Positions 1 through 64,000 of a stretch of DNA of 64,000 nt are shown here, piece by piece. The translations under genes were made by a program, and so were the position numbers. The stretch is from positions 62,001-126,000 of the forward strand of contig JAVYSB010000004.1 in assembly GCA_038729425.1 (NCBI GenBank), read 5' to 3'. The notes beneath the pieces were generated by a model that saw only the letters and a list, made by a program, of their open reading frames with translations, did not search any database and was not told the origin of the DNA. Source of the DNA: Thermoplasmataceae archaeon (GTDB lineage: Archaea > Thermoplasmatota > Thermoplasmata > Thermoplasmatales > Thermoplasmataceae). Each line of letters starts with the position of its first letter. Within the stretch, counting starts at the first letter, position 1.

Positions 1-80
1 AGAATTAATACGCCAATACATACCGTAGCGAGTTTGAAACTTAGAACAAGCGTTTTCCTGTTTATATCTAATCTGAGCAT
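1..80 (-). CDS. N-terminus of a probable membrane protein (partial, runs off the left edge)
   Basis: An ATG at 78-80 on the minus strand opens a frame that stays open to the window edge (MLRLDINRKTLVLSFKLA and on). A short basic N-terminus is followed by hydrophobic residues, which suggests a signal anchor or first membrane segment. It starts 12 bases after the stop of the upstream membrane protein gene on the same strand, so the two probably form one operon. Only about 26 codons are visible and the family cannot be named. Confidence 0.5.
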   Translation of the reverse strand, partial: MLRLDINRKTLVLSFKLATVCIGVLI

Positions 81-92
81 GTTACGGAGCAC

Positions 93-581
93 CTATACCT
101 TCAGGCCTGCATCGCTCAATTCCTCTGCGGCCCTCCTAAGGATATAAAACGCTGATGCGAGCAACAGTACCGCGAGAACGTAATTTATCAATAGAACCAG
201 CGCTGCCGAATTACCGAGATTATAAAGATTCACTTCCGCCATGGAGAAATAGTGAACAATTCCAGTCGGAGAAAAGGGAGTACCAAGCAGGGAAGGAAAT
301 ATGATCCCGATTCCCGTTATAACCATTACTGAAGCAAGGGCGATTTCGCCTATTGATATCAAAATTATCCCCAAGACGTTAATTTCCTTTGACTTCTGGA
401 TTATTTTCCTGAAATCCTGTACGTCACTATCCACAGAACCACTAATTTTCCTCTCCAGAAGGTCACTTAATGAGGAATCTGTCTTTGCGATCAGCATAAC
501 CGCCTTGATATCCAAAATTAACCTGTCCAAAATGTCATCGTTTTTTCCGGAATCTGATCTCTGCACGTCTAACCAATCCAT
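93..581 (-). CDS. Hypothetical membrane protein, two membrane segments
   Basis: 162 codons. The N-terminal 65 residues are charged and look cytoplasmic and helical. Two hydrophobic segments follow, about residues 68-95 and 124-148, and the C-terminus is short and charged. No catalytic motif is visible and I do not recognise the family. The next gene on the same strand starts 12 bases downstream and also begins with a hydrophobic stretch, so they may encode partners. The gene is divergent from the 386-residue protein at 723. Confidence 0.7.
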   Translation of the reverse strand: MDWLDVQRSDSGKNDDILDRLILDIKAVMLIAKTDSSLSDLLERKISGSVDSDVQDFRKIIQKSKEINVLGIILISIGEIALASVMVITGIGIIFPSLLGTPFSPTGIVHYFSMAEVNLYNLGNSAALVLLINYVLAVLLLASAFYILRRAAEELSDAGLKV

Positions 582-722
582 GTGACTTTAGATAAACTAT
601 AAACCTTTGTATGTTGGTTTTATTGAGTGATTTTCAGTTTCCAAAACCTTTTCGGGCTTGGGCAAAAGTAAACCAGTTAATATATGCCAAACTATTATAC
701 CAGCACATGAATACACAGAATC

Positions 723-1883
723 ATGGTTCCAGATAATGTCGATAAACCAGGGTCACGTTATACTTATTTAACAAAAGGCATACTTTCGGACCTTTTTGAT
801 GCCATAATTTATTCCAAAAGATCCTCAGACAAGAAGGAAGATACCGAGAAGGTTCAGAAGGAATTATCCACGAGACTGGTTAGAACAGATGAACTTCTCC
901 AGTCAATCTCCCGTCTAATCAAGCAATATATAGACGAGGTGGGTCTGGAAAACCTCAAAGAAAACCTTGATCCAATAACCAGCTTCGCAACAACAGCGCT
1001 GGATCAGGTAAAGTCAAAATTGAATAAGATATACTCAAATAAAGTAAACGAGATAACTGGTGAAATCGAGTCCAGCAGGACCCTATCTTTGAAATCTCTG
1101 GAAGCATTTGTTTCGGGAAGCTATTTTCGTGTTCATGAGAAAGGGATCATTCTAAAAATGGTTGAAGGCGGATATGAAGCTCGGGCAAAATATCTCTGCG
1201 ATGGCGATATTGAATACGATTTTTCGCTTAACGCCAGGAATATAGAAATTTTTAGGGATGTATTGTTCTTCTCTGCACTTATTAAATCATTTAAGATCCC
1301 TGTTGGAACAGCTGGAACGTGGATAAGTAAGGAACCTGCAATAGACTATGAAAGACTGGACAAATATGCAATGGCATCGGCCGAATTGTCCGGAAGCAAT
1401 CTTATTTGTAATTTCTCTGACACCTCAAAGAAATCCAACTTTAAGTTTATTTACTCCAATGATAACAAAGGATCTACTTTAAGTGTGGACTATACGGATC
1501 CTACTAAACAGGTCGACGTTACGTCTCAACCTGCCCTGAACAAGAACCTGGATATGGAATCTCTTGAAAGCGCCATGAAGGCAATTTTTGAAGCAATCCA
1601 CGCACTTGAGGTGCACAGATTGAAGCTGCTTAAGCTTTCAGTAGCCGGAAATGACATACTTGCCGGAACGGATTACATAAAAGTTCTTCAGGCGGTCATT
1701 GGAATCTCAGGACAAGATTATGTTGATTTCTTCTCTGCCGTAATCAAAAACGATTTTCAGCCAACAGAAGGTCTAGAGGAGGCTGGTATCACAAGAGACT
1801 ATGTGGCCAGCAGGATCAAAAGCATCGGTGATGTTGCAAATGAAATTCAAGACTCCCTGGACAAGATCAGCCTGAAGAAATAA
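723..1883 (+). CDS. Hypothetical protein, helical N-terminal region
   Basis: 386 codons starting at ATG 723. AT-rich sequence upstream (ttaatatatgcc, around 678-690) could serve as a TATA region. Residues 30-130 are rich in Lys, Glu, Leu and Ser and look helical, possibly coiled coil. The middle (about 130-270) resembles a mixed alpha/beta domain, and the end is helical again. There is no signal peptide, membrane segment or recognisable motif. It stands alone, with 160 bases of empty sequence after it. I do not recognise the family; a lineage-specific Thermoplasmatales protein is likely. Confidence 0.75.
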   Translation: MVPDNVDKPGSRYTYLTKGILSDLFDAIIYSKRSSDKKEDTEKVQKELSTRLVRTDELLQSISRLIKQYIDEVGLENLKENLDPITSFATTALDQVKSKLNKIYSNKVNEITGEIESSRTLSLKSLEAFVSGSYFRVHEKGIILKMVEGGYEARAKYLCDGDIEYDFSLNARNIEIFRDVLFFSALIKSFKIPVGTAGTWISKEPAIDYERLDKYAMASAELSGSNLICNFSDTSKKSNFKFIYSNDNKGSTLSVDYTDPTKQVDVTSQPALNKNLDMESLESAMKAIFEAIHALEVHRLKLLKLSVAGNDILAGTDYIKVLQAVIGISGQDYVDFFSAVIKNDFQPTEGLEEAGITRDYVASRIKSIGDVANEIQDSLDKISLKK

Positions 1884-2047
1884 GTTAGTTTGCAATTGAG
1901 CAAAACGCATCTAGGAGAAACCTTGTATCCGCTGTCCTGATCTGTCTAAGAAACCATGGCAAAGGCGAATGGTAAGATCATGCGTTGGCATCGCAATAAT
2001 CTCAATACATCTTCACAATTAGTATGCTGGGCAATGTAAACCATACT

Positions 2048-3019
2048 CTAGGTAAAGGTTGAATCTAACCATGTTCGCGCAAGTTTTGCAGATTCTCTCT
2101 TGTATTCTGATTGAATCCTCACCAGTTCAGCAAGATCAATAGAATCATTCAGGAAGAATTTCCCATCCCTTTCTGACACCAAGCCGTCTCTAATCATCAG
2201 GCCAAGTTTGCCAGTGTCAAACATTGGTTTTTTGAGTTCCCTCGTGTTCTTTGCCTGTAGATTGAAGATGGCATTCTTTATTGACCTGCTTGCGGCGAAG
2301 ACATCAAAACTCTCAGATGACCGCATCTTGCTGAAACTTTCAGTTATACGACTCGCCACGTCATCTTCCGCCAGGGTCACTTTAATCCCAGATGATTTTC
2401 TCGGATAGAAAAAAAGAGGTCTTACGGGTACTCCCTGTAACATCGAGGAATATACATATAGCGACTTTTCGCCAGATATTATGCTTATATCGTCCAGCAC
2501 ATCCAGAGATGTTATCGGTTCATCATTTTCCACGATTAACATCCACGACGGTGGCATGAAGTCGTCTGGAATCATAAGGGAATTCTTAATTCCAAATATG
2601 GCATCCTCCTTCTTCACCCAATTTGACAAGCCCACAGTTAGTTCCGTTACCTTTTCGAGAAGAAGAATTGAGAAAGCGTCTGATACTCTGCAGGACGAGA
2701 GAGAATCAATGATACGGATGTGTCTGGGTAAATCAACCCGCTGTAACTCAGGGACATTTTTGCCAGCCTTCAGCAATATCCTTTTGCCATATACATCTGC
2801 ATCGAGAATGAGTGTGTCATTATACCTTGAAACGAAGTCCAGCAAGTTTTCTTCTGAAACACCATTGAGATTTGCACAAATCTGTGCTAAGCTCCAAGGA
2901 GTTATCACATTTGAATCCACTTTATTGCTCATTTGAGTTTCGATAAATTTGTCTCGTATCGAAACGGTGTCCAAGAGGTACTCTTCTATCTTTGAGTCAA
3001 TTGCCTGATATCCCATCAT
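2048..3019 (-). CDS. Hypothetical protein
   Basis: 323 codons with consecutive ATGs at the start (3019 and 3016). The protein is soluble, with no membrane segment or signal peptide. Residues about 40-65 could form a small helical domain, and the C-terminal 60 residues (MFDTGKLGLMIRDGLVSERD) resemble a winged-helix wing plus helix, but this is weak. I do not recognise the family. It is divergent from the gene at 3210. Confidence 0.7.
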   Translation of the reverse strand: MMGYQAIDSKIEEYLLDTVSIRDKFIETQMSNKVDSNVITPWSLAQICANLNGVSEENLLDFVSRYNDTLILDADVYGKRILLKAGKNVPELQRVDLPRHIRIIDSLSSCRVSDAFSILLLEKVTELTVGLSNWVKKEDAIFGIKNSLMIPDDFMPPSWMLIVENDEPITSLDVLDDISIISGEKSLYVYSSMLQGVPVRPLFFYPRKSSGIKVTLAEDDVASRITESFSKMRSSESFDVFAASRSIKNAIFNLQAKNTRELKKPMFDTGKLGLMIRDGLVSERDGKFFLNDSIDLAELVRIQSEYKRESAKLARTWLDSTFT

Positions 3020-3209
3020 TCATCAATTGCTTCTTACTTAATGTCCTTAAATTAGCGGTGATCGTAACTTCCTTTCTATAAACATGAATTTAATATCAAC
3101 CAGTTCACAAAAAATGTGCAGATCTTATTCGACTGCTACAGATTCGCTAAAATTAAATAGAGATATTGCTTATGATGGTTCAGGCACTCAGAGGTCTGCA
3201 GGAGGGGTT

Positions 3210-3812
3210 ATGTCTGGTGACAGGTTCAATTATTATCTGAAATTGATACTCAATGCATCTCTCGACGAGTATCATCTCATTTCTGAACAACTGCAGAATG
3301 ATCCGCAAGTTACAATGGCAGAAGTTGAGGAACTGGACAGGCTTATAAACAGATACATGAGTGTATATAATAAGTTTGACCTCAAGGTCGTTAATTCTGT
3401 CTCTGGAATCGAAGAATTTCCGCCACAGACTTCGCTTGATAATTTCGGCGGAAGCTCTGAGTTCGTTGGAACAGAAACGATGTTTGACCTGGAATGGAAA
3501 GTTTACATTCCTAAAGGTAATTTTACGAATTCTCCAATAAAAAAATGGTATTACAATGAAAATATATCCACTATACTCGACGAGGTCCTTGCAGCTGTTG
3601 TGCCTGGGCATTTCAAAAATTACTTCGATGTTCCTCCCTGGGTCCTGGGAACCATTTACGCCCCTGGAACTATATATGTGCAGTTATATGACCTTGTGAA
3701 TTCTGCCATATCCAAATCAGTTATTTCCGGCTGGGATTATCTTGTGGAAAAAGGAATGCCAAGGGAACTCGTCGATGCCATGAGATCAGAAAAACCCGGA
3801 TACATGTTCTGA
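3210..3812 (+). CDS. Hypothetical protein
   Basis: About 200 residues. A longer frame opens at 3084, but the ATG at 3210 is preceded directly by the SD-like aggagggg (3200-3206), so I choose the shorter form (MSGDRFNYYL). The upstream 42 codons have a composition unlike the rest of the protein. The N-terminal half is helical and acidic. The C-terminal half is rich in aromatic residues (WKVYIP, KKWYYN, PPWVLG). No family recognised. It lies 21 bases before the KDG aldolase gene and may be cotranscribed with it. Confidence 0.7.
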   Translation: MSGDRFNYYLKLILNASLDEYHLISEQLQNDPQVTMAEVEELDRLINRYMSVYNKFDLKVVNSVSGIEEFPPQTSLDNFGGSSEFVGTETMFDLEWKVYIPKGNFTNSPIKKWYYNENISTILDEVLAAVVPGHFKNYFDVPPWVLGTIYAPGTIYVQLYDLVNSAISKSVISGWDYLVEKGMPRELVDAMRSEKPGYMF

Positions 3813-3833
3813 TCTTGCCAAAGGTTATCAACA

Positions 3834-4727
3834 ATGCCTCGATATTGGTTAATGAAGTTTACTGGAATCATCACGCCCATGGTTACGCCTTTCACTCCAT
3901 CAGGTCAGATAGATTATGGAGCCACTGAAGTACTGCTTGCGTTTCTGAAGTCGATAGGGGTACAAGGACTCTTTCCGCTTGGCTCCACGGGGGTGTTCAA
4001 CTGGTTGGGCAACGATGAGAGGAACAAATTCACTGATTTTGTCATTGAACATTCTGCTGGGATGAAAGTGTTTGTTGGTGTTGGGGCATCAAACAGCTAT
4101 GACAGCATTGAACTATCAAGACACGCGGCCAACTCTGGCGCGGATGCGCTTGTGCTCATGCCTAGTTACTACATTAAACCTGATCAGAATTATATTAGGA
4201 ACCATATGGATCTTGTTTTTGGATCAGTTGATTCCGAATTTATAATATATAATATCCCACAATTTGTTGGAGAATTCATAAGCGTGGAAACAATAAGAAC
4301 ACTCATTGCTAAAAATAGCAATATTGTCGGTCTAAAGGAAAGTTCAGGAGACATGCGTTACTTCTCCAGGCTTTTACAGTTCTCCGACAAGGATTTTTCT
4401 GTTTTCCAGGGTCAAGACGATCTGCTTTTGCCTTCTCTAGCGATTGGAGCTGACGGCGGTGTTTGCGGCACAACCAACTTTTCTCGATCTGTCATGGATC
4501 TATACAGAGCATTCGCTGACGGTAAATTAGAGGAATGCAGTAAGATTCAGCTTGATAATATCAATGGCATGATGGATCAGTTATCAAAGACTACATTCCC
4601 CGAGGCATACTATGCAGCTTTTTACTTCAAACACGGCATCGAAGGAGGATACAGGATTCCTATGCAGAAACCATCACCTGAGATAATAGACAATCTAATG
4701 AACAAGTCTGGCAAAGCTAGAACCTGA
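3834..4727 (+). CDS. kdgA: 2-keto-3-deoxygluconate aldolase, DapA/NAL superfamily
   Basis: A (beta/alpha)8-barrel aldolase of the DapA/N-acetylneuraminate lyase superfamily. It resembles the KDG aldolases of Picrophilus and Thermoplasma that cleave 2-keto-3-deoxygluconate to pyruvate and glyceraldehyde in the non-phosphorylating Entner-Doudoroff pathway. Visible motifs are ITPMVTPF at the N-terminus, the substrate loop GSTGVF (50-55), IIYNIPQ with Tyr139, and VGLKES with Schiff-base Lys168. The start is uncertain: ATG 3834 has aaaggt 8 bases upstream, while ATG 3852 (MKFTGI) fits family N-termini better. A glucose dehydrogenase of the same pathway is encoded at 31.9-33.0 kb. A bacterial-type dihydrodipicolinate synthase is the alternative but fits less well. 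Confidence 0.88.
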   Translation: MPRYWLMKFTGIITPMVTPFTPSGQIDYGATEVLLAFLKSIGVQGLFPLGSTGVFNWLGNDERNKFTDFVIEHSAGMKVFVGVGASNSYDSIELSRHAANSGADALVLMPSYYIKPDQNYIRNHMDLVFGSVDSEFIIYNIPQFVGEFISVETIRTLIAKNSNIVGLKESSGDMRYFSRLLQFSDKDFSVFQGQDDLLLPSLAIGADGGVCGTTNFSRSVMDLYRAFADGKLEECSKIQLDNINGMMDQLSKTTFPEAYYAAFYFKHGIEGGYRIPMQKPSPEIIDNLMNKSGKART

Positions 4728-4748
4728 TGAGGCCAGTGTAATCAAGAA

Positions 4749-4793
4749 ACTATAAATATTGTCGTGAGTTAACTGTAAGCCTAGTGAAGGAGG
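4749..4793 (+). promoter_or_regulatory. TATA box and SD site of the L7Ae-S28e-L24e-Ndk-aIF5B operon
   Basis: actataaata at 4749-4758 is a good archaeal TATA box. The first operon gene is 43 bases further on, so the mRNA has a leader of roughly 20 bases, and aaggagg (4787-4793) ends 7 bases before the ATG. The following genes have almost no spacers and their own SD sites, so this is probably the main promoter of the operon. Confidence 0.6.
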
Positions 4794-4800
4794 AATTAAA

Positions 4801-5169
4801 ATGCAAAAAGGAACGTACGTAAAATTTGAAACTCCCGAGTCCCTTGAAAAGAACGTGCTTGATCTTGTGGAAAACTCGTTCAGGAGCGGAAAGATAAAGA
4901 AAGGAACCAATGAGGTAATTAAGTCCATTGAGAGAGGGGAAAGTAAGATTGTGGTGATAGCAGAAGACGTTTCACCCCCAGAAGTCGTTTTCTATCTCCC
5001 CATGCTCTGTGAAGAAAGGAAGGTCCCGTACTGTTATGTTAAGAAGAGAATCGATCTTGGTGCGAAGGTCGGTATATCATCAGCTGCTTCAATTTCAGTT
5101 GTTGATTATGGAAAATCTGAGGAAGCTTACAACAAGATTGTCGGTGAAATCAGCAAACTGAAGAAGTGA
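4801..5169 (+). CDS. rpl7ae: Ribosomal protein L7Ae (K-turn binding)
   Basis: 122 residues, normal for archaeal L7Ae. It binds kink-turns in 23S rRNA and in box C/D and H/ACA guide RNAs, and in many archaea also RNase P RNA. The sequence shows the family core: [15 protein letters not shown] in the RNA-binding helix, [13 protein letters not shown], and the [11 protein letters not shown] strand-helix region. The start is ATG 4801 with a strong SD. It is first in a five-gene translation operon and its stop codon overlaps the SD of the S28e gene. Confidence 0.97.
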
Positions 5170-5179
5170 GGTGTTTTTT

Positions 5180-5389
5180 CTGGCAGATGAAGCAACAGCA
5201 GCGGAGGTTCTTGAATTGATGGGCAGAACCGGCATGGCCGGGGAAGCTACAACCGTCAAGGTAAGGGTCCTGTCTGGAAGAGATCAGGGAAGGATAATTG
5301 CGAGAAATGTCCTCGGGCCGATCAAAGTTGGGGACATCTTGATGCTGAGAGAAACAGCCAGGGAAGCAAAGAAGCTTTCCATGAGGTAA
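5180..5389 (+). CDS. rps28e: Ribosomal protein S28e, apparently starting at CTG
   Basis: Small-subunit protein of about 69 residues, recognised by [19 protein letters not shown] and [14 protein letters not shown]. The frame has an upstream GTG at 5171, but that GTG is part of the SD gaggtg (5168-5173), which overlaps the stop codon of L7Ae. Six bases after this SD comes CTG (5180) followed by GCA GAT GAA, giving M-A-D-E, the expected N-terminus. I therefore choose CTG; starting at GTG would add V-F-F and leave no usable SD. Translation is coupled to L7Ae, and L24e follows after 4 bases. Confidence 0.93.
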
Positions 5390-5393
5390 TAAA

Positions 5394-5603
5394 ATGGTAA
5401 ATAGAACTTGCTCATTCTGCGGTGCTACTATTGAACCTGGTAGCGGTACTGTAATGGTGAGGAAAGATGGAGCTATTCTTAACTTCTGCAGCAGAAAGTG
5501 CAGAATAAACATGACAGAGCTTAAGAGAGTCCCCAGGTACACAAAGTGGACCGCCGAATATCATAAGATTAAGGATCTCAAGACGAGATCGACCAAGCAG
5601 TGA
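5394..5603 (+). CDS. rpl24e: Ribosomal protein L24e
   Basis: 69-residue zinc-ribbon protein of the large subunit. Zinc ligands are Cys6, Cys9, Cys32 and Cys36 (CSFC and FCSRKC). The ATG at 5394 is preceded by gaggtaataaa, giving an SD of normal spacing that overlaps the end of S28e. Ndk follows after 9 bases. The S28e-L24e-Ndk-aIF5B order is widely conserved in Euryarchaeota, which supports every call in the operon. Confidence 0.97.
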
Positions 5604-5612
5604 GGTGCTCAT

Positions 5613-6056
5613 TTGGAAAGAACGCTTATTCTCGTGAAACCAGATGGTGTAAAGAGAAGACTCATTGGTGAGATTCTCGGCAGGATGGAAAAGAAGGGGC
5701 TGAAGATACTAGCTGCAAAGATGCTACATATGACTGAGTCCATGGCCCAGAGACACTACGAGGTGCACAAGGGAAAACCATTCTACAATGATCTCGTTAA
5801 ATATATCACATCCGGTCCGATCCTTGCGGCAGTGCTGGAAGGTAATAACGCTATTCAGGTAGTAAGGATTATGTCGGGTAGCACAGACGGATCCAAGGCC
5901 CAAGCGGGAACTATAAGGGGAGATTTCGCAACGGGTATCGAGAGAAATATAATTCACGCATCTGATTCCCAAGAATCGTATGATCATGAATATCCAATAT
6001 TTTTTAAGCAGGACGAAATCCTTGAATTCAATTACGGTGACGAAAATATAGTTTAG
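5613..6056 (+). CDS. ndk: Nucleoside diphosphate kinase
   Basis: 147 residues. Transfers the gamma phosphate of ATP to nucleoside diphosphates through a phosphohistidine. The N-terminus RTLILVKPDGVKR and the active-site region RNIIHASDS, with catalytic His115, are intact. The start is TTG (5613): SD gaggtg at 5602-5607 with a 5-base spacer, and MERTLILVKPDG is the family N-terminus. The gene is followed by aIF5B with the SD overlapping its stop. Confidence 0.96.
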   Translation: MERTLILVKPDGVKRRLIGEILGRMEKKGLKILAAKMLHMTESMAQRHYEVHKGKPFYNDLVKYITSGPILAAVLEGNNAIQVVRIMSGSTDGSKAQAGTIRGDFATGIERNIIHASDSQESYDHEYPIFFKQDEILEFNYGDENIV

Positions 6057-6064
6057 AGGTGGTT

Positions 6065-7822
6065 ATGAATATCAGAACCATCAGGCAGCCGATAGTATGT
6101 GTGCTTGGACACGTTGATCATGGTAAGACGACAATTCTCGATGCAATACGTGGCACCACACAAGCTAGCAGGGAAGCCGGTGGAATTACCCAAAGGATTG
6201 GTGCCACTCAAATAGACGTTTCCACAATTATAAAGGGGACAAAAAATCTCCTTACCGATTCAAATCTCAAGATCCCTGGACTTCTTTTTATAGATACACC
6301 AGGCCATGTGGCCTTTGCAAACATGCGTGCGAGAGGTGGTGCCCTTGCTGACATAGCCATTCTGGTCATTGACGTCAATGAAGGGCTGATGCCGCAGACG
6401 ATTGAGTCAATTAACATACTCAAGAAGCACAAGACACCATTTGTAATCGTTGCAAATAAGATTGACCTGATCCCTCTCATCACACAAGTAAACAATCTTA
6501 ATTTCTCTCAGTTCATGAAGAAGCAGAGAGAAGAGTATAAAGAGGAACTGGACAAGAGAATATATGATCTGGTGAATTCAATATACACTCAGGGGTTTCC
6601 ATCTGACAGGTTTGACAGGGTCACCGATTTTTCTAAGACCGTCGCGATAATTCCTGTCAGCGCCAAGTTCAAGATCGGTATTCAAGATATACTGGTAATT
6701 CTAGCCGGATTATCACAGAAATATCTTGAAAAGGAAATATCTTTGGTGAGCGGGGAGGCAAGAGGAACCATCATAGAGGTGAAGGTAGAAAGCTCGATTG
6801 GTACGACTCTTGATACCATCCTGTATCAGGGGACCCTGCACGCGGGTGACGTTATAGCCATAAATACGCGCGAGGGCCCAAAGATAACCCGCGTCAAAGC
6901 CCTGCTCGTGAACAGCGGTAACCAGCAGAAAGGGCTCGTTGAAAAAAGATCAGTATCCGCAGCTGCTGGAGTGAGAGTCCTCATCGGTGACAAATTTGAG
7001 GTCATCGCAGGATCTCCGCTGATCAGCCCCACCAATCCATCTGAATCCGTTGAATCTGTTTTTTCTGAGATAGAAAAGGAATCACAGACAAATATTGAAC
7101 TTTCGACTCATGGGGTAACTGTGAAGGCAGAGGCTCTTGGATCACTTGAAGCCATATCTTATGAACTGGCTCAGCGCAATATACCTGTCAGAAGTGCATC
7201 AATCGGTGACATAACAAGACGAGATCTCACTGGCGTATCAACACTTAACGATCCGACAGAGCGGCTGATAATAGGCTTTAATGTTAATGTTACAGAGGAT
7301 GCAAGGGATGCTGTCCTGTCCACGGATGTGGGCATTCTGAGTGGAAATATCATATACTCTCTGATGGATCAAACGGAAAAGTGGATCAAAGATAAAGTCG
7401 CTCAGATGCACGAAGCTAGGAAGCAGGAGAAATCTATGCCTGCAAAGATCACCATAATGCCGGATAACATATTCAGGGCGAACAAGCCCGTCATAGTTGG
7501 GATTCACATCGAGGGCGGGAGCATCAAGGTTGGAGATAAACTCATAAAGTCGGACGGCAGGTACGGGGGAACAATCAAGAGCATAAGAGACGGGGAGATC
7601 AGTAAGAGGTATGCAGATGCTCCTGCGGAAATAGCTGTTGCTATTGATGGGGTAACGTTGAACAGGCAGATTTTCCCAGGGGAATCTCTTTACGTCGATA
7701 TTCCTGAATCCGTAGTGAAAGAGTTAAGGGAAAGCAATATTGATCAAGGTACTCTCAGTGCAATGGATGAGACAATTAAGATAAAGAGAAAGGGCAATAT
7801 ATTCTGGGGAACAAGAGCGTGA
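6065..7822 (+). CDS. infB: Translation initiation factor aIF5B (IF-2-like GTPase)
   Basis: 585 residues. GTPase that promotes subunit joining and stabilises initiator tRNA. G1 is GHVDHGKTT (15-23), G3 is DTPGH and G4 is NKID, followed by domain II, an alpha/beta/alpha domain III and a C-terminal barrel. The N-terminal extension of eukaryotic eIF5B is absent, as usual in archaea. GTG 6059 is in frame but is part of the SD gaggtg (6056-6061); I choose ATG 6065 (MNIRTIRQPIV). Last gene of the operon, convergent with the exchanger gene. Confidence 0.97.
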   Translation: MNIRTIRQPIVCVLGHVDHGKTTILDAIRGTTQASREAGGITQRIGATQIDVSTIIKGTKNLLTDSNLKIPGLLFIDTPGHVAFANMRARGGALADIAILVIDVNEGLMPQTIESINILKKHKTPFVIVANKIDLIPLITQVNNLNFSQFMKKQREEYKEELDKRIYDLVNSIYTQGFPSDRFDRVTDFSKTVAIIPVSAKFKIGIQDILVILAGLSQKYLEKEISLVSGEARGTIIEVKVESSIGTTLDTILYQGTLHAGDVIAINTREGPKITRVKALLVNSGNQQKGLVEKRSVSAAAGVRVLIGDKFEVIAGSPLISPTNPSESVESVFSEIEKESQTNIELSTHGVTVKAEALGSLEAISYELAQRNIPVRSASIGDITRRDLTGVSTLNDPTERLIIGFNVNVTEDARDAVLSTDVGILSGNIIYSLMDQTEKWIKDKVAQMHEARKQEKSMPAKITIMPDNIFRANKPVIVGIHIEGGSIKVGDKLIKSDGRYGGTIKSIRDGEISKRYADAPAEIAVAIDGVTLNRQIFPGESLYVDIPESVVKELRESNIDQGTLSAMDETIKIKRKGNIFWGTRA

Positions 7823-7830
7823 GGGAGTTC

Positions 7831-8769
7831 TCATGCATCGGGCATGCTACTTCTCCTTGTGAAAACAAAAATTGACAGCCCGCTGGCCAGAATGAGTATC
7901 AGCATTATGAAATAGGTGTATAGGGCTGGGCCGAGATTGACGTAAGTTACCATCATAGCAGATCCTAGCACTAGGCTTACCTTAAAGATGGTGCTCCCGT
8001 AAACTACTCCTATACTCATGTCGCTCTGCCTTTTCCTGATTGCACTTAACAGAATGAACAATTCAGGTATCGAACCGGTGATTCCAGCAAAGATGAAGCC
8101 GGACGTAAAAAGTGAGAGGCTAAGATTAGTTGAAAAGAAATTTACTACCATTACCATCTGTTCAGAAGCCAGGAAAAGTAACACAATCCCAAAAAGACTT
8201 CTAAGCCATGAAAAGCGTCCTGCAATAACGTTCGCATAATCCCCCGGCACACGCTTTCCAGATGCCACTATATAAATTATGAAAACAGCTACTAGTATTG
8301 TGCCCACGTAAAATGAAGACAATCCGGAAAAAGTAAAGCAAATCAGTGTAATATAGAGGATAAGTAACATCAGGGTTTCTACCGTAAAACCCTCTCTTCT
8401 CCTCTTCAGAATAAATGGTGCTATCCCAATAAACACGATGAAAGTAATTATGTTTGATCCCTGGATGTTTCCTAAGCTGATTTCACCGTACCGTTCGAAC
8501 GCCGCTGTAAGAGAAAGGATAAATTCATCTATGGAGGCTCCGATCGAAAGCAGTACTAGTCCCACCAACTTTCCGGATACTTTGAACCGTTTCCCAAAGA
8601 AAATAGCCTGATCAACAAAGAATTCAGAACCAATCCAAAGGCCAATGACTGAAATCAACAGGCCAATGGTGGCAAAGAGAATAGAACGAGAATAATAATC
8701 AACAATTATAAGAATAATAATGCCAGCAAAAATAATACCAGCAATTAGGTCCCTGGGCAGAGTTCTCAA
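7831..8769 (-). CDS. Sodium/calcium exchanger family (CaCA) membrane protein
   Basis: 312 residues with about 10 hydrophobic segments. The two inverted alpha repeats of the CaCA superfamily are visible: LSIGASIDEFILSL with GNIQGSNIITF in the first half, and ITGSIPELFILL with VVYGSTIFKV in the second. In the first repeat the usual S-x-P-E is IDE; the second keeps SIPEL. It probably exchanges Ca2+ or another cation against Na+ or H+ across the cytoplasmic membrane. It lies 4 bases downstream of speH on the same strand and may be cotranscribed. Ion specificity cannot be read from sequence. Confidence 0.88.
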   Translation of the reverse strand: MRTLPRDLIAGIIFAGIIILIIVDYYSRSILFATIGLLISVIGLWIGSEFFVDQAIFFGKRFKVSGKLVGLVLLSIGASIDEFILSLTAAFERYGEISLGNIQGSNIITFIVFIGIAPFILKRRREGFTVETLMLLILYITLICFTFSGLSSFYVGTILVAVFIIYIVASGKRVPGDYANVIAGRFSWLRSLFGIVLLFLASEQMVMVVNFFSTNLSLSLFTSGFIFAGITGSIPELFILLSAIRKRQSDMSIGVVYGSTIFKVSLVLGSAMMVTYVNLGPALYTYFIMLILILASGLSIFVFTRRSSMPDA

Positions 8770-8773
8770 TTAA

Positions 8774-9172
8774 TCACGATATGGTTATCTGCTCGGGTCT
8801 TAGGACCTTTACAGTTTCCTCCACCTTTACGCCTCTGTTGAGTTTCTTGTAATCAACAGATTCAGGTTTTAGACGACTTACTATATAATTGAAGGCTATG
8901 TCCGCGCTCTGAGGTTCTCCACAGGTATATATATCCAGCGTTACCAGCCCGTGTTCAGGCCAAGTGTGGAACGATAGGTGCGATTCTGCCAGAAGGACAA
9001 CGCCACTTGCACCTCTTGGCTGGAACTGGTAATAGTCTGAGGAAATCTCCGTGAGCCTGCCATGTTTTATGGCCCCCTCAAATATAGGGTAAAGTCTATT
9101 CGCGTCAGATATCAATTCTTCATCGACACCGTAAAGGTCTGCAATAATTTGTACACCTACGGCCACTCTCAT
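8774..9172 (-). CDS. speH: Pyruvoyl-dependent decarboxylase, AdoMetDC/SpeH type
   Basis: About 132 residues. The proenzyme cleaves itself to create a pyruvoyl group, then decarboxylates S-adenosylmethionine for aminopropylation of polyamines; in Crenarchaeota a close relative decarboxylates arginine instead. The cleavage and active-site motif is ESHLSFHTWPEHG with the pyruvoyl-forming Ser after Glu, and YTCG carries the catalytic Cys. A frame opens with GTG at 9190, but ggagg precedes the paired ATGs (9175, 9172) closely, and MRVAVGVQI matches family N-termini. The upstream region holds repeated AT palindromes. AdoMet is the likelier substrate. Confidence 0.9.
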   Translation of the reverse strand: MRVAVGVQIIADLYGVDEELISDANRLYPIFEGAIKHGRLTEISSDYYQFQPRGASGVVLLAESHLSFHTWPEHGLVTLDIYTCGEPQSADIAFNYIVSRLKPESVDYKKLNRGVKVEETVKVLRPEQITIS

Positions 9173-9190
9173 CATCCTCCATTTTTTCAC

Positions 9191-9355
9191 CTCAATTATT
9201 ACAGTTTTCCTTAATTAATATGTTGTATTTAAATATTTATTGGGACTCTTAGTTTTGATAAAAATTCACTTTGATAAATAAAATAGTAAAACCCTAGCGT
9301 GTGTAATGAATATAAATAATATTATTTTAATAATATTATAGATTAAGACCTAAAC
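9191..9355. promoter_or_regulatory. AT-rich upstream region of speH with paired palindromes
   Basis: Two near-identical palindromes, AATAATATTATT at 9315-9326 and AATAATATTATA at 9329-9340, start 14 bases apart. Closer to speH, tttgataaa occurs twice (near 9254 and 9271), and a TATA-like taaatatttaaatac lies on the minus strand near 9220-9235. The arrangement suggests operator sites or a terminator of the regulator gene that ends at 9356. No RNA structure other than these AT stems is apparent. Confidence 0.4.
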
Positions 9356-10135
9356 TTACTCTAGATGCAATATTTTGAGCACGATTTCTGGATTCTTCAC
9401 CTGGAGAGATCTTATGTCGGGAAGCGAGAAGTGGAACCGCCTCTGCGATACGATTATCATGGAGGACTCCCCCCTGGTCGCAGCCTCGAAAGCTGCGTAA
9501 AGAGAAGCAAATTCGAAATCGATCCTCAAGCCAGCTTGGACCGCGTAAAATCTCGCTGCCTCACCTATCACACCAACCAACGGCGTATTCTCTTCGTTTT
9601 TTAACTGCTTTATGTGTTGGATCAATTCACTCTTTTTAAGGAGATCCTCTGCATTCGGTACCACTACCAGTTTCAGGGTACCAAGTTTCATCGAGATCAA
9701 ACCAGTCACGGAAGAAACTGCCACAGTTTCATTTGCAAGTGCGTCAGTCTGTGCAGTTCCTGCAGCCCCATTAGATGGCTCCGCATGTTTAGAAGCGTGA
9801 AGATACCCATCTCGCATTATGAGGCTCACCCGTTCGCCTTTCATTATTTTCTGGTCACTGATGGCTTCCCAAGTAAGTGCGGAATCCATTTCGGTTATAT
9901 TTTCACGGACAAAGTTTCTAATTTCATTCAGACCGCTATAAAGGAAGTCAAACCCCTTCTTCGTGAGTTCATTTGTTTCGCTCACCAGTCCCTCCTTTTT
10001 GAGTATCTTAAGATGATAGATAACACCCTGCAGGGTTATCCCGAGATCTTTTCCAATTTCTGTGGGTTTTGTTTTCCCCTTGAAAACATTCACGAGTACC
10101 ATGAGCTGGTTTAATCTGGATTGCTCAAGTATCAT
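9356..10135 (-). CDS. Winged-helix transcriptional regulator with C-terminal sensor-like domain
   Basis: 259 residues. Residues 1-75 form a winged helix: KPTEIGKDLGITLQGVIYHLKILKKEGLV is a clear helix-turn-helix followed by the recognition helix. A basic linker and an Ala/Thr-rich stretch (about 118-140) lead to an alpha/beta domain containing LVGVIGEAARFYAVQAGLRIDFEF, which may bind a ligand. This architecture is found in predicted archaeal regulators. It is transcribed toward speH and is divergent from lipB, so it may control itself, speH or lipB. The target is unknown. Confidence 0.82.
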   Translation of the reverse strand: MILEQSRLNQLMVLVNVFKGKTKPTEIGKDLGITLQGVIYHLKILKKEGLVSETNELTKKGFDFLYSGLNEIRNFVRENITEMDSALTWEAISDQKIMKGERVSLIMRDGYLHASKHAEPSNGAAGTAQTDALANETVAVSSVTGLISMKLGTLKLVVVPNAEDLLKKSELIQHIKQLKNEENTPLVGVIGEAARFYAVQAGLRIDFEFASLYAAFEAATRGESSMIIVSQRRFHFSLPDIRSLQVKNPEIVLKILHLE

Positions 10136-10326
10136 GCATGGTTATGCCTGATTCCGCATAATATTTTGTTGATTTAAGTTGCAATTTCAACATTTCCCGA
10201 AATTATGAGAGTTCTTATGAAGAACCGAGCTTATTAAACTTTTATTTAATGGGCAATTCGCTGATTCTGACAATTGAGATAATCCGGACGCAGTAATTTA
10301 CATTAATGGATGAAGGATAACATGCA

Positions 10327-11013
10327 GTGGATTACATTCTTGATCTTGGCTTGCAGGATTACGAGAAAATCCTGAAAATTCAGCGGATTCTTGTTGGCAT
10401 GAGGAATTCAGGGCGGATTGGTGACATTTTGCTTTTCCTTGAGCATCCAGATACCTATACTGCAGGCATACATAGAGACAGATCCGCGCTCATTGATCCT
10501 AAGACACCTGTGATTGAGGTGGAGCGGGGCGGCGCCTATACATATCATGGGCCAGGTCAGCTTGTAATCTATTTTATAATAGACATGAAAGACAGGAGAA
10601 TAAACGTAAAAGATCTTATAACTGCTGTAGAAGAAACAATCATAGGGATTCTGGATAATTATGGAATAAAGGCAGAAGGAAGGCTCGAAAGGGAGACTGG
10701 CGTATGGACGAACGGTAGAAAAATCTGCTCAATTGGTTTCGCGATCAGGGAATTTTCCACTTTTCATGGGATAGCCCTGAATGTGTCAACAGATCTCACA
10801 AAGTTCCACAAGATATCTCCGTGTGGGTTTGACGCTTCCGTGATGACGAGCATGGAGAAGGAGACCGGACGAATCATAAATATGGCCGAAGTTAAATTGG
10901 AGCTTGAGAACGCATTGCTTGAAAAATTAAGCATCACGGAATATAAAAAATATGAAAAATTAATTGACTTCCAGAAGGAAATCAATGGGCTATTGTCTGA
11001 GCCTGTTCTCTGA
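10327..11013 (+). CDS. lipB: Octanoyl/lipoyl-protein transferase LipB
   Basis: 228 residues. Transfers octanoyl from acyl carrier protein, or lipoyl, to lipoate-dependent enzyme subunits. Motifs: ERGGAYTYHGPGQLVIY (substrate loop), GRKICSIGFAIR with the catalytic Lys, and KISPCGF with the catalytic Cys. The start is GTG (10327), giving MDYILDLGLQDYE. No lipA or 2-oxoacid dehydrogenase genes are in the window. The last 32 bases overlap the convergent aldehyde dehydrogenase gene. Archaea have no standard fatty-acid ACP system, so the physiological donor is not obvious. Confidence 0.9.
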   Translation: MDYILDLGLQDYEKILKIQRILVGMRNSGRIGDILLFLEHPDTYTAGIHRDRSALIDPKTPVIEVERGGAYTYHGPGQLVIYFIIDMKDRRINVKDLITAVEETIIGILDNYGIKAEGRLERETGVWTNGRKICSIGFAIREFSTFHGIALNVSTDLTKFHKISPCGFDASVMTSMEKETGRIINMAEVKLELENALLEKLSITEYKKYEKLIDFQKEINGLLSEPVL

Positions 11014-12532
11014 GAAACTGCTGAAGATAATAGAAGGACCCCGTTCCTTTCCCGCTTATTCCGCTCATCTTCCAGCCCACAAATGGTTGTGATCCTACCA
11101 TAGCTCCCGTTGATCCACCGCTGGTCCTGTTAGCGTAAATAACACCAACATCAACAGAGGCAAAGTATTGTTCAATCTCCTTCTGGTCTTCTGTGAAAAT
11201 ACCTCCGGTCAAACCATACTCTGAAGCGTTTACCCTTTCAATTGCCTCGTCAAGGTTCTTGACCCTGGCCAGTGCAAGTATGGGCAGGAATAGCTCTTCC
11301 TTGAGTACAAAGGAATCTTTCTTCAGATCTGCGACAATGGTCGGCTCCACATAGTAACCATCACCGTCTCTTGCTTTGCCTCCAAATATAATCTTACCCT
11401 CCTTCTCAATCTTCGGAATCAACTCTTTGTACTTCTCAAATGCTCCCCGGTTAACAACGGGAGATACGAAAGTTTCCTTCTTCCTAGGGTCTCCAACCTG
11501 CATCCTGGAAACTCGATCTACCAGCATGGGGACAAATTTGTCGTAAACAGACTCAATGATATAGGCCACCGAACATGCGCTACACTTCTGCCCTGAAAAC
11601 CCAAAAGCAGCTCTTGCAACTCCTTCCACAGCCTTGGAAAGATCTGCCTTAGATGACACTATTATAGCATCCTTCCCACCCATTTCTGTGACAACGACTC
11701 TGGGATGTTTCTCAGTGGCCTTATGGTACAGTGACATGCCGACGTCTCTTGATCCTGTGAAAACGAACCCTGCAACAAGTTCACTCTCACTCAGTTTCTT
11801 TCCTACAACGCTTCCAGATCCGGCAAGGAAAGCTAGAACATTCTTTGGGACCCCTGCTTCATGCAGTATCTTTATCCCAAGATACGAGGAAAGTGGTATG
11901 TCACTTGATGGCTTTAGAACAACGGCATTCCCAACGACGAGCGGGCCAACTGTCATCCCTATTGTAATCGAATAGAAGTTAAATGGTGGTATGACGGCGA
12001 ATACGCCGTACGGTTTCATGAGGCTGAGGCTCTCCTCGTTCTTGTAGCCCTTACCTGTGAACCTGTTGAAACCCTGGTTTTCCAGCAAATTAAGAGCATA
12101 GAATCTCATAAAGTCGATGGCCTCATCAACATCTCCCATGGCCTCATACCGGTTCTTTCCGTTCTCGTAAGCTAGCAGCGCTGATAAAAGAAATTTCCTC
12201 CTGCTCATTATGTCTGCAGCATTCAGAAGAATCCTTGACCTTTCTACATAGCCAAGGTTGTACCAAGCACGATAAGATGAATGGAGTGCCTCGAGAGTCT
12301 TTTCAACTGATTCACTTGATGACATCTGAAAGGTGGCTATTTCCTTTCCATCTATTGGTGAAATATCCTTAATTTTTTCCTTCTCTCTTACCTCGCCGTT
12401 TGCTAGGTTCGGATATTCCTTTAAGAGATAGGTCTCAGCTTCCTTCACCGCCTTATCATAAAGTTCATCAAATTCCTTCTCCTTGCCAGCCTCTCTTAAT
12501 TTTATCAGTGTATTTTCATTATCAAATGGCAT
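10982..12532 (-). CDS. Aldehyde dehydrogenase, 1-pyrroline-5-carboxylate dehydrogenase type
   Basis: 516 residues, NAD(P)-dependent aldehyde dehydrogenase superfamily. The long N-terminus, the catalytic motif GFSGQKCSACSV (nucleophile Cys), the general base in VVTEMGGKDA and the C-terminal TGAMVGSQPFVGWKMSGISGK are characteristic of L-glutamate gamma-semialdehyde dehydrogenases (RocA/PutA type), which oxidise the proline-derived aldehyde to glutamate. No proline dehydrogenase lies nearby. The preceding gene on the same strand is an SDR, 97 bases away. A different aldehyde substrate in this archaeon cannot be excluded. Confidence 0.87.
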   Translation of the reverse strand: MPFDNENTLIKLREAGKEKEFDELYDKAVKEAETYLLKEYPNLANGEVREKEKIKDISPIDGKEIATFQMSSSESVEKTLEALHSSYRAWYNLGYVERSRILLNAADIMSRRKFLLSALLAYENGKNRYEAMGDVDEAIDFMRFYALNLLENQGFNRFTGKGYKNEESLSLMKPYGVFAVIPPFNFYSITIGMTVGPLVVGNAVVLKPSSDIPLSSYLGIKILHEAGVPKNVLAFLAGSGSVVGKKLSESELVAGFVFTGSRDVGMSLYHKATEKHPRVVVTEMGGKDAIIVSSKADLSKAVEGVARAAFGFSGQKCSACSVAYIIESVYDKFVPMLVDRVSRMQVGDPRKKETFVSPVVNRGAFEKYKELIPKIEKEGKIIFGGKARDGDGYYVEPTIVADLKKDSFVLKEELFLPILALARVKNLDEAIERVNASEYGLTGGIFTEDQKEIEQYFASVDVGVIYANRTSGGSTGAMVGSQPFVGWKMSGISGKGTGSFYYLQQFLREQAQTIAH

Positions 12533-12629
12533 GATCAGGTATAACTAAAAATTAGATAAGGGTTTAGCTAAGGGCTGGATGAATACAGCCGTAATTGCAT
12601 TCTCGATCGCTACAATTTTTGTAGATAAA

Positions 12630-13382
12630 TTATTTTCTCGAGAGTTTCATTGTATTCATGCCTTTGTCCACGACTATGGACTGGCCGTTTATTCCATATG
12701 ACATTTCGCTTAGAAGGAAGACCGAAACATAGGCAACTTCTGTGGCCTCAAGGTCAGTGGTATCAGATATTTTCCCAAAATTAAATGGGAATGTCTTTCT
12801 GAATCTGTCTTCACGGGAAACTGCACCAGGCAAGACTGCGTTAACCCTGATGTTATACGGTTTAAGCATTTCCGCGGATTTCCTGGTCATCTCCTCTATC
12901 CCTTTTTTTGCGATCGAATAGGATATACTTGATCCAGTGAACAGTGCAGGGGATGCCCCGACGTTAACGATAGCCCCACCTTTCTTCTTCATTGTCTCAG
13001 ACATTACCCTGATTACATTATACTGTGCCACAACATTGCTGAAGAACATCTCTGTCAAATCTGTTAGGGCGGGGAACTCCTTTCCTGTTTCCTCGTACTT
13101 CCCAGCTGAATTGTATATGACATCAATTCCGCCATAAGCGGCAACGATTTCATCTCTAATAGCCTTCACAGAGTCTTCGCTGGTTGAATCTCCCTTATAT
13201 ATCTTAATTGTTGAAGACTCCACCAGCCCGAAACTGCTCCCGGATCTTGATATCAAGGCAACCTTGGCGCCAAAGTTAATCAAGAGCCGTGCAACTGCAT
13301 TTCCCTGGCCGGGTCCTGTGCCCATAACAACAGCAACTTTTCCCGCAAGGGACTCCCTTATGACATCCATATGGTGATGCAT
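12630..13382 (-). CDS. Short-chain dehydrogenase/reductase
   Basis: 250 residues, Rossmann fold. The cofactor loop is MGTGPGQG, a variant of TGxxxGxG; NSAG, the catalytic Ser region (NVGASP) and YSIAKK with the Tyr-Lys pair are present. The C-terminal INGQSIVVDKGM is typical of classical SDRs. Substrate unknown. The N-terminus MHHHMDVIRESL has two candidate ATGs (13382 and 13370); the second gives a more usual start. The downstream gene on the same strand is an aldehyde dehydrogenase, so the two may act on related aldehydes or alcohols. Confidence 0.87.
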   Translation of the reverse strand: MHHHMDVIRESLAGKVAVVMGTGPGQGNAVARLLINFGAKVALISRSGSSFGLVESSTIKIYKGDSTSEDSVKAIRDEIVAAYGGIDVIYNSAGKYEETGKEFPALTDLTEMFFSNVVAQYNVIRVMSETMKKKGGAIVNVGASPALFTGSSISYSIAKKGIEEMTRKSAEMLKPYNIRVNAVLPGAVSREDRFRKTFPFNFGKISDTTDLEATEVAYVSVFLLSEMSYGINGQSIVVDKGMNTMKLSRK

Positions 13383-13562
13383 TATGCACTTTCATATAAA
13401 CTCTTTCAGTTAATTGCATAATATTGTGGCGTCTGCGACCTCGTTTTCGTTGTGTAATACGGGTAGATGATCATCTCATTATAGCTCGACCAGCTCAAAC
13501 GCGAGATAATGGGCATATCAAACATAAACAATTTATATGAAAAACCAATCAAAATCACCGCC

Positions 13563-14108
13563 ATGATTTCCGGGTTTTCCACGGTGGGAGTTTCCTCTTC
13601 CCCTCCCGTTGGTTTCGAAGATTCCATTGCACTTATCGTCATATTCAGCCTTTTCGTCATCAGAAGAATTTACAGAGGAATTTACGGACGCCAGTATCGC
13701 AAATCTCGCCTTTCTGTTATACCTGCGATTTATTTTTTCCTCTTAGTTTTCTCGATGTTTGCACTGGGAAACAATTTTATTTTAGAAATATCAGTACTTC
13801 TTCTTATCCTGCCCGGTATCCCGATGGGACTGAGATTCGGATCAAGTGTCAAATTTTACAGAATGAATGAAACGCTTTATTACAAGAGATCTCAATTTAT
13901 TCTTATTTTTTGGCTAATATCATTTCTTGTAAGAGAAATCCTTGCGGTGCTGTATCCATTAGTACTCTATGCTATCCTTGGTGTGGACGCTCTTCTTGCC
14001 CTAACTACTGGGATTATTATTGGGGAAGCAATAGAAGTAAATAGAGCTTTCAAAACGTTCTCGCAACAGGAAAGTCAGTATAATGGCCTTACACTGGCTC
14101 AGAAATAG
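13563..14108 (+). CDS. Membrane protein with CcdC-like (DUF1453) character
   Basis: About 181 residues with five hydrophobic segments. A frame opens at 13509, but a TATA-like tttatatgaa lies at about 13530-13540, 25-30 bases before ATG 13563, so I choose a leaderless start there (MISGFSTVGV). The loop RRIYRGIYGRQYRKSRL after the first segment, the Gly-rich GIPMGLRFG and the later LYYKRSQFILIFW resemble CcdC/DUF1453 membrane proteins, but this is from memory and not firm. Function unknown. It converges on the ABC ATPase gene with 4 bases between stops. Confidence 0.72.
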   Translation: MISGFSTVGVSSSPPVGFEDSIALIVIFSLFVIRRIYRGIYGRQYRKSRLSVIPAIYFFLLVFSMFALGNNFILEISVLLLILPGIPMGLRFGSSVKFYRMNETLYYKRSQFILIFWLISFLVREILAVLYPLVLYAILGVDALLALTTGIIIGEAIEVNRAFKTFSQQESQYNGLTLAQK

Positions 14109-14112
14109 CTGC

Positions 14113-15015
14113 TTATGCTTCTTTGGCACCAACTATGGAGAGATATTTTTCCTCTATGCTGGTGGATTCATCGACATCCCTTATCTTTAACCCCCTCTCG
14201 ATCAATTTACGGATCACAAAGTAGTTGGGGGTATTATTTTCTACTCTTATCAATGCCGTCTTGCCGTCATCCCCAATCCTTGCATCAAGGCTAAGCTTAC
14301 CCAACCCTTCCTTTAGGGGCTCGTAGAACCGCACTCGCAGAATCCTGTCAGAGGTGTCGGAAACTGAATCGTATGCTATATTGCCGCTGTTGATTATTAT
14401 TACCCTATCACAGAGCTCCTTCACTTCTGATATAAGGTGGGTGCTCATTACGATCAGTGACTGCCTTTCATCCCTTATTCTTGCAAGTGTTTTCCTTATA
14501 TCAGCCATTCCGCGAGGATCAAGACCAAACGTTGGCTCATCTAGAATTATCACGTCGGGAGTATTTATCAGGGCAATTGCAAGAGCGAGTCTCTGTTTCA
14601 TCCCTCTGGAATAAGTTCCAGTTTTTCTGTCAATAAATCCTTGGACTTCGGTGATTTTAGAAACCCTCGCAACTTCATCTTCGCAGTATCTTAAAGATCC
14701 CCCTTTCACCCTGCATACAAACATAAGTGTCTCCCGAGCGGTCAGGTACCTGTAGAATTCTGGCTGTTCCACAATACTTCCAACCGTCCTTAGCGCCCTT
14801 GATGGGTTCTCAGATACATTGACACCGTTGATCAGAACTCTTCCTGACGTTGGTTTTATTATATTTGTCATTATTTTCATAAGGGTGGTCTTACCCGCCC
14901 CATTGGGACCAAGGATCCCTACGCATCCATTTGAGTCCATTTTCAGGTTGATGTTTTCAAGAGCCAATAATCTGCCATATCGCTTTGAAACCTCGATTAC
15001 TTCAACTGTGGCCAT
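14113..15015 (-). CDS. ABC transporter ATP-binding protein (exporter type)
   Basis: 300 residues. Walker A GPNGAGKTT, signature YSRGMKQR (in place of LSGGQ), Walker B VIILDEPTFGLD and the H-loop MSTHLISE are present. The C-terminal 80 residues form the extra domain seen in drug- and NatA-type ATPases. It powers the ABC-2 permease encoded just upstream, with which it overlaps by one base at 15015. Substrate unknown; drug, lipid or sodium export are all possible. Confidence 0.93.
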   Translation of the reverse strand: MATVEVIEVSKRYGRLLALENINLKMDSNGCVGILGPNGAGKTTLMKIMTNIIKPTSGRVLINGVNVSENPSRALRTVGSIVEQPEFYRYLTARETLMFVCRVKGGSLRYCEDEVARVSKITEVQGFIDRKTGTYSRGMKQRLALAIALINTPDVIILDEPTFGLDPRGMADIRKTLARIRDERQSLIVMSTHLISEVKELCDRVIIINSGNIAYDSVSDTSDRILRVRFYEPLKEGLGKLSLDARIGDDGKTALIRVENNTPNYFVIRKLIERGLKIRDVDESTSIEEKYLSIVGAKEA

Positions 15016-15854
15016 TATTTGACCTCCTTTCTGTCGAACAACAGAAGGGCGCCGGCAACAGAAATCACGGTATACAGGAACATCACAATTGCAGCGCTAT
15101 ACATTTCTCCAGCACTAGCTCCATTAATGGTGGAATTACTGAGTGGAAAAAGAAAATTTAGGTTGACAAAAACACGCTCAATTATTGTGGCGGCCTGGTT
15201 CAGCAAAAAATAAGCATTATAATTGTAGAGAAACTCCAATATGATGTAAACGGCACTGAAAATAAGGTAATACAGGAGAAAGACAGTGATATACGCATAC
15301 AGATTCTTGTTAAATACTGCGCTCACGAGAAAAGTGAACGAAGTTATTGAAACGATAAATAAAAGAAGTAGCAGATAAGAATAAAGGAAAAGAACCCAAG
15401 GGACACTGCCAAACATAATTTCTAAATTTACAAGCTCGAAGACAGAGTAAATGCTGACGACAATAAATGACACAAATATAGCGGAAATCAGTTTGCCCGC
15501 CAGAAGTGTAGTCCTTTTGATTGGAAGTGGAAATATGTGATATGCGGTGCCATTCTCGATTTCGCTTGATATTGCCGGAGAGCCAAAGAAAACAGACGAG
15601 AACACTGGAAGATAGGAGAGTATGATGCCCCAGATGTAGAGAATTATGTTCTCCTTTAACTGGCTGCTCAGAGAACTGAACGTGAATCCATCAAACCTGA
15701 CCTGAATATTGCTTCCATACCTCAGGGAGAAGTAAGTCATTATTATGGATACAAATAACGAGACAATGAGCATCAAGTAAAAGCTTCTGGAGCGGTAGTA
15801 GTTCTTGAAATATTGGGAAAAAACAATCCAAAGTCTACCTGCATTCTGTTCCAT
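15015..15854 (-). CDS. ABC-2 type permease
   Basis: 279 residues with six hydrophobic segments: one near the N-terminus (residues 25-45), a pair around 85-130, and three further on. The loop with SSEIENGTAYHIFPLPIKRT, containing the conserved glutamate-rich coupling helix, is typical of ABC-2 permeases. First gene of a two-gene operon with the ATPase. AT-rich sequence upstream (15895-15945) contains TATA-like elements and short inverted repeats. Confidence 0.88.
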   Translation of the reverse strand: MEQNAGRLWIVFSQYFKNYYRSRSFYLMLIVSLFVSIIMTYFSLRYGSNIQVRFDGFTFSSLSSQLKENIILYIWGIILSYLPVFSSVFFGSPAISSEIENGTAYHIFPLPIKRTTLLAGKLISAIFVSFIVVSIYSVFELVNLEIMFGSVPWVLFLYSYLLLLLFIVSITSFTFLVSAVFNKNLYAYITVFLLYYLIFSAVYIILEFLYNYNAYFLLNQAATIIERVFVNLNFLFPLSNSTINGASAGEMYSAAIVMFLYTVISVAGALLLFDRKEVK

Positions 15855-16003
15855 TCGAAAAACTCCTTCCCTGCGCTATTGATCCAGGGGTGAGAGATAA
15901 CTGTTCCGTTATTAATATTATCTATCCTATAATATTTATAAAACAGACCGGAGACCTCTGCACCAGGGCGCGGAAATTCTGTGTGGTAAATTGAGTTTTC
16001 TTT

Positions 16004-16144
16004 TCAAAACAGCTCGTATCTGTTTACCAGCTCTCTCCACTCTTCCGGTTTAATATTGAACTGTCTGCATATTTCGGGGACGTCAACACCCTCTTTCAGG
16101 AGTTTTCTGATTTTCCTGACCTGTCCCCGCTTAAGTTCGGTCAC
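16004..16144 (-). CDS. Short helix-turn-helix-like protein, 46 residues
   Basis: A GTG at 16144 opens a 46-codon frame. The predicted helix RGQVRKIRKLLKEGV, a turn, then PEICRQFNI and KPEEWRELVNRYEL look like a complete small HTH domain of the homeodomain or resolvase kind. ggtggtt lies 5 bases upstream of the GTG as a weak SD. Codon usage and amino acid composition look like real coding sequence. It sits in the gap between the ABC operon and an unknown gene. It could be a stand-alone regulator or the remnant of a larger DNA-binding protein. Confidence 0.5.
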   Translation of the reverse strand: MTELKRGQVRKIRKLLKEGVDVPEICRQFNIKPEEWRELVNRYELF

Positions 16145-16276
16145 TGAACCACCATCCCATTAAAAATAGAATGACGGTATCTAATGTTTTCCATCATTGT
16201 ACTGATACAATTCTCTAAAATGCGATCTATATCCAGAAATCCTGGTCCTGATTATGAGATTTTCAGCTGGAATCAA

Positions 16277-17209
16277 CTAACCATCTTCAAGTATTGATGA
16301 CAATTTTCCGGCATTGGCCACATTTATCTTCCAGTCTGGAAACGCTTTGAGGGTTTCCGAGACCACTGAAAGAAATTTCTGGACCTCGAACTCAGGAACT
16401 ACAAAATCCATAGAAAGCTTCTTTCCATCATATCCCTGAACATTTGAGAATGTCGGGATCAAAGTCTCCATGGATCTGATACGGAGGAAGTCGAGGACAT
16501 CATTTCTTGACTTTCCCTCATATAACTTGTCACACTTGGATATTTCTTGTACCCTGTTATCTGTCACGTTTTCAGAAGAGTTTACGGCATAAATCCCGTT
16601 TATCAGGTCGTCGGAGGTGAATTTTATCTCTCTGATCCATTTTCCAGGAACCGGAGTATCGTCAGAGTTCTTTGCAGATTCCGGAGGCTCGCTGTCCAAG
16701 GAAAAATAGAAAAGCGGTACTCTCCTGTCAATTTCCTTAAGAACCGATAAGAGACCATCACTCTTACCAAGATATTCCAAAGAAACTTTATCTGTTCTCT
16801 TGACAGTTCTCATAACTTCATCTGATATGGACTTCAAGTAATTTTTGTGGAATCTTATTCTGGCATATATTATCCCATTCTCCAAATATATGTGGTCAAG
16901 CACAACCGAGGGAATAATCAGGAAATTTTTCAGAACATTCAGCTCGCTGTCCGCAGATTCAGTTAGCTTTACTATCCAAACCCCATCTTTTTCTTCGGCG
17001 TTAAAGGTTTTCAGGAACATTCTGATATCCCTGTTCTCAAATTCTTCCTTACGAATAAAAAAGACTAGACCGATCTGTTGTTTTTCAACTATTGCGGTAC
17101 AGGAGAGATTGAGATGGAACTTTTCGCTAAAATCGAGTAGTTCGTACCCATCCTTGATCGCAATCACGCATTGCATGTCAAGAAGCTGATCGACGTCTTT
17201 GATAAGCAT
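16277..17209 (-). CDS. Hypothetical protein
   Basis: 310 residues, soluble, acidic, no membrane segment. The N-terminal half contains repeated short beta-like stretches (IGLVFFIRKEEF, IPSVVLDHIYLENGI). The C-terminal third (LRIRSMETLIPTFSNVQGYDGKKL) is mixed alpha/beta. No known motif recognised. It stands alone, with 446 bases of noncoding sequence upstream and a short HTH ORF downstream. Confidence 0.7.
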   Translation of the reverse strand: MLIKDVDQLLDMQCVIAIKDGYELLDFSEKFHLNLSCTAIVEKQQIGLVFFIRKEEFENRDIRMFLKTFNAEEKDGVWIVKLTESADSELNVLKNFLIIPSVVLDHIYLENGIIYARIRFHKNYLKSISDEVMRTVKRTDKVSLEYLGKSDGLLSVLKEIDRRVPLFYFSLDSEPPESAKNSDDTPVPGKWIREIKFTSDDLINGIYAVNSSENVTDNRVQEISKCDKLYEGKSRNDVLDFLRIRSMETLIPTFSNVQGYDGKKLSMDFVVPEFEVQKFLSVVSETLKAFPDWKINVANAGKLSSILEDG

Positions 17210-17584
17210 CTGGTTTGGAATCGAAGGGATTTCAAATGAATTACTACGTTCAGAACGAATTTCCTTCGCTTGGCTTATTTGTCAGCGAAATACAAAAATA
17301 AACAGGTCTTTTAAGTGAAAGAAAACGGTAAACCTACAAAAGCCACAAAATAGCTATTCCAAGACCATTGACTTGGAGATCACATTTAGGATCAAATCGT
17401 GTATGTAACAAATGCATGACATAACAGCGAAATTGATATTCGGTCGACTGCTGGATATTGAATGCACCCAATTTTTTGAAATTTGTCAATTTAGATCATT
17501 GATTGTGCCGACTCCATATTTTTGCTATTCAGCGATTAAATTTCGCGCATGGATAGACACATATTGAAATCTATCCTAGACAAT

Positions 17585-17635
17585 GCGTCATTTTGTGAAC
17601 AAACCAAGCGAAATTTGTTCATGTTTGCAAGACGC
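17585..17635. promoter_or_regulatory. Bipartite palindrome just upstream of a TATA box
   Basis: Outer arms GCGTC (17585-17589) and GACGC (17631-17635) enclose inner arms TGAACAAA (17596-17603) and TTTGTTCA (17614-17621), with nearly the same centre. The TATA box of the next gene (cttatataaa, 17645-17654) starts 10 bases after the right arm. The position suits an activator-type operator for a dimeric DNA-binding protein. The remaining part of the gap 17210-17584 shows nothing I can support. Confidence 0.45.
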
Positions 17636-17670
17636 TATTAGTATCTTATATAAATTTGGAATTTTCTCTT

Positions 17671-18252
17671 GTGGGAGACGACAGCCTCAATGGATACCAT
17701 GGAACGATTGAGAGGATTAATAGCATAAATAGATACAAAGGGTTGCTTGCTCTTCAGGAAGAAATATGGAAGATGCATGATAAATACCCATTTTCAGTTT
17801 ATGCAAATATCAAGGGAAGACTGGCAGAGAAGCTCAGGGCTTTCGAAGATCCCAATTGCATAGATCTCAATCTAAAAATAATTTTTATGAACGGTAGCTG
17901 GAGACAAGTCACGGAAGAAGATTGTGTACAAGCTATAGATCAGGGAGTAAAACTGACGAATTTTATATTTATCAAGTATCCCAGTGCCATTGATCTTGAG
18001 ATTCCACAGGGGAAACTCATCGGTACGAAAGAGTATGTCGAGTCCACGTCGACGGATGAAAAAGCAAAGTCCTCGAGGGAATTCGCCATAGCGGTCGAGG
18101 TTTTCAAATCAAGGGTAGAGTTCATGATTCATCTCATTGACCGGCTTGAAGCGATGTATTCAAGCGTTATGCCTGCTTTAGTTGAACTTATTAAACAGAT
18201 AGGGCAGAGCTTGCGCGAACTGTACAGGAGACTAACTGCCATCAATGTGTGA
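17671..18252 (+). CDS. Hypothetical protein, helical C-terminus
   Basis: About 193 residues. A longer frame begins with TTG 17656, but that codon touches the TATA box (17645-17654), so I choose GTG 17671 (MGDDSLNGYHG). Residues 1-110 form a mixed domain (KIIFMNGSWRQVTEEDC, NFIFIKYPSAIDL). The last 70 residues are one long amphipathic helical region (EVFKSRVEFMIHLIDRLEAMY). No family recognised. It is monocistronic; a T-rich run 120 bases after the stop may end transcription. Confidence 0.65.
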   Translation: MGDDSLNGYHGTIERINSINRYKGLLALQEEIWKMHDKYPFSVYANIKGRLAEKLRAFEDPNCIDLNLKIIFMNGSWRQVTEEDCVQAIDQGVKLTNFIFIKYPSAIDLEIPQGKLIGTKEYVESTSTDEKAKSSREFAIAVEVFKSRVEFMIHLIDRLEAMYSSVMPALVELIKQIGQSLRELYRRLTAINV

Positions 18253-18371
18253 TCTCGTTTGAAATTAACAGTTTTCCGCACAACAATTCATGGTTCCATT
18301 TCATTGAACGCATGCAACCCCGCTGCACCCGCTCATAAAATTTTGTGCGCGTATAGCTCCCAACCGCTGGT

Positions 18372-18386
18372 ATTTTATTTTTTTTC
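18372..18386 (+). terminator. T-rich transcription stop
   Basis: attttattttttttc about 120 bases after the stop of the gene at 17671-18252. Archaeal termination often occurs at oligo-T without a stem. The interval 18253-18370 holds no convincing gene. Confidence 0.35.
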
Positions 18387-18531
18387 TATCACACTTTTAA
18401 ACAAGAAAATAGGTCTTTATACTGCTGCTGCACTATTTCTACAGCCATAAAACGGCTCTTCAGTCTTACTTTACAGGTGAAGAGCAACGTGTATATTTTC
18501 ACATTGTATTGATAATTGGGGGCGACTAGAG

Positions 18532-18627
18532 TTGGACAGAACCTTGTTGCTGTATGGAATAGCGATGGTCGTAATTGCAGTAGTGGTGGCGGTGATAGCC
18601 GGAACAGCTAGCCCGAGTCCAGTGTGA
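18532..18627 (+). CDS. 31-residue single-span membrane microprotein
   Basis: A TTG at 18532 opens a 31-codon frame: a short N-terminus with one Asp and one Arg (MDRTLLLYG), about 17 consecutive hydrophobic residues (IAMVVIAVVVAVIAG), and a short tail TASPSPV. The composition is that of a single transmembrane helix. A TATA-like tgtatatttt is near 18490-18499, and gggggcga about 8-15 bases before the TTG may be an imperfect SD. It could be a small subunit of a membrane complex, but no neighbour tells which. Confidence 0.45.
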   Translation: MDRTLLLYGIAMVVIAVVVAVIAGTASPSPV

Positions 18628-19027
18628 AGCGTGAATTTCCGGCAACAAAGCAAATAATGGAGTAATTTTTACCATTTCATTTTTTTTGAGGGCACCATGT
18701 GAGGTAGATGTACAATATTTTCCATTTATCTGCATAAATTAAGTATAAGCGGTCATTTTCATGGCCTCCTTTGGAACGAAAAGTGAAGGGTCAGGAAATA
18801 ACATTAGAAGGATTACATCAAGGCCAAATGGAAGACTTAGCGCTCATATATTCACTGCACCTTTAGTTCAATTCACCTTCTAACTCTTGCACATGTATGC
18901 TTCGACGCTTGAATGCTGTCACACGAACGCCATAATTGGTTTCATCATATACTGTTTAGCTAATGTTGTACCGGGGGGAAAATCGCTCTCCGAACGGTGC
19001 CCAGAGAAATCATATCAACGATAATAT
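18628..19027. other. Noncoding or uncertain stretch between microprotein and MscS gene
   Basis: About 400 bases without a clear gene. One candidate is a 40-codon frame from ATG 18761 to 18883 (MASFGTKSEGSGNN and on) with TATA-like aattaagtataa about 20 bases before it, as for a leaderless mRNA; its composition is not convincing. On the other strand aaggaggcc precedes ATG for a 7-codon frame only. An oligo-T run at about 18680-18688 may be a terminator. Confidence 0.4.
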
Positions 19028-20194
19028 CTAATCCTTTACTCCGGTGTCATTCTTCAATTTCAGGTACGCCTCTTCATAAGACGAATTGACTACGTGCGTC
19101 ACAACATCATATGAAGCTCCCGAGATCGTATTGAATTTCACGTTTATCGTGTTTAGGGTCGAATTTTTATTGTAAAAGTAAGAGTGAAAACTGGATATGC
19201 CAGCTTCCGTAATTCTTGTATTCAAAATTGCGTCTCCTTTGCTTATTATGTTTAGAACAGGTACGTCAACAGGAAACCCCAGGAGAATATTGCTTCCCTG
19301 CGGAGTTCTGAACTTCATTTCCCAGTAAGCCTCATCAAATGCTGTGTTGATCATGTCGACTATCCTGTTGTATTCCATTAACCTCGTAAACGTAAAGATT
19401 GATTTTATTGTATTAGAGTTGAAGGCTTTTCCAAAGAAATACAACTCTATACTTGTTACACCTAGAGCTCCTTTCCTAAGTTCCATTGCAGCAGAAGCAA
19501 TTTCAATTATACCTCTTATCTGGCTGTCAACTGGCAGGGCAATCTGAAGTGAGGCCCTGATGACGGCACCGGACCCAAGATTGGTGAACTGGGTCTGACC
19601 GAGAAGTGCAGTACTCGGCAACTCTGTAACATTCCCGTCGACGGTCATTACTTGCACAGTCAATAGTTTTATATCAACAACTTCACCAAGCACGGGGTTA
19701 TTAAACATCCAGGAGTATATTGCCAACTTGTCTTTCGGCTTCACAAGCCCTGCGGACGCAAGCAAAAGACCGGTGAGAAGGTTTGAGACAGTATTTTGGA
19801 GTGCAAATGAAAGTATCAGACCACCAACAGTACCTCCTATCAGGGCTCCTGTCAGACTTACGCCAATATATCCCAGAAATGAGGCTATAGCTCCACCGTA
19901 TACCAGAGCACGCATAATCGTGTAAAGTCCGTGATAGTTCCTTCCCTGCGAGCGATTGGTGGCCCTCTCTATCATCTTCCGTATGACGCGAAGAATTACG
20001 TAAGAAAGGGCGAATATGACAATTGCGCCAAGAGCATCTCTGAGATATCGGTCGTACCCAACAAGTACGGGAAAAGATTTTTCAAGAACCGGCAGGAGGT
20101 AAAATTGGAAAATCGCTACAATTAAAATGCCCAACAAGAAGGCTATGAAGATCTTTAGCTTTCCCGCTGTTCCTTCTCTAACTTTTTCTGCCAA
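19028..20194 (-). CDS. Mechanosensitive ion channel, MscS family
   Basis: 388 residues. The N-terminus has two or three membrane helices. The pore-lining helix is recognisable by its Gly/Ala-rich run (LTGALIGGTVGGLILSFALQ) followed by NTVSNLLTGLLL, and the beta domain that follows contains GEVVDIKLLTVQVMTVDG and ELPSTALLG, all typical of MscS. The channel opens on membrane tension to release osmolytes. The gene is monocistronic with an AT-rich upstream region. Confidence 0.92.
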   Translation of the reverse strand: MAEKVREGTAGKLKIFIAFLLGILIVAIFQFYLLPVLEKSFPVLVGYDRYLRDALGAIVIFALSYVILRVIRKMIERATNRSQGRNYHGLYTIMRALVYGGAIASFLGYIGVSLTGALIGGTVGGLILSFALQNTVSNLLTGLLLASAGLVKPKDKLAIYSWMFNNPVLGEVVDIKLLTVQVMTVDGNVTELPSTALLGQTQFTNLGSGAVIRASLQIALPVDSQIRGIIEIASAAMELRKGALGVTSIELYFFGKAFNSNTIKSIFTFTRLMEYNRIVDMINTAFDEAYWEMKFRTPQGSNILLGFPVDVPVLNIISKGDAILNTRITEAGISSFHSYFYNKNSTLNTINVKFNTISGASYDVVTHVVNSSYEEAYLKLKNDTGVKD

Positions 20195-20695
20195 TAGGGA
20201 AGTATGTTATCCTTTTTTTATAAACTTTGCGTCCGGCCATCATATACGCAGACGATGGTACATATAGAATCATTCAACAGGACTACAGCATTCCACACAT
20301 AACTTATCTGGTCATTTGATCATAAAAGTTAATGCGTAGCTACACTTCCGGCACCTTTCCATTCATACACATAAATTGCCATGAGTCAATGAGTGAATCA
20401 GTTGGTCATCGATAGAAATGGACTGGCGTGAGTTCTCACCTTCAAGGGGCTAAAGAACTTAGACCCTGTTTCCTAAGTGGCTCTACAGAATGTGTGGTTT
20501 GTGGATGATTCGGCAAATGACGGTTACAACGTGGGATTATAAGAGAATATTTACACCATGAAATTGTGGCCACAATCAAGTTACAAAGATCGACAGGGAT
20601 TGAAATGTCTGTTCTGGTGACTGGAATACATCAATTGATGCACAATGTGAATGATTCCAGTGTAAATAATATATAAACTGGAGATATTAATACCC
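20195..20695. other. Left boundary of the accessory island; tRNA-Ala 3'-end repeat and leaderless promoter
   Basis: About 500 bases without a gene. ATGGACTGGCG at 20418-20428 is identical to 23786-23796, where it covers the 3' end of tRNA-Ala, and the bases after it (gtgagttctcacc) form a short hairpin where the tRNA has its T-arm. This looks like a decayed attachment-site copy. Near the right end, ataatatataaac (20665-20677) is a TATA box about 26 bases before the ATG at 20696, as for a leaderless mRNA. Confidence 0.5.
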
Positions 20696-21515
20696 ATGTC
20701 ACAAACACAGCCTGAGCTGGTTACCGATTATGCAGAATTTGTCGATTTTAGAACTCAGGCTCAAGAAGACCACTCTGTTGAATTAAAGAATCGAAGTTGG
20801 TTATGCTCCACTAGTGTACTTTTAGTTGCTTATTTGAAGACTAAATACAAATGCGAAGTAACCAGCACTGGTCAGAGCAACGCAAAAGGATATTATGATC
20901 AAATGACACAAGATCCAATGTGGTGGAAGAAAGAAATCATTCAGATGTCGAATGCCAGAAGTTCTTACCTTCCTTTTTCAGAACTGCCCCAAGAAGAAAC
21001 AGAATTCAAGACTTTATTCGCAAAAGTAAGTAAATTGATAGAATCCCATACGCCAGTTGGCGGAGAAAATGCTTTTAAATACGTCTTGAGCGAGTTAACT
21101 GATAACATATGCCAGCATTCTAAATTTAAAAAGTCGTTTATGATGTGCCAAGCTTATAGGAAGAAAGGATACGTTGAGCTTTCGTTCATTGATGATGGCA
21201 TTTCAATACCAGGTAATTTTGAAGAGCACAGTATAGGGTTTGAAGGAGACTGGAATGCCATATCAATGGCAGTTAGTGGGCAATCTACAAAAGATAATTA
21301 TGAGAGGGGTAGGGCTCAAAAGTTCACTTCAGATATACTGTGAAGGAACTGGAGCAGAAGCGATGATAGTGTCAAGAAATGGCGTCTATTACAAAAAGTC
21401 TGAAGAAACGCAACTATATCGACTCAACGACCAGCAAAGATTTCAGGGGACGTTAATTAGCATTAGAATACCTATGAAAACTAGCAATATTGAAATTTAC
21501 AAATACACGAGCTAA
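20696..21515 (+). pseudogene. Histidine-kinase-type ATPase (HATPase), frameshifted near 21307
   Basis: Two overlapping frames together make one protein of about 273 residues. The first (20696-21343) carries the N-box SELTDNICQHS and the G1-like box FIDDGISIPGNF. The second frame continues from about 21310 with VGLKSSLQIYCEGTGAEAMIV, the G2-like glycine box and the last strands, ending ISIRIP. The junction is in gagaggggtagggctc. Loss of two bases (for example GGT-TAT-GGG becoming GGT-A-GGG) or one extra base explains it. The N-terminal 120 residues are a helical extension. A STAS-like partner follows. The start ATG is leaderless. The gene may be dead, recoded, or misassembled. Confidence 0.75.
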
Positions 21516-21580
21516 TAATAAACATCATAATGTTCATAATAAAATGCAATAGTTTTAATCGCCAGAAAAATTAACTACTT

Positions 21581-21886
21581 ATGGAAGTGAAAGTTTCAGG
21601 GTTATTAGGTATGCGGGATTTGGCATTGCGATCTTGGGCCGACGAGCTTTTCAAACTGTTAATGGCTAAGAAGGATTCTCAGTTCGTTCTTGATTTCTCG
21701 GATATAGAGTTCATGAGTAGATCTTTTGCTCATGAGTACTTAAAGGAAAAACACGTGTTTCCTAAGCCCATTATTGAGAAGAACATTGCACCGGCAGTGA
21801 AACAAATGTTTGATTTAGCTTCTCAGTTCCCGAAGAAAAAAGATGTGAAGATTGATAGGCACATCACTGTAAATAATTTACTATAG
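21581..21886 (+). CDS. STAS-like protein, DUF4325 family
   Basis: 101 residues. The core SQFVLDFSDIEFMSRSFAHEYLKEK corresponds to the strand, conserved Asp/Ser region and helix of STAS-like DUF4325 proteins, which usually neighbour a HATPase gene as here. By analogy with SpoIIAA/SpoIIAB the two could bind and regulate each other. TATA-like agttttaatc near 21550-21559 lies about 27 bases before the ATG, so it has its own leaderless promoter. Base composition is AT-richer than in the core genes around it. Its target in an archaeon without sigma factors is unknown. Confidence 0.72.
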   Translation: MEVKVSGLLGMRDLALRSWADELFKLLMAKKDSQFVLDFSDIEFMSRSFAHEYLKEKHVFPKPIIEKNIAPAVKQMFDLASQFPKKKDVKIDRHITVNNLL

Positions 21887-22006
21887 AGGATTTCTAAAAC
21901 CTTTCTTTTGTTGAAAAATTCTTACTTGATTGTTTTTCACTGACTCAGATAAATACCCTTTTTTGATTATGGACCGGGATATTAAAAAACGTTATCTTCT
22001 GGGTTA

Positions 22007-22213
22007 TCAGAAATCCTCATAACTGGTATACCCCTTAGCAACCTCCAAATTCCAGTTAAATGAGCTTGAAAGACTCTTTACATACTCGAAAGTACAAGAC
22101 AAACCTCCTCCCGTATTGATATAGACAATCCCTTCTAACCTTTATATAGCTTGCATTTCAAGAGTATCACGAGTGCTCTCGTTACCGCCTGAAAATGACG
22201 CCCATCCTTTCAT
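22007..22213 (-). pseudogene. Fragment of a PAPS-reductase-like PP-loop protein with internal stop
   Basis: Reading from ATG 22213 gives GWASFSGGNESTRDTLEMQAI, which matches the PP-loop SGGKDST of PAPS reductase/adenosine nucleotide hydrolases. After an in-frame TAA the same frame continues RLEGIVYINTGGG, then TFEYVKSLSSSFNWNLEV, ending with TGA at 22007. This is the second strand and helix of the same fold. The frame is preserved across the stop, as expected from a single nonsense change (AAA to TAA). Only about the first 70 residues of the domain remain, so this is a truncated, inactive remnant. Confidence 0.6.
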
Positions 22214-22660
22214 ATTAAATAAATCAAATTCAGAGGTAATTTTATGAGCAAATCATGAAGATGTATCAAATTTTCCTTGATGCAGGGAAATTTGTATTGG
22301 AATACTTACATATTTTTTTTTAACAATGCGCATTATAGAGTTATGCATAATGATAGATGCGTACTTTGCAATTATAGGATAACGAACCAGGACAAACGCC
22401 ATTTCCAGTGTCAAACTCGCCGTCCTACATTTGGAACGGAAACCAGATTGTGAGCCAGATCGTTCAAACTGCTATGGGTCCTTTTGGCCACTTGCCGATA
22501 CGTGCGTTACGTCGAGTATTTTTTTCTCTAACTATGACCGGATATGGCAATAACCCTATAGAACAGGTTTCCGGCATAGGCAAGTTGGATAAATAGGCTC
22601 TTTTTCTCATTTTTTATTTCCTTGAATAGTTATAGGTAATATTGGAACTTAGCCGAAGAT
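22214..22660. other. AT-rich gap of the island with two doubtful short frames
   Basis: Two plus-strand frames overlap here. One begins at ATG 22343 and encodes 36 residues with CVLC near the start and a later His and Cys (HFQC), like a tiny zinc finger. The other, about 22408-22596, encodes 62 residues that resemble no family I know. Neither has a clear SD, and they exclude each other over part of their length. An oligo-T run at about 22312-22322 could be a terminator. I do not support either as a gene. Confidence 0.35.
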
Positions 22661-22867
22661 ATGAACAACAGAGGCGAATCCCTCTTACTGCCTGATGACC
22701 TTGCGGTCCAGAAGGCAAGGAAGCTGGGATACAACAAGGGATGGAACGACAGGAAGTTCCAGGACATGAACATTATAGAAGATGCGCTAAGAGAAAGCAG
22801 AGACTTCCAGGAGTTCTCGAGACTGCTCAGGGAAAAGATAGCGGAACTGGACAGGAACGTGGGATAG
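22661..22867 (+). CDS. Small acidic helical protein, first of a paralogous pair
   Basis: 68 codons starting at ATG 22661. After a short N-terminus (NNRGESLLLPDD) the protein is helical and highly charged: KARKLGYNKGWNDRKF, then EDALRESRDFQEFSRLLREK. Its stop TAG overlaps the GTG start of the next gene by one base, so translation is coupled. The two proteins share the same plan, a Gly/Tyr/Asp segment, then a helix with ALRES or ALEET, then ExxxxLxE, and appear to be old duplicates. Function unknown; it lies inside the tRNA-linked island. Confidence 0.62.
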   Translation: MNNRGESLLLPDDLAVQKARKLGYNKGWNDRKFQDMNIIEDALRESRDFQEFSRLLREKIAELDRNVG

Positions 22868-23076
22868 TGGCAAAGAGGAATCCATTCACAAAGGAATACT
22901 ATACAGGCAGGAAGGACCAATATGACCTTGATTATGCAATCTTCCGAAAGGCATTGGAGGAGACGCAATCCTGGGAGGAACTGATTAAGTTCCTTGAAGA
23001 GAGGTTCGATTACGTCATATCAAAGATTGCAGACCAGAATGCCATGGAACTTATGGAAGAGTTGGAACTAATCTGA
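22867..23076 (+). CDS. Small acidic helical protein, second of a paralogous pair
   Basis: 69 codons from GTG 22867 (MAKRNPFTKEYYTGRKDQYD). A longer frame opens at 22741 but lies over the first gene and has non-coding composition, so GTG is preferred. The helical part DYAIFRKALEETQSWEELIKF parallels residues 35-55 of the first protein. It overlaps the last 9 bases of the convergent winged-helix pseudogene. Toxin-antitoxin or anti-restriction roles are conceivable for such tiny island proteins, but nothing in the sequence shows this. Confidence 0.62.
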   Translation: MAKRNPFTKEYYTGRKDQYDLDYAIFRKALEETQSWEELIKFLEERFDYVISKIADQNAMELMEELELI

Positions 23077-23350
23077 TAAGATCAGTTCTGCCATTTCATT
23101 TATCTTTTCTGAGAATTTTTTACCCTTATCTGTCAGAGATACCAGGTTCCGAGCAGGATATGATGCATTATCTATTCTGGCATTCACCAATCTTAATCCT
23201 CTGGCCTTTTCTATGCTGGAATAGAGCTGGTGCACAGGTATATCGGTTTCAGCTAGTATTGAGGTGAGAGGCTTTTTTCCCTTCCCTGGAAAGAAATACA
23301 ATCAGCCTGAGGAATCCTGACTGCTTCTCTATGACCTTAATTGGATCCAC
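23068..23350 (-). pseudogene. Winged-helix regulator, frameshifted in an A6 run
   Basis: From GTG 23350 the frame reads MDPIKVIEKQSGFLRLIVFLSREGKK; then the sequence ggg-aaaaaa-gcc changes frame, and the rest (PLTSILAETDIPVHQLYSSIE, later YPARNLVSLTDKGKKFSEKI) is in the next frame down to 23068. Joined, this is a normal winged helix of about 94 residues like MarR or ArsR type regulators. One extra A in the run (six instead of five, near 23275) accounts for the shift. It may be dead, or rescued by slippage on the A run, or a sequencing error. Confidence 0.62.
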
Positions 23351-23437
23351 CATTCATCATGATCGGTGAGTGCTGATAGTTTTCCATTATGCAACCAGAA
23401 ACCATTTAAGCTGAAAATGACCGCGTAAACGGCAATA

Positions 23438-23805
23438 ATGAAATCACTGTTCAGATACTATGGCGGAAGTTCAACCAGCTGAGGGATATACTTGCAATCA
23501 TGGAGGATCACCTGGATGCATTCGATGTTATCGTGGACGTATTCGGCGGTTCAGGGAAGGTTCTTCTTAACGTTCTCGATGATTGGAAAAAGGGGAAGAT
23601 CTACAATGACCTGGATGACAACCTCTACATTACATTCAAGGTTCTCCAGGATACAAAGAAAAGGTTGGCGTTAACCAGAAAGCTCAGGCTGGCATTTGCA
23701 CATGAAAAGGCATTCATTGAGATGCGGATGAAGAAAGTCAAATTTTTTCTGAGGTTCAAATCCGTTGAACCATGCAGAATTGCCGATGGACTGGCGGGGA
23801 TTTGA
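23438..23805 (+). pseudogene. DNA adenine methylase (D12 class), frameshifted and truncated
   Basis: From ATG 23438 the frame gives MKSLFRYYGG. One missing base in ggcgg-aag then shifts the reading to KFNQLRDILAIMEDHLDAFD, followed by VDVFGGSGKVLLNV and KIYNDLDDNLYITFKVLQD. These match the N-terminal third of Dam-type N6-adenine methyltransferases: the PGGK SAM-binding motif (here YGGK once repaired) and FGGSG. The catalytic DPPY region is absent, because the homology ends just before tRNA-Ala at 23787. The last residues of the open frame run into the tRNA gene. A clear remnant at the edge of the island. Confidence 0.7.
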
Positions 23806-23858
23806 ACCCCGGGCCTCTTCCATGCCAAGGAAGCGATCTACCTCTGATCTACCAGCCC
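23787..23858 (-). tRNA. tRNA-Ala (anticodon GGC)
   Basis: 72 bases fold as a normal tRNA: acceptor GGGCTGG/CCAGTCC with the G3-U70 pair that marks tRNA-Ala, D-stem GATC/GATC, anticodon stem CTTCC/GGAAG with loop TTGGCAT (anticodon GGC), five-base variable loop, T-stem CGGGG/CCCCG with loop TTCAAAT, and discriminator A. No CCA is encoded. TATA-like ttttaaag lies about 35-40 bases upstream (near 23889-23896). Its 3' end faces the decayed island and is repeated in part at 20418, so it is probably the integration site. Confidence 0.96.
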
Positions 23859-24142
23859 GAATGAATTAAGGACGGATTGGGAGGATGCTTTAAAATTTTG
23901 TCTTTTTGTTCTCATTTCCCCTGCAAAGTAGTAATTTGTTAGATAGTTTGTGTACTATCCATCGGTGGTGTTTCTACAATTACTAAATGATTAAGTGGAT
24001 CGTTAAAAATTCAGATACGGCCCATAAATTATGCATTACGATGAAAGACATATCGGGACGTTCCCGTTTCGCAGTGAGGACATACATTAAATCCTTATAT
24101 CGTGCAAAAGACTTATTTATAGCGATCGGGTGAAGTCTTATC

Positions 24143-25642
24143 TTGGATGAGACAAAGATAACGAGCCAGAACAGTGAAGACTCAAGGCAAATTATAGAGG
24201 ATCATTACGATATAGTCCCGCAGTTTGTATATGTAGATATTATTAGAGAGGCTGCCGGAGAGCTTCTGTATTCTATAAACGAACCCGAAGTATCGACTGA
24301 ACTTAAACAGTTCATAGATAGAATGTATAGCAATATGAGGAACGTGGTTCTGGGAAAATCCAGGGCAGGAAATGGGAAAAATAAAGGCACGGAAGCCTTC
24401 GAAGACTACCTGAAACTCTATGAACCACTTATGGACGGTGAGACAAAAAAGAGGGTCTTGTATTATTTTAAAAGAGACAACGACGGGTATGGCGCTATCG
24501 ACCCCATCGTAATGGACGGCAACATAGAAGATATATCGTGTGACGGTGTAAATATCCCTATATTCGTGTACCACAGAAAGTATGGTACAATGAGGACTAA
24601 CGTTATCTTCCGGGATGCAGAGTCCCTAAACTCTTTTATTGTAAAGTTATCCAGCCTCTGCGGGCGAAGTATCTCTATTAACGACCCGATTCTAGACGGC
24701 ACATCGCCGGATGGGCACAGGATACAGGCCATTTACGGTTCAGAAATCTCGCCAAGAGGATCCGCATTCACCTTCAGGCTCTTCAGAAAGAATCCATTTA
24801 CCATAGCAGATCTTATCAGAAGTGGAACTATAAGCCCGGAAATGGCTGTTTACTTCTGGTATATGGTGGAGAGTAGGTCCTCTGGAATCGCTGTAGGGCC
24901 ACCAGCTGTAGGAAAAACTTCTCTCCTTAATGCTATATTGGCATTCGTTCCCGAGAATTCCAAAGTATTCAGTATTGAAGAAACACGCGAACTCAACTTT
25001 ATGCATGATAACTGGATTGCAACTGTAGTGAGGGAGGGACAGGTTGAAACTGGATTTGGCATGGAGAATCTGCCTAAGATCGACACTTTCGACTTGGTAA
25101 GGGCAGCTATGCGCCAGAGGCCAACATATTTAGTCGTGGGAGAGGTTAGGGGAGACGAAACTTTCTCGCTCTTTCAGGCAATGTCAACTGGCCATACAGT
25201 TTATTCAACTCTACATGCAGATTCAATGGAAACGCTTATAAATAGGCTGGAAAGCGAACCGATAAATGTTCCAAGAATACTCACTGTGTACTTGAATACA
25301 GTTATAATCGTTAAGTTTGTTAGAATCAACAACAAATTGGTAAGAAGAGTCACGGAAATTGACGAAATAGAAGGAACGGAAGAAGTTGGAAATGGCATTG
25401 TTTACAATAAGATTTTTGAATATGATCCGGTTGCCAATAAGCATCGCCTAAACGGGCAGAGTAAAATATTTGAAAAGTTCAAAGTTATGAGTCGTTTATC
25501 CGACAATGAATTCAGCATGGATTTTAGGGCAAGGTTAAATTTCCTGACAGATCTATCAACATCAGAACATAACGATCTATCCGGCATCATTGATAAGATT
25601 CGCAAGTTTAATCTTAGGCAAAGTGGACAGTGGGGGGCTTGA
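24143..25642 (+). CDS. Type IV pilus/Tad-like secretion ATPase (copy 1)
   Basis: 499 residues, GspE/VirB11/TadA superfamily. Walker A is VGPPAVGKTSLL (about 251-262), Walker B region is YLVVGEVRGDE (about 330), and the His-box STGHTVYSTLHAD follows. The N-terminal 200 residues form the two-part N domain (NIEDISCDGVNIPIFVYHRKYG). It provides energy for assembly of pilin-like fibres or secretion. The start is TTG 24143; acttatttata at 24110-24120 serves as TATA, which places the transcript start near the codon. It is first in a compact four-gene module, and its paralogue of equal length is at 27422. Confidence 0.93.
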   Translation: MDETKITSQNSEDSRQIIEDHYDIVPQFVYVDIIREAAGELLYSINEPEVSTELKQFIDRMYSNMRNVVLGKSRAGNGKNKGTEAFEDYLKLYEPLMDGETKKRVLYYFKRDNDGYGAIDPIVMDGNIEDISCDGVNIPIFVYHRKYGTMRTNVIFRDAESLNSFIVKLSSLCGRSISINDPILDGTSPDGHRIQAIYGSEISPRGSAFTFRLFRKNPFTIADLIRSGTISPEMAVYFWYMVESRSSGIAVGPPAVGKTSLLNAILAFVPENSKVFSIEETRELNFMHDNWIATVVREGQVETGFGMENLPKIDTFDLVRAAMRQRPTYLVVGEVRGDETFSLFQAMSTGHTVYSTLHADSMETLINRLESEPINVPRILTVYLNTVIIVKFVRINNKLVRRVTEIDEIEGTEEVGNGIVYNKIFEYDPVANKHRLNGQSKIFEKFKVMSRLSDNEFSMDFRARLNFLTDLSTSEHNDLSGIIDKIRKFNLRQSGQWGA

Positions 25643-25649
25643 TACGGTA

Positions 25650-26600
25650 ATGCCAAATTCTGACGATGTTTCTGCCGTTAAGCTCGATGTTCAAGACAAA
25701 AAAAAGGCCTCAGGGCATTCTGTCTTCAAAGAGGGATTGCCATCTCCAACGCTTTTATTTTCGTTAAGGGTATTTGAAAAGATTTACAATAATAACTCCC
25801 TCTCCAACAAGCTCGAAGATGATCTAAAAAGGTCAAAAATCCCCCTGACAGCGGTTCAGTATCTATCTCTAATGTCACTTTATTCACTTTTCTTTCTCAT
25901 AGCGGATATTGCAGTGTCTATCTCAGTCAGCCAGATTTTGAAATTCAATACAATTTACATAATCGCCGTGGCTTTCCTGTCATTCATCGCATGGGGGTTA
26001 TACATTTTTTATTTTCCATCAAGTGTGACTTCAGCACGCAGAAAGGACATAGATGCAAAGCTCCCCATAGCAATAAGCTATATTTCTGCAATGGCATCTG
26101 CTGACATTCCGATTGACAGAATTTTCTCAGATCTCGGAAAGATTGAGCTTTATGGAGAAATTTCAAGAGAAGCTAAGTCAATAAGTGTGTTGACCGAAAT
26201 ATTTGGAATGGATATTCTCGGAGCCATAAAAGAAGCCTCTAAGTTTAGTCCGTCTCGGAGATTCGCAGAGTTTTTATCTGGTATATATACAACTGCAAAT
26301 TCGGGGGGGAACCTTCGAGAATACCTGCTGGGTAAAGCAAAACAGTACAATTCAGAACTGACAATCGGAATAAGGCGTAATGTTGAGTCAATAGGTGTTC
26401 TGGCTGAGAGCTATATCACGGTTGGAGTAGCGTTTCCACTCATGATGATGGTAATCGTTGGCGTGATTGCGGTACTGTCACCTTCACCATCCCTGAACAT
26501 AATTCTCTTCCTCGCGATCATAGTAGGTATAATGATACCGGTCATCACTGGTTTGTTCTCAATATTCATACGAAGCACAATGAAGGAGGTGGAATTCTGA
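25650..26600 (+). CDS. Type II secretion/Tad-like membrane platform protein (copy 1)
   Basis: About 316 residues from ATG 25650; an upstream frame start at 25590 would overlap the ATPase gene by 53 bases and is less likely. Two membrane helices around residues 75-135 are followed by the cytoplasmic GspF/TadC-type helical domain (KLPIAISYISAMASADIPIDRIFSDL, cut here to show the region; SGGNLREYLLGKAK later) and two C-terminal membrane helices. It forms the inner-membrane platform with the next gene product. Its TGA overlaps the CTG start of the next gene. Confidence 0.86.
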   Translation: MPNSDDVSAVKLDVQDKKKASGHSVFKEGLPSPTLLFSLRVFEKIYNNNSLSNKLEDDLKRSKIPLTAVQYLSLMSLYSLFFLIADIAVSISVSQILKFNTIYIIAVAFLSFIAWGLYIFYFPSSVTSARRKDIDAKLPIAISYISAMASADIPIDRIFSDLGKIELYGEISREAKSISVLTEIFGMDILGAIKEASKFSPSRRFAEFLSGIYTTANSGGNLREYLLGKAKQYNSELTIGIRRNVESIGVLAESYITVGVAFPLMMMVIVGVIAVLSPSPSLNIILFLAIIVGIMIPVITGLFSIFIRSTMKEVEF

Positions 26601-27421
26601 TCAACCCTCAAAGGAATCTTGTTTTTTCCTTTACTGTTGCGGCGGTTATCATACTCGTCTCAATAGGAACGTACCTGAACATACCATTCCTCAGTTTCAG
26701 ATCATATCCTATCTTCGCTGCAACCCTGATCGTGATTTCAGCATTAACCCCATACGGTTATTATGAGTACAAGGAAAAGCTTGGCATGCTTGAAATGGAA
26801 AGACGGTTGCCTGATCTTTTGAGAGATATCGCGGAATACGCAAATTTCGGCCTCCCTGTTTCGCAATCAATAGTGAAAGCTGGAGGCAACGATTATGGGA
26901 GAATCAGTGAAATCGTCAGGAACATGGCTAAAAAAATCTCTTCGGGTGTTCCTGTTGAGGAAGCAATAGAATCTGAGGAGAAAAATCTTAAGTCCAAGGC
27001 TATCAAAAGGGCCCTTATAGTACTGAGAAAGGCAACCCAGTCTGGAAATAATATTTCGGAGGTTCTTCGCCTTGTATCTGAATTCTCCGGAGAGATGGAG
27101 GTTATTCGCGAGGGGCGGATATCCGAGATGAAAAATTTTGTACTTGTGATGTACGTGGCATTTGCAGTGTTTTTTTTTGTTGTCATTATCATCGACATCG
27201 AATTTCTGGGAAAAATATCACACGGAAGCTTTACTACACTCGGAATTGCAAGCGTTGCATTAATCAAAATAATATTTAGTATCGGTATCCTTGTACAGGG
27301 AGGAAGTACAGGCTTCATGTCTGGCATCCTTAGGGATGGAAGCATCGGGACAGGATCCTTCCTCGCTGGAGTAACACTTCTCTTATCGGTCGTAATTCTA
27401 GCTATTTTCGGGGTGATCTGA
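26597..27421 (+). CDS. Type II secretion/Tad-like membrane platform protein (copy 2), apparently CTG start
   Basis: About 274 residues. From CTG 26597 the frame encodes MINPQRNLVFSFTVAAVII and a second hydrophobic segment ending near residue 52, the two N-terminal helices expected for this family. The first ATG/GTG/TTG in frame is GTG 26732, which would remove them. The SD ggaggtgg (26585-26592) ends 4 bases before the CTG, and CTGA overlaps the stop of the previous gene, like the usual ATGA coupling. The rest shows the GspF/TadC domain (LPDLLRDIAEYANFGLPVS, QSGNNISEVLRLV) and C-terminal helices. ATPase 2 follows directly. Confidence 0.86.
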   Translation: MINPQRNLVFSFTVAAVIILVSIGTYLNIPFLSFRSYPIFAATLIVISALTPYGYYEYKEKLGMLEMERRLPDLLRDIAEYANFGLPVSQSIVKAGGNDYGRISEIVRNMAKKISSGVPVEEAIESEEKNLKSKAIKRALIVLRKATQSGNNISEVLRLVSEFSGEMEVIREGRISEMKNFVLVMYVAFAVFFFVVIIIDIEFLGKISHGSFTTLGIASVALIKIIFSIGILVQGGSTGFMSGILRDGSIGTGSFLAGVTLLLSVVILAIFGVI

Positions 27422-28921
27422 ATGGCTGATGGCCATCGTCTGCTTGTTAAGGAGAGGCGAGAGGGTGACCTGTCGTTTCGCGAAATCCTTCCCGGCCTAA
27501 TTTATTCCCATATATACAGAAATGCAGATGATAGACGGATTTCATACGAGATATTCGAGCCCCAGATGAGTCCCGTAGCAGAAGAGGAGTATAGGAAGCG
27601 CATAAGTAAAATCATTGAGAGCGGACTTAGTAACGGCACATCGTCCAAGAGGTGGGACTATCTTTTTTCAAGGGAATCTAAACATCCCGCGTCTAACATT
27701 CTGGGGGAATCAGACTTAGATGTGGTAGAATATTATGTTAACAGAGATATTTCGAGATACGGAAAAATAACAGGTCTTCTATTGGACCCCGATGTAGAGG
27801 ACATATCGTGTGAAGGGGCGATTAAACCAGTGTTTGTTTTTATGAAAGCTTATGGTTTTATTCCCACAAATGTGAGTTATGCCACAGAGAATGAACTTAA
27901 CTTTTTTATTCGCAAGATTGTCCAGGATTCTGGCAAGAATATATCTGTGGCCAGCCCCATCGTGGATAGCACCCTTCCTGATGGGTCGAGAATACAGGCA
28001 TCTATAGGTGGAGATGTTACGCCAACAGGGCCAGCTTTTTCAATCAGAAAATTCCGGAAAGAGCCACTCACGCCGCTTGACCTTATCGGCCTTGGGACTG
28101 CCCCTTCAGAAGTTTTCGCCTATCTGTGGCTTGCGGTAGAATATGGTGCCAATATAATAATAACGGGAGGAACAGCTTCTGGCAAGACTGTCATGCTGAA
28201 CTCAATTCTACTATTTATCCCGCAGAACCAGAAAATTATCACCATTGAGGACACCAGGGAGTTGAGGTTACCGCACGACAACTGGCTTTCTCTTATTTCC
28301 AGAGAAGGGACAGGTCGCGAAACGCGGGCCAATGGCAAGAGATTGGGACAGATAGATATGTTTGATCTCCTCACGGCATCCCTGCGGCACAGACCAAACT
28401 ATATAGTAATAGGAGAAGTGAGAGGGCGTGAGGCATTTACCATATTCCAAGCCATGTCTACTGGGAGGTATGGACTTGCCACTTTTCACGCTGAAGATAT
28501 AGACACCCTGATCCATAGGCTTGAATCTGAGCCAATCAATATCCCAAGAAATCTTATAGGCTCCCTGGACGCTGTCATAGTGATGGGCAATTTTGTATAT
28601 AAGGGAGAAACCAGGAGGAGAGTCAAGTCACTGCTTGAAGTAATGCCTCCAGAGAGTCATAGGGGAGAGTTGACGGTGAATAAAGTCTATTCCTTGAATC
28701 ATGATGATACCTTCAGCTCTTCCGGGTTCAGTTACCTTCTTCAGAAGATTGGAAACAGGTATGGCATACCGGCATCTGTCATGGAGAAGGATGTACAGAT
28801 CAGAAAAGGTATTCTGGAATCAATGATCCGAAAGGGATCGACTAACTATGATGAATTTACAGGTATGATTTTCTCATTCTACCACGACAGGGATAAAGTT
28901 ATAGAAATGTATGGCGTTTGA
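27422..28921 (+). CDS. Type IV pilus/Tad-like secretion ATPase (copy 2)
   Basis: 499 residues, same length and order of motifs as copy 1: N domain with DVEDISCEGAIKPVFVFMK, Walker A ITGGTASGKTVML (about 245-257), Walker B region YIVIGEVRGRE, and STGRYGLATFHAED. The start is ATG 27422, preceded by gggtgatc, almost a perfect SD. Last gene of the module, with its stop touching that of the convergent antiporter gene at 28921/28922. Having two ATPases around two platform proteins suggests either extension/retraction motors or two assembled machines; which one does what cannot be told. Confidence 0.93.
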   Translation: MADGHRLLVKERREGDLSFREILPGLIYSHIYRNADDRRISYEIFEPQMSPVAEEEYRKRISKIIESGLSNGTSSKRWDYLFSRESKHPASNILGESDLDVVEYYVNRDISRYGKITGLLLDPDVEDISCEGAIKPVFVFMKAYGFIPTNVSYATENELNFFIRKIVQDSGKNISVASPIVDSTLPDGSRIQASIGGDVTPTGPAFSIRKFRKEPLTPLDLIGLGTAPSEVFAYLWLAVEYGANIIITGGTASGKTVMLNSILLFIPQNQKIITIEDTRELRLPHDNWLSLISREGTGRETRANGKRLGQIDMFDLLTASLRHRPNYIVIGEVRGREAFTIFQAMSTGRYGLATFHAEDIDTLIHRLESEPINIPRNLIGSLDAVIVMGNFVYKGETRRRVKSLLEVMPPESHRGELTVNKVYSLNHDDTFSSSGFSYLLQKIGNRYGIPASVMEKDVQIRKGILESMIRKGSTNYDEFTGMIFSFYHDRDKVIEMYGV

Positions 28922-30208
28922 TCATATCTTCGGCCCTTCCCTGGTAAGGCGATTGGCTATGAAGGGTGTGTATATGGTCTGAAGTATGATAGAAATTATA
29001 ACGATGAAAGAAACTCCAACATAAATTGCCTGGCCGTATTGCAGCAGTAATGGTATGTTGTATTCCCTCCCTATGACAAGCGGTAAGGTGGAAAGAACGA
29101 CCGATACAACGCCTCTGGGACCAACAAGAGAAATAAACAGCTTGGTCCTGTTGTTTATTGGTTTCTTTGAAATTTTCCTCGAAAATATACTTAAAGACGA
29201 AAAAACAGCTGCTGGTCTCGCAACAAAAATTACGCCAAGAGCCAGGGCGACGCCCATTTCCCAATAAACAAAAATGTTTGTCCTCGTAAGTATGCTTCCC
29301 AGAAGCAGAAAAATTATGGATTGAGACAGAAATGACAAATTCTCTTGAAATCCTGCTTCTCTGCTCCAGAAAATGCTCTTATCGTTGAAGTTCCCGACTA
29401 TAGCTCCAGTGGCTATTATTGCGGGGAATGGCGTGATGCCGGAAGCTTCGAGGATAGTAAATTCCAGTATCACAATCCCAAGCATGAGCCCAACTATCAG
29501 GCTCTCGAAATTCAGGTATTTGTTCAAATAAATAACGCTGAAACCTATCGCGACGCCTATCACTGATGGGACAGCAATTTGCATAATCAGGAATGAGACT
29601 GTTCCCAGATACATGCCCACGTGACTTGCGAAAGTATTAAAGAGTTGGACATCCGGTGACTGTGATGCGACAAATGCCAGTGCAATCGTAAAGAGAATAA
29701 TACCTAAGGGATCATTGAAAAGGCTTTCCCCTATAAGGGTTCCGGAGATGTCCTCCTTCACGCTGACCCTCCTAAATATTGGTATGAGGCTTGCAGGGTC
29801 AGTGGGGGAAATGATAGCTCCGAATATGAATCCAATGATAAACGGGGCGCCTGTCAGTAAGGAAAAAAGAATTGCGGCAATCAGGGCTGTTATGGTTATC
29901 CCTAGGGTGTCGAGAATTGCTATAGGAAAGAACTGGCTCCTGAGTACCTTGAGGTCTATATGGTGGCTTTCCGAGTAAAGGATTATGACTATTCCGAGAA
30001 GCCCGATACCTACTGTGCCAAATTCGGACATCAGGTACAGGGAAAAACTATTGCTTAGAACCCCTAACATGGGACCAAAAACAATGCCGAGGAGGATCAA
30101 TATAGGGATATAGGCGATGGTCAATTTTCTCGAAATTGGGATAGCAAAAGCTGCAAGAATGAAAACGAAACTTATCTGATAATACTCATATGCAAATGTT
30201 GACACCAT
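28922..30208 (-). CDS. Na+/H+ antiporter, CPA1/NhaP type
   Basis: 428 residues and about 12 hydrophobic segments. GAIISPTDPASLIPI and GESLFNDPLGIILF (with the ND pair of the ion-binding site) are characteristic of CPA1 antiporters, and SLVGPRGVVSVVLS of the later conserved segment. It exports Na+ or other cations in exchange for protons, or imports cations, important for pH control in an acidophile. It starts 17 bases after nadE and is probably cotranscribed. Confidence 0.93.
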   Translation of the reverse strand: MVSTFAYEYYQISFVFILAAFAIPISRKLTIAYIPILILLGIVFGPMLGVLSNSFSLYLMSEFGTVGIGLLGIVIILYSESHHIDLKVLRSQFFPIAILDTLGITITALIAAILFSLLTGAPFIIGFIFGAIISPTDPASLIPIFRRVSVKEDISGTLIGESLFNDPLGIILFTIALAFVASQSPDVQLFNTFASHVGMYLGTVSFLIMQIAVPSVIGVAIGFSVIYLNKYLNFESLIVGLMLGIVILEFTILEASGITPFPAIIATGAIVGNFNDKSIFWSREAGFQENLSFLSQSIIFLLLGSILTRTNIFVYWEMGVALALGVIFVARPAAVFSSLSIFSRKISKKPINNRTKLFISLVGPRGVVSVVLSTLPLVIGREYNIPLLLQYGQAIYVGVSFIVIISIILQTIYTPFIANRLTREGPKI

Positions 30209-30225
30209 TAACCTTATCTTTCCTC

Positions 30226-30954
30226 TTACAGCATAGACTCAGGTAACCTCCTCTTATGCTCCGAGGCCCTGATTAGCTCGGAGACTCTAGCTTCCTCTTC
30301 GTTTGATGGCATTTTCCTGCGGTTGATCAGGTTTTCTATGGCGTTATCTATATCCCTGTATTTAAGCCCTAATTCCGATTCGTCGGTCTGGCCTTCCCAC
30401 AATCCTGCACTTGGAGATTTGGAAAGAATGCTCGGCGGAATCTCCAGATACGCAGAAAGATCACGCACTTCGCTTTTAGAAAGGTGAAGGATGGGCTCAA
30501 GATCGCATCCTCCGTCCCCGTACTTTGTAAAGTACCCGGTGTAAAACTCACTTTTGTTGGTCGTGCCGACAACAAGGCCATCGTGAATATTAGCTTGATA
30601 ATAGAGTACGCTCATTCTTATTCTCGACTTTATATTTCCCAGTGCCCGTCTATCACTGATTTTCAATGTGTGAGAAAAGGCAGAAACTATTTCGTGGATA
30701 TCCACAGTTTGAACAGGAATACCCGTGGCCGAAGAAATCTTTTCTACGTCTATGGCATCAGCTGTTCCGTAAATCCCATCAGGGAGGTAAAAAGCTTTGA
30801 CTCTTTCCTTGTCGAGAGACAGGGAAAGTAGTTTTAGTACCAGTGCACTATCGATACCACCACTGACCCCGAGAATAGCCTGTTTCTTAGAAACATAGGA
30901 CCGGATAAATTTCACGATCTTTTGCACTGCCTCAGCAGAAACTGCAGAATTCAC
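30226..30954 (-). CDS. nadE: NH3-dependent NAD+ synthetase
   Basis: 242 residues. Converts deamido-NAD+ to NAD+ with ATP and ammonia. The PP-loop AILGVSGGIDSALVLKL, the GTTNKSEFYTGYFTKYGDGG motif and the late SPSAGLWEGQTDESELG are diagnostic. The glutaminase domain of bacterial long forms is absent, as in most archaea. First of a probable two-gene unit with the antiporter. Confidence 0.95.
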   Translation of the reverse strand: MNSAVSAEAVQKIVKFIRSYVSKKQAILGVSGGIDSALVLKLLSLSLDKERVKAFYLPDGIYGTADAIDVEKISSATGIPVQTVDIHEIVSAFSHTLKISDRRALGNIKSRIRMSVLYYQANIHDGLVVGTTNKSEFYTGYFTKYGDGGCDLEPILHLSKSEVRDLSAYLEIPPSILSKSPSAGLWEGQTDESELGLKYRDIDNAIENLINRRKMPSNEEEARVSELIRASEHKRRLPESML

Positions 30955-31046
30955 AGTATAGCTAATACTGGAAACTCAAATAAATATTTTTGATTATATA
31001 TTTCAGCAGGTTTGAATGCATATCTGAATACCCGGCTTTGGGTTGT

Positions 31047-31895
31047 TCACCGGTGAGATCTCTTGTATTCGGCCGCCCTTACCGTGTTCTCCATAATGAG
31101 TGTGGCAGTAAGTGGTCCAACGCCTCCGGGAACAGGTGTGATCGCCCTTACAAATCCGTTCAGTTCCTCATAGTTAGCGTCGCCTTTTATACCATTTTCA
31201 ACAGCATTTATCCCAACATCAACAATTATGCTATTCTCGCTGACATAACTCCGGTCAAGGAAATTTAGTTTTCCAACGGCTGGAACAATGATATCTGAGG
31301 CCTTAGTAATTTTCCTTATGTCCGGAGTCTTTGAATGGCAGACCGTAACTGTAAAATCACGGTTTATGAGCATCATTGCAAGAGGTTTGCCGACAATCGG
31401 TGACCTGTTGATGATGGCAACACTTGATCCCTGTGGAGGCTTTACGTCAGAAATTAGCTCTACCACAGCTGCTGCCGTGGCAGGGACAAGAAATTCATTC
31501 CTCAGGGCAATCATCCCTTGGTTCGTCGCGGTCATCCCATCGACATCTTTGTAAAAGGGGATGTTCTCCACCACCTTAAAGAAATCCAGATGCTTTGGGA
31601 GCGGATTTTCAACCATAACGCCGCTCACCTCCTCATCTAGTGAAATGCTGTTGATCTCTTCTATCAGTTTTTCATAGGTTATGCCAACATCAAACTTCTG
31701 ATGGGAAACCTTAATGCCTATCTTGTTTCCCCTCTTTACCTTAGCTCGCACATATGTTTCTGTTGCCTCATCACTTCCGACCTGAACGAGAAATAGATGT
31801 GGGTCTATCCCATGATCCTTCAACGAAGTCACCCGTGCCTTCAGTGATTCAACCATTCTTTCTGCAAGTGGTCCACCAAGGATTTGTTCTGTCAA
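31047..31895 (-). CDS. folD: Methylenetetrahydrofolate dehydrogenase/cyclohydrolase FolD
   Basis: 282 residues. Interconverts methylene- and formyl-THF (or an archaeal pterin analogue). Motifs: YVRAKVKRGNKIGI with catalytic Lys, VSGVMVENPLPKH (cyclohydrolase motif PLP), the cofactor segment IINRSPIVGKPLAMMLINRD and ITPVPGGVGPLTATLI. The start lies 4 bases after the glucose dehydrogenase stop. FolD is patchily distributed in archaea, so the gene is likely of bacterial origin, but its base composition looks like its neighbours. Confidence 0.95.
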   Translation of the reverse strand: MTEQILGGPLAERMVESLKARVTSLKDHGIDPHLFLVQVGSDEATETYVRAKVKRGNKIGIKVSHQKFDVGITYEKLIEEINSISLDEEVSGVMVENPLPKHLDFFKVVENIPFYKDVDGMTATNQGMIALRNEFLVPATAAAVVELISDVKPPQGSSVAIINRSPIVGKPLAMMLINRDFTVTVCHSKTPDIRKITKASDIIVPAVGKLNFLDRSYVSENSIIVDVGINAVENGIKGDANYEELNGFVRAITPVPGGVGPLTATLIMENTVRAAEYKRSHR

Positions 31896-31899
31896 TTCA

Positions 31900-32991
31900 T
31901 TACCACCTCAATACAGACTTTATCTCACCGGAAGGTTTTCGTGAAAACAACTCCAGATTTTCAGGCGGAAAGATTCCGGTTATTAGATCGGATAACGAAT
32001 TTCCATAAACATATTTCCACTTCCTAAGATATTCAATGGCCTTAATATAATGTATCTTGGCAGCATCCACGGTACCCGCAACGGTTATGTTGCGCTCTAT
32101 GAAGAAGTCTAAATCCTTTCCGTCTATCGAAGCCGGCGCAGCTCTGCCATTGGTTCCAAAGAGAACAAGTACACCGTTGTAGGCAAGGGTCTTCAAGAAT
32201 CTGAACACTGTTCCTGGGTCCCCGCTGGTATCGATTATCAGGTTGTTTTCATGGTCAATAGCCTTGCCCGGTTCCGTGATGTAGTCAAGGAACTCTATTC
32301 CGAAGCTGTGAATTATTTCCAGTTTCCTTGGCTCCAGTGAGTGCCTGTTGATCAAAGTGACGTCAAAACCATATTCTTTGGCAACCATTGCGTAAAGGAA
32401 AGCTTCAGATCCTGTCCCAATGACCATGCACCTTTTTCCCTCAAGGGTCGAAAATTCATTTGCGAATACAGATCTCTTTGAAACTATGTCAAAGACCTCA
32501 AACCCCTTGACTACATTTTTCAGGGGTTCTGTAAGCACAGCAACGTCCTTGAGTGCCACATCTGGGACTTTAACCAGGTAGTCCAGATTATCGTAAAAAT
32601 ATTCTCTCATGAAACCATCCATCCCAGTTATTCCAGCTTCATGTTTCTTGCCGTCGGAGCAGTTGTCCTGTCTCCCTATCCTGCAGTTTACACAATCACC
32701 CGGTCTCCTTACGATGGGTACTACGAGGTCCCCTTTTTTGAACTCATTGCTTTCAGCATAAATTTCTTCGATCATGCAAAGGGACTCATGCCCTAGGATC
32801 AGTCTATCAGAACCAGAGGGGTTGTAAGCGAAGGAAAGTGATCCAGAAACAATTCCTCTGTCTGTACCGCAAAGTCCGTTGTAAATGACCTTCAGTTTTA
32901 CATTTTGCTCCGGTAGTTTTTCAATTGGAAGCCTGTCTATCTTAACTCCGCCACCTGGAGCAACTGTGTAAATTGCTTTTACATATTCCAT
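31900..32991 (-). CDS. gdh: Glucose 1-dehydrogenase, zinc-dependent MDR family
   Basis: 363 residues from ATG 32991 (MEYVKAIYTVAPGGG); the frame continues to TTG 33006 but ATG is favoured. The catalytic zinc region GLCGTD and GHESLC, three Cys of the structural zinc loop (CVNCRIGRQDNC; the archaeal GDH usually has four), and the nucleotide loop VIGTGSEAFLYAM are visible. Thermoplasma GDH oxidises glucose and galactose with NADP+ as first step of the non-phosphorylating Entner-Doudoroff pathway. It fits with KDG aldolase at 3.8 kb. Followed closely by folD. Confidence 0.88.
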   Translation of the reverse strand: MEYVKAIYTVAPGGGVKIDRLPIEKLPEQNVKLKVIYNGLCGTDRGIVSGSLSFAYNPSGSDRLILGHESLCMIEEIYAESNEFKKGDLVVPIVRRPGDCVNCRIGRQDNCSDGKKHEAGITGMDGFMREYFYDNLDYLVKVPDVALKDVAVLTEPLKNVVKGFEVFDIVSKRSVFANEFSTLEGKRCMVIGTGSEAFLYAMVAKEYGFDVTLINRHSLEPRKLEIIHSFGIEFLDYITEPGKAIDHENNLIIDTSGDPGTVFRFLKTLAYNGVLVLFGTNGRAAPASIDGKDLDFFIERNITVAGTVDAAKIHYIKAIEYLRKWKYVYGNSLSDLITGIFPPENLELFSRKPSGEIKSVLRW

Positions 32992-33046
32992 GGCTTGCAA
33001 TTTCAAAATGGTATTAAAATGTCGTAGTTCTAATTTAGGTCAGATT

Positions 33047-33625
33047 TCATATCTGGTGTCCCAATCTTAATCTCTTGGTATCAAGATAGAACTGGTCATA
33101 GGGCGTGGGTTCGCTGATAATGGGGATCCTGTCTGAAATCTTTATGTCGTACTTCTGCAGGAAATCAATTTTCAGCGGGTTATTTGTCATAAGTCTGATG
33201 GATTTTATCTTAAAGTATTTTATAACATTTACTGCAAAGGTATAATCCCTCTTGTCAGCAGGGAGGCCAAGCATAAGGTTGGCTTCAACCGTATCATAAC
33301 CCTGATCCTGTAGGCTGTACGCCCTAATCTTGTCAAGCAGGCCAATGCCTCTCCCCTCCTGCCTGAGATAAATTAACATTCCGAAATCCTGTTTCCCAAG
33401 GAATTCCAGTGACTTTAAGAGCTGATCCCTGCAATCACATCTCTTTGAACCTAGGACATCTCCCGTAAGGCATTCAGAGTGGATTCTCACAGGCACATTC
33501 TCCTTGGAAGTAACGTCTCCCCTTACAAGAACTGCATTCTCTTCATTTTCCTCATCTGAGAACACGTATATTTCAAATAATCCGAAAATCGTCGGCAATT
33601 TTGCCTTTGAGTATAGCTTCACCAT
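33047..33625 (-). CDS. ribA: GTP cyclohydrolase II
   Basis: 192 residues, starting at ATG 33625 with ggaataaa upstream; a longer frame (to 33796) overlaps the previous gene and is unlikely. It opens GTP in the first step of riboflavin synthesis. [20 protein letters not shown] (zinc cysteines), [10 protein letters not shown] and LMTNNPLKI are typical. The bacterial RibB fusion partner is absent. Most archaea use ArfA (GTP cyclohydrolase III) instead, so RibA in a Thermoplasmatales genome points to acquisition from bacteria. Confidence 0.93.
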
Positions 33626-33719
33626 TTTATTCCTCGAATAAATTGATTTCTGATATAAAAATATGTACAACCATTTTTGTGTAACGTTGCAGTTCATATC
33701 TGTTTTTTTAACATGGGGC

Positions 33720-34916
33720 TTACAGTTGATTGTACAATTTCTCGCATAACACAAATTTTTCCGAGACCCTGAAGATATAGACGTCCCTGAATCCACTGGA
33801 ATTCTGCTCTAACTCGTTCCTTAGGACATAGTATTCCTTTGGATCTATCTCGAAACGCGGAAAGACCCTTCTTGCCCCTGCACTCTTGAGAGAAGTATCC
33901 AGCGTAGAATTGTCACAGATGTCGAGAGTTCTGTAAGTCATCCCGGGGACAGACCTGTCCGGTTCGTTCTTTCCTGTAAGAAGAACTCTCCGCTTGTCTG
34001 AAGCAAGGAACTTGCATTCCCAGGTTTCAACTACTTTGTTGACAAGACCTGCATAGACCATTGCGGGATCCACCATGCAGATATACTGCTCAACTGTTTG
34101 CGACGATGTTAGATTCATTTTCTGCCTTACTCCGGAGATTATTTGCCCCTGAGGCAAAATCACGGCTCTGGTTTCAGTTTCTTTCAGGTCTCCAAAGTAA
34201 AGGGTAAGCCGATTCAACACACCGTTCACTGAAGCATATTCAGTCTCGGCATTTTTCGGTAAACGATCAAGCCGGGTCTGTGGGGGAATATCGAACGCGA
34301 ATTTGTTTGTAATGCCAGCCAATCGCTTCATAACGTCTTCTGGTGGAGGCACAAGATCGTCGAGTCTTCTCTCCACAGCAGTGGATGGCCTGAGTGGATC
34401 AGAGAAAAATACTGCATTAGACGTTAACTCCGAAGTTTCAACTGGCCACTCCTTGTTCAGAAGTTCAACATTTTCGATTCCGTATGCCATGGCATTTAGC
34501 ACAGATTCAAGATGTCTTATGCGATCCCTTTCAAAACCTATAACTTTATTGCTCTTAGAGAAAAATATTGCCTGCATTCCTCCGCCTGAACCAATATCGA
34601 ATATGACCTCTCCGTGAATTCGTTTGGCCCGATAAGTTCCAACAATTTCAGGAGTTGAATACCTGGCGCTGTAATGATCAAGCCACAACCTGTCACCCAA
34701 AGAGAATTTTCCTCTTGTACTTATTCTGGACTGAGCTATCTCGATCAGGAAGGCAGCATTAACCTGATTCCTTCTTTCAAGTTCTCTCCTGATTCTGGAG
34801 TTGCTGAACCCGCTGTCCAGCATCTTCATAATTTCATTTATTCTGTCATCAATTTCCGCTCGAAAACACGCATCCCTGACTGCCGTTTCCAGCATACTCT
34901 CTATATTGTGCTTCAA
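33720..34916 (-). CDS. SAM-dependent methyltransferase with THUMP-like C-terminal domain
   Basis: 398 residues. After a helical N-terminal region (1-70), the SAM motif I is [16 protein letters not shown] with the acidic motif [16 protein letters not shown] takes the position of motif IV, and [17 protein letters not shown] plus [14 protein letters not shown] matches the region following it in bacterial THUMP-like-domain methyltransferases. The C-terminus is the THUMP-like part. Probably modifies RNA, but the substrate is not known. 94 bases upstream of ribA on the same strand. Confidence 0.78.
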
Positions 34917-35044
34917 TTCTGACTGGTTATACGTTTCGCTCTATTAATTAGATAGTTACGATATCGTGAAACGTTAACAGATCGTTCATTAAGACCCAGT
35001 GATATCTAATCTACGGAAGAATTAATAAAAGTTCAAACGGTCAT

Positions 35045-35941
35045 GTGTCAATGAAACTGGTCAGGGTTGGGAAGGTCAAAGAGGTATACGACGAAGGGGA
35101 GACGCTTCTGTTCAAGTTTACAGACAAGATATCCGTGTTTGACAAGATTATACCATCGAGGATACCTTTCAAGGGGGAATCGCTGTGCAGGACCTCGGAA
35201 TTCTGGTTTAGGACTGTTGCACAGCAGGCTGGAGTTGAAACGCACCTTATTGAAAAAGTATCACCAATAGAAATGAGGGTAAGGAAGTTTACCGTCCCCG
35301 AAGGAAACGGCAACATTTTTTCAGTTAACTTTCTCATCCCGTTGGAATTTGTTGCAAGATATTATTTAGCTGGTTCACTGTATGACAGGGTGGCAGAAGG
35401 CAAAGTTGCGCTTTCTGAAATTGGATTGGCAGGCAAGCCGGTTTATGGTCAGAAACTTGATGATCCGTATCTCGAGGCAACTACCAAATTTGAAAGGTTT
35501 GACAGACCATTGAATAAGAGTGAAGCGCTGGAGATAGGCGGATTAAGAAATGAGGAGCTTTCAGAAATCTTCGAGTATATCCTTAAAATTGACAGAAGGA
35601 TAGAGAAAAGAGTCGGATCAAATGGCCTCATCCACGCTGATGGAAAGAAAGAATTTGCGCTTGGGGATCACAGGCAACCGGTCATTGTAGATACTTTCGG
35701 AACAGCTGATGAAGACAGATTCTGGGACAGAAAAGAGTACGAAAATGGCAGGATAATAGAACTCAGCAAGGAGTCTGTCAGACAGTACTATAGGTCAAAC
35801 GGATATCATGATAAACTTTATGAGGCAAGGTCTAAAGGAACAAAAGAACCTGACATTTCAGCCCTTCCTGAAAATCTCATAAGCCAGACGAGCGATCTCT
35901 ACCGTAGCCTCTTCACCAGGATCACAGGGGAAAAATGGTAA
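35045..35941 (+). CDS. purC: Phosphoribosylaminoimidazole-succinocarboxamide synthase
   Basis: 298 residues. Joins CAIR and aspartate with ATP in purine synthesis. VGKVKEVYDEGETLLFKFTD (the nucleotide-binding start), SLCRTSEFWF, VARYYLAGSLYDR and LGDHRQPVIVDTFGTADEDRFW are the family motifs. GTG 35045 and ATG 35051 are both possible; ttaataaaag near 35017-35027 is about 25 bases ahead, so the mRNA is leaderless. purD is at 46.9 kb, apart from this gene. Confidence 0.95.
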   Translation: MSMKLVRVGKVKEVYDEGETLLFKFTDKISVFDKIIPSRIPFKGESLCRTSEFWFRTVAQQAGVETHLIEKVSPIEMRVRKFTVPEGNGNIFSVNFLIPLEFVARYYLAGSLYDRVAEGKVALSEIGLAGKPVYGQKLDDPYLEATTKFERFDRPLNKSEALEIGGLRNEELSEIFEYILKIDRRIEKRVGSNGLIHADGKKEFALGDHRQPVIVDTFGTADEDRFWDRKEYENGRIIELSKESVRQYYRSNGYHDKLYEARSKGTKEPDISALPENLISQTSDLYRSLFTRITGEKW

Positions 35942-35965
35942 AAATTATGGGAAATAATGATAGCA

Positions 35966-36361
35966 TTACTGGATGCCGAGTTCAACCTGATTTTCCACGT
36001 AATGCCAGAGTTGGTGCTCGATTTCGTATGACCAAAGAGCCTCCGGCACTTCTATGAATGCAAGTGCTCCAGCAATAAAGAAAGTCTCAATGGCGGCTAT
36101 TCCAAGGTCCATCAACCATGCACTGACCCCAATTTTAACCTTGAAATCACTCTGGTCCCCTTCAATTATGATAGTAAACGCCCTGTCCATAGCTAGAATG
36201 GTTCTGAAAACCCCACCCTTTTTTGCCTGAATTATGATTCCATTCGGGTGTTTCGCTGTCTGTGTCTTGAAGTGCTCCTCGTTGAAGAATTCGACAATAA
36301 GCTGACCTAGCTTATCAAGGTTGACATTCTTCCCATAATATTCACGTATCGCAGTTCTCAT
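35966..36361 (-). CDS. Hypothetical protein, one possible membrane segment
   Basis: 131 residues. The N-terminal 75 residues look like a small alpha/beta domain (LGQLIVEFFNEEHF, HPNGIIIQAKKG, AFTIIIEGDQSDFKVKIG). A hydrophobic stretch around residues 85-103 (LGIAAIETFFIAGALAFIEV) may span the membrane or form a buried helix. I do not recognise the family. Convergent with purC. Confidence 0.68.
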   Translation of the reverse strand: MRTAIREYYGKNVNLDKLGQLIVEFFNEEHFKTQTAKHPNGIIIQAKKGGVFRTILAMDRAFTIIIEGDQSDFKVKIGVSAWLMDLGIAAIETFFIAGALAFIEVPEALWSYEIEHQLWHYVENQVELGIQ

Positions 36362-36466
36362 GGCAAGGATAAGGAGTAATATTATAAAAACTAACTTGGT
36401 CTGGAAGTGGGATTTCGCGAAAACCAGAAAACTTAAATGCAGGATATCTATTTAGTATTGATATCT

Positions 36467-36952
36467 ATGCCAGAGTCAAAGAAGCAGATCAAGGATGAAA
36501 AAGAGCAGGGAACTGAAGATGAAACCGTCCAGAACATCTCAGTGAAGGGAATCAGAAAGGACGTATACGACAAGGTTTCTCAGATTGCCAAGGCAACAGG
36601 TAAAACCCTTGGCGAAGTTACAAATGAAGCTTACAAGTCAATGATAGGAGCTTTTGACGGGCTTGGGAACATATCACGCAATTTCAAGCAAGGACTTGTT
36701 GGTGGGATGGCAAAGTACATAGAGAACATAAAGAACGTAGACATCTCTGGAAAGGATTTGGAAGAAATAGGCCATAAGACAGTTTTCAAGAATATTGATA
36801 CCCTCACTTTGACAGATGTTAATGACGAAACGTTCGACAAATACGTTGACGCGATTATCAACGTAAAAAAAGTCATCATTCCAGCTACGCTGAGGAAGTC
36901 TAGGGTTATACTGAAGTGCAGCTATGTTGATGCCATTGAATTGGGTAAATAA
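36467..36952 (+). CDS. Ribbon-helix-helix-type DNA-binding protein
   Basis: About 161 residues from ATG 36467 (MPESKKQIKDE). Residues about 25-60 (ISVKGIRKDVYDKVSQIAKATGKTLGEVTNEAYKSM, start and end given) form a ribbon-helix-helix: a strand followed by two helices. The C-terminal half is helical with a repeated beta-like tail (VIIPATLRKSRVILKCSYVD). TATA-like sequence aaacttaaatg near 36428-36438 is about 30 bases upstream, as for a leaderless mRNA. Target unknown. Confidence 0.72.
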   Translation: MPESKKQIKDEKEQGTEDETVQNISVKGIRKDVYDKVSQIAKATGKTLGEVTNEAYKSMIGAFDGLGNISRNFKQGLVGGMAKYIENIKNVDISGKDLEEIGHKTVFKNIDTLTLTDVNDETFDKYVDAIINVKKVIIPATLRKSRVILKCSYVDAIELGK

Positions 36953-36958
36953 CCCATA

Positions 36959-37924
36959 CTATTTCTTTTTCAGAACTGAATAATATCTCGTAAGAGACCT
37001 GTGCTGGGGAACCGCAATGGCGGACTCAATGCTGAACATATTGTCCGTGAGCTCCAAAAGCGAAATATCTCCCACGACGACCGCGCATCTCCCCCCGTCC
37101 TTTAAGACATCGTGGAACACTTCGAATGCTTTCTTATAGAGGTCCTTTACCGACCTTCCATTCAGTGTGGAATTCCTCCCATAAGGCATATCGGTAGCTA
37201 TTCCATCCACTTTACTGTCTAACTTCAGATCAAAAATATCACTGTTTATAATAGTAGCTTCAGAATAGCCAAAATATTTAAGATTCAGGCGAGCCCCCAT
37301 GACCATCCCTAGTGATGAGTCGCTTCCAATTATTCGTCTTCCCATGATCGCAGCTTCGATCAGTATCCCTCCTGTTCCGCAGAATGGGTCAAGAAGAGTT
37401 TCGCCAGGTTTCGTCATTGTTGTGTTCACAAGATATATCCCGAATTTAGGATGAAGTGAAACGGGAGAAAAGAACGGCCTCATGGGAGCCCGTCTCTGTT
37501 CCAGAGACTTTTTGTCTCTTTCATATATCTGAATGGTGAGATACCAGTGTTCCGCGCAGATAACGCGAACTACAAAATCGTAGTTCTTGAATGAAATCCT
37601 GCCTTCAGACTTGAGAATTGACCCAATGTATGACTCATTATATTTCTGAAGAGTATTTCTTACTCTTTTCATCCTGACAAAGTATTTCCCACCTGGAAGC
37701 ACACCGCTATCAAAATGTTCAGGGGAGTCTACCTCCTGAAGGATTTCATCCACAATATTGACAAACGCTGATAATCTGGTTTTTTCCCAGTTTCCCTCAA
37801 TGATTGTAATATTACCTATTTGATCAGTTACGGAGAATTCCCCGTAGTTGGTGCTGATGGATGATATCTCATTCCTTACCAGCTCCAGATTCAGGGAACT
37901 GCATTCAAGAATATATCTGGGCAT
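36959..37924 (-). CDS. trmG10: tRNA (guanine-10-N2) methyltransferase, TrmG10/Trm11 family
   Basis: 321 residues. An N-terminal THUMP-type domain is followed by a Rossmann methyltransferase domain with DPFCGTGGILIEA (SAM binding) and ATDMPYGR. The catalytic motif is usually DPPY; here it reads DMPY. The protein methylates G10 of tRNA. It lies 18 bases downstream of rpoL on the same strand and is probably cotranscribed. Confidence 0.87.
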   Translation of the reverse strand: MPRYILECSSLNLELVRNEISSISTNYGEFSVTDQIGNITIIEGNWEKTRLSAFVNIVDEILQEVDSPEHFDSGVLPGGKYFVRMKRVRNTLQKYNESYIGSILKSEGRISFKNYDFVVRVICAEHWYLTIQIYERDKKSLEQRRAPMRPFFSPVSLHPKFGIYLVNTTMTKPGETLLDPFCGTGGILIEAAIMGRRIIGSDSSLGMVMGARLNLKYFGYSEATIINSDIFDLKLDSKVDGIATDMPYGRNSTLNGRSVKDLYKKAFEVFHDVLKDGGRCAVVVGDISLLELTDNMFSIESAIAVPQHRSLTRYYSVLKKK

Positions 37925-37942
37925 TTACCGCTTATGAAAATA

Positions 37943-38230
37943 TCAGTTTTTCTTGGTCTCTTTTGCGAGGTCTACTGCAAGATTCTCATATATCTTGCTC
38001 AATTTCTTGATCGATCTCTTCACAGCAGCCTGAGGTTTGCCGGTTTTAACCTTCACATAAATCTGGGGGTTATCTATCACCGGATGTTTGATATAATAAT
38101 GTGACTCCTCAACCTGATCATCGTGAAGGAGTTCCTCGACAATAGGTCTCAGAAGAGCATTGTCGTAATTTAGCATTTCTAGCGTCATGGAGTCTTTGTC
38201 TCTTTCCACGACCCTAAATTTAGGATCCAT
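37943..38230 (-). CDS. rpoL: RNA polymerase subunit L (Rpb11/Rpo11)
   Basis: 95 residues. Assembles with subunit D as the alpha-like dimer of archaeal RNA polymerase. The N-terminus KFRVVERDKDSMTLEML and the motif EESHYYIKHPVIDNPQIYVK are diagnostic. The C-terminus is a basic helix. First gene of the rpoL-trmG10 unit, divergent from the microprotein and lhr. Confidence 0.95.
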   Translation of the reverse strand: MDPKFRVVERDKDSMTLEMLNYDNALLRPIVEELLHDDQVEESHYYIKHPVIDNPQIYVKVKTGKPQAAVKRSIKKLSKIYENLAVDLAKETKKN

Positions 38231-38546
38231 ATACCTCCATTTATCTCGTATATATTATGGTTCTTTTATCGTTCAGTCGAGTGACCATCAATTTCAATTC
38301 TCAAAGAATTACCATTTCGCATTCTTTCATCCGCCTCTTTTTTTTAAGCAATATCAACGATATGGCCTCTAATGCTGATAACGGATGGTACTAGAACGCC
38401 AGGCAATCCTACACAGATTAATTTCGGAGTGGATGCAATCCTTCAGAATGATATTTTCTCATTTTGCAGAGCATGGCCAGGATCTCCAGCTCTTTACCAT
38501 GATCTTAAATATGTGTAATATTTGTAGTCCCCGAGGAGGTGCACGT

Positions 38547-38615
38547 ATGTCATTTGTAATCAAAAGACGAGATTTTGATGACGACGAGGATGAAGACTAC
38601 GACGATGATGATTAA
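38547..38615 (+). CDS. 22-residue microprotein with acidic tail
   Basis: ATG 38547 is preceded by gaggaggtg (38533-38541), an almost ideal SD at 5 bases distance. The product is MSFVIKRRDF followed by 12 residues made only of Asp, Glu and one Tyr. A basic and hydrophobic head is followed by a run of acid residues, so it could bind a basic partner such as a nucleic-acid-binding surface. ttaaatatgtgtaata (about 38504-38520) may act as the TATA. It ends 38 bases before lhr and may also serve as translational leader for it. No known family. Confidence 0.58.
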   Translation: MSFVIKRRDFDDDEDEDYDDDD

Positions 38616-38653
38616 ATCATGCTTCTTCTGGCTGGCATTGTCTGTCGAGGACA

Positions 38654-41407
38654 ATGACCCCGGAAATTTATAACATATATTGTGCAGGAAAGATTGAATT
38701 GGACACATTTGATCTGTTAGACAGGCGTATCATTGAAATGCTTTCGGGCAGGGGCATTCTACATCCCACTGCCCCCCAGTCAATGGCTATGGAACCAATA
38801 ATTAATGGAAAAGATGTTCTCCTGCTTTCCCCGACCGGGAGTGGAAAAACTGAAGCGGCTATGCTTCCGTTAATGCATCTGCTGCTGAGAGATAACCCTC
38901 CTCCAGTTTCTATACTCTACATAACGCCTCTCAGAGCCTTAAACAGGGATATGCTCCAGAGGCTCATGGACTACGGAAAGAGCCTTAATATCTCCGTGCA
39001 AGTACGACATAGTGACATTGGACCTGCGGAAAAGCGGCAGATTCTCAAGAATCCTGCCAGCGTGCTAATAACTACTCCCGAGTCACTGCAGATAATGCTC
39101 AATGGAAAAAATCTGAGAGAAATCATTCGAAACGTGAGATACGTGATTGCTGACGAACTTCATGAACTCGCCCAGAATGAGCGAGGTTCGCAGTTTTCGA
39201 TTGCCTTACAACGTTTAAGGAAGCTTACGGGAGGATTTCAATCAGTAGGGCTATCTGCAACAGTTGGAAACGCGGAGGAATTGTCTCGCATGCTTGGAAG
39301 CTCTGCAGAGGTCGAAATCATAAAGGTTCCTGTGGAAAAAAGAATGGATGCGCTGGCGGTTATACCTCCTACCTCTAACAAGTCTGCAGCCGAGATAATG
39401 GGATGCGATGAACAGTACGCAGGCGCGATTCTCCATATCTGGAACTTGATTGAAAGAAATCCTGGAACCATCGTATTTGTAAATACGCGGAGTATTGCCG
39501 AAGACATTTCATTCCGGATCAGGCTGCTGGTGAAAGACCCTCCGATAATGGTTCACCATGGATCTCTGTCCCGCGATACCAGGGAAACAGCCGAGCGTGA
39601 TTTCAAGAGCGGAAGGATAAGGGCGATTATCTCCACGTCATCGCTTGAACTGGGCATAGATATTGGACTAGCCAATCTGGTGATACAGTTCAACTCCCCA
39701 AGACAAATCAACAAGATGCTGCAAAGGGTGGGGAGATCTGGGCACAGCCTTGATCTGGTCTCCGTTGGAGTTATAGTGTGTACCGATGTGATAGAACTCG
39801 AGGAAGCCCTTGCTATCATTGAACAAGCTAAAACAAGGAATCTCGAGGACATCCTGATCATGAAAAATTCTCTGGCAACAATTGCAAACCAGATAATTTC
39901 AGAAGTTCATTTTGCTAAGGAACTTGACGAGAACCAGTTATTTGAAATGGTAAGGTCGGCATATCCATTCAGAACTTTGTCGCGAGAGGAGTTTATCTCC
40001 TTGCTTCTGTTCTTAGCTAAAGTGAGGAAAATATGGTATGATCCACCAGCTATCCGCAGGAGATCTGGAACACTAAATTACTATCTGGAAAATATCTCCA
40101 TGATACCCAGCGAAAAAAATTACAGGGTAATTGATCTAGTTTCAAGAAAATTCATTGGCACGCTGGATGAAAGATATGTGGTGAATGAGATTGAACCAGG
40201 TAGTTATTTTGTTATCAAGGGGTCGACCTGGAGGACAGTCAGGATTGATGAGGACCGAATATTCGTTGAGGCATTTCCGACGGTGGCAATAGCGCCAAAG
40301 TGGTCGGGCGAGGATATTCCAGTCCTCCCTAACGTTACCAGGAAAATATCTGAGATGAGGGAAAAACAGTTGGTTCCATTCTACACAGACGATTATTCTA
40401 GAGGGATCCTTAAAGAGTGGTATGCAAATGATCTCGCGCTTGACAACCGCGTTATTATTGAAACAAAGAATGGAGAGGTCATAATACAGATTATTCTCGG
40501 CACCAGGGCTAATTTTGCGCTTGCTGAAATAATCACTAGCTTCCTCTCGTCGATGACCAGCCAGAGCGTTGAAATGGATTACTCGCCGTACCACGTTTAT
40601 GTAAGGTGTTCGAGGGTGATAACCGCGGAGGAAATAAAAAGAGTGATTCTGGGAATTAATCCTGACATGCTTGAAAAATATATAGAGGGGGTTGCGCGGA
40701 GATCAAGGTTTTTTAACATGGTATTTCTCTACGAAGCCAAGAAATTCGGGGTTATAAGTAAGGATGCCGACATGAGCCGCATTCGGTTCGAAAAAATCGT
40801 GGATGCCTATAGAGAAACTCCCGTCTATATGGACTCCGTGAGGAAACTGATCACCAATTATATGGATATCCCCTCCCTGCGTGCATTCCTCCTGAATGCT
40901 GGTTCAGTTGATTTTGTGCTCAGAAACAGTATCTCAAACTCTTCAGGAATATTCCTTCGGCATTATTCGGAGAAGGTACTTCCACTAAAACCGACAAAAT
41001 CCATATTGGAGTCCGTTAAAAAAAGACTGATGAATGAGGAAACCGTTCTTTACTGCACTTCCTGTGGCAATGTGAGGACCCTTAAGATAAGCGAGATAAC
41101 TTCCATAAAGTGCCCCGCTTGTGGGAGCTACCTTGTGGCATCGCTGTCTAGATACGACAGGGAAGAATTGGACACGATCAATAAGAGCAAGGAGGACAAT
41201 CCGAAAATAAGAAGAAGGATATCTAAAAATGCGCATCTTGTGAGAGAACGTGGCATGACTGCGATAATGACCATGGCTGCCAGAGGAATAGGAGCCGAGA
41301 CAGCCTCTAGAATACTTGAGGTTTCCTATCACAGTGATGAAGATATGATAAGGGCTATCCTAAACGCAGAAATAGAATTCGCAAAGAACAAGAGATTCTG
41401 GGACTGA
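38654..41407 (+). CDS. lhr: Lhr-type superfamily 2 DNA/RNA helicase
   Basis: 917 residues. RecA domain 1 (about 30-215) contains LSPTGSGKTEAAM, TPLRALNRDM, TTPESLQIML and the DEAH-like DELHELAQNERGSQF. RecA domain 2 (about 240-390) contains VFVNTRSIAEDISF, STSSLELGIDIG and QRVGRSGH. A winged helix and the Lhr core domain follow. Near residues 797-828 CTSC and CPAC form a zinc ribbon, as in archaeal aLhr2-type helicases. Such enzymes unwind RNA/DNA hybrids with 3'-5' polarity and act in repair or RNA metabolism. The start is ATG 38654 with gagg upstream; the Toprim gene follows after 10 bases. Confidence 0.94.
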   Translation: MTPEIYNIYCAGKIELDTFDLLDRRIIEMLSGRGILHPTAPQSMAMEPIINGKDVLLLSPTGSGKTEAAMLPLMHLLLRDNPPPVSILYITPLRALNRDMLQRLMDYGKSLNISVQVRHSDIGPAEKRQILKNPASVLITTPESLQIMLNGKNLREIIRNVRYVIADELHELAQNERGSQFSIALQRLRKLTGGFQSVGLSATVGNAEELSRMLGSSAEVEIIKVPVEKRMDALAVIPPTSNKSAAEIMGCDEQYAGAILHIWNLIERNPGTIVFVNTRSIAEDISFRIRLLVKDPPIMVHHGSLSRDTRETAERDFKSGRIRAIISTSSLELGIDIGLANLVIQFNSPRQINKMLQRVGRSGHSLDLVSVGVIVCTDVIELEEALAIIEQAKTRNLEDILIMKNSLATIANQIISEVHFAKELDENQLFEMVRSAYPFRTLSREEFISLLLFLAKVRKIWYDPPAIRRRSGTLNYYLENISMIPSEKNYRVIDLVSRKFIGTLDERYVVNEIEPGSYFVIKGSTWRTVRIDEDRIFVEAFPTVAIAPKWSGEDIPVLPNVTRKISEMREKQLVPFYTDDYSRGILKEWYANDLALDNRVIIETKNGEVIIQIILGTRANFALAEIITSFLSSMTSQSVEMDYSPYHVYVRCSRVITAEEIKRVILGINPDMLEKYIEGVARRSRFFNMVFLYEAKKFGVISKDADMSRIRFEKIVDAYRETPVYMDSVRKLITNYMDIPSLRAFLLNAGSVDFVLRNSISNSSGIFLRHYSEKVLPLKPTKSILESVKKRLMNEETVLYCTSCGNVRTLKISEITSIKCPACGSYLVASLSRYDREELDTINKSKEDNPKIRRRISKNAHLVRERGMTAIMTMAARGIGAETASRILEVSYHSDEDMIRAILNAEIEFAKNKRFWD

Positions 41408-41417
41408 GGGTAGTGCA

Positions 41418-41846
41418 ATGATTTTCAAAAAGGGAACTCCGGAAAAAACAATGCAAATCATTGATGCATACATAGGAAAGAATGAAAAAGTTCCCATCAT
41501 TGTTGAGGGTTCAAGGGATATGGAAGCCCTGAGGAAAATAGGGTTCAGGGGAGAGGTTATTGTCTTCAACGCGGGGCTTAGTATAGTTGCGTTTGCGGAA
41601 GCGATTGCAAAGGAACACGACAGGGTGGTTGTACTGTTTGATTTCGATCGCAAGGGAACCAGTCTTAAAAAACGTTTATCATCTATACTGACCCCAATTA
41701 TTTCTGATGTGGATTCTGCTTTATGGGTTTATATCCGGGAAAATCTGCCCATAAGAACGGTGGAAGAGCTACCATCCATATTTGACACAGTTCAAAACGC
41801 TGTGAAGACCGGTATCACTAGAAGAAAGCAGCGTGAGATGAAATAA
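41418..41846 (+). CDS. Toprim-domain protein, UPF0292 family
   Basis: 142 residues. The Toprim core is clear: IIVEGSRDMEALRKIGF with the catalytic Glu and VVVLFDFDRKGTSL with the DxD pair that binds metal. Small archaeal Toprim proteins of this family are nucleases or primase-like proteins of unknown role. It lies directly after lhr and before RNase Z, so it may take part in nucleic acid processing. The extent of the function is not known. Confidence 0.88.
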   Translation: MIFKKGTPEKTMQIIDAYIGKNEKVPIIVEGSRDMEALRKIGFRGEVIVFNAGLSIVAFAEAIAKEHDRVVVLFDFDRKGTSLKKRLSSILTPIISDVDSALWVYIRENLPIRTVEELPSIFDTVQNAVKTGITRRKQREMK

Positions 41847-41876
41847 AGATTTATTCTATGCCGGATTATCCCGGTA

Positions 41877-42794
41877 TTGTCATCAAACATAAAGATCACA
41901 TTTTTCGGGACCGGGGGATCATGGCCTTCTCCAGGCAGGAACTTACCCGCAGTGGGAGTCCAGGTCGACGACCGTCTAAATCTCTTTGACTGCGGGGAGG
42001 GAACACAGAAGCAGATTATGAAGAGCAATTCTTCATTTATGAAAATCGAGAATATCTTCATCACCCATTTTCATGGGGATCACTTCATCGGCATGATCGG
42101 GATGATACAGAGCATGTCGTTCAATGGCAGGGAAGAACCGCTTAATATCTACGGGCCAAAGGGAGCAATTCACATGGTCATGAATGCGCTGAATGTTGGA
42201 TACTTCCGCCTGAATTTTGATGTAAATGTTGCGGAATTGGATTCAGATCGAACTTACGATTTTGGGGATTTTGTCATCAGAACAAAACAGAACGATCACC
42301 CGGTTCCAGCAATATCATATAGCCTGGAAGAGAAGGACTTAGTAAAAATAGACAGGGAAAAGGCGGAAATGGCTGGCTTTCCGGTGAGGAGGCTTGAAGA
42401 ATTGCGAACAAAAGGCATTCTTGAAATAGACGGCCGGATATTCCGGCTCGAAGAGGTTAGCGCAGGAATAAGAAAAGGAAGAAAGATTGTATATACAGGA
42501 GATACCAGACCCATGGACAACATGGCGGAATTCGCCAGGAACGCTGACGTCCTCATTCACGATACAACAACCGATTCGTCATTCGAGCCGAAAGTGAACG
42601 AGTTCGGGCACACTTCTTCGAGACAGGCAGCTAAAATCGCTGCTGAAGCTGCTGTCGGACGACTTTATCTATTCCATTACAGTCCGAGGATAGAAGATAT
42701 TGGAAAATTGCTGGAAGAGGCCAGGTTGATCTTCCCGCAAACATACGCCAGTATGGAGCTCATGGAATATAACGTGCCGGTGAACAGACAGTGA
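41877..42794 (+). CDS. rnz: Ribonuclease Z (tRNA 3' endonuclease)
   Basis: 305 residues, metallo-beta-lactamase fold. THFHGDHFIGM (HxHxDH zinc site), FFGTGGSWPSP at the N-terminus, the YTGDTRPM motif and LFHYSPR at the end are the family markers. Removes 3' trailers from tRNA precursors, needed because the tRNAs here do not encode CCA. The start is TTG 41877, as no ATG fits; TATA-like atttattc near 41849-41856 is about 25 bases upstream, so the gene may be a leaderless mRNA starting at TTG, or be translated after the Toprim gene. Confidence 0.93.
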   Translation: MSSNIKITFFGTGGSWPSPGRNLPAVGVQVDDRLNLFDCGEGTQKQIMKSNSSFMKIENIFITHFHGDHFIGMIGMIQSMSFNGREEPLNIYGPKGAIHMVMNALNVGYFRLNFDVNVAELDSDRTYDFGDFVIRTKQNDHPVPAISYSLEEKDLVKIDREKAEMAGFPVRRLEELRTKGILEIDGRIFRLEEVSAGIRKGRKIVYTGDTRPMDNMAEFARNADVLIHDTTTDSSFEPKVNEFGHTSSRQAAKIAAEAAVGRLYLFHYSPRIEDIGKLLEEARLIFPQTYASMELMEYNVPVNRQ

Positions 42795-42800
42795 AACAGT

Positions 42801-43994
42801 TCACTGCAAAGGTAGCCCAAAGTCTTTGGATCTCATCTTCCTGATGGAACGATCGAAAACAAGCGTAAAGGTGATCGCCATGATTATGGTAGCAAAAATA
42901 GCGACGGAATAGTCAGTTGTGTCCAGAAATCCCTTGGATAGCGCTATGGACGCAATTATTATGCCCACAGCTCCTCTGCCTCCAAAAATTCCAAGGGAAA
43001 CCCTTGGGGTAATATCCTTCATGTATCTTTTTGAGAACTGGTAGGCTGCAAACCCACCGATTAATGCAGTAGCTATCACAAGAAACACGAGAAGTGGAAT
43101 AGTGGAAAGAGGTATTAGGCTCATTTGGAGGCCTGATATGCTGAAAAAAAGAGGGATGAAGAAACTTGAATTGATTCTTTGAAAGGTTCTCTTCAGCATC
43201 CCATAAGTTTCTTCTCCCACAGAGTTCTTGTGGATGATAAGACCAGAAAAGAATGCTCCAAGGACAAACGTTATGCCAATATACTCGAAGAGAGATGAGA
43301 ATGCAAGCCCCATCATTATAACAATTGCAAAAATTATGGCTTCTTTCTGGCTCCCGTTTAATCTGGTGAACCCTCTGACAAGATGTTCGGACTTTAGTTT
43401 CACGATCATGTCAACAAAGTAAAGTACTACCAGAAAAATTGCAAACGCAGCAGTATCAACCATTATATCTAACGATGACCGATGGAATGAAACCAGGATT
43501 ATGAAAGCGACTGCATCGCTCATAGCTACGCCACCAAGCAACCTCAGTCCATCTTCCATCTTGATCAGTCCAGATCTTACGAGCAATACGGAAGTTATGG
43601 AAATTGACGGGATGCTTACAGAAAGGGAAATGCTCACTGCTTCAATATACGGTAGCTTGAAAATGTAAAAAGAACCAAGAGACATCACCAGAAACGGAAC
43701 TAAAAACGATGTCACCGCAAAACCAGTTACGTACTTGATATTCTTTGAAAATATGTCCGATGAGGCTTCTATACCTATCTGGAGTATGATAAAGAATAAT
43801 GCCAGTGTACTCAATGTGGAGAGTCCCGATGTGGGAGATACGATGCCAGTGACCGCTGGGCCAAGTATTATTCCTGCTATAATCGCGCCAACGACTTCCG
43901 GGAAACCAATAACGTTGAACAATTCCCCTAATCCTATCCCTACAACAAGTAGGAGAAGTATTGCTGTTATTAGATCAAGCATCAAATCCTCCAT
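42801..43994 (-). CDS. Cation/H+ antiporter, CPA2 (KefB/NapA) type
   Basis: About 397 residues with 12-13 hydrophobic segments. The start of the family is visible in GELFNVIGFPEVVGAIIAGIILGP; further markers are GVAMSDAVAFIILV in place of the TD/ND ion-binding motif, and FGGRGAVGIIIASIAL. There is no C-terminal TrkA domain, so regulation by nucleotide is unlikely. A frame extends to 44042, but ATG 43994 (MEDLMLDLITAI) is preferred because the extra residues are polar and unlike family N-termini. Exchanges Na+ or K+ for H+. Confidence 0.87.
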   Translation of the reverse strand: MEDLMLDLITAILLLLVVGIGLGELFNVIGFPEVVGAIIAGIILGPAVTGIVSPTSGLSTLSTLALFFIILQIGIEASSDIFSKNIKYVTGFAVTSFLVPFLVMSLGSFYIFKLPYIEAVSISLSVSIPSISITSVLLVRSGLIKMEDGLRLLGGVAMSDAVAFIILVSFHRSSLDIMVDTAAFAIFLVVLYFVDMIVKLKSEHLVRGFTRLNGSQKEAIIFAIVIMMGLAFSSLFEYIGITFVLGAFFSGLIIHKNSVGEETYGMLKRTFQRINSSFFIPLFFSISGLQMSLIPLSTIPLLVFLVIATALIGGFAAYQFSKRYMKDITPRVSLGIFGGRGAVGIIIASIALSKGFLDTTDYSVAIFATIIMAITFTLVFDRSIRKMRSKDFGLPLQ

Positions 43995-44344
43995 AGTCCA
44001 TTGAATATAAATAATTCCGAAAAACGACTCTTTTTGAGTCAAGACTTTTTCTGGTCGTCACAATCGCGAAAATTGGCACAACCCCAAAAATTCGGTTGAA
44101 GTTACTATGCAGTGTGAATATCATGTGAAAGCCAGCTTTGAAAGGTTTCCCTCGGCGTTTGTCCAACGTTAATGGGAAGCAAAAATCACACACTGAGCCC
44201 TAGAAATAGCACAGCAGCCTTGAAAAACATGGGAGTGGCAGCTCCCTGTCTCAGACAGTGTGTTGACGTAACCTGAAGTAGCCTTCTGTAGCACATTAAG
44301 CCAAACTAAATCCTGACAAATAGGTCAAGGGTAGAGGGTACAAG
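43995..44344. other. Noncoding interval
   Basis: About 350 bases between the antiporter and the dCTP deaminase family gene, both on the minus strand. I see no frame with plausible coding content, no tRNA and no long repeat. Small stems (for example ggcagctccctgtc) are within chance. Confidence 0.5.
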
Positions 44345-44827
44345 CTACTTTCTGTCACTCCTTTCAGGGATATCGGTAACAATACCTACCTGATCCTGAA
44401 AGTTCCCAGAACGCATTTCGTAAGTCATCTCCGGCAATGTGGACATCCTAGTGAAAACTATCTGGGCTATTGGCTTTCCAACTGTAATGACGACAGCCTC
44501 GTCGGAAGCGTTATAAAGGGTCAAGGTCAGCACCCCGCGAAAACCGGAATCTACAAGCCCAAAACTTCCTAAAATTCCCTTTCGGCAGAAAGACGACTTT
44601 AGCCATATCTGTCCGGTTATTCCCGATCTAATCCACAGTTTCTCCATTGTGGATATCCAGAAGAGTGTCTTGGGCGGGACCACGTCAATGTTGCCCTTTC
44701 CGCCCTGTATCTTCAGATCCCCAACGGTGAGGTCATATCCATTCGGGGTAAGCTGTTCAGGCCTGAAATCACTCACTATGAGTTCTCCGTTTGATACCAT
44801 CGATTTAATTTCCCTGTCTGAGATCAT
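44345..44827 (-). CDS. dcd: dCTP deaminase/dUTPase family protein
   Basis: 160 residues, trimeric dUTPase fold. The motifs LKSSFCRKGILGSFGLVDSGFRGVLTLTLYNAS include the metal/nucleotide loop SSFCRKG and the DSGFRG strand. The family usually has about 155-190 residues and either deaminates dCTP or cleaves dUTP, or both. The final short residues are GIVTDIPERSDRK. The exact activity cannot be decided from the visible motifs. Monocistronic. Confidence 0.82.
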   Translation of the reverse strand: MISDREIKSMVSNGELIVSDFRPEQLTPNGYDLTVGDLKIQGGKGNIDVVPPKTLFWISTMEKLWIRSGITGQIWLKSSFCRKGILGSFGLVDSGFRGVLTLTLYNASDEAVVITVGKPIAQIVFTRMSTLPEMTYEMRSGNFQDQVGIVTDIPERSDRK

Positions 44828-44889
44828 TCACCTACCACATGAAAAGGGTAGTAAATATTGTTCCGTTTAGACCATAAACCAATAATAGA

Positions 44890-46263
44890 TCAGATTTTGG
44901 GAACCCCGCTACCTTTCCACTCTCCAACGCCAAACCTGTTTAGCAGAACATATAGAACGATCGCAAGAACAAAGGAAACATAATAGCTAAGATCTACCCC
45001 GTTCAACGCAACAGCTATTGGGCCGTAAGGAAAACCAGAAGGAGCCATAAATGGAATGGAGGCAAGAAGCGCTACACAATATGATATTATACCAGAGAAA
45101 TTAAAACTCCTGAATTTCGCCTCAGAGAGTTTCCCGCCTCGATTTACGATGAAAAAGTCAGCTATCATCACTCCGAGCCACGGGGTAATCCAGTAGTCAA
45201 GAAGATAGAGGAATGTTTCGTAAGAGTAATTGAAACCATTGAGAGCAGAAATCAGGGAAAGTATCACCACTAAGGCGGACATTACAACAACCACTGTTAC
45301 CCTGTTTACTTTCAAGCCCGCGGCCTTGATAGACAGAGAATTTGAATAAAGATTGATCGAGTTTGCTGCAATCCCCCCAAGGACAACTCCAATCAGGCCA
45401 AGATCAACAAAATTTCCCATGATGGGAGACAGAGCCCTGAAAGGATTATCTGCGGAGGCCATTCCTGAACCAATAGCAACCAACATCCCCGTAATCTCAA
45501 GCCATAGAGACGCTGTAAAACCACCAATGAACGTGTAAGTGAACGTCCTGGATGGTTTCGTGGAGGAGCTTATGTATCTTGAGTAATCTGAAGCATATGG
45601 CCCCCAGCTCATTATGTAGGAAAAAGACAGGGCAAGAACCACGCCGAATTGGGTAAAGGTTGAAAACGACGCTGAGGGAGCATATGAGATGGTGAAATTC
45701 ATCTTTGCGAGGGAGAAATAAGTCACTACAACAAATAGTATTCCAAGAAGGTACGCCATTAAGTGTTCAAAACCATGAATGAATCGCTGCCCAAAGTATG
45801 CAGATAGCGCTACCACTGATGTGATAAGGATCACAGAGTAAACAAGGATTGCGCCATTTACCAGCAAACTTAGCGCAAACGCGGCAAGTATGGTATTAAT
45901 GGTCAACCATCCAGTAGTATTCACCCACTGAAGCAGGGACATAACCGTAGATCCCCTGCTGCCAAAGGACCGTTTTCCCGTGACCATCTGAGGCACGCGG
46001 GACTTAGGTCCAATGGAACTCATTAATCCAAGAAGGGATGCTCCCAGCAAATTACCAATAACAAGTGCAACCACTGTTGTATACACTCCAAAGCCCAAAG
46101 AAATTGGGATAAAGCCCAGAACGAAATCTCCAATAGTCAGATTGGACCCAAACCAAAGGAAAAACAGCGACGAGGGTTTTGGTCCCTTGGCATTTTCCGG
46201 AACGGCCTGGACATCAATTTTCTCCCTGAACCTTTCGCTCTCACCTAACACTTGTTCGGTCAC
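44890..46263 (-). CDS. NCS1 family nucleobase permease (cytosine/purine type)
   Basis: 457 residues, about 12 hydrophobic segments. WFGSNLTIGDFVLGFIPISLGF in the first helix, the region GPKSRVPQMVTGKRSFGSRG and SWGPYASDYSRYISS are NCS1 signatures. Imports cytosine, purines or related compounds with H+ or Na+. The N-terminus is cytoplasmic and helical. The upstream region 46264-46426 is shared with divergent scpB. Confidence 0.88.
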   Translation of the reverse strand: MTEQVLGESERFREKIDVQAVPENAKGPKPSSLFFLWFGSNLTIGDFVLGFIPISLGFGVYTTVVALVIGNLLGASLLGLMSSIGPKSRVPQMVTGKRSFGSRGSTVMSLLQWVNTTGWLTINTILAAFALSLLVNGAILVYSVILITSVVALSAYFGQRFIHGFEHLMAYLLGILFVVVTYFSLAKMNFTISYAPSASFSTFTQFGVVLALSFSYIMSWGPYASDYSRYISSSTKPSRTFTYTFIGGFTASLWLEITGMLVAIGSGMASADNPFRALSPIMGNFVDLGLIGVVLGGIAANSINLYSNSLSIKAAGLKVNRVTVVVVMSALVVILSLISALNGFNYSYETFLYLLDYWITPWLGVMIADFFIVNRGGKLSEAKFRSFNFSGIISYCVALLASIPFMAPSGFPYGPIAVALNGVDLSYYVSFVLAIVLYVLLNRFGVGEWKGSGVPKI

Positions 46264-46426
46264 AGTAAAGGGATACGCTCAGGATATAAAAAAATAGCCA
46301 TTGCTGCTCTCTCTTTATATAGTGGGCCAAACGGTGTCACTATACTCAACAAGCGATGCAAAAGGGGCAGATTTTCCACAGATAATAGAAGTCAAGGTTT
46401 TAATACGAATCACGTTTTTCATATAA

Positions 46427-46939
46427 GTGAACCAGACTCTCAAGGTTGAAGCAGTTCTTTATGCAAGTAATAAGCCATTAACTGTCAGGGATATTTCCGG
46501 GGTCCTTTCCATTCCTGCAAAAGAGGTGTCCAAGGAAATCAAGAAACTTTTGAGGGAGTATGATAAAGGGGAGACTTCAATTACTATTGTGAAAATCGGC
46601 AACAGATACAGAATGCAGTTGAGAGAGGATTACCTAGACATCGTGAATGCAGTTTCTGAACCAGAACTAACAAACCTAGAGCTTTCCGTGATGGGCTTTA
46701 TTGCAGCAAACCCATCCTGCCGTAGAGGAGATCTTAGGGATAAATTTGGGGACAGGTATGCAATCCCTCTTGAGAGACTGAAGGACATGAAATTGGTGCA
46801 TTCCAAAAGATACAGGAATACTGAAATCCTGACCACAGGAAAAAAGTTCTTCGAGTATTTTGGGATCGACAGAACAAGCCTGGAAAAAATGCTTGGGAAA
46901 AAGTCGAAACAGGGGATTGGGAGTGAATTTAATGAATAA
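46427..46939 (+). CDS. scpB: Segregation and condensation protein B
   Basis: 170 residues. Two winged-helix domains: LKVEAVLYASNKPLTVRDIS at the N-terminus and LTNLELSVMGFIAANPSCRRGDLRD in the second. ScpB binds ScpA and SMC as a chromosome condensation complex. No scpA or smc genes are in the window. The start is GTG 46427, about 25-30 bases after TATA-like ttttaatac (46397-46405), so leaderless. It overlaps purD by 8 bases. Confidence 0.9.
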   Translation: MNQTLKVEAVLYASNKPLTVRDISGVLSIPAKEVSKEIKKLLREYDKGETSITIVKIGNRYRMQLREDYLDIVNAVSEPELTNLELSVMGFIAANPSCRRGDLRDKFGDRYAIPLERLKDMKLVHSKRYRNTEILTTGKKFFEYFGIDRTSLEKMLGKKSKQGIGSEFNE

Positions 46940-48227
46940 AATACTTCTTGTTGGAGCTGGTGGAAGGGAAGATGCCATCGGTAGAAAACTCGTTGAAGGC
47001 GGGACACAGTTATATTGTGCAGCAAAGAACTTAAATCCATCGCTGAAGAAAATATCAAAAGAATACAAGGTAGTCAATGAGCTTGATTACCAGAGCATAA
47101 TTCAATTCGCAAAGGACATGGGTGTGGACCTGCTCTTCGTTGGTCCTGATCCTGTGCTGGATACCCCGCTTGTTGACACTGCCGAGGAATCTGGAATCTC
47201 GGTAGCATCGCCGTCCAGACAGGCTGCGAGGATAGAGACATCCAAGGAATACATGAGGGAATTCATAGGGAGAAATGGCATCCAAGGGAACATTTTTTCC
47301 AAGATATTCAGGGGGAAGCCCGAAGTGGCAGAATTCATGAGATCTGATGACAGAGAATTTGCCGTGAAACCAATAGGCCTAACAGGCGGGAAAGGAGTGA
47401 AAGTGATGGGGCTTCAACTTGACAGCAGAAGTTCCGCAATCGCTTATGCCCAGGAGGTAGTAGAAAAAGACGGGAAAGTATTGCTGGAAGAGAGAATATC
47501 CGGCGAGGAATTCTCACTGCAATTATTCTCAGACGGAAAACACGTATCCTCGATGCCGCTTGCGCAGGATTATAAACGCGCGTATGAAAACGATGTTGGC
47601 CCCAATACCGGTGGGATGGGATCGATCACGGACGCAGATCACAATTTGCCATTTATAAGCCCTGGTTGCAGGGATGAAGCACTGATTATAATGAGAAAGA
47701 TAGCGGAAGGGATGAGAAGAGAGGGTACACCGTTCCGTGGTATAATGTATGGGCAGTTCATGCAGGTTGGATCTGAGCCTAAAATAGTGGAGATAAACGC
47801 TAGATTTGCTGACCCCGAGGGAATAAACGTTCTTACTCTCCTGAGAGATGACCTCTCAGATATTCTATTCAGGATTGCAGGTTCGAACCTGAGAAGCAAT
47901 ATTGACTTCGAGTGCAAAGCTTCCACGCTTAAGTATATTGTTCCGATCGGTTACGGCTCCAACCCTCAGAAAGGGACGCTTCAAATTAATTTGTCAGGAT
48001 TGCCTGAAAACCTAAGCATTTATTATGCCGCTGTTTCAGGTACAATGGAACGGGTAGAAATGAGCAATTCCAGAGCCCTTGCAGTTATTGCAAAGGGTGA
48101 CACCATAGAGGAAGCATCAGACCTGGTGGAATCCAATCTGTTCAGGGTAAACGGCAATTACTATGTCCGTCATGATATAGGTTCTAGGAAATTCATGAAA
48201 GAAAAAGCGAAGTCGGTTGTTCACTGA
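46932..48227 (+). CDS. purD: Phosphoribosylamine-glycine ligase
   Basis: 431 residues, ATP-grasp. The start is ATG 46932 (MNKILLVGAGGREDAIGRKL), inside the end of scpB; a longer frame from 46860 is not real. Motifs LLFVGPDPVLDTPLVD, FAVKPIGLTGGKGVKVM (ATP-grasp lysines), YENDVGPNTGGMGS and EINARFADPEGIN are conserved. Makes GAR from phosphoribosylamine, glycine and ATP. The last 7 bases overlap the convergent EF-like gene. Confidence 0.95.
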   Translation: MNKILLVGAGGREDAIGRKLVEGGTQLYCAAKNLNPSLKKISKEYKVVNELDYQSIIQFAKDMGVDLLFVGPDPVLDTPLVDTAEESGISVASPSRQAARIETSKEYMREFIGRNGIQGNIFSKIFRGKPEVAEFMRSDDREFAVKPIGLTGGKGVKVMGLQLDSRSSAIAYAQEVVEKDGKVLLEERISGEEFSLQLFSDGKHVSSMPLAQDYKRAYENDVGPNTGGMGSITDADHNLPFISPGCRDEALIIMRKIAEGMRREGTPFRGIMYGQFMQVGSEPKIVEINARFADPEGINVLTLLRDDLSDILFRIAGSNLRSNIDFECKASTLKYIVPIGYGSNPQKGTLQINLSGLPENLSIYYAAVSGTMERVEMSNSRALAVIAKGDTIEEASDLVESNLFRVNGNYYVRHDIGSRKFMKEKAKSVVH

Positions 48228-49126
48228 GTCTTTATGGTACCAAGTATTCTTGGCACTGAGGTGTTGGAACAGACTGCAAGCTCAGTTCCTAAGGGGAAAA
48301 ATGGGCGATCTAGAGTTATTTCATCACCACTTCTGAAGCCCCTAGAGTACCTCATCTGATCACATAGGAATATTTCATTTCCACTTATATTCTTATTAGC
48401 TACACTTCTGTGGAAGCTTATGTTTCCGCTTATTCTGGTTAAAGCTGGGAGTTTTGTAGAAGTGAGCAGGAGCCCCCTCTCCATATCATCAACTTCTATA
48501 TTTTTTAGGCCCAGGCCAACCCTTGACCCTGTGGGTGCGTCATCGACGTCAACATCCTGCATCTGTATTGACCTCACCTGTACCTGTTTTTCTAATCCGG
48601 AGGCAAAGAGGTTCTGGTGCTTCGATACAGTCCCGCTCATGACAAAGCCAAGCGCAACAGTACCAACGCTCTTTACCTTGAAGAAATGGTCAACAATGAC
48701 CACGGTATCTCCATCCGGTCGTTTCATTGGAGACCCTGAAATATCGCTCATTAATTCCACGGGTGATCCCTTAAAGAACTTGTATTTTGATGCAACGGTG
48801 TTATCTATGAGCTTCCTGACAGTGGGCAACTTGCTTTCGTCCTTAAGCATAATGTAACCGTGCTGTTTTTTCATCAGGTCAAGGGAGATTATCACTTCCC
48901 CAAGGTCACGATTAATTTCGTCTATTCCGAGAATAACAACGTCCGCGGGAAACATTGAGTCCGTAAGTGAAGACATTTTTTCAGGGAATCTGGAAGGAAC
49001 GAGAAATGTCAGCACATTATCGCCATCCTTGCGGTTATAAAGTGTTATATCACTCTCTGTTCCTTTCTTCGCAACTTCTCTTATAATATCAGGAACGTTG
49101 TAGGCAAAAACGCTGATAGCCTTCAT
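48221..49126 (-). CDS. EF-Tu-like translational GTPase homologue without P-loop
   Basis: 301 residues. Residues about 140-220 form an EF-Tu-type domain II (VIVDHFFKVKSVGTVALGFVMSGTVSK and QVRSIQMQDVDVDDAPTGSRVG, shown in part), and the last 75 residues a domain III-like barrel. The N-terminal third has the length of a small G domain, but no GxxxxGKS/T and no NKxD box is visible. Similar EF-1A/SelB-like proteins with degenerate G domains occur in archaea, with unknown role, perhaps tRNA or ribosome binding without GTP hydrolysis. Monocistronic. Confidence 0.8.
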   Translation of the reverse strand: MKAISVFAYNVPDIIREVAKKGTESDITLYNRKDGDNVLTFLVPSRFPEKMSSLTDSMFPADVVILGIDEINRDLGEVIISLDLMKKQHGYIMLKDESKLPTVRKLIDNTVASKYKFFKGSPVELMSDISGSPMKRPDGDTVVIVDHFFKVKSVGTVALGFVMSGTVSKHQNLFASGLEKQVQVRSIQMQDVDVDDAPTGSRVGLGLKNIEVDDMERGLLLTSTKLPALTRISGNISFHRSVANKNISGNEIFLCDQMRYSRGFRSGDEITLDRPFFPLGTELAVCSNTSVPRILGTIKTQ

Positions 49127-49162
49127 AGAGATTTCAATATAGCCGATGAATATAAAAGGGTA

Positions 49163-50068
49163 TCAATTGTCTTTTCCGTCTATTTTCTCCCTTATTACAT
49201 TATAAAGAAGTTCTATGCAATAATCTTTGGTGTCTGGAAGCTCGGTCCGCACGTATCGAAGACCATGTTCACGAACTGAATTTCCAAATTCCAGGTCAAG
49301 ATCGTAAAGAACCTCAAGATGCGTGTACAGAAATCCAATAGGAACGGTAATTATCTTGGTCTTTCTGGCAGTTTCAACAGTTTTCAGTGCGTCATAAATG
49401 GACGGCTCTAGCCAGCTGTCCCCGTATTTCCCCCTGCTCTGGTATGCAGTTATATATTCGGTTATTCCTGACATTTCTGAAATCTTCCTGGCAGCGTCCT
49501 TAAAAGCCTGATCATAATCATTCTCATCAATGAGAGAATTCGGAAGGCTGTGGGCGGTGAACAGCACCAGCGACTCAGGCTCATTGAAAGTTTCCACTTT
49601 ATGAATGATATCAGCCCACATCCTTATGAATTCATCCCTGCCACTTATACCATTGACCACTGTGAGATTAGTCTGAGGCGCAATTCTCTCCACAATCGTC
49701 GTCAGAGGATCTACATAGGAATCAATTACATTGTGTGAAGGGAACGGGAAAAGGGGGACAGCAATAATGTCTCTGTAACCCTCTTCTGAAATATCCTTGA
49801 CGACCTCAGATATCCACGGTTTCCAGTGCTTATTTCCAAGGAAAATTCCTATGGTTTTCTCTTTCATTCTATTTTTAAGCTTTGATATCATTGAATCCAA
49901 AATTGCATTGGACGGGGAGATTGCATTAACCATTCTGTATTTCTCAGTGTTTTCATGAACCGCATACTCAGGGACAGGCCTGCCGTGGTAGATCCCCTGC
50001 AGATATGGATAAACATCATCCATGCTCGTTGGGCTTCCGTATGCCATGAGAAGAATTGCTGTTTTCAT
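49163..50068 (-). CDS. hemH: Ferrochelatase
   Basis: 301 residues. Inserts iron into protoporphyrin or coproporphyrin. LLMAYGSPTSMDDVYPYL at the N-terminus, LFTAHSLP with the metal His, TAYQSRGKYGDSWLEPS and HLEVLYDLDLEFG are the conserved sites. The start ATG overlaps the end of hemE by 4 bases (translational coupling). Sequence does not tell whether it is a coproporphyrin- or protoporphyrin-type enzyme. Confidence 0.93.
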   Translation of the reverse strand: MKTAILLMAYGSPTSMDDVYPYLQGIYHGRPVPEYAVHENTEKYRMVNAISPSNAILDSMISKLKNRMKEKTIGIFLGNKHWKPWISEVVKDISEEGYRDIIAVPLFPFPSHNVIDSYVDPLTTIVERIAPQTNLTVVNGISGRDEFIRMWADIIHKVETFNEPESLVLFTAHSLPNSLIDENDYDQAFKDAARKISEMSGITEYITAYQSRGKYGDSWLEPSIYDALKTVETARKTKIITVPIGFLYTHLEVLYDLDLEFGNSVREHGLRYVRTELPDTKDYCIELLYNVIREKIDGKDN

Positions 50069-51084
50069 GAACGTCGCCTGAAACTGTGCACCTCTTCAAC
50101 AATATATCTTAGGGTCTTAAAATCAGTGGTTGGAAGTACCCCGTGCCCAAGGTTAAAAATATAATCTTCTTTGCCAGAGATGTCATTCAGGATCATCCTG
50201 CTTTCGCGCAAGGCACTTTCTAAATTTGAAGCTGCAATCGCAGGGTCCAGATTCCCCTGGAGACCTACACTTCCGCCAGTTTCTCTCTCTATGCCGCTGA
50301 GCCTGGTCCTCCAATCTACACTCAGGAAATCAAACCCGCATTCCGAAGCAGGTCCCGCAAGGCCGCCACCCGATGTCGTGAAGTAAATGGTTTTTGTAAG
50401 GCCAGTAATTTCAGACGCAATTTCCTGAAGATACGGCTTAATCAGGTTAGTGAACTGGTAAGGCGAATAGAATCCAGCCCAACTATCAAAAATCTGTACG
50501 GCAACTGAACCTGCTGATATCTGAAGTTTTAGCAGGTCAATTACCATCTCGGTAAGCTTTGCCATATTCTCTTTAAACGAGGCTTCGTGTCGCAGTGCGT
50601 ACTTCTTGGTCATGGCAAGCTCACGGTCGGCGCCGTTCGCAACGACGTATGAAAGGAGTGTTACCGGTCCGCCGGCGAAGCCTATTACTGGTGTTTCTGG
50701 ATTGTGTTCACTGAATTTTTCTATTACTTTGTTCAGAGGATATTTCATCATTTTTCTATCAAATGTGTTGAGTTTCAGTTTTCCATCTGCTTCCCTCTGT
50801 CCGCTGAGCAACGGACCAACACTCTCCTGGAAATCCACTGAAATTCCCATGGATTCCAGGGGCAGTAGGATATCAAAGAAAACAATGGCTGCATCAACCC
50901 CGACTTTAGTTACAGGCTCTTTCATGATTTCAGCTGCAACTTCCGGATTTATGCAGATATCCTTTATTGACATCGTTTCTCTTGCCTTCATATAGCCGGG
51001 AAGATAACGGCCAGCCTGCCTCATGAACCATACTGGAATAGTATCGGGGATGTTCCCAAACATTAGTTTCCTAAAGGAGTTCAA
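50065..51084 (-). CDS. hemE: Uroporphyrinogen decarboxylase
   Basis: 339 residues. Decarboxylates uroporphyrinogen III to coproporphyrinogen III. The N-terminal signature PVWFMRQAGRYLPGY, AIVFFDILLPLESMG, FAGGPVTLLSY, FDSWAGFYSPYQF and LGHGVLPTTDF are all present. It is third in a same-strand run DUF309-asnS-hemE-hemH with gaps of 24, 34 and -4 bases. With HemH next to it, this supports a route to heme in an aerobic or facultative archaeon. Confidence 0.95.
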   Translation of the reverse strand: MNSFRKLMFGNIPDTIPVWFMRQAGRYLPGYMKARETMSIKDICINPEVAAEIMKEPVTKVGVDAAIVFFDILLPLESMGISVDFQESVGPLLSGQREADGKLKLNTFDRKMMKYPLNKVIEKFSEHNPETPVIGFAGGPVTLLSYVVANGADRELAMTKKYALRHEASFKENMAKLTEMVIDLLKLQISAGSVAVQIFDSWAGFYSPYQFTNLIKPYLQEIASEITGLTKTIYFTTSGGGLAGPASECGFDFLSVDWRTRLSGIERETGGSVGLQGNLDPAIAASNLESALRESRMILNDISGKEDYIFNLGHGVLPTTDFKTLRYIVEEVHSFRRRS

Positions 51085-51118
51085 AGGTCACCAGTCCTCA
51101 CGGATGAATGCAAACAAC

Positions 51119-52408
51119 TCAAGGTTTAGTCCTTCTGATTGTTCTGGGGAAGGGAATAGCATTCCTTATATTGTCAAGCTTGCAGATCCACATTATAGCC
51201 CTGTCTAGCCCAAGCCCGAATCCGGAATGCGGGATACTTCCGTACTTCCTGAGGTCTATATACCAGTAATATTCTTCAGGGTTCAGGTTGAATTCCTGCA
51301 TTCTTCCAAGTAACTCATTAAGATCCCAGATTCTCTCACTGCCGCCAATTATCTCACCGTATCCTTCAGGGGCCAGAAGGTCATGGCATAACAACTCTCC
51401 GGGGTTTTTGGGGTCCAGTCTGAAGTAGAATGTTTTAAGCTCTTTCGGATAGTGAGTAACGAAAACAGGGCGATCAAAATGAACCATAATCTGTTTTTCT
51501 TCATCAGATCCAAGGTCGTCTCCATATTTGATTGCCATCCCAAATTGTTGGGCTCTTTCTATCAATTCGGAATATTTCATCCTGAGGAACGGCTGCATCC
51601 AGTGCCTCAGGATCTCTGGATCCCTTCCTATTATGCCCAGTTCTTTTGTGTTTACTTCCAGAACACGCTGGATGATGAAATGAATCATTTTCTCCTCAAT
51701 GTCCATCATCTGGTCATTGTTTATCCAGGCCACCTCTGCTTCTCCGTGCCAGTATTCTGTTAGGTGCCTCCAGGTTCTAGACTTCTCAGCCCTAAAACTG
51801 GGAGATATGGTGAATACCTTTTCCAGCCCAAAGATCATTGTCTCAAGATAAAACTGGGCACTCTGGGTCAGGCTCACCTCTGTTCCGAAAAAAGGTACTT
51901 TGAAGAGAGTTCCTCCGCCTTCAGTGGCAGTGGATACCATGAAGGGGCATTGCACCTGGTAAAATCCTTCTGAATAGAAAAAATCGGCAAAAGCTTTGAA
52001 AACTGTGGATCTTACTTTCATAACAGCGGAAAACTCCTGACTCCTGAGCCAAAGATGCCGGTTGTCAAGCAGAAATTCCTCACCTTTATCCTTCGTGATG
52101 GGAAAAACATCGTTTTTCTGGTAAACCGTAAAATCTGAAACATCTATTTCGTAACCTGTGACTGCTCGCTCATCTCTCCTCACTTCTCCGGAAATCTCCA
52201 AGCTGCTTTCAATACCAAGGGAAGCAATGATCTTGAATTTTTCTTCACCAAGATTGCTGATACTGGCTACGGTCTGTATAATGCCGCTTGAATCTCTCAA
52301 AACAACAAAAGCTATCTTTCCGCTGCTTCTTGTCCTGTATACCCATCCCCTTACAGAAACGGTTTTGCCAACAAAACCACTGGAGAGGATATCACCTATT
52401 AAATGCAT
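51119..52408 (-). CDS. asnS: Asparaginyl-tRNA synthetase
   Basis: 429 residues, class IIb. An N-terminal OB fold ([23 protein letters not shown]) binds the anticodon. The catalytic domain shows motif 2 [25 protein letters not shown] and motif 3 [15 protein letters not shown]. The region [17 protein letters not shown] followed by [12 protein letters not shown] is typical of AsnRS rather than AspRS. Attaches asparagine to tRNA-Asn directly. Lies between DUF309 and hemE. Confidence 0.9.
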
Positions 52409-52432
52409 CGTACGAGGAATAAGGAAGCGGTA

Positions 52433-53002
52433 TTATATTTTTGGAATGTTACTAGTTCTGGTAAAATCTAATGAATATGGATATCTGAAGTCTGCGATGA
52501 TAAGATTGTCAATAGGCAAAGAGTATTTCTGTTTAAAATTCTCCATGGCCTTTTGAAAAATGGTCATGGCAGTCTGGTATTCTCCCATCTGATATTTGAT
52601 CATTGATACTGCAAAATAGATCAGGTTCTGTATGTATTTCTTGTATTCTCCAGTGGTTGCTTTCCATAGGGACTCAAGAAGGATGTGAGATTCCCAGTAT
52701 CTCTCCTCTTCAAAAAGCGCCGATGCAGTATCTAGTATCTGTTCCCTGATAATCACTAACCCGCTGCTACCAAGTTTAGTCACGGTCTCTTCAGGCATGA
52801 GCTTTCTGATCAATAGGAGGGCGGAGCTTGACCTGAAAAAAGAAACCACCTTCGATGGTTCCATAGTTTCCAGATCTATTTCGAGGGAATCTGTGTGCCT
52901 CCTCACTATTATTTTCCTGGTAAGGTATCCTTCAATTCTCTCAAGGTCCGGTATACTTAATCTGGCGATTAAGAGCAGTATTCTGTGACCTTTTTGGATC
53001 AA
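52433..53002 (-). CDS. DUF309 family protein
   Basis: 189 residues. The C-terminal half contains the DUF309 pattern: ALFEEERYWESHILLESLWK, then KKYIQNLIYFAVSMIKYQMGE and AMTIFQKAMENF, a TPR-like helical hairpin. The usual HExLE is SHxLLE here. The N-terminal 90 residues are a separate domain (LLLIARLSIPDLERIEGYL). Function unknown. Same strand as asnS with 24 bases between. Confidence 0.8.
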   Translation of the reverse strand: MIQKGHRILLLIARLSIPDLERIEGYLTRKIIVRRHTDSLEIDLETMEPSKVVSFFRSSSALLLIRKLMPEETVTKLGSSGLVIIREQILDTASALFEEERYWESHILLESLWKATTGEYKKYIQNLIYFAVSMIKYQMGEYQTAMTIFQKAMENFKQKYSLPIDNLIIADFRYPYSLDFTRTSNIPKI

Positions 53003-53128
53003 CGACTTGGTATCTGGAACATCCTATTATAAATTGACAATGAGATACTGACCCGATCGTAAGAATATTATTGAACAAATAACTTATCTTCTTGCTTAAC
53101 TGATCTGGTAGCGAAGGATGATCTGACT

Positions 53129-53878
53129 ATGAAACTAAAAATTAGTGTGAAGAACCTGAAAGAAGTTGCTGACCTGCTCAATACAATCGTTAGCGAAGCT
53201 AAATTTTCATTCAAAAAAGATGGGGTTATAATCAAGGCGGTGGACCCTGCTCACGTTGCTATGGTTAGCCTGGAAATCCCGACAGACGTATTCGAAATGT
53301 ACGAACTGGATCAGGAGGAAGAGATCTCCCTTGATATTGAGCGCCTCAAGTCAATTCTGAAGCTGGCAAATTCTGGGGACGTGATCACTGTGTACAAGGA
53401 GAAAGAGCGGCTGAAGTTCGAGATCGGCACAATAATAAAAACACTATCTCTGCTCGATAACAATAGCATAACAACACCACGGGTACCTCAGGTAAGTTCT
53501 GAAAGCTACGTAGTGCTTCCAAAATTCGAGCTTGAGAAGGGGCTTAAGGCTGCTGAAGATGTTTCCGATTCCATCAGGCTCACGCTCAGCTCAAACGATT
53601 TCAGGGCTAGATCCCTATCAGACACGGAGGAATCTGAAATGGTACTTTCCCGGGAACTCCTCAAGGAAATAAAATGCGAGGAGTCAGTTAAAAGCTCCTA
53701 TCCACTAGACTATCTCCTCAAGCTCGTGAAGTCGTTGTCCAGCACGGACTCCCTGAAAATGAGTTTCAAGGATGACTACCCCCTCACATTAGATTTCGAG
53801 TTTGGCCAACCGGCAAAAGGATCTGTTGGATCTTACATTAAAGGCGTATTTTTGCTGGCGCCAAGAATGGAACAATAA
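53129..53878 (+). CDS. pcn: DNA polymerase sliding clamp PCNA
   Basis: 249 residues, the normal length. Two clamp domains; KLKISVKNLKEVADLLNTIV at the start, VDPAHVAMVSLEIP, the interdomain region TPRVPQVSSESYV and the C-terminal LLAPRMEQ. Forms the homotrimeric ring that tethers replication and repair enzymes. Monocistronic; its stop lies 6 bases before the convergent tRNA-Arg. Confidence 0.97.
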   Translation: MKLKISVKNLKEVADLLNTIVSEAKFSFKKDGVIIKAVDPAHVAMVSLEIPTDVFEMYELDQEEEISLDIERLKSILKLANSGDVITVYKEKERLKFEIGTIIKTLSLLDNNSITTPRVPQVSSESYVVLPKFELEKGLKAAEDVSDSIRLTLSSNDFRARSLSDTEESEMVLSRELLKEIKCEESVKSSYPLDYLLKLVKSLSSTDSLKMSFKDDYPLTLDFEFGQPAKGSVGSYIKGVFLLAPRMEQ

Positions 53879-53884
53879 ATAAAG

Positions 53885-53959
53885 CGGGCGCGGGGGGATT
53901 CGGACCCCCGTTCTACAGCTTAGGAGGCTGTTGCCATATCCAGACTAGGCCACGCGCCC
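53885..53959 (-). tRNA. tRNA-Arg (anticodon CCT)
   Basis: 75 bases. Acceptor GGGCGCG/CGCGCCC is perfect. The anticodon stem ACAGC/GCTGT encloses loop CTCCTAA, anticodon CCT, decoding AGG. T-stem CGGGG or GGGGG pairs with CCCCC around TCCGAAT, and the discriminator is G. No CCA is encoded. gttttaattgc on the minus strand near 53990-54000 may be its TATA. It reads AGG, the frequent arginine codon of these genes. Confidence 0.95.
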
Positions 53960-54079
53960 ATGCACGATTAACGGCTTCTAATCCAAAAGCAATTAAAACC
54001 GCTCAGTTTCTTTGGGAAATTATCCTGCGCTATAAAATATTTCTTCATACGAGCATACCTCCATTCCAAAAACATGAAA

Positions 54080-54150
54080 TGCACAAATAGCGAATGTGCT
54101 CGTCAGCCTCTAAGCGGACTCATTTTGTGCAACAACCCTCGCAGAGGGTT
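54080..54150 (+). ncRNA. Candidate structured RNA, H/ACA-like
   Basis: TGCACAAA (54080-54087) pairs perfectly with TTTGTGCA (54124-54131), and ACA follows directly at 54132-54134, as at the foot of an archaeal H/ACA guide RNA hairpin. A second perfect stem, AACCCTC (54134-54140) with GAGGGTT (54144-54150), closes a 3-base loop. The inner part has only weak pairing (GTC/GAC). No protein frame covers it. It could be a guide RNA or only a chance pair of stems upstream of queD. Confidence 0.35.
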
Positions 54151-54214
54151 CGATGGCAACATGATCTGAAGACCGGATAGTCAACGATTAATATTCAGTT
54201 CCGCATACCAGTGT

Positions 54215-54691
54215 ATGCAGGTAATAGTTGATGGGTGGCAGGCAGGACTTAGGTTTTCGGCAGCCCATTTCATTCCGTCTCATAACAAGTGTTCGAGGTT
54301 ACATGGTCATGACTACGCAATAATGGTAAGAATATGGGGTGACCCGGTTGACGGGATCGTGGTGGATTACGATGAAGTTTACCGGTACGTCATGAGCGCG
54401 ATTGCACCCATGGATCATAAGCTTCTGGTTCCAGCCCTGAGTGACGTCATAGGGCATACATGCAGTGGCGGCATCTGTGAGATCAGCTACGGAAACAAGA
54501 AATTAACTGTCCCTCAGAGTGATGTCTGTATTTGTAATACCGAGTCTTCGTCAAGTGAAGACCTTTCCAATATGATATCTAAGGATCTGGCAGATAAACT
54601 CCGGAAGCTTGGGAACGTAAAGGGCATCGAAATCGGCGTTCAGGAGGGCCCGGGGCAGGGAGCATACTCGGAAGTGATTCTAAACGAGTGA
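54215..54691 (+). CDS. queD: 6-carboxytetrahydropterin synthase-type enzyme QueD
   Basis: 158 residues. Zinc ligands His18 (AAHFIP), His30 and His32 in the motif CSRLHGHDY, with Cys26 in the CxxxHGH arrangement that marks QueD. VQEGPGQGAYSEV near the end carries the conserved Glu. It makes carboxytetrahydropterin on the way to preQ0, the precursor of archaeosine in archaeal tRNA. Its TGA overlaps a GTG that would start queC. QueE is not in the window. Confidence 0.92.
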   Translation: MQVIVDGWQAGLRFSAAHFIPSHNKCSRLHGHDYAIMVRIWGDPVDGIVVDYDEVYRYVMSAIAPMDHKLLVPALSDVIGHTCSGGICEISYGNKKLTVPQSDVCICNTESSSSEDLSNMISKDLADKLRKLGNVKGIEIGVQEGPGQGAYSEVILNE

Positions 54692-55397
54692 GAGAGCTAT
54701 ATCCCTGCTCTCTGGTGGACTGGATTCCAGCACTGTCCTCGCAATTGCCAAAAGAAAGGGTTACGATGTAACGGCATTGAGCTTCAACTATGGTCAGCGG
54801 CATTCCATAGAGATACAGGCTTCAAAGAGGATAGCAGATCATTTTAATGTCAGGCACGTGGTCTTCGAGATGGATTTCAGTAAAATTGGAGGGAGCTCCC
54901 TGACTGCGGATATACCGGTAGAAAAGAGGAAGGTTGAAGAAATTGGGAGAGATATTCCCACTTCCTATGTCCCGGCGAGGAACTCTATTTTCCTTGCAAT
55001 CGCTGCTGCATTTGCTGAAACTGCCGGTGCAGACAGAATCTTCATTGGTGCGAATGCGGTGGATTACTCTGGGTACCCGGACTGCAGGCCAGAATTCTTC
55101 GCAGCGTTTGAAAACGCAATCAATCTTGGGACAAAGGTCGGGAATACGGGAAGGATCAGAATTGACGTCCCGCTGCAGTTCCTGTCAAAATCAGAAATCA
55201 TTTCTATTGGGCACAGTCTTGGGGTTCCCTACGACTTGACCTATTCATGCTACAATGGGGGAGAATTGCCGTGCGGTGAATGTGATTCATGCCTGCTCAG
55301 GCTAAAAGGATTCATGGAAGCCGGGATCCCCGATCCCCTGAAATATGAAAAATATCCAGATTTTTACAAAGAATTTTTAAAAAAAATTAAAGGTTAG
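54688..55397 (+). CDS. queC: 7-cyano-7-deazaguanine synthase QueC, start region out of frame
   Basis: About 235 residues. The PP-loop LLSGGLDSSTVLAIAKRKGY, SFNYGQRHS, TSYVPARNSIFLAIAAAFAE and the zinc cysteines CYNGGELPCGECDSC are all present, so the enzyme body is complete. The frame has no ATG, GTG or TTG before the PP-loop: upstream codons are ACG AGT GAG AGA GCT ATA TCC CTG. GTG 54688, overlapping the queD stop, would give the family-like MRAISLLSGG if one GA unit of gtgagagagct were missing. Either this is a two-base insertion, a sequencing error, or an unusual start (ATA or CTG) is used. The end overlaps mdh by 4 bases. Confidence 0.85.
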
Positions 55398-56368
55398 ATT
55401 TTTCCTTTCAGGATTTCATCTACCTTGCGGCAACTCTCGTTTACGGACTGGACAGTTTTGTTCCAAAGCACTTTCTCCTCATTGTTGAAATCCATATCAT
55501 AGATCTCTTCCACACAGTTCTCACCGATTTTGATGGGGACGCCGATAAATAGGTCCTTCGCGCCATAGTGCTTTGCGTGATCTCCCGTTAGGTACGCTGC
55601 ACACGGGATGACCCTGTTTTTTCCCTTGACAATGGACTCAACCATTGCAACAATCGAAATCCCGGGGGCATAGTAAGCGCTTCCGGTCTTAAGCAGATTA
55701 ACGATTTCACCGCCGCCAAGTCTGGTTCTCTTTACAATTGCGTCTATTTTGTCCTTGGAAAGCAGATTGCTGATTGGGATACCGGCCACGCTGGAGTATC
55801 TGATAAATGGAACCATGTCGTCGCCGTGGCCGCCTATTACAAATGCGTTGACATCCTCCACAGACACTTTGAGTTCTTGTGCCAGGAACGCCTTGAATCT
55901 GGCACTGTCTAGGGATCCACCAAGCCCAATTATCCTGGAAGGAGCTATCCCGGTAATCTTCTGCAGAGCATAGGCTATGATGTCGGCAGGGTTTGTTACT
56001 ACAACAAGTTTGGATCTGGGGGCATATTTCTTTATGTTCTGCCCAACGTCCATCATTATCTCAATATTTTTCTGGAGCAGATCATCACGGCTCATTCCCG
56101 GTTTTCTCGCCAGTCCGGCGGTGATCACAACAACGTCCGATCCTTCAAGATTTTTGTAATTTTCTTTGTTTATAGTCGTATAGCCTGATACCAGACTGTC
56201 CGATTTCCAGTGTGGTCCACCTTCCAGTATGTCCAGTGATTTTCCCTCTGGAACTCCATCCACCACATCAAACAGATAGACATCTCCTATTTCCTTCAGA
56301 GCCAGTATCTGTGCAACCGTGGCGCCAACATTTCCTGCGCCTATTACAGAAATCTTCGGTCTTGCCAT
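55394..56368 (-). CDS. mdh: Malate dehydrogenase, LDH-like type
   Basis: 324 residues from ATG 56368 (MARPKISVIGAGNVGATVAQ); the frame continues to 56464 but the extra residues are unlike the family. NAD loop GAGNVGATVA, cofactor-defining Asp in YLFDVVDGVPEG, substrate Arg in LARKPGMSRDDLL, VTNPADIIAY and catalytic His in VIGGHGDDMVPF. Oxidises malate to oxaloacetate with NAD+. Convergent with queC. Confidence 0.95.
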   Translation of the reverse strand: MARPKISVIGAGNVGATVAQILALKEIGDVYLFDVVDGVPEGKSLDILEGGPHWKSDSLVSGYTTINKENYKNLEGSDVVVITAGLARKPGMSRDDLLQKNIEIMMDVGQNIKKYAPRSKLVVVTNPADIIAYALQKITGIAPSRIIGLGGSLDSARFKAFLAQELKVSVEDVNAFVIGGHGDDMVPFIRYSSVAGIPISNLLSKDKIDAIVKRTRLGGGEIVNLLKTGSAYYAPGISIVAMVESIVKGKNRVIPCAAYLTGDHAKHYGAKDLFIGVPIKIGENCVEEIYDMDFNNEEKVLWNKTVQSVNESCRKVDEILKGKI

Positions 56369-56679
56369 GTAGGATGAAGCGGTTAAGGGTAAAAATACTT
56401 TGAGTATATCAGATTTTATTGGATTTAAATTAAGGCTGTCGAATTTGACCTGGAATAATCTCATAGAGAAAAAAATGTGGCATGGAAAGTTGTGGTGGAA
56501 AGAATGGAAACGACAATCATCCTCCCTTATTCTTTGTCGAAGTTTCGGTTAGATTCATTGAATTTTCCTAGCAATCAATCATTGCCCTCATTATGGGAGA
56601 AAAATCTCTTGATAAAAGGGTATATATCTAACCAATAAATTACGTTCAGGTTTGAATAAGGATAAGACTAAACAAAATC

Positions 56680-56714
56680 CTTATACACGATAAGAATGAT
56701 AGTTAGAAAGGTGA
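56680..56714 (+). promoter_or_regulatory. Promoter and SD of EF-1A-S10
   Basis: aacaaaatcc-ttatacacg provides BRE-like A-rich sequence followed by TATA cttataca (56680-56687), with aaggtga (56708-56714) as SD 4 bases before ATG 56719. The remainder of the gap 56465-56679 is AT-rich and holds no gene. Confidence 0.5.
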
Positions 56715-56718
56715 AGAA

Positions 56719-57993
56719 ATGGCACAGCAGAAACCACACATAAACTTAGTCACAATTGGGCATGTCGATCATGGAAAATCAACACTCGTAGGCAGATTGC
56801 TTTTTGAGCATGGGGAAGTTCCTGCCCATATTATTGATCAGTATAGAAAGGAAGCCACCGAAAAGGGGAAGGCGACGTTTGAGTTCGCATGGGTTATGGA
56901 CAGGCTGAAAGAGGAGAGAGAAAGGGGAGTTACCATTGATCTGAACCATAAAAAGTTCGAGACTGACAAGTACTATTTTACACTGATAGACGCTCCAGGA
57001 CACAGGGACTTTGTTAAGAACATGATTACCGGTACAAGCCAGGCCGATGCCGCAATGCTCGTTGTTTCCAGCAGAGACGGTGAAGGCGTCATGTCCCAGA
57101 CTAGAGAGCATGCTTTCCTTGCGAGAACGCTTGGTGTGCAGCAGCTCATTGTGCTTGCAAACAAGATGGATGTTACTCAGCCGCCATACAGCGAGCAGAG
57201 ATACAAGCAGGTAAAAGCTGACATAGAGAAGCTGCTTGGGTCCATCGGGTTCAAGAATGTTCCTATCATCCCTATTAGCGGTTACAAGGGTGATAATATC
57301 CTGAAGCCTTCAGAGAACCTTAAATGGTACAACGGCCCGACTCTTCTTCAAGCACTGGATTCATTGAAGGTCCCGGAAAAGCCGACCAACAAGCCACTTA
57401 GACTCCCAGTGCAGGATATTTACTCGATCACCGGTATCGGTACTGTACCAGTAGGAAGAATAGAAACTGGAATATTGAAAGTTGGAGACAAGGTCGTTTT
57501 CCAGCCAGCTGATAAACAGGGTGAGGTCAAATCCATTGAAATGCATCATGAGAACATGACGCAGGCAGAACCTGGAGACAACGTTGGTTTTAACGTAAGG
57601 GGAATCGCGAAGAATGATGTTAAGAGGGGAGATGTATGCGGGTCACAGTCCTCGCCACCTACGGTAGTGAAGGGCTTTACAGCACAGATCGTCGTTCTGA
57701 ACCATCCTAGCGTAATTGCAGTTGGGTATAAACCGGTATTCCACGTACACACTTCACAGGTTGCTTGCCGTATTGAGGAAATTGTCAAGACACTTAACCC
57801 TAAGGACGGTACGACCCTGAAGGAGAAACCCGACTTCATAAAGACGGGAGACATCGCAATCGTGAAAATTATTCCGGACAGACCTCTCGTTATTGAGAAG
57901 GTGTCTGAATTCCCGCAACTCGGGAGATTCGCTGTCAGGGACATGGGTCAAACTGTGGCCGCTGGCCAGTGTATAGATGTTGAAGTCAAATAA
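56719..57993 (+). CDS. tuf: Translation elongation factor EF-1A
   Basis: 424 residues. Delivers aminoacyl-tRNA to the ribosome. G1 [16 protein letters not shown] (14-29), G2 region [11 protein letters not shown]3 [13 protein letters not shown]4 NKMD and G5 SGYKGDN are all intact, followed by domains II and III. Strong codon bias and good SD, as for an abundant protein. S10 follows after 10 bases. Confidence 0.98.
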
Positions 57994-58003
57994 GGTGAAA
58001 CAG

Positions 58004-58318
58004 TTGGCATCATACAAAGCTAGAATCTCATTGAGCGGAACCGAACATGGAATAGTAGATGTTGTCTGTGACGAGATTAAGGGAATTGCGAAGAGAACTG
58101 GTGTTGAGGTTCATGGACCAGTTCCATTGCCTACAAAGAGACTCGTTGTACCAGTGAGAAAGAGCCCTGATGGGGAAGGTTCTCCCACGTGGGACAGATG
58201 GGAAATGAGGGTACACAAGAGGCTCATCGACGTTGACGCGGACGAAAGAACACTCAGGCAGTTGATGAGGATACCTATTCCCGATGGGGTCCAGATAGAG
58301 ATTCAAATAAAGAGTTAA
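58004..58318 (+). CDS. rps10: Ribosomal protein S10
   Basis: 104 residues from TTG 58004 ([16 protein letters not shown]), preceded by aaggtga with a 5-base spacer. The frame opens earlier at 57977 within tuf, which is not real. [23 protein letters not shown] and [16 protein letters not shown] are family markers. The EF-1A-S10 pair is conserved in archaea. Confidence 0.97.
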
Positions 58319-58389
58319 GTTATTTTTAACTTCTCACATCTTATATATTACTCTTTTATTACGTTTTTAACGTTGAATGGTGTTAATTT

Positions 58390-60594
58390 ATGGGTCGAAA
58401 AGAAGACAATATTGCAAAAGCGATGGCTTTAATTGAGAACCCGGATAGAATAAGAAATATTGGGATAGCAGCACACATTGATCATGGAAAGACAACATTA
58501 AGTGACAATCTTATAGCCGGCGCAGGAATGATGAGTGAGGAACTGGCCGGAAAGCAGTTAATGCTTGATTTTGATGAGCAGGAGCAGGCGAGAGGAATTA
58601 CAATTAATGCCGCTACGGCTTCAATGGTTCATGTTTTCAATGGGGAGGATTATTTGATTAACCTTATCGATACTCCTGGTCACGTAGACTTTGGGGGCGA
58701 CGTCACAAGGGCCATGAGGGCCGTGGACGGTGCCATCGTTGTTGTGGACTCTGTGGAGGGTGTTATGCCTCAAACCGAGACTGTTATTAGACAGGCACTG
58801 AGGGAAAGGGTTAAACCCGTCCTGTTTATAAACAAAGTTGATAGACTCATAAACGAACTCAAGCTCAATGCAGAAGAAATGCAGAAGAGGTTTGTCAAAA
58901 TTATTACTGATGTCAACAGACTTCTTAATAAGTATTCAACTGAGAGATTCAAGCAGGCCTGGCAGGTTAATGTTCAGGAAGGAAGAGTTGCTTTCGGGTC
59001 TGCATTCAATAATTGGGCAATTTCCGTTCCAGCCATGGCTAGGACGAAGATAAGTTTCAAGGAGATAGTCGAATATGTAAGAGCTGGAAAGCAGAAGGAA
59101 CTAGCAAAACTGGCCCCGCTCCATCAGATTATACTAAATATGGTTATCAGACATCTTCCAAACCCCCGGGAGGCTCAGGGATACAGGGTTGAGCAGATAT
59201 GGAAAGGAGACCTTGATTCTGAAATCGGTAAGTCGATGGTGACCTGTGATCACACGGGCAAGGTATCCATGATGATAACCAAGATCATAATTGATCCGCA
59301 TGCTGGTGAAATCGCCGTCGGGCGTGTTTTTAGCGGCACAGTCAGGAAAGGCAGCGAACTTTACATCAACGGCGCCGGATCAACAAAGTACAAAGTTCAA
59401 TTACTTTCAATGATGGTGGGGCCGGACCGTATACCAGTGGACGAAATTGCTGCAGGGAACATCGCGGCTGTCGTCGGACTGAAAGGAGCAATTGCGGGTT
59501 CCACTGTTTCGTCCCAGCCTGACATGGATCCATTCGAGCCGATGGTCCATTATTCAGATCCGGTAGTAACGCTGGCCATCGAGGCAAAACATACTCAGGA
59601 TCTACCAAAGTTAATTGAGGTTCTCAGGAATGTGTCAAAGGCCGATCCCTCCATACAGATAGATATTAATCAAGAAACGGGTGAACACCTTATCTCTGGG
59701 ATGGGAGAACTGCACCTTGAGGTTACGATGTACAGGATAAAGAACGACTATAAGGTGGAGGTTGAAACCTCAGAACCCCTTGTAGTTTACAGGGAGACTG
59801 TGGAGAGAAAGGGAGGTCCATTCGAGGGTAAGTCTCCGAACAAGCATAACAGGTTCTATTTCACGGTCGAGCCTCTCGAAGAAGCCGTTATTCAGCTCAT
59901 CAAGGATAATGTGCTTCCACAGGGCACCAAGTTCAAGGACAAGAAAACCATAATCGACCTGTTGCAGAAAGCAGGTTTTTCCAGGGAAGAAGCCAGAGGT
60001 TTAGAAGCTGTGGAAGGATTCAATGTACTCACAGATGTTACCAAGGGTATCCAGTATCTTGATGAGACCTTTGAACTTCTGATCGAGGCGTTCAACGAGG
60101 TCATAAGCAGGGGACCGCTTGCAAATGAAAGGGTAACTGGGATCAAGGCATGTCTGGTTGACGCAAAGCTTCATGAAGATAGCATTCACAGGGGACCAGC
60201 CCAGGTAATCCCTGCGGGTAGAAACTCGCTGAACGGTGCAATGTGCCAGGCTAACCGTATCCTGATGGAGCCGGTGCAGAAAGTCTACATAAACGTTCCA
60301 ATAGAAATTATGGGATCAGTTACCAATGAAATTCAGCAGAGACGCGGCGTGGTAATGGAGATGAATCAGGAAGGGGACGACATGGTTGTTATTGCCAATG
60401 TGCCAGTTGCTGGTATGTTCGGATTTGCCTCAGCCATTCGGAGCGCCACTGGAGGAAAAGTCCTTTGGAACTCTGAAAATGCTGGGTACCAGAGAGTTCC
60501 CATTGAGTTGCAGAAGGAAGTTGTGGCAAAGATCAGGGAAAGAAAGGGTCTGAAACCAGAACCCTATGACGCGAACTACTACTCTCAACTCTAA
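58390..60594 (+). CDS. fusA: Translation elongation factor EF-2
   Basis: 734 residues. Drives ribosome translocation. G1 AAHIDHGKTTLSDNL, G3 DTPGHVDFGGDV and G4 NKVDRL are intact, and all five domains are present. EDSIHRGPAQVIPAGR contains the His modified to diphthamide in archaea and eukaryotes. The ATG follows ggtgttaattt, and cttatatatt (58340-58350) is the likely TATA. A T-rich stretch follows the stop. Confidence 0.98.
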   Translation: MGRKEDNIAKAMALIENPDRIRNIGIAAHIDHGKTTLSDNLIAGAGMMSEELAGKQLMLDFDEQEQARGITINAATASMVHVFNGEDYLINLIDTPGHVDFGGDVTRAMRAVDGAIVVVDSVEGVMPQTETVIRQALRERVKPVLFINKVDRLINELKLNAEEMQKRFVKIITDVNRLLNKYSTERFKQAWQVNVQEGRVAFGSAFNNWAISVPAMARTKISFKEIVEYVRAGKQKELAKLAPLHQIILNMVIRHLPNPREAQGYRVEQIWKGDLDSEIGKSMVTCDHTGKVSMMITKIIIDPHAGEIAVGRVFSGTVRKGSELYINGAGSTKYKVQLLSMMVGPDRIPVDEIAAGNIAAVVGLKGAIAGSTVSSQPDMDPFEPMVHYSDPVVTLAIEAKHTQDLPKLIEVLRNVSKADPSIQIDINQETGEHLISGMGELHLEVTMYRIKNDYKVEVETSEPLVVYRETVERKGGPFEGKSPNKHNRFYFTVEPLEEAVIQLIKDNVLPQGTKFKDKKTIIDLLQKAGFSREEARGLEAVEGFNVLTDVTKGIQYLDETFELLIEAFNEVISRGPLANERVTGIKACLVDAKLHEDSIHRGPAQVIPAGRNSLNGAMCQANRILMEPVQKVYINVPIEIMGSVTNEIQQRRGVVMEMNQEGDDMVVIANVPVAGMFGFASAIRSATGGKVLWNSENAGYQRVPIELQKEVVAKIRERKGLKPEPYDANYYSQL

Positions 60595-60616
60595 ATTTAT
60601 TCAACCACACTGAAAT

Positions 60617-60640
60617 AGTTTTTAGTTTTCTTCTTTTTTA
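60617..60640 (+). terminator. T-rich terminator after EF-2
   Basis: agtttttagttttcttctttttta right after EF-2 on the plus strand, a typical archaeal oligo-T stop. The convergent gene ends at 60718. Confidence 0.45.
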
Positions 60641-60717
60641 TATAATACTTTTAGTTTTCGCCCTAATTTTAGGTAGCGCCAGCATAAAGTGACAGGAATG
60701 AGTTGCACTTTTGGCAT

Positions 60718-61200
60718 TCATTCCGTCTCAACTTTCTTAAGGGTCCTTCCAATAGCCTTAAGAGCACCAATTACGGCTGTCATGCCGGACGCTACCTCTT
60801 CATCTTTCAATAAAGACAGCAGTCTGAACAGCGAAAGTGGCTGGGGGTTCTTTGCTCCATCTACCATGGATTCGCTCACATCCTCGAGATTATAAAGCAA
60901 ACTCTGGAGAGTGTCGGAGGTTGTTTCCCTAGATAGCGCGTATGACAGTCCGCTCAAGGTCCCTACGGTCTTCTTTAGAAGGATTATCAGTTCCTTGGAC
61001 GAAATTATGGAGATCAGTGCCTCAATGTCCCCCGGTGAAAACTCCTCAAGAAACCTATTCATTGCAGAAAGGGTGCCAGGGTCAGTGATCTTCTGCAGAG
61101 TGCCAAGAGCATTTCGAATTAACTTCTTGTTTCCAAGAATCTGCTTCAGATAAGGTTCCAGGTCTATGTCGCTTAAATTTTCAATTTCTTTATCTTCCAT
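60718..61200 (-). CDS. DUF1641 family protein
   Basis: 160 residues from ATG 61200 (MEDKEIENLSDID). GTG 61209 is in frame but is part of the SD gaggtgatt, which sits 3 bases before the ATG. The protein is helical, with the DUF1641 region TVGTLSGLSYALSRETT and repeated Leu-rich helices. In several archaea and bacteria DUF1641 genes accompany sulfide:quinone reductase-like or formate dehydrogenase-like enzymes; here it follows a flavoprotein with 1-10 bases between. May be a membrane-surface partner. Function not established. Confidence 0.82.
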   Translation of the reverse strand: MEDKEIENLSDIDLEPYLKQILGNKKLIRNALGTLQKITDPGTLSAMNRFLEEFSPGDIEALISIISSKELIILLKKTVGTLSGLSYALSRETTSDTLQSLLYNLEDVSESMVDGAKNPQPLSLFRLLSLLKDEEVASGMTAVIGALKAIGRTLKKVETE

Positions 61201-61210
61201 GGTAATCACC

Positions 61211-62338
61211 TCAAAGTACTCCTCTGATTGCGGCCGAGAAGTATGTCTCTGTTGACGTCATATTCACGATATAATCCGTGAAGCTACCGTAAGAGGCTAG
61301 GACTGGTCTGCTGTAATTGGAGAAAACCGTGACAGATCTCTGCTTACCCACCAGGACGGAGGAAACTAATGACCCATCATAACGGGCTTCGTAGTAGGAT
61401 CCGGAGATCCTGTGGGCAATGATCTTTGCAAGGTAGGCTGCCTGGTTAAGAGAAGCGCCAAGGCACTTTGACACTTTGAGATCAGTACATTCGCCTATGG
61501 CGAAGATACTTTCCTGTCCAAGTACATTCAGCCGATCAGGGTCTACAGCAACAAATCCATCCTTTGACGATATTTTGGAGGCAGTCAGAACTTTTTCTGG
61601 TTTAAACGGGGGGGAAAGAATAAGTAAATCATATTTAATAGCCTTTCCGTCCACAGCCTGAAGTTCTTTATTCTTCGAACTAATTCCATTTACCTCGAAA
61701 TCACGATAAATTTCAAATCCCAAGGACTCTAGCTCTTTATCAAAAGCCAATGTGACGGAATCACCGCCCTCTGAAACAAAACTGAATTTTGTATTTGCAA
61801 CAAATCCTCTCTCTGCAGCGAGTTCTCTGAACAGAAAAGCAAATTCATACATCAGGAATTTGTCAATCCTGGTGCCCGGAGAGTTTGCTATCACAACATT
61901 GCCGCCATTGAATTTGTTTATTGTTTCGCGAAGATCAATCGTACCAGCAAGGTCTTGAAAGTTCATAGCTTCACCAACGTAACCTGGAACACCTTCCGGG
62001 AAAGGTCTACCTCCAAGCGCAATCACCAGATAATCAAAATCATACGCCTTGCCGGATTTTACAGATACATTCTTATTGGCAGTGTCAATGGCGACAGCTT
62101 CATCTGAAATATAACTGATCCCGTAGTTAATCAAGAATTTCGTTTTTTTCACGCTTTTCCTGTAGTTTTTCAACCCAAAAACTATCTGTGGGCCATCTTC
62201 CTTGAGAAAGTGATCGGGGGTGTTCCCTATGATTACAATTTCCACTTCTCTCTCATCTGTAAGCATTCTGACTTTGTTAGCCAGTGAGATTCCTGAAGCA
62301 CCGTCACCTATGACTATCAACCTTTTCCTAATAACCAA
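61211..62338 (-). CDS. Sulfide:quinone oxidoreductase-like flavoprotein lacking the redox cysteines
   Basis: 375 residues, two-dinucleotide-binding-domain flavoprotein. FAD loop LIVIGDGASGISLANKV, the LVIALGGRPF strand and FAIGECTDL near residue 297 match the SQR/NDH-2 superfamily. Canonical SQRs have a Cys near residue 160 (in the Pro-rich KCPxAP loop) and another near 350; here those positions read NSPGTRIDK and DGSLVSSVL. The only cysteines are in ECTDLKVSKC. So sulfide oxidation by the usual mechanism is doubtful. The start is TTG 62338, after ggatgat. The C-terminus (MTSTETYFSAAIRGVL) is amphipathic. DUF1641 follows. Confidence 0.82.
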   Translation of the reverse strand: MVIRKRLIVIGDGASGISLANKVRMLTDEREVEIVIIGNTPDHFLKEDGPQIVFGLKNYRKSVKKTKFLINYGISYISDEAVAIDTANKNVSVKSGKAYDFDYLVIALGGRPFPEGVPGYVGEAMNFQDLAGTIDLRETINKFNGGNVVIANSPGTRIDKFLMYEFAFLFRELAAERGFVANTKFSFVSEGGDSVTLAFDKELESLGFEIYRDFEVNGISSKNKELQAVDGKAIKYDLLILSPPFKPEKVLTASKISSKDGFVAVDPDRLNVLGQESIFAIGECTDLKVSKCLGASLNQAAYLAKIIAHRISGSYYEARYDGSLVSSVLVGKQRSVTVFSNYSRPVLASYGSFTDYIVNMTSTETYFSAAIRGVL

Positions 62339-62443
62339 CTGCTATCATCCTCGAGATAATATTACATCTTTCCTAAGATTCTTTTCCTTACAGTATCAAT
62401 TACCCATAATCTGCTTCAATGGTTATGGTGGTAGAAGGATCGA

Positions 62444-62797
62444 CTATCTGAACCCCTTGAATATCAAGTATTCATCAAGAATGTCTTGTAATTCTACCAT
62501 TAGGCTTTCCTTGATACCTTTATTCATTAAATTGCTTTCGGCGATCTTCGCGCTTATCACTATCGCATTGCTGTGTACAGCCATATAAAGATCGTAAAGC
62601 TCAATGTTCAGGGCAGAGTACTTAGTCTGGAGTGAAGAAAGCTCTGCACTGAGGTTTCTGTGGTCATAGTACAGGCTTAACAATTCATTAATATCACTTT
62701 CGTATCTCTCATAATTCTCTAGTATTGCAGTAATTGTACTCATTTCCTCTCCCTTGAAAATTTCTCTCAGAGCAGTAATCTTCGTCTGATCGATCAA
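62444..62797 (-). CDS. Hypothetical helical protein, second of a small operon
   Basis: 117 residues, almost entirely helical: ITAILENYERYESDINELL, NLSAELSSLQTKYSALNIEL and ELQDILDEYLIF suggest coiled-coil pairing. The start follows the stop of the upstream gene immediately (62797/62798). No family recognised. With the preceding protein it may form a heteromeric coiled coil. Confidence 0.65.
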   Translation of the reverse strand: MIDQTKITALREIFKGEEMSTITAILENYERYESDINELLSLYYDHRNLSAELSSLQTKYSALNIELYDLYMAVHSNAIVISAKIAESNLMNKGIKESLMVELQDILDEYLIFKGFR

Positions 62798-63028
62798 TTA
62801 TCCCTTCAGCTCCCTGATAATCTGTTTTGACTTTTCAAGATCTCTAAGAAGTTGTTCTCTTCGGAGGGTGTTATGTTCCACAATCGGCCTCATGTCCGCA
62901 ATATCCCGCAAAATCTCAGATTTAATTGCCTTCAAGTAGGCAATTTCTCTTTGAATTCGCTCTGAGACAGGATCGCTCATGTTTTCATTTGCTAAATCTC
63001 CAAGGGTATTTGTACTTTCTGAAAACAT
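62798..63028 (-). CDS. Small coiled-coil protein, first of a small operon
   Basis: 76 residues, or 60 if translation begins at ATG 62980 (MSDPVSERIQREI). The C-terminal 60 residues are a long charged helix with heptad-like Leu/Ile spacing (IQREIAYLKAIKSEILRDIA, LLRDLEKSKQIIREL). attataatttt on the minus strand near 63060-63070 can serve as promoter and is shared with the divergent gene. Function unknown. Confidence 0.63.
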   Translation of the reverse strand: MFSESTNTLGDLANENMSDPVSERIQREIAYLKAIKSEILRDIADMRPIVEHNTLRREQLLRDLEKSKQIIRELKG

Positions 63029-63098
63029 TAGGGTGTGGTGATCCGTATTCCGGCGGGAAAATTATAATATGTACCGATCTATCATGAGCGAGGTCATT

Positions 63099-63260
63099 AT
63101 GAGCGATATGCTTGCTGAGGTTGAAATCTCAAAGGATGGGGAAGTTTACTATGCAAAGATCACTCTGCCGACAGGAGAGGTCATTACGCTTGAAAACGAA
63201 GATTTTGAGGAGGTTCTTGAACAGGTTGCCAATGATCTTCAGGACCGCTTTAGTACGTAA
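63099..63260 (+). CDS. Small acidic conserved-type protein
   Basis: 53 residues from ATG 63099 (MSDMLAEVEISKDGEVYYAK), with cgaggtcatt before it as SD; the frame opens already at 63069. Beta-rich first half, then an acidic helix DFEEVLEQVANDLQDRF. No family recognised. The TAA stop (63258-63260) directly touches the first base of tRNA-Ser, so both may be on one transcript. Confidence 0.68.
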   Translation: MSDMLAEVEISKDGEVYYAKITLPTGEVITLENEDFEEVLEQVANDLQDRFST

Positions 63261-63341
63261 GCGGGGATGGCCCAGTGGTACGGCGGCAGCCTGCTAAGCT
63301 GTTTCTCTATGAGAGCGAGGGTTCGAATCCCTCTCCCCGCG
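63261..63341 (+). tRNA. tRNA-Ser (anticodon GCT)
   Basis: 81 bases. Acceptor GCGGGGA/TCCCCGC is perfect. The anticodon stem GCAGC/GCTGT with one wobble pair encloses loop CTGCTAA (anticodon GCT). A long variable arm (TCTC/GAGA) and T-stem GAGGG/CCCTC around TTCGAAT complete the class II structure. Discriminator G fits serine. No CCA is encoded. The coding gene upstream ends at the base before it. Genes to its right look like mobile-element remnants. Confidence 0.95.
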
Positions 63342-63501
63342 CGTTGTATTTTTTCAGCGAATCTTTCAGTTTTAATATTAAAACGTCCTTTCTTTATATA
63401 CTCAAACTTATTTCCCACGACCCTGTAATCGAACATCGGAAGCCCTGTAAAGAAGCCACAAGATCAATGCAAAAGCGCCCAAACCGAAAAGAAAAGGTAA
63501 A
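63342..63501. other. Junction between tRNA-Ser and a decayed gene
   Basis: 160 bases. Frames crossing this interval pass through the tRNA gene and have no coding character. attL/attR copies of the tRNA 3' end are not found inside the window; the partner would lie to the right of it. Confidence 0.4.
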
Positions 63502-64000
63502 ATCATAATCTCTTCGCCTCTTTCTGCATTTCTCTTCCTTGATTATTTTCCTCATAATTCAAAGGATTCATACGATACTCCTCTTCTTCAATCTCTTCCG
63601 GGTCTCTTCTTTTGACCTCTTGACTTCCTAATCCCTTCGGTCTTTTTTACCTGAATTCTTTTCCCACGTTGCTATACTGTCCACTCCCCTGAGCAATATA
63701 TCAAAGTCATCAGGATAGAGGAAATGCCTCTAAAGGCTGTCTGTCTGTTCGCTGTGGACCTTGCTCAGGACCTTCGCAATAACATTGAATTGCACGGATA
63801 TCTTGTCCTTGAAGAACATCTCGTATTCCTCTTTCCTTTTTTCCTTTTCATCACCTATTTCCTGCTGTGGAATGTCAACCACCGGATTCCTCATGTGGGA
63901 AAGAATGGCCATGATATCCTTCTGGATTGACTCCAGCTCGGACAGGTTGACCCGTGTCCTATTCATCTGTTTGTCGCCATTTTCTGCTGCATGCTTGACT
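63502..64000 (-). pseudogene. Broken gene of unknown function (partial, continues beyond the right edge)
   Basis: The frame is open from the window edge (VKHAAENGDKQMNRT) to TAG at 63730. It continues in the same frame after the TAG (RHFLYPDDFDILLRGVDS, then IATWEKNSGKK), and after an A6 run near 63646-63651 the coding character moves to another frame (RPKGLGSQEVKRRDPEEIEE to KRL, TGA at 63502). Joined, this makes one charged, largely helical protein of at least 165 residues. An amber mutation and one lost A explain the breaks. The piece 63730-64000 may still be made as a shorter protein. No family recognised. Confidence 0.5.

Follow-up and report, generated by a model that had tools for sequence, protein, structure and literature searches.

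The window analysed here, a 64-kb stretch of a 1.45-Mb archaeal genome whose lineage is close to Thermoplasmatales MAGs, encodes a GHKL ATPase followed by a STAS-like (DUF4325) protein, and we favor, with moderate confidence, the interpretation that this locus belongs to an archaeal, sigma-free branch of the CapK/VapK-CapS/VapS switch that is mobile and often lacks an adjacent effector. The kinase of the window copy carries a frameshift and is probably inactive, whereas intact relatives are found in other archaea and in viruses. To our knowledge, archaea have no sigma factors. The CapK/VapK-S switch has so far been described in bacteria only, through the CapK/CapS and VapKSC systems (EMBO J 2026; PMC13373217). 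CapK is activated by ssDNA and phosphorylates CapS at Ser54, whereupon the CapS dimer comes apart and immune operons are derepressed; VapS inhibits the PIN toxin VapC within a system that guards E. coli against a phage (PMC13373217). In a text search of that paper, archaea came up nowhere but in a cited reference's title. The features of the locus are listed in the table below.

Table. Features of the kinase-STAS locus and its surroundings (positions in the window).
Feature	Position	Strand	Basis
Variable hotspot holding the pair, with conserved flanks, abutting tRNA-Ala(GGC)	18253..23786	.	Synteny with same-genus G044
Kinase TATA element (AATATATAAA)	20667..20677	+	Constant 18-nt spacing in 3/4 orthologues, surroundings diverged
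Kinase, frame 1 part: probable N-terminal STAS-like domain and GHKL domain, up to the lesion	20696..21311	+	
Kinase frameshift lesion, second glycine box (RGxGL)	21302..21317	+	Reading frames; intact orthologues G074, G070 and G115
Kinase remainder, GHKL C-terminal part	21312..21515	+	Other frame; 99% match to joined-query residues 203-273 in the genome search
STAS TATA-like element, in the kinase-STAS gap	21551..21560	+	CAATrGTTTTAATC conserved in orthologues
STAS-like (DUF4325) partner, 101 aa, intact	21581..21886	+	DUF4325 match, invariant S48, AF2 model, VapS match
tRNA-Ala(GGC), hotspot boundary	23787..23858	-	ARAGORN; 98.7% identity to G044 across 77 bp

The first-pass annotation had described a GHKL-type ATPase with an N-box and glycine boxes, followed by a STAS-like protein. 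Both families are present and adjacent, but the annotation overlooked that the kinase gene is not intact. The gene begins at 20696, and its first frame, which holds the N-box ELTDNICQHS and the first glycine box DDGISIPG, stops at 21343 (ORF 20696-21343). From the second glycine box onward, the rest of the protein is read in another frame, open up to 21515 (21312-21515). Relative to its closest orthologue, G074, the window kinase is 2 bases short at about 21311/21312, inside the RGxGL box, so that the second glycine box carries the lesion. The intact orthologues G074, G070 and G115, which are 60-69% identical, stay in one frame across this motif. Judged from these alignments, the window kinase was probably inactivated by a two-base deletion, and the pair as found in the window is probably not functional because its kinase is frameshifted. 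We also considered programmed frameshifting, which is unlikely, as close relatives have the same motif in a single frame.

Profile searches, which the first-pass annotation had proposed as a check, returned both families, each below its curated cut-off, so that the lack of similarity named there as a refutation is not observed. The HATPase_c profile (PF02518, Pfam) matches the window kinase at E 8e-5 when the frames are joined and at 0.0046 when they are not; the joined protein scores 23.4 bits against a cut-off of 26.4, and CapK itself scores 14.7. For the STAS protein, DUF4325 (PF14213, Pfam) gives E 9e-4 and 19.4 bits against a cut-off of 23, which is exceeded by the relatives psiM100 ORFC (29.4) and L049 (23.7). 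Within the GHKL domain lie E133, N137 and H141 of the N-box and D166 and G168 of the first glycine box, and the ATP-site residues E, N, D, G and G are each invariant in all 37 rows of an alignment of intact copies. The N-terminal domain spans approximately residues 1-90 and includes W35 and Y66. Its AF2 model has a STAS-like order of secondary structure and weakly matches the anti-sigma antagonist TM1442 (E 0.15), which suggests that this domain is probably STAS-like; a profile-profile comparison fails to recover a STAS-like domain there. In the partner protein, Ser48-Phe49-Ala50 lies at the start of helix 2, and the Ser48 column is serine in 42 of 42 archaeal and viral rows. The protein ends in a short conserved tail and has no HTH. 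Across orthologues, non-synonymous change is far below synonymous change in both genes, a ratio that mostly reflects the time before the lesion.

Structure prediction agrees with the partner-switch fold and logic that the first-pass annotation had proposed. The AF2 model of the window STAS protein (pLDDT 90.0) finds SpoIIAA as its best PDB matches, and that of the intact G074 kinase (pLDDT 86.6) has SpoIIAB among its best high-probability matches. These matches reach a probability of 1.00 with E values of only about 1e-3 to 1e-2, none below 1e-3, and whole-chain fold scores are modest; by structure, the pair comes nearest to SpoIIAB/SpoIIAA. The SpoIIAB/SpoIIAA and RsbW/RsbV pairs share with the window family their folds, the E-x3-N-x3-H N-box and a serine at the start of helix 2. 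In contrast to those pairs, the window family has an extra N-terminal domain and no sigma factor.

Closer relatives emerge from sequence profiles. The STAS profile matches Escherichia VapS (9z7o) at E 3e-4 (hhalign 3e-6), and the kinase profile matches the GHKL domain of CapK at E 1.7e-3 (hhalign 8e-6). The STAS profile does not find CapS itself, and the tie to CapS therefore rests on one aligned motif. Using the published CapK and CapS sequences, taken from E. coli TW05614, we found that the CapS phosphosite Ser54 aligns with window Ser48; in a gapless alignment, the phosphoserine of VapS (S48) lies one position earlier, so the window serine is placed as in CapS and one later than in VapS. 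Catalytic Asn218 of CapK corresponds to N137, which is conserved in 37/37 rows. The ssDNA-stacking residue W68 of CapK (F54 of VapK) aligns with W35 within a stretch of low identity, where W, F or Y occupies 28 of 37 rows; the nearby kinase lysines K237 and K239 are poorly conserved. The window pair thus resembles CapK/CapS in its kinase-STAS gene order and in its equivalents of Ser54 and Asn218, with a possible equivalent of Trp68, but it differs in having a kinase without an HTH, a STAS protein without a wHTH and no downstream immune operon. Neither window protein gave an HTH match, and both are too short for one, whereas CapS itself shows one. With VapKSC, the family shares an HTH-free GHKL kinase (approximately 270 aa, its N-terminal domain probably STAS-like), a STAS partner with a short C-terminal region and the sequence match to VapS; it differs in its archaeal and viral hosts, and in the window the kinase is broken and no VapC lies beside the pair. 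The window pair is therefore neither CapKS proper, as it lacks a wHTH and a downstream operon, nor VapKSC proper, as no VapC is nearby.

On the observed homology, conserved residues, fold class, genomic context and lesion, we built the following model of the switch. A cue would activate the intact kinase; by analogy with CapK, this cue may be ssDNA arising from damage or virus infection, which would be bound between the N-terminal and GHKL domains. The activated kinase would then phosphorylate the invariant STAS serine (Ser48 here), and phosphorylation would make the STAS protein let go of its target, so that a toxin or a promoter becomes free, with no sigma factor taking part. In the window copy, inactivation of the kinase would leave the STAS partner unphosphorylated. 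The first-pass annotation had argued that the pair, if functional, must control something other than a sigma factor, possibly element maintenance or defense, and the close published relatives bear out the sigma-free part: CapK/CapS acts on a promoter and VapK/VapS on a toxin, and both are linked to defense (PMC13373217).

Each gene had also been credited with its own TATA element and a leaderless start, and comparison among orthologues upholds this assignment. Upstream of the kinase, 3/4 orthologues (the window, G074 and G070) retain GTAAATAATATATAAA, each time with 18 nt to the start, where the G070 spacing assumes an in-frame GTG start that matches the G074 N-terminus, as read by eye. For the STAS gene, 3/4 orthologues carry the motif CAATrGTTTTAATC 21 nt ahead of the start, and the sequence flanking either element has diverged. 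Both elements are conserved, and spacings of 18 and 21 nt fit archaeal leaderless starts.

The pair sits in an integration hotspot. Gene order is common to the window and the same-genus genome G044 upstream of 18252 and again from tRNA-Ala(GGC) at 23787 onward, and the content between these flanks differs. In the window it comprises an MscS-like channel gene, the kinase-STAS pair and a D12 methyltransferase fragment; in G044 there are IS-like remnants and, abutting the same tRNA, an integrase fragment (PF00589, 1e-25; L133:6991-7515). ORF density is 50% in the hotspot and 89-90% in its flanks. No attL/attR repeat of the tRNA-Ala longer than 12 bases was found. We listed ORFs of at least 28 aa in 20150-24200, and Pfam searches of the larger ones for an adjacent effector returned only the D12-class adenine DNA methyltransferase fragment, which adjoins the tRNA at 23500-23805 (PF02086, 3e-5). 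Neither a toxin-like gene nor a VapC-like PIN gene was recognized in the hotspot, and within it no operon lies 3' of the STAS gene on its strand. A search of the genome found only two PIN genes, both otherwise accounted for: one encodes a 595-aa protein resembling a housekeeping KH-PIN, and the other, a VapC, has an antitoxin-like gene of its own in front of it. Neither protein of the pair was matched by the PADLOC models.

Relatives of the kinase are scattered. Within the order, 10 of 117 genomes have it, and so do 24 of 390 genomes sampled from the phylum; the three other genomes of the genus all lack it. A search with the alignment as query yielded 21 loci from named genomes (Thermoplasmata, Methanobacteriaceae, Woesearchaeota and a few bacteria) and 3 loci on viral contigs. 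Of 26 loci, 25 have the STAS gene next to the kinase gene and the remaining one lies at a contig end; in many loci the two genes overlap by a few bases. Plasmid searches with the kinase found one Halobaculum plasmid, while those with the STAS protein and with VapS gave no match. In the kinase tree, which has moderate support, psiM100 groups with Thermoplasmatales and not with Methanobrevibacter, and Thermoplasmata appear in several places. The cassette is accessory and mobile, as indicated by the tRNA-Ala hotspot here and by archaeal viruses elsewhere. Neighboring genes vary among relatives, with a PIN gene in L060 (7.7e-19). A small membrane protein without a Pfam match is encoded at L064:8778-9296 by a gene that overlaps the STAS stop, and it is a possible effector.

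Broken kinase genes also stand beside STAS genes in G104, a single-contig genome, and in G058. In G104, a C5 cytosine DNA methyltransferase gene lies directly upstream of the broken kinase gene (L018:9476-10318). Three further genomes have STAS genes without a detected kinase (L114 in G088, L115 in G093 and L116 in G091), and in G088 a HEPN gene lies upstream of the STAS gene on the same strand. That the kinase is lost more often than its partner may be due to chance, because the kinase gene is 2.7 times longer than the STAS gene.

The pair is also carried by viruses, archaeal head-tailed viruses among them. In the Methanothermobacter prophage psiM100, it corresponds to ORFB and ORFC on the inserted fragment IFa; MTH315/MTH316 are homologues. 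The ORFB kinase is 38.5% identical to the window kinase over 95% of its length, and ORFC, the STAS partner, lies directly downstream, as in the window. The psiM100 kinase is intact, sits on a viral inserted fragment and has ORFD behind the pair, whereas the window kinase is broken and has no recognized effector beside it. ORFD (L044:7132-8610) begins 11 bases after ORFC. Its N-terminus weakly matches PIN (E 0.01 when taken alone, 0.15 for the full-length protein), and acidic residues, read by eye, fall where a PIN domain would have them (VDTN, KELH, DYVDIS and ITEDQ); its middle is acetyltransferase-like (phrog_13728, 1.6e-11), and a weak EVE-like part is also present. ORFD is a candidate viral effector, and none of the fetched loci holds a relative of it. 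Further viral occurrences are on an IMG/VR contig, some of whose genes resemble terminase and portal genes (L067), in a region flanked by integrase-like and terminase-like genes (L121 in G326) and in the Bacteroides phage BF1-TP2. PHROG 3364 matches the kinase and PHROG 20761 the STAS partner, and both are phage families without an assigned function whose matches serve as labels only.

We weighed other explanations for the family and for the window copy. A classical switch of the SpoIIAB/RsbW type, in which a target protein sequestered by the kinase is released through the STAS protein, whose serine is reset by a PP2C phosphatase, would account for the shared folds, for the positions of the N-box and phosphoserine and for SpoIIAB and SpoIIAA being among the best structure matches. 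We nevertheless regard it as highly improbable, given the lack of sigma factors in archaea and given that beside the pairs examined we recognized no PP2C phosphatase, no sigma-factor target and no other target gene. The close published relatives, moreover, work through the STAS protein and not through sequestration by the kinase (PMC13373217). Another explanation is a VapKSC-like toxin-antitoxin system, in which the toxin is encoded elsewhere or is unrecognized and the STAS protein is an antitoxin, kept because its loss would be toxic. The VapS-like architecture with its short conserved tail, the PIN genes beside some relatives (L060, and psiM100 ORFD with its weak match) and the persistence of an intact STAS gene without an intact kinase in the window, G088, G091 and G093 are consistent with this idea. 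However, the genome search turned up no PIN genes besides the KH-PIN-like one and the VapC with its own antitoxin-like gene, the hotspot yielded no recognizable toxin-like gene, and the greater length of the kinase gene may explain its commoner loss by chance; we therefore consider a toxin-antitoxin role clearly unlikely.

Two further explanations concern the frameshift. If it were an assembly error, the pair would be intact and active, and in keeping with this, the lesion stands alone, the sequence downstream of it is open to a natural stop, and conservation covers both the promoters and the STAS gene. However, sequencing errors do not usually take the form of two missing bases outside a long homopolymer, and the long neighboring genes are intact; together with the broken kinases in G104 and G058, these observations make an assembly error rather doubtful. 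Alternatively, both genes could be dead remnants left by an integrated element and serve no function today, as the low ORF density of the hotspot, the methyltransferase fragment and the broken kinase might suggest. Against this stand the intact STAS gene with its intact promoter and the low non-synonymous change in both genes, although the latter mostly predates the lesion, and we judge a dead relic somewhat unlikely.

On its own, the window locus is ordinary: with a kinase that is probably inactive, this copy is of little interest by itself, and it is the family that is informative. Members from archaea and viruses that have the same catalytic residues and the same phospho-acceptor would carry the switch into a domain of life without sigma factors, would suggest a function for PHROG 3364 and PHROG 20761, and would make archaeal signaling from DNA damage to defense testable in a known virus, psiM100. 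Beyond this, we tentatively entertain the idea, doubtful at present, that archaea and head-tailed viruses have a stand-alone, sigma-free kinase-STAS switch, with exchangeable effectors or none, that reads DNA damage and decides between prophage maintenance, induction and host shutdown.

Separately, a Tad/type IV pilus-like operon that is conserved in the genus occupies 24143-28921 in the window; it encodes two secretion ATPases as well as two membrane proteins. In Methanobrevibacter (L059, L062, L063 and L066), gene order around the pair is conserved, with a TctA-like permease on one side and a CpaF/TadC operon on the other. We considered a link between the pair and Tad/type IV pilus operons and judged the association to be a coincidence, as it is absent from closer relatives. 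In the same four Methanobrevibacter loci, the N-terminal domain of the kinase is shortened.
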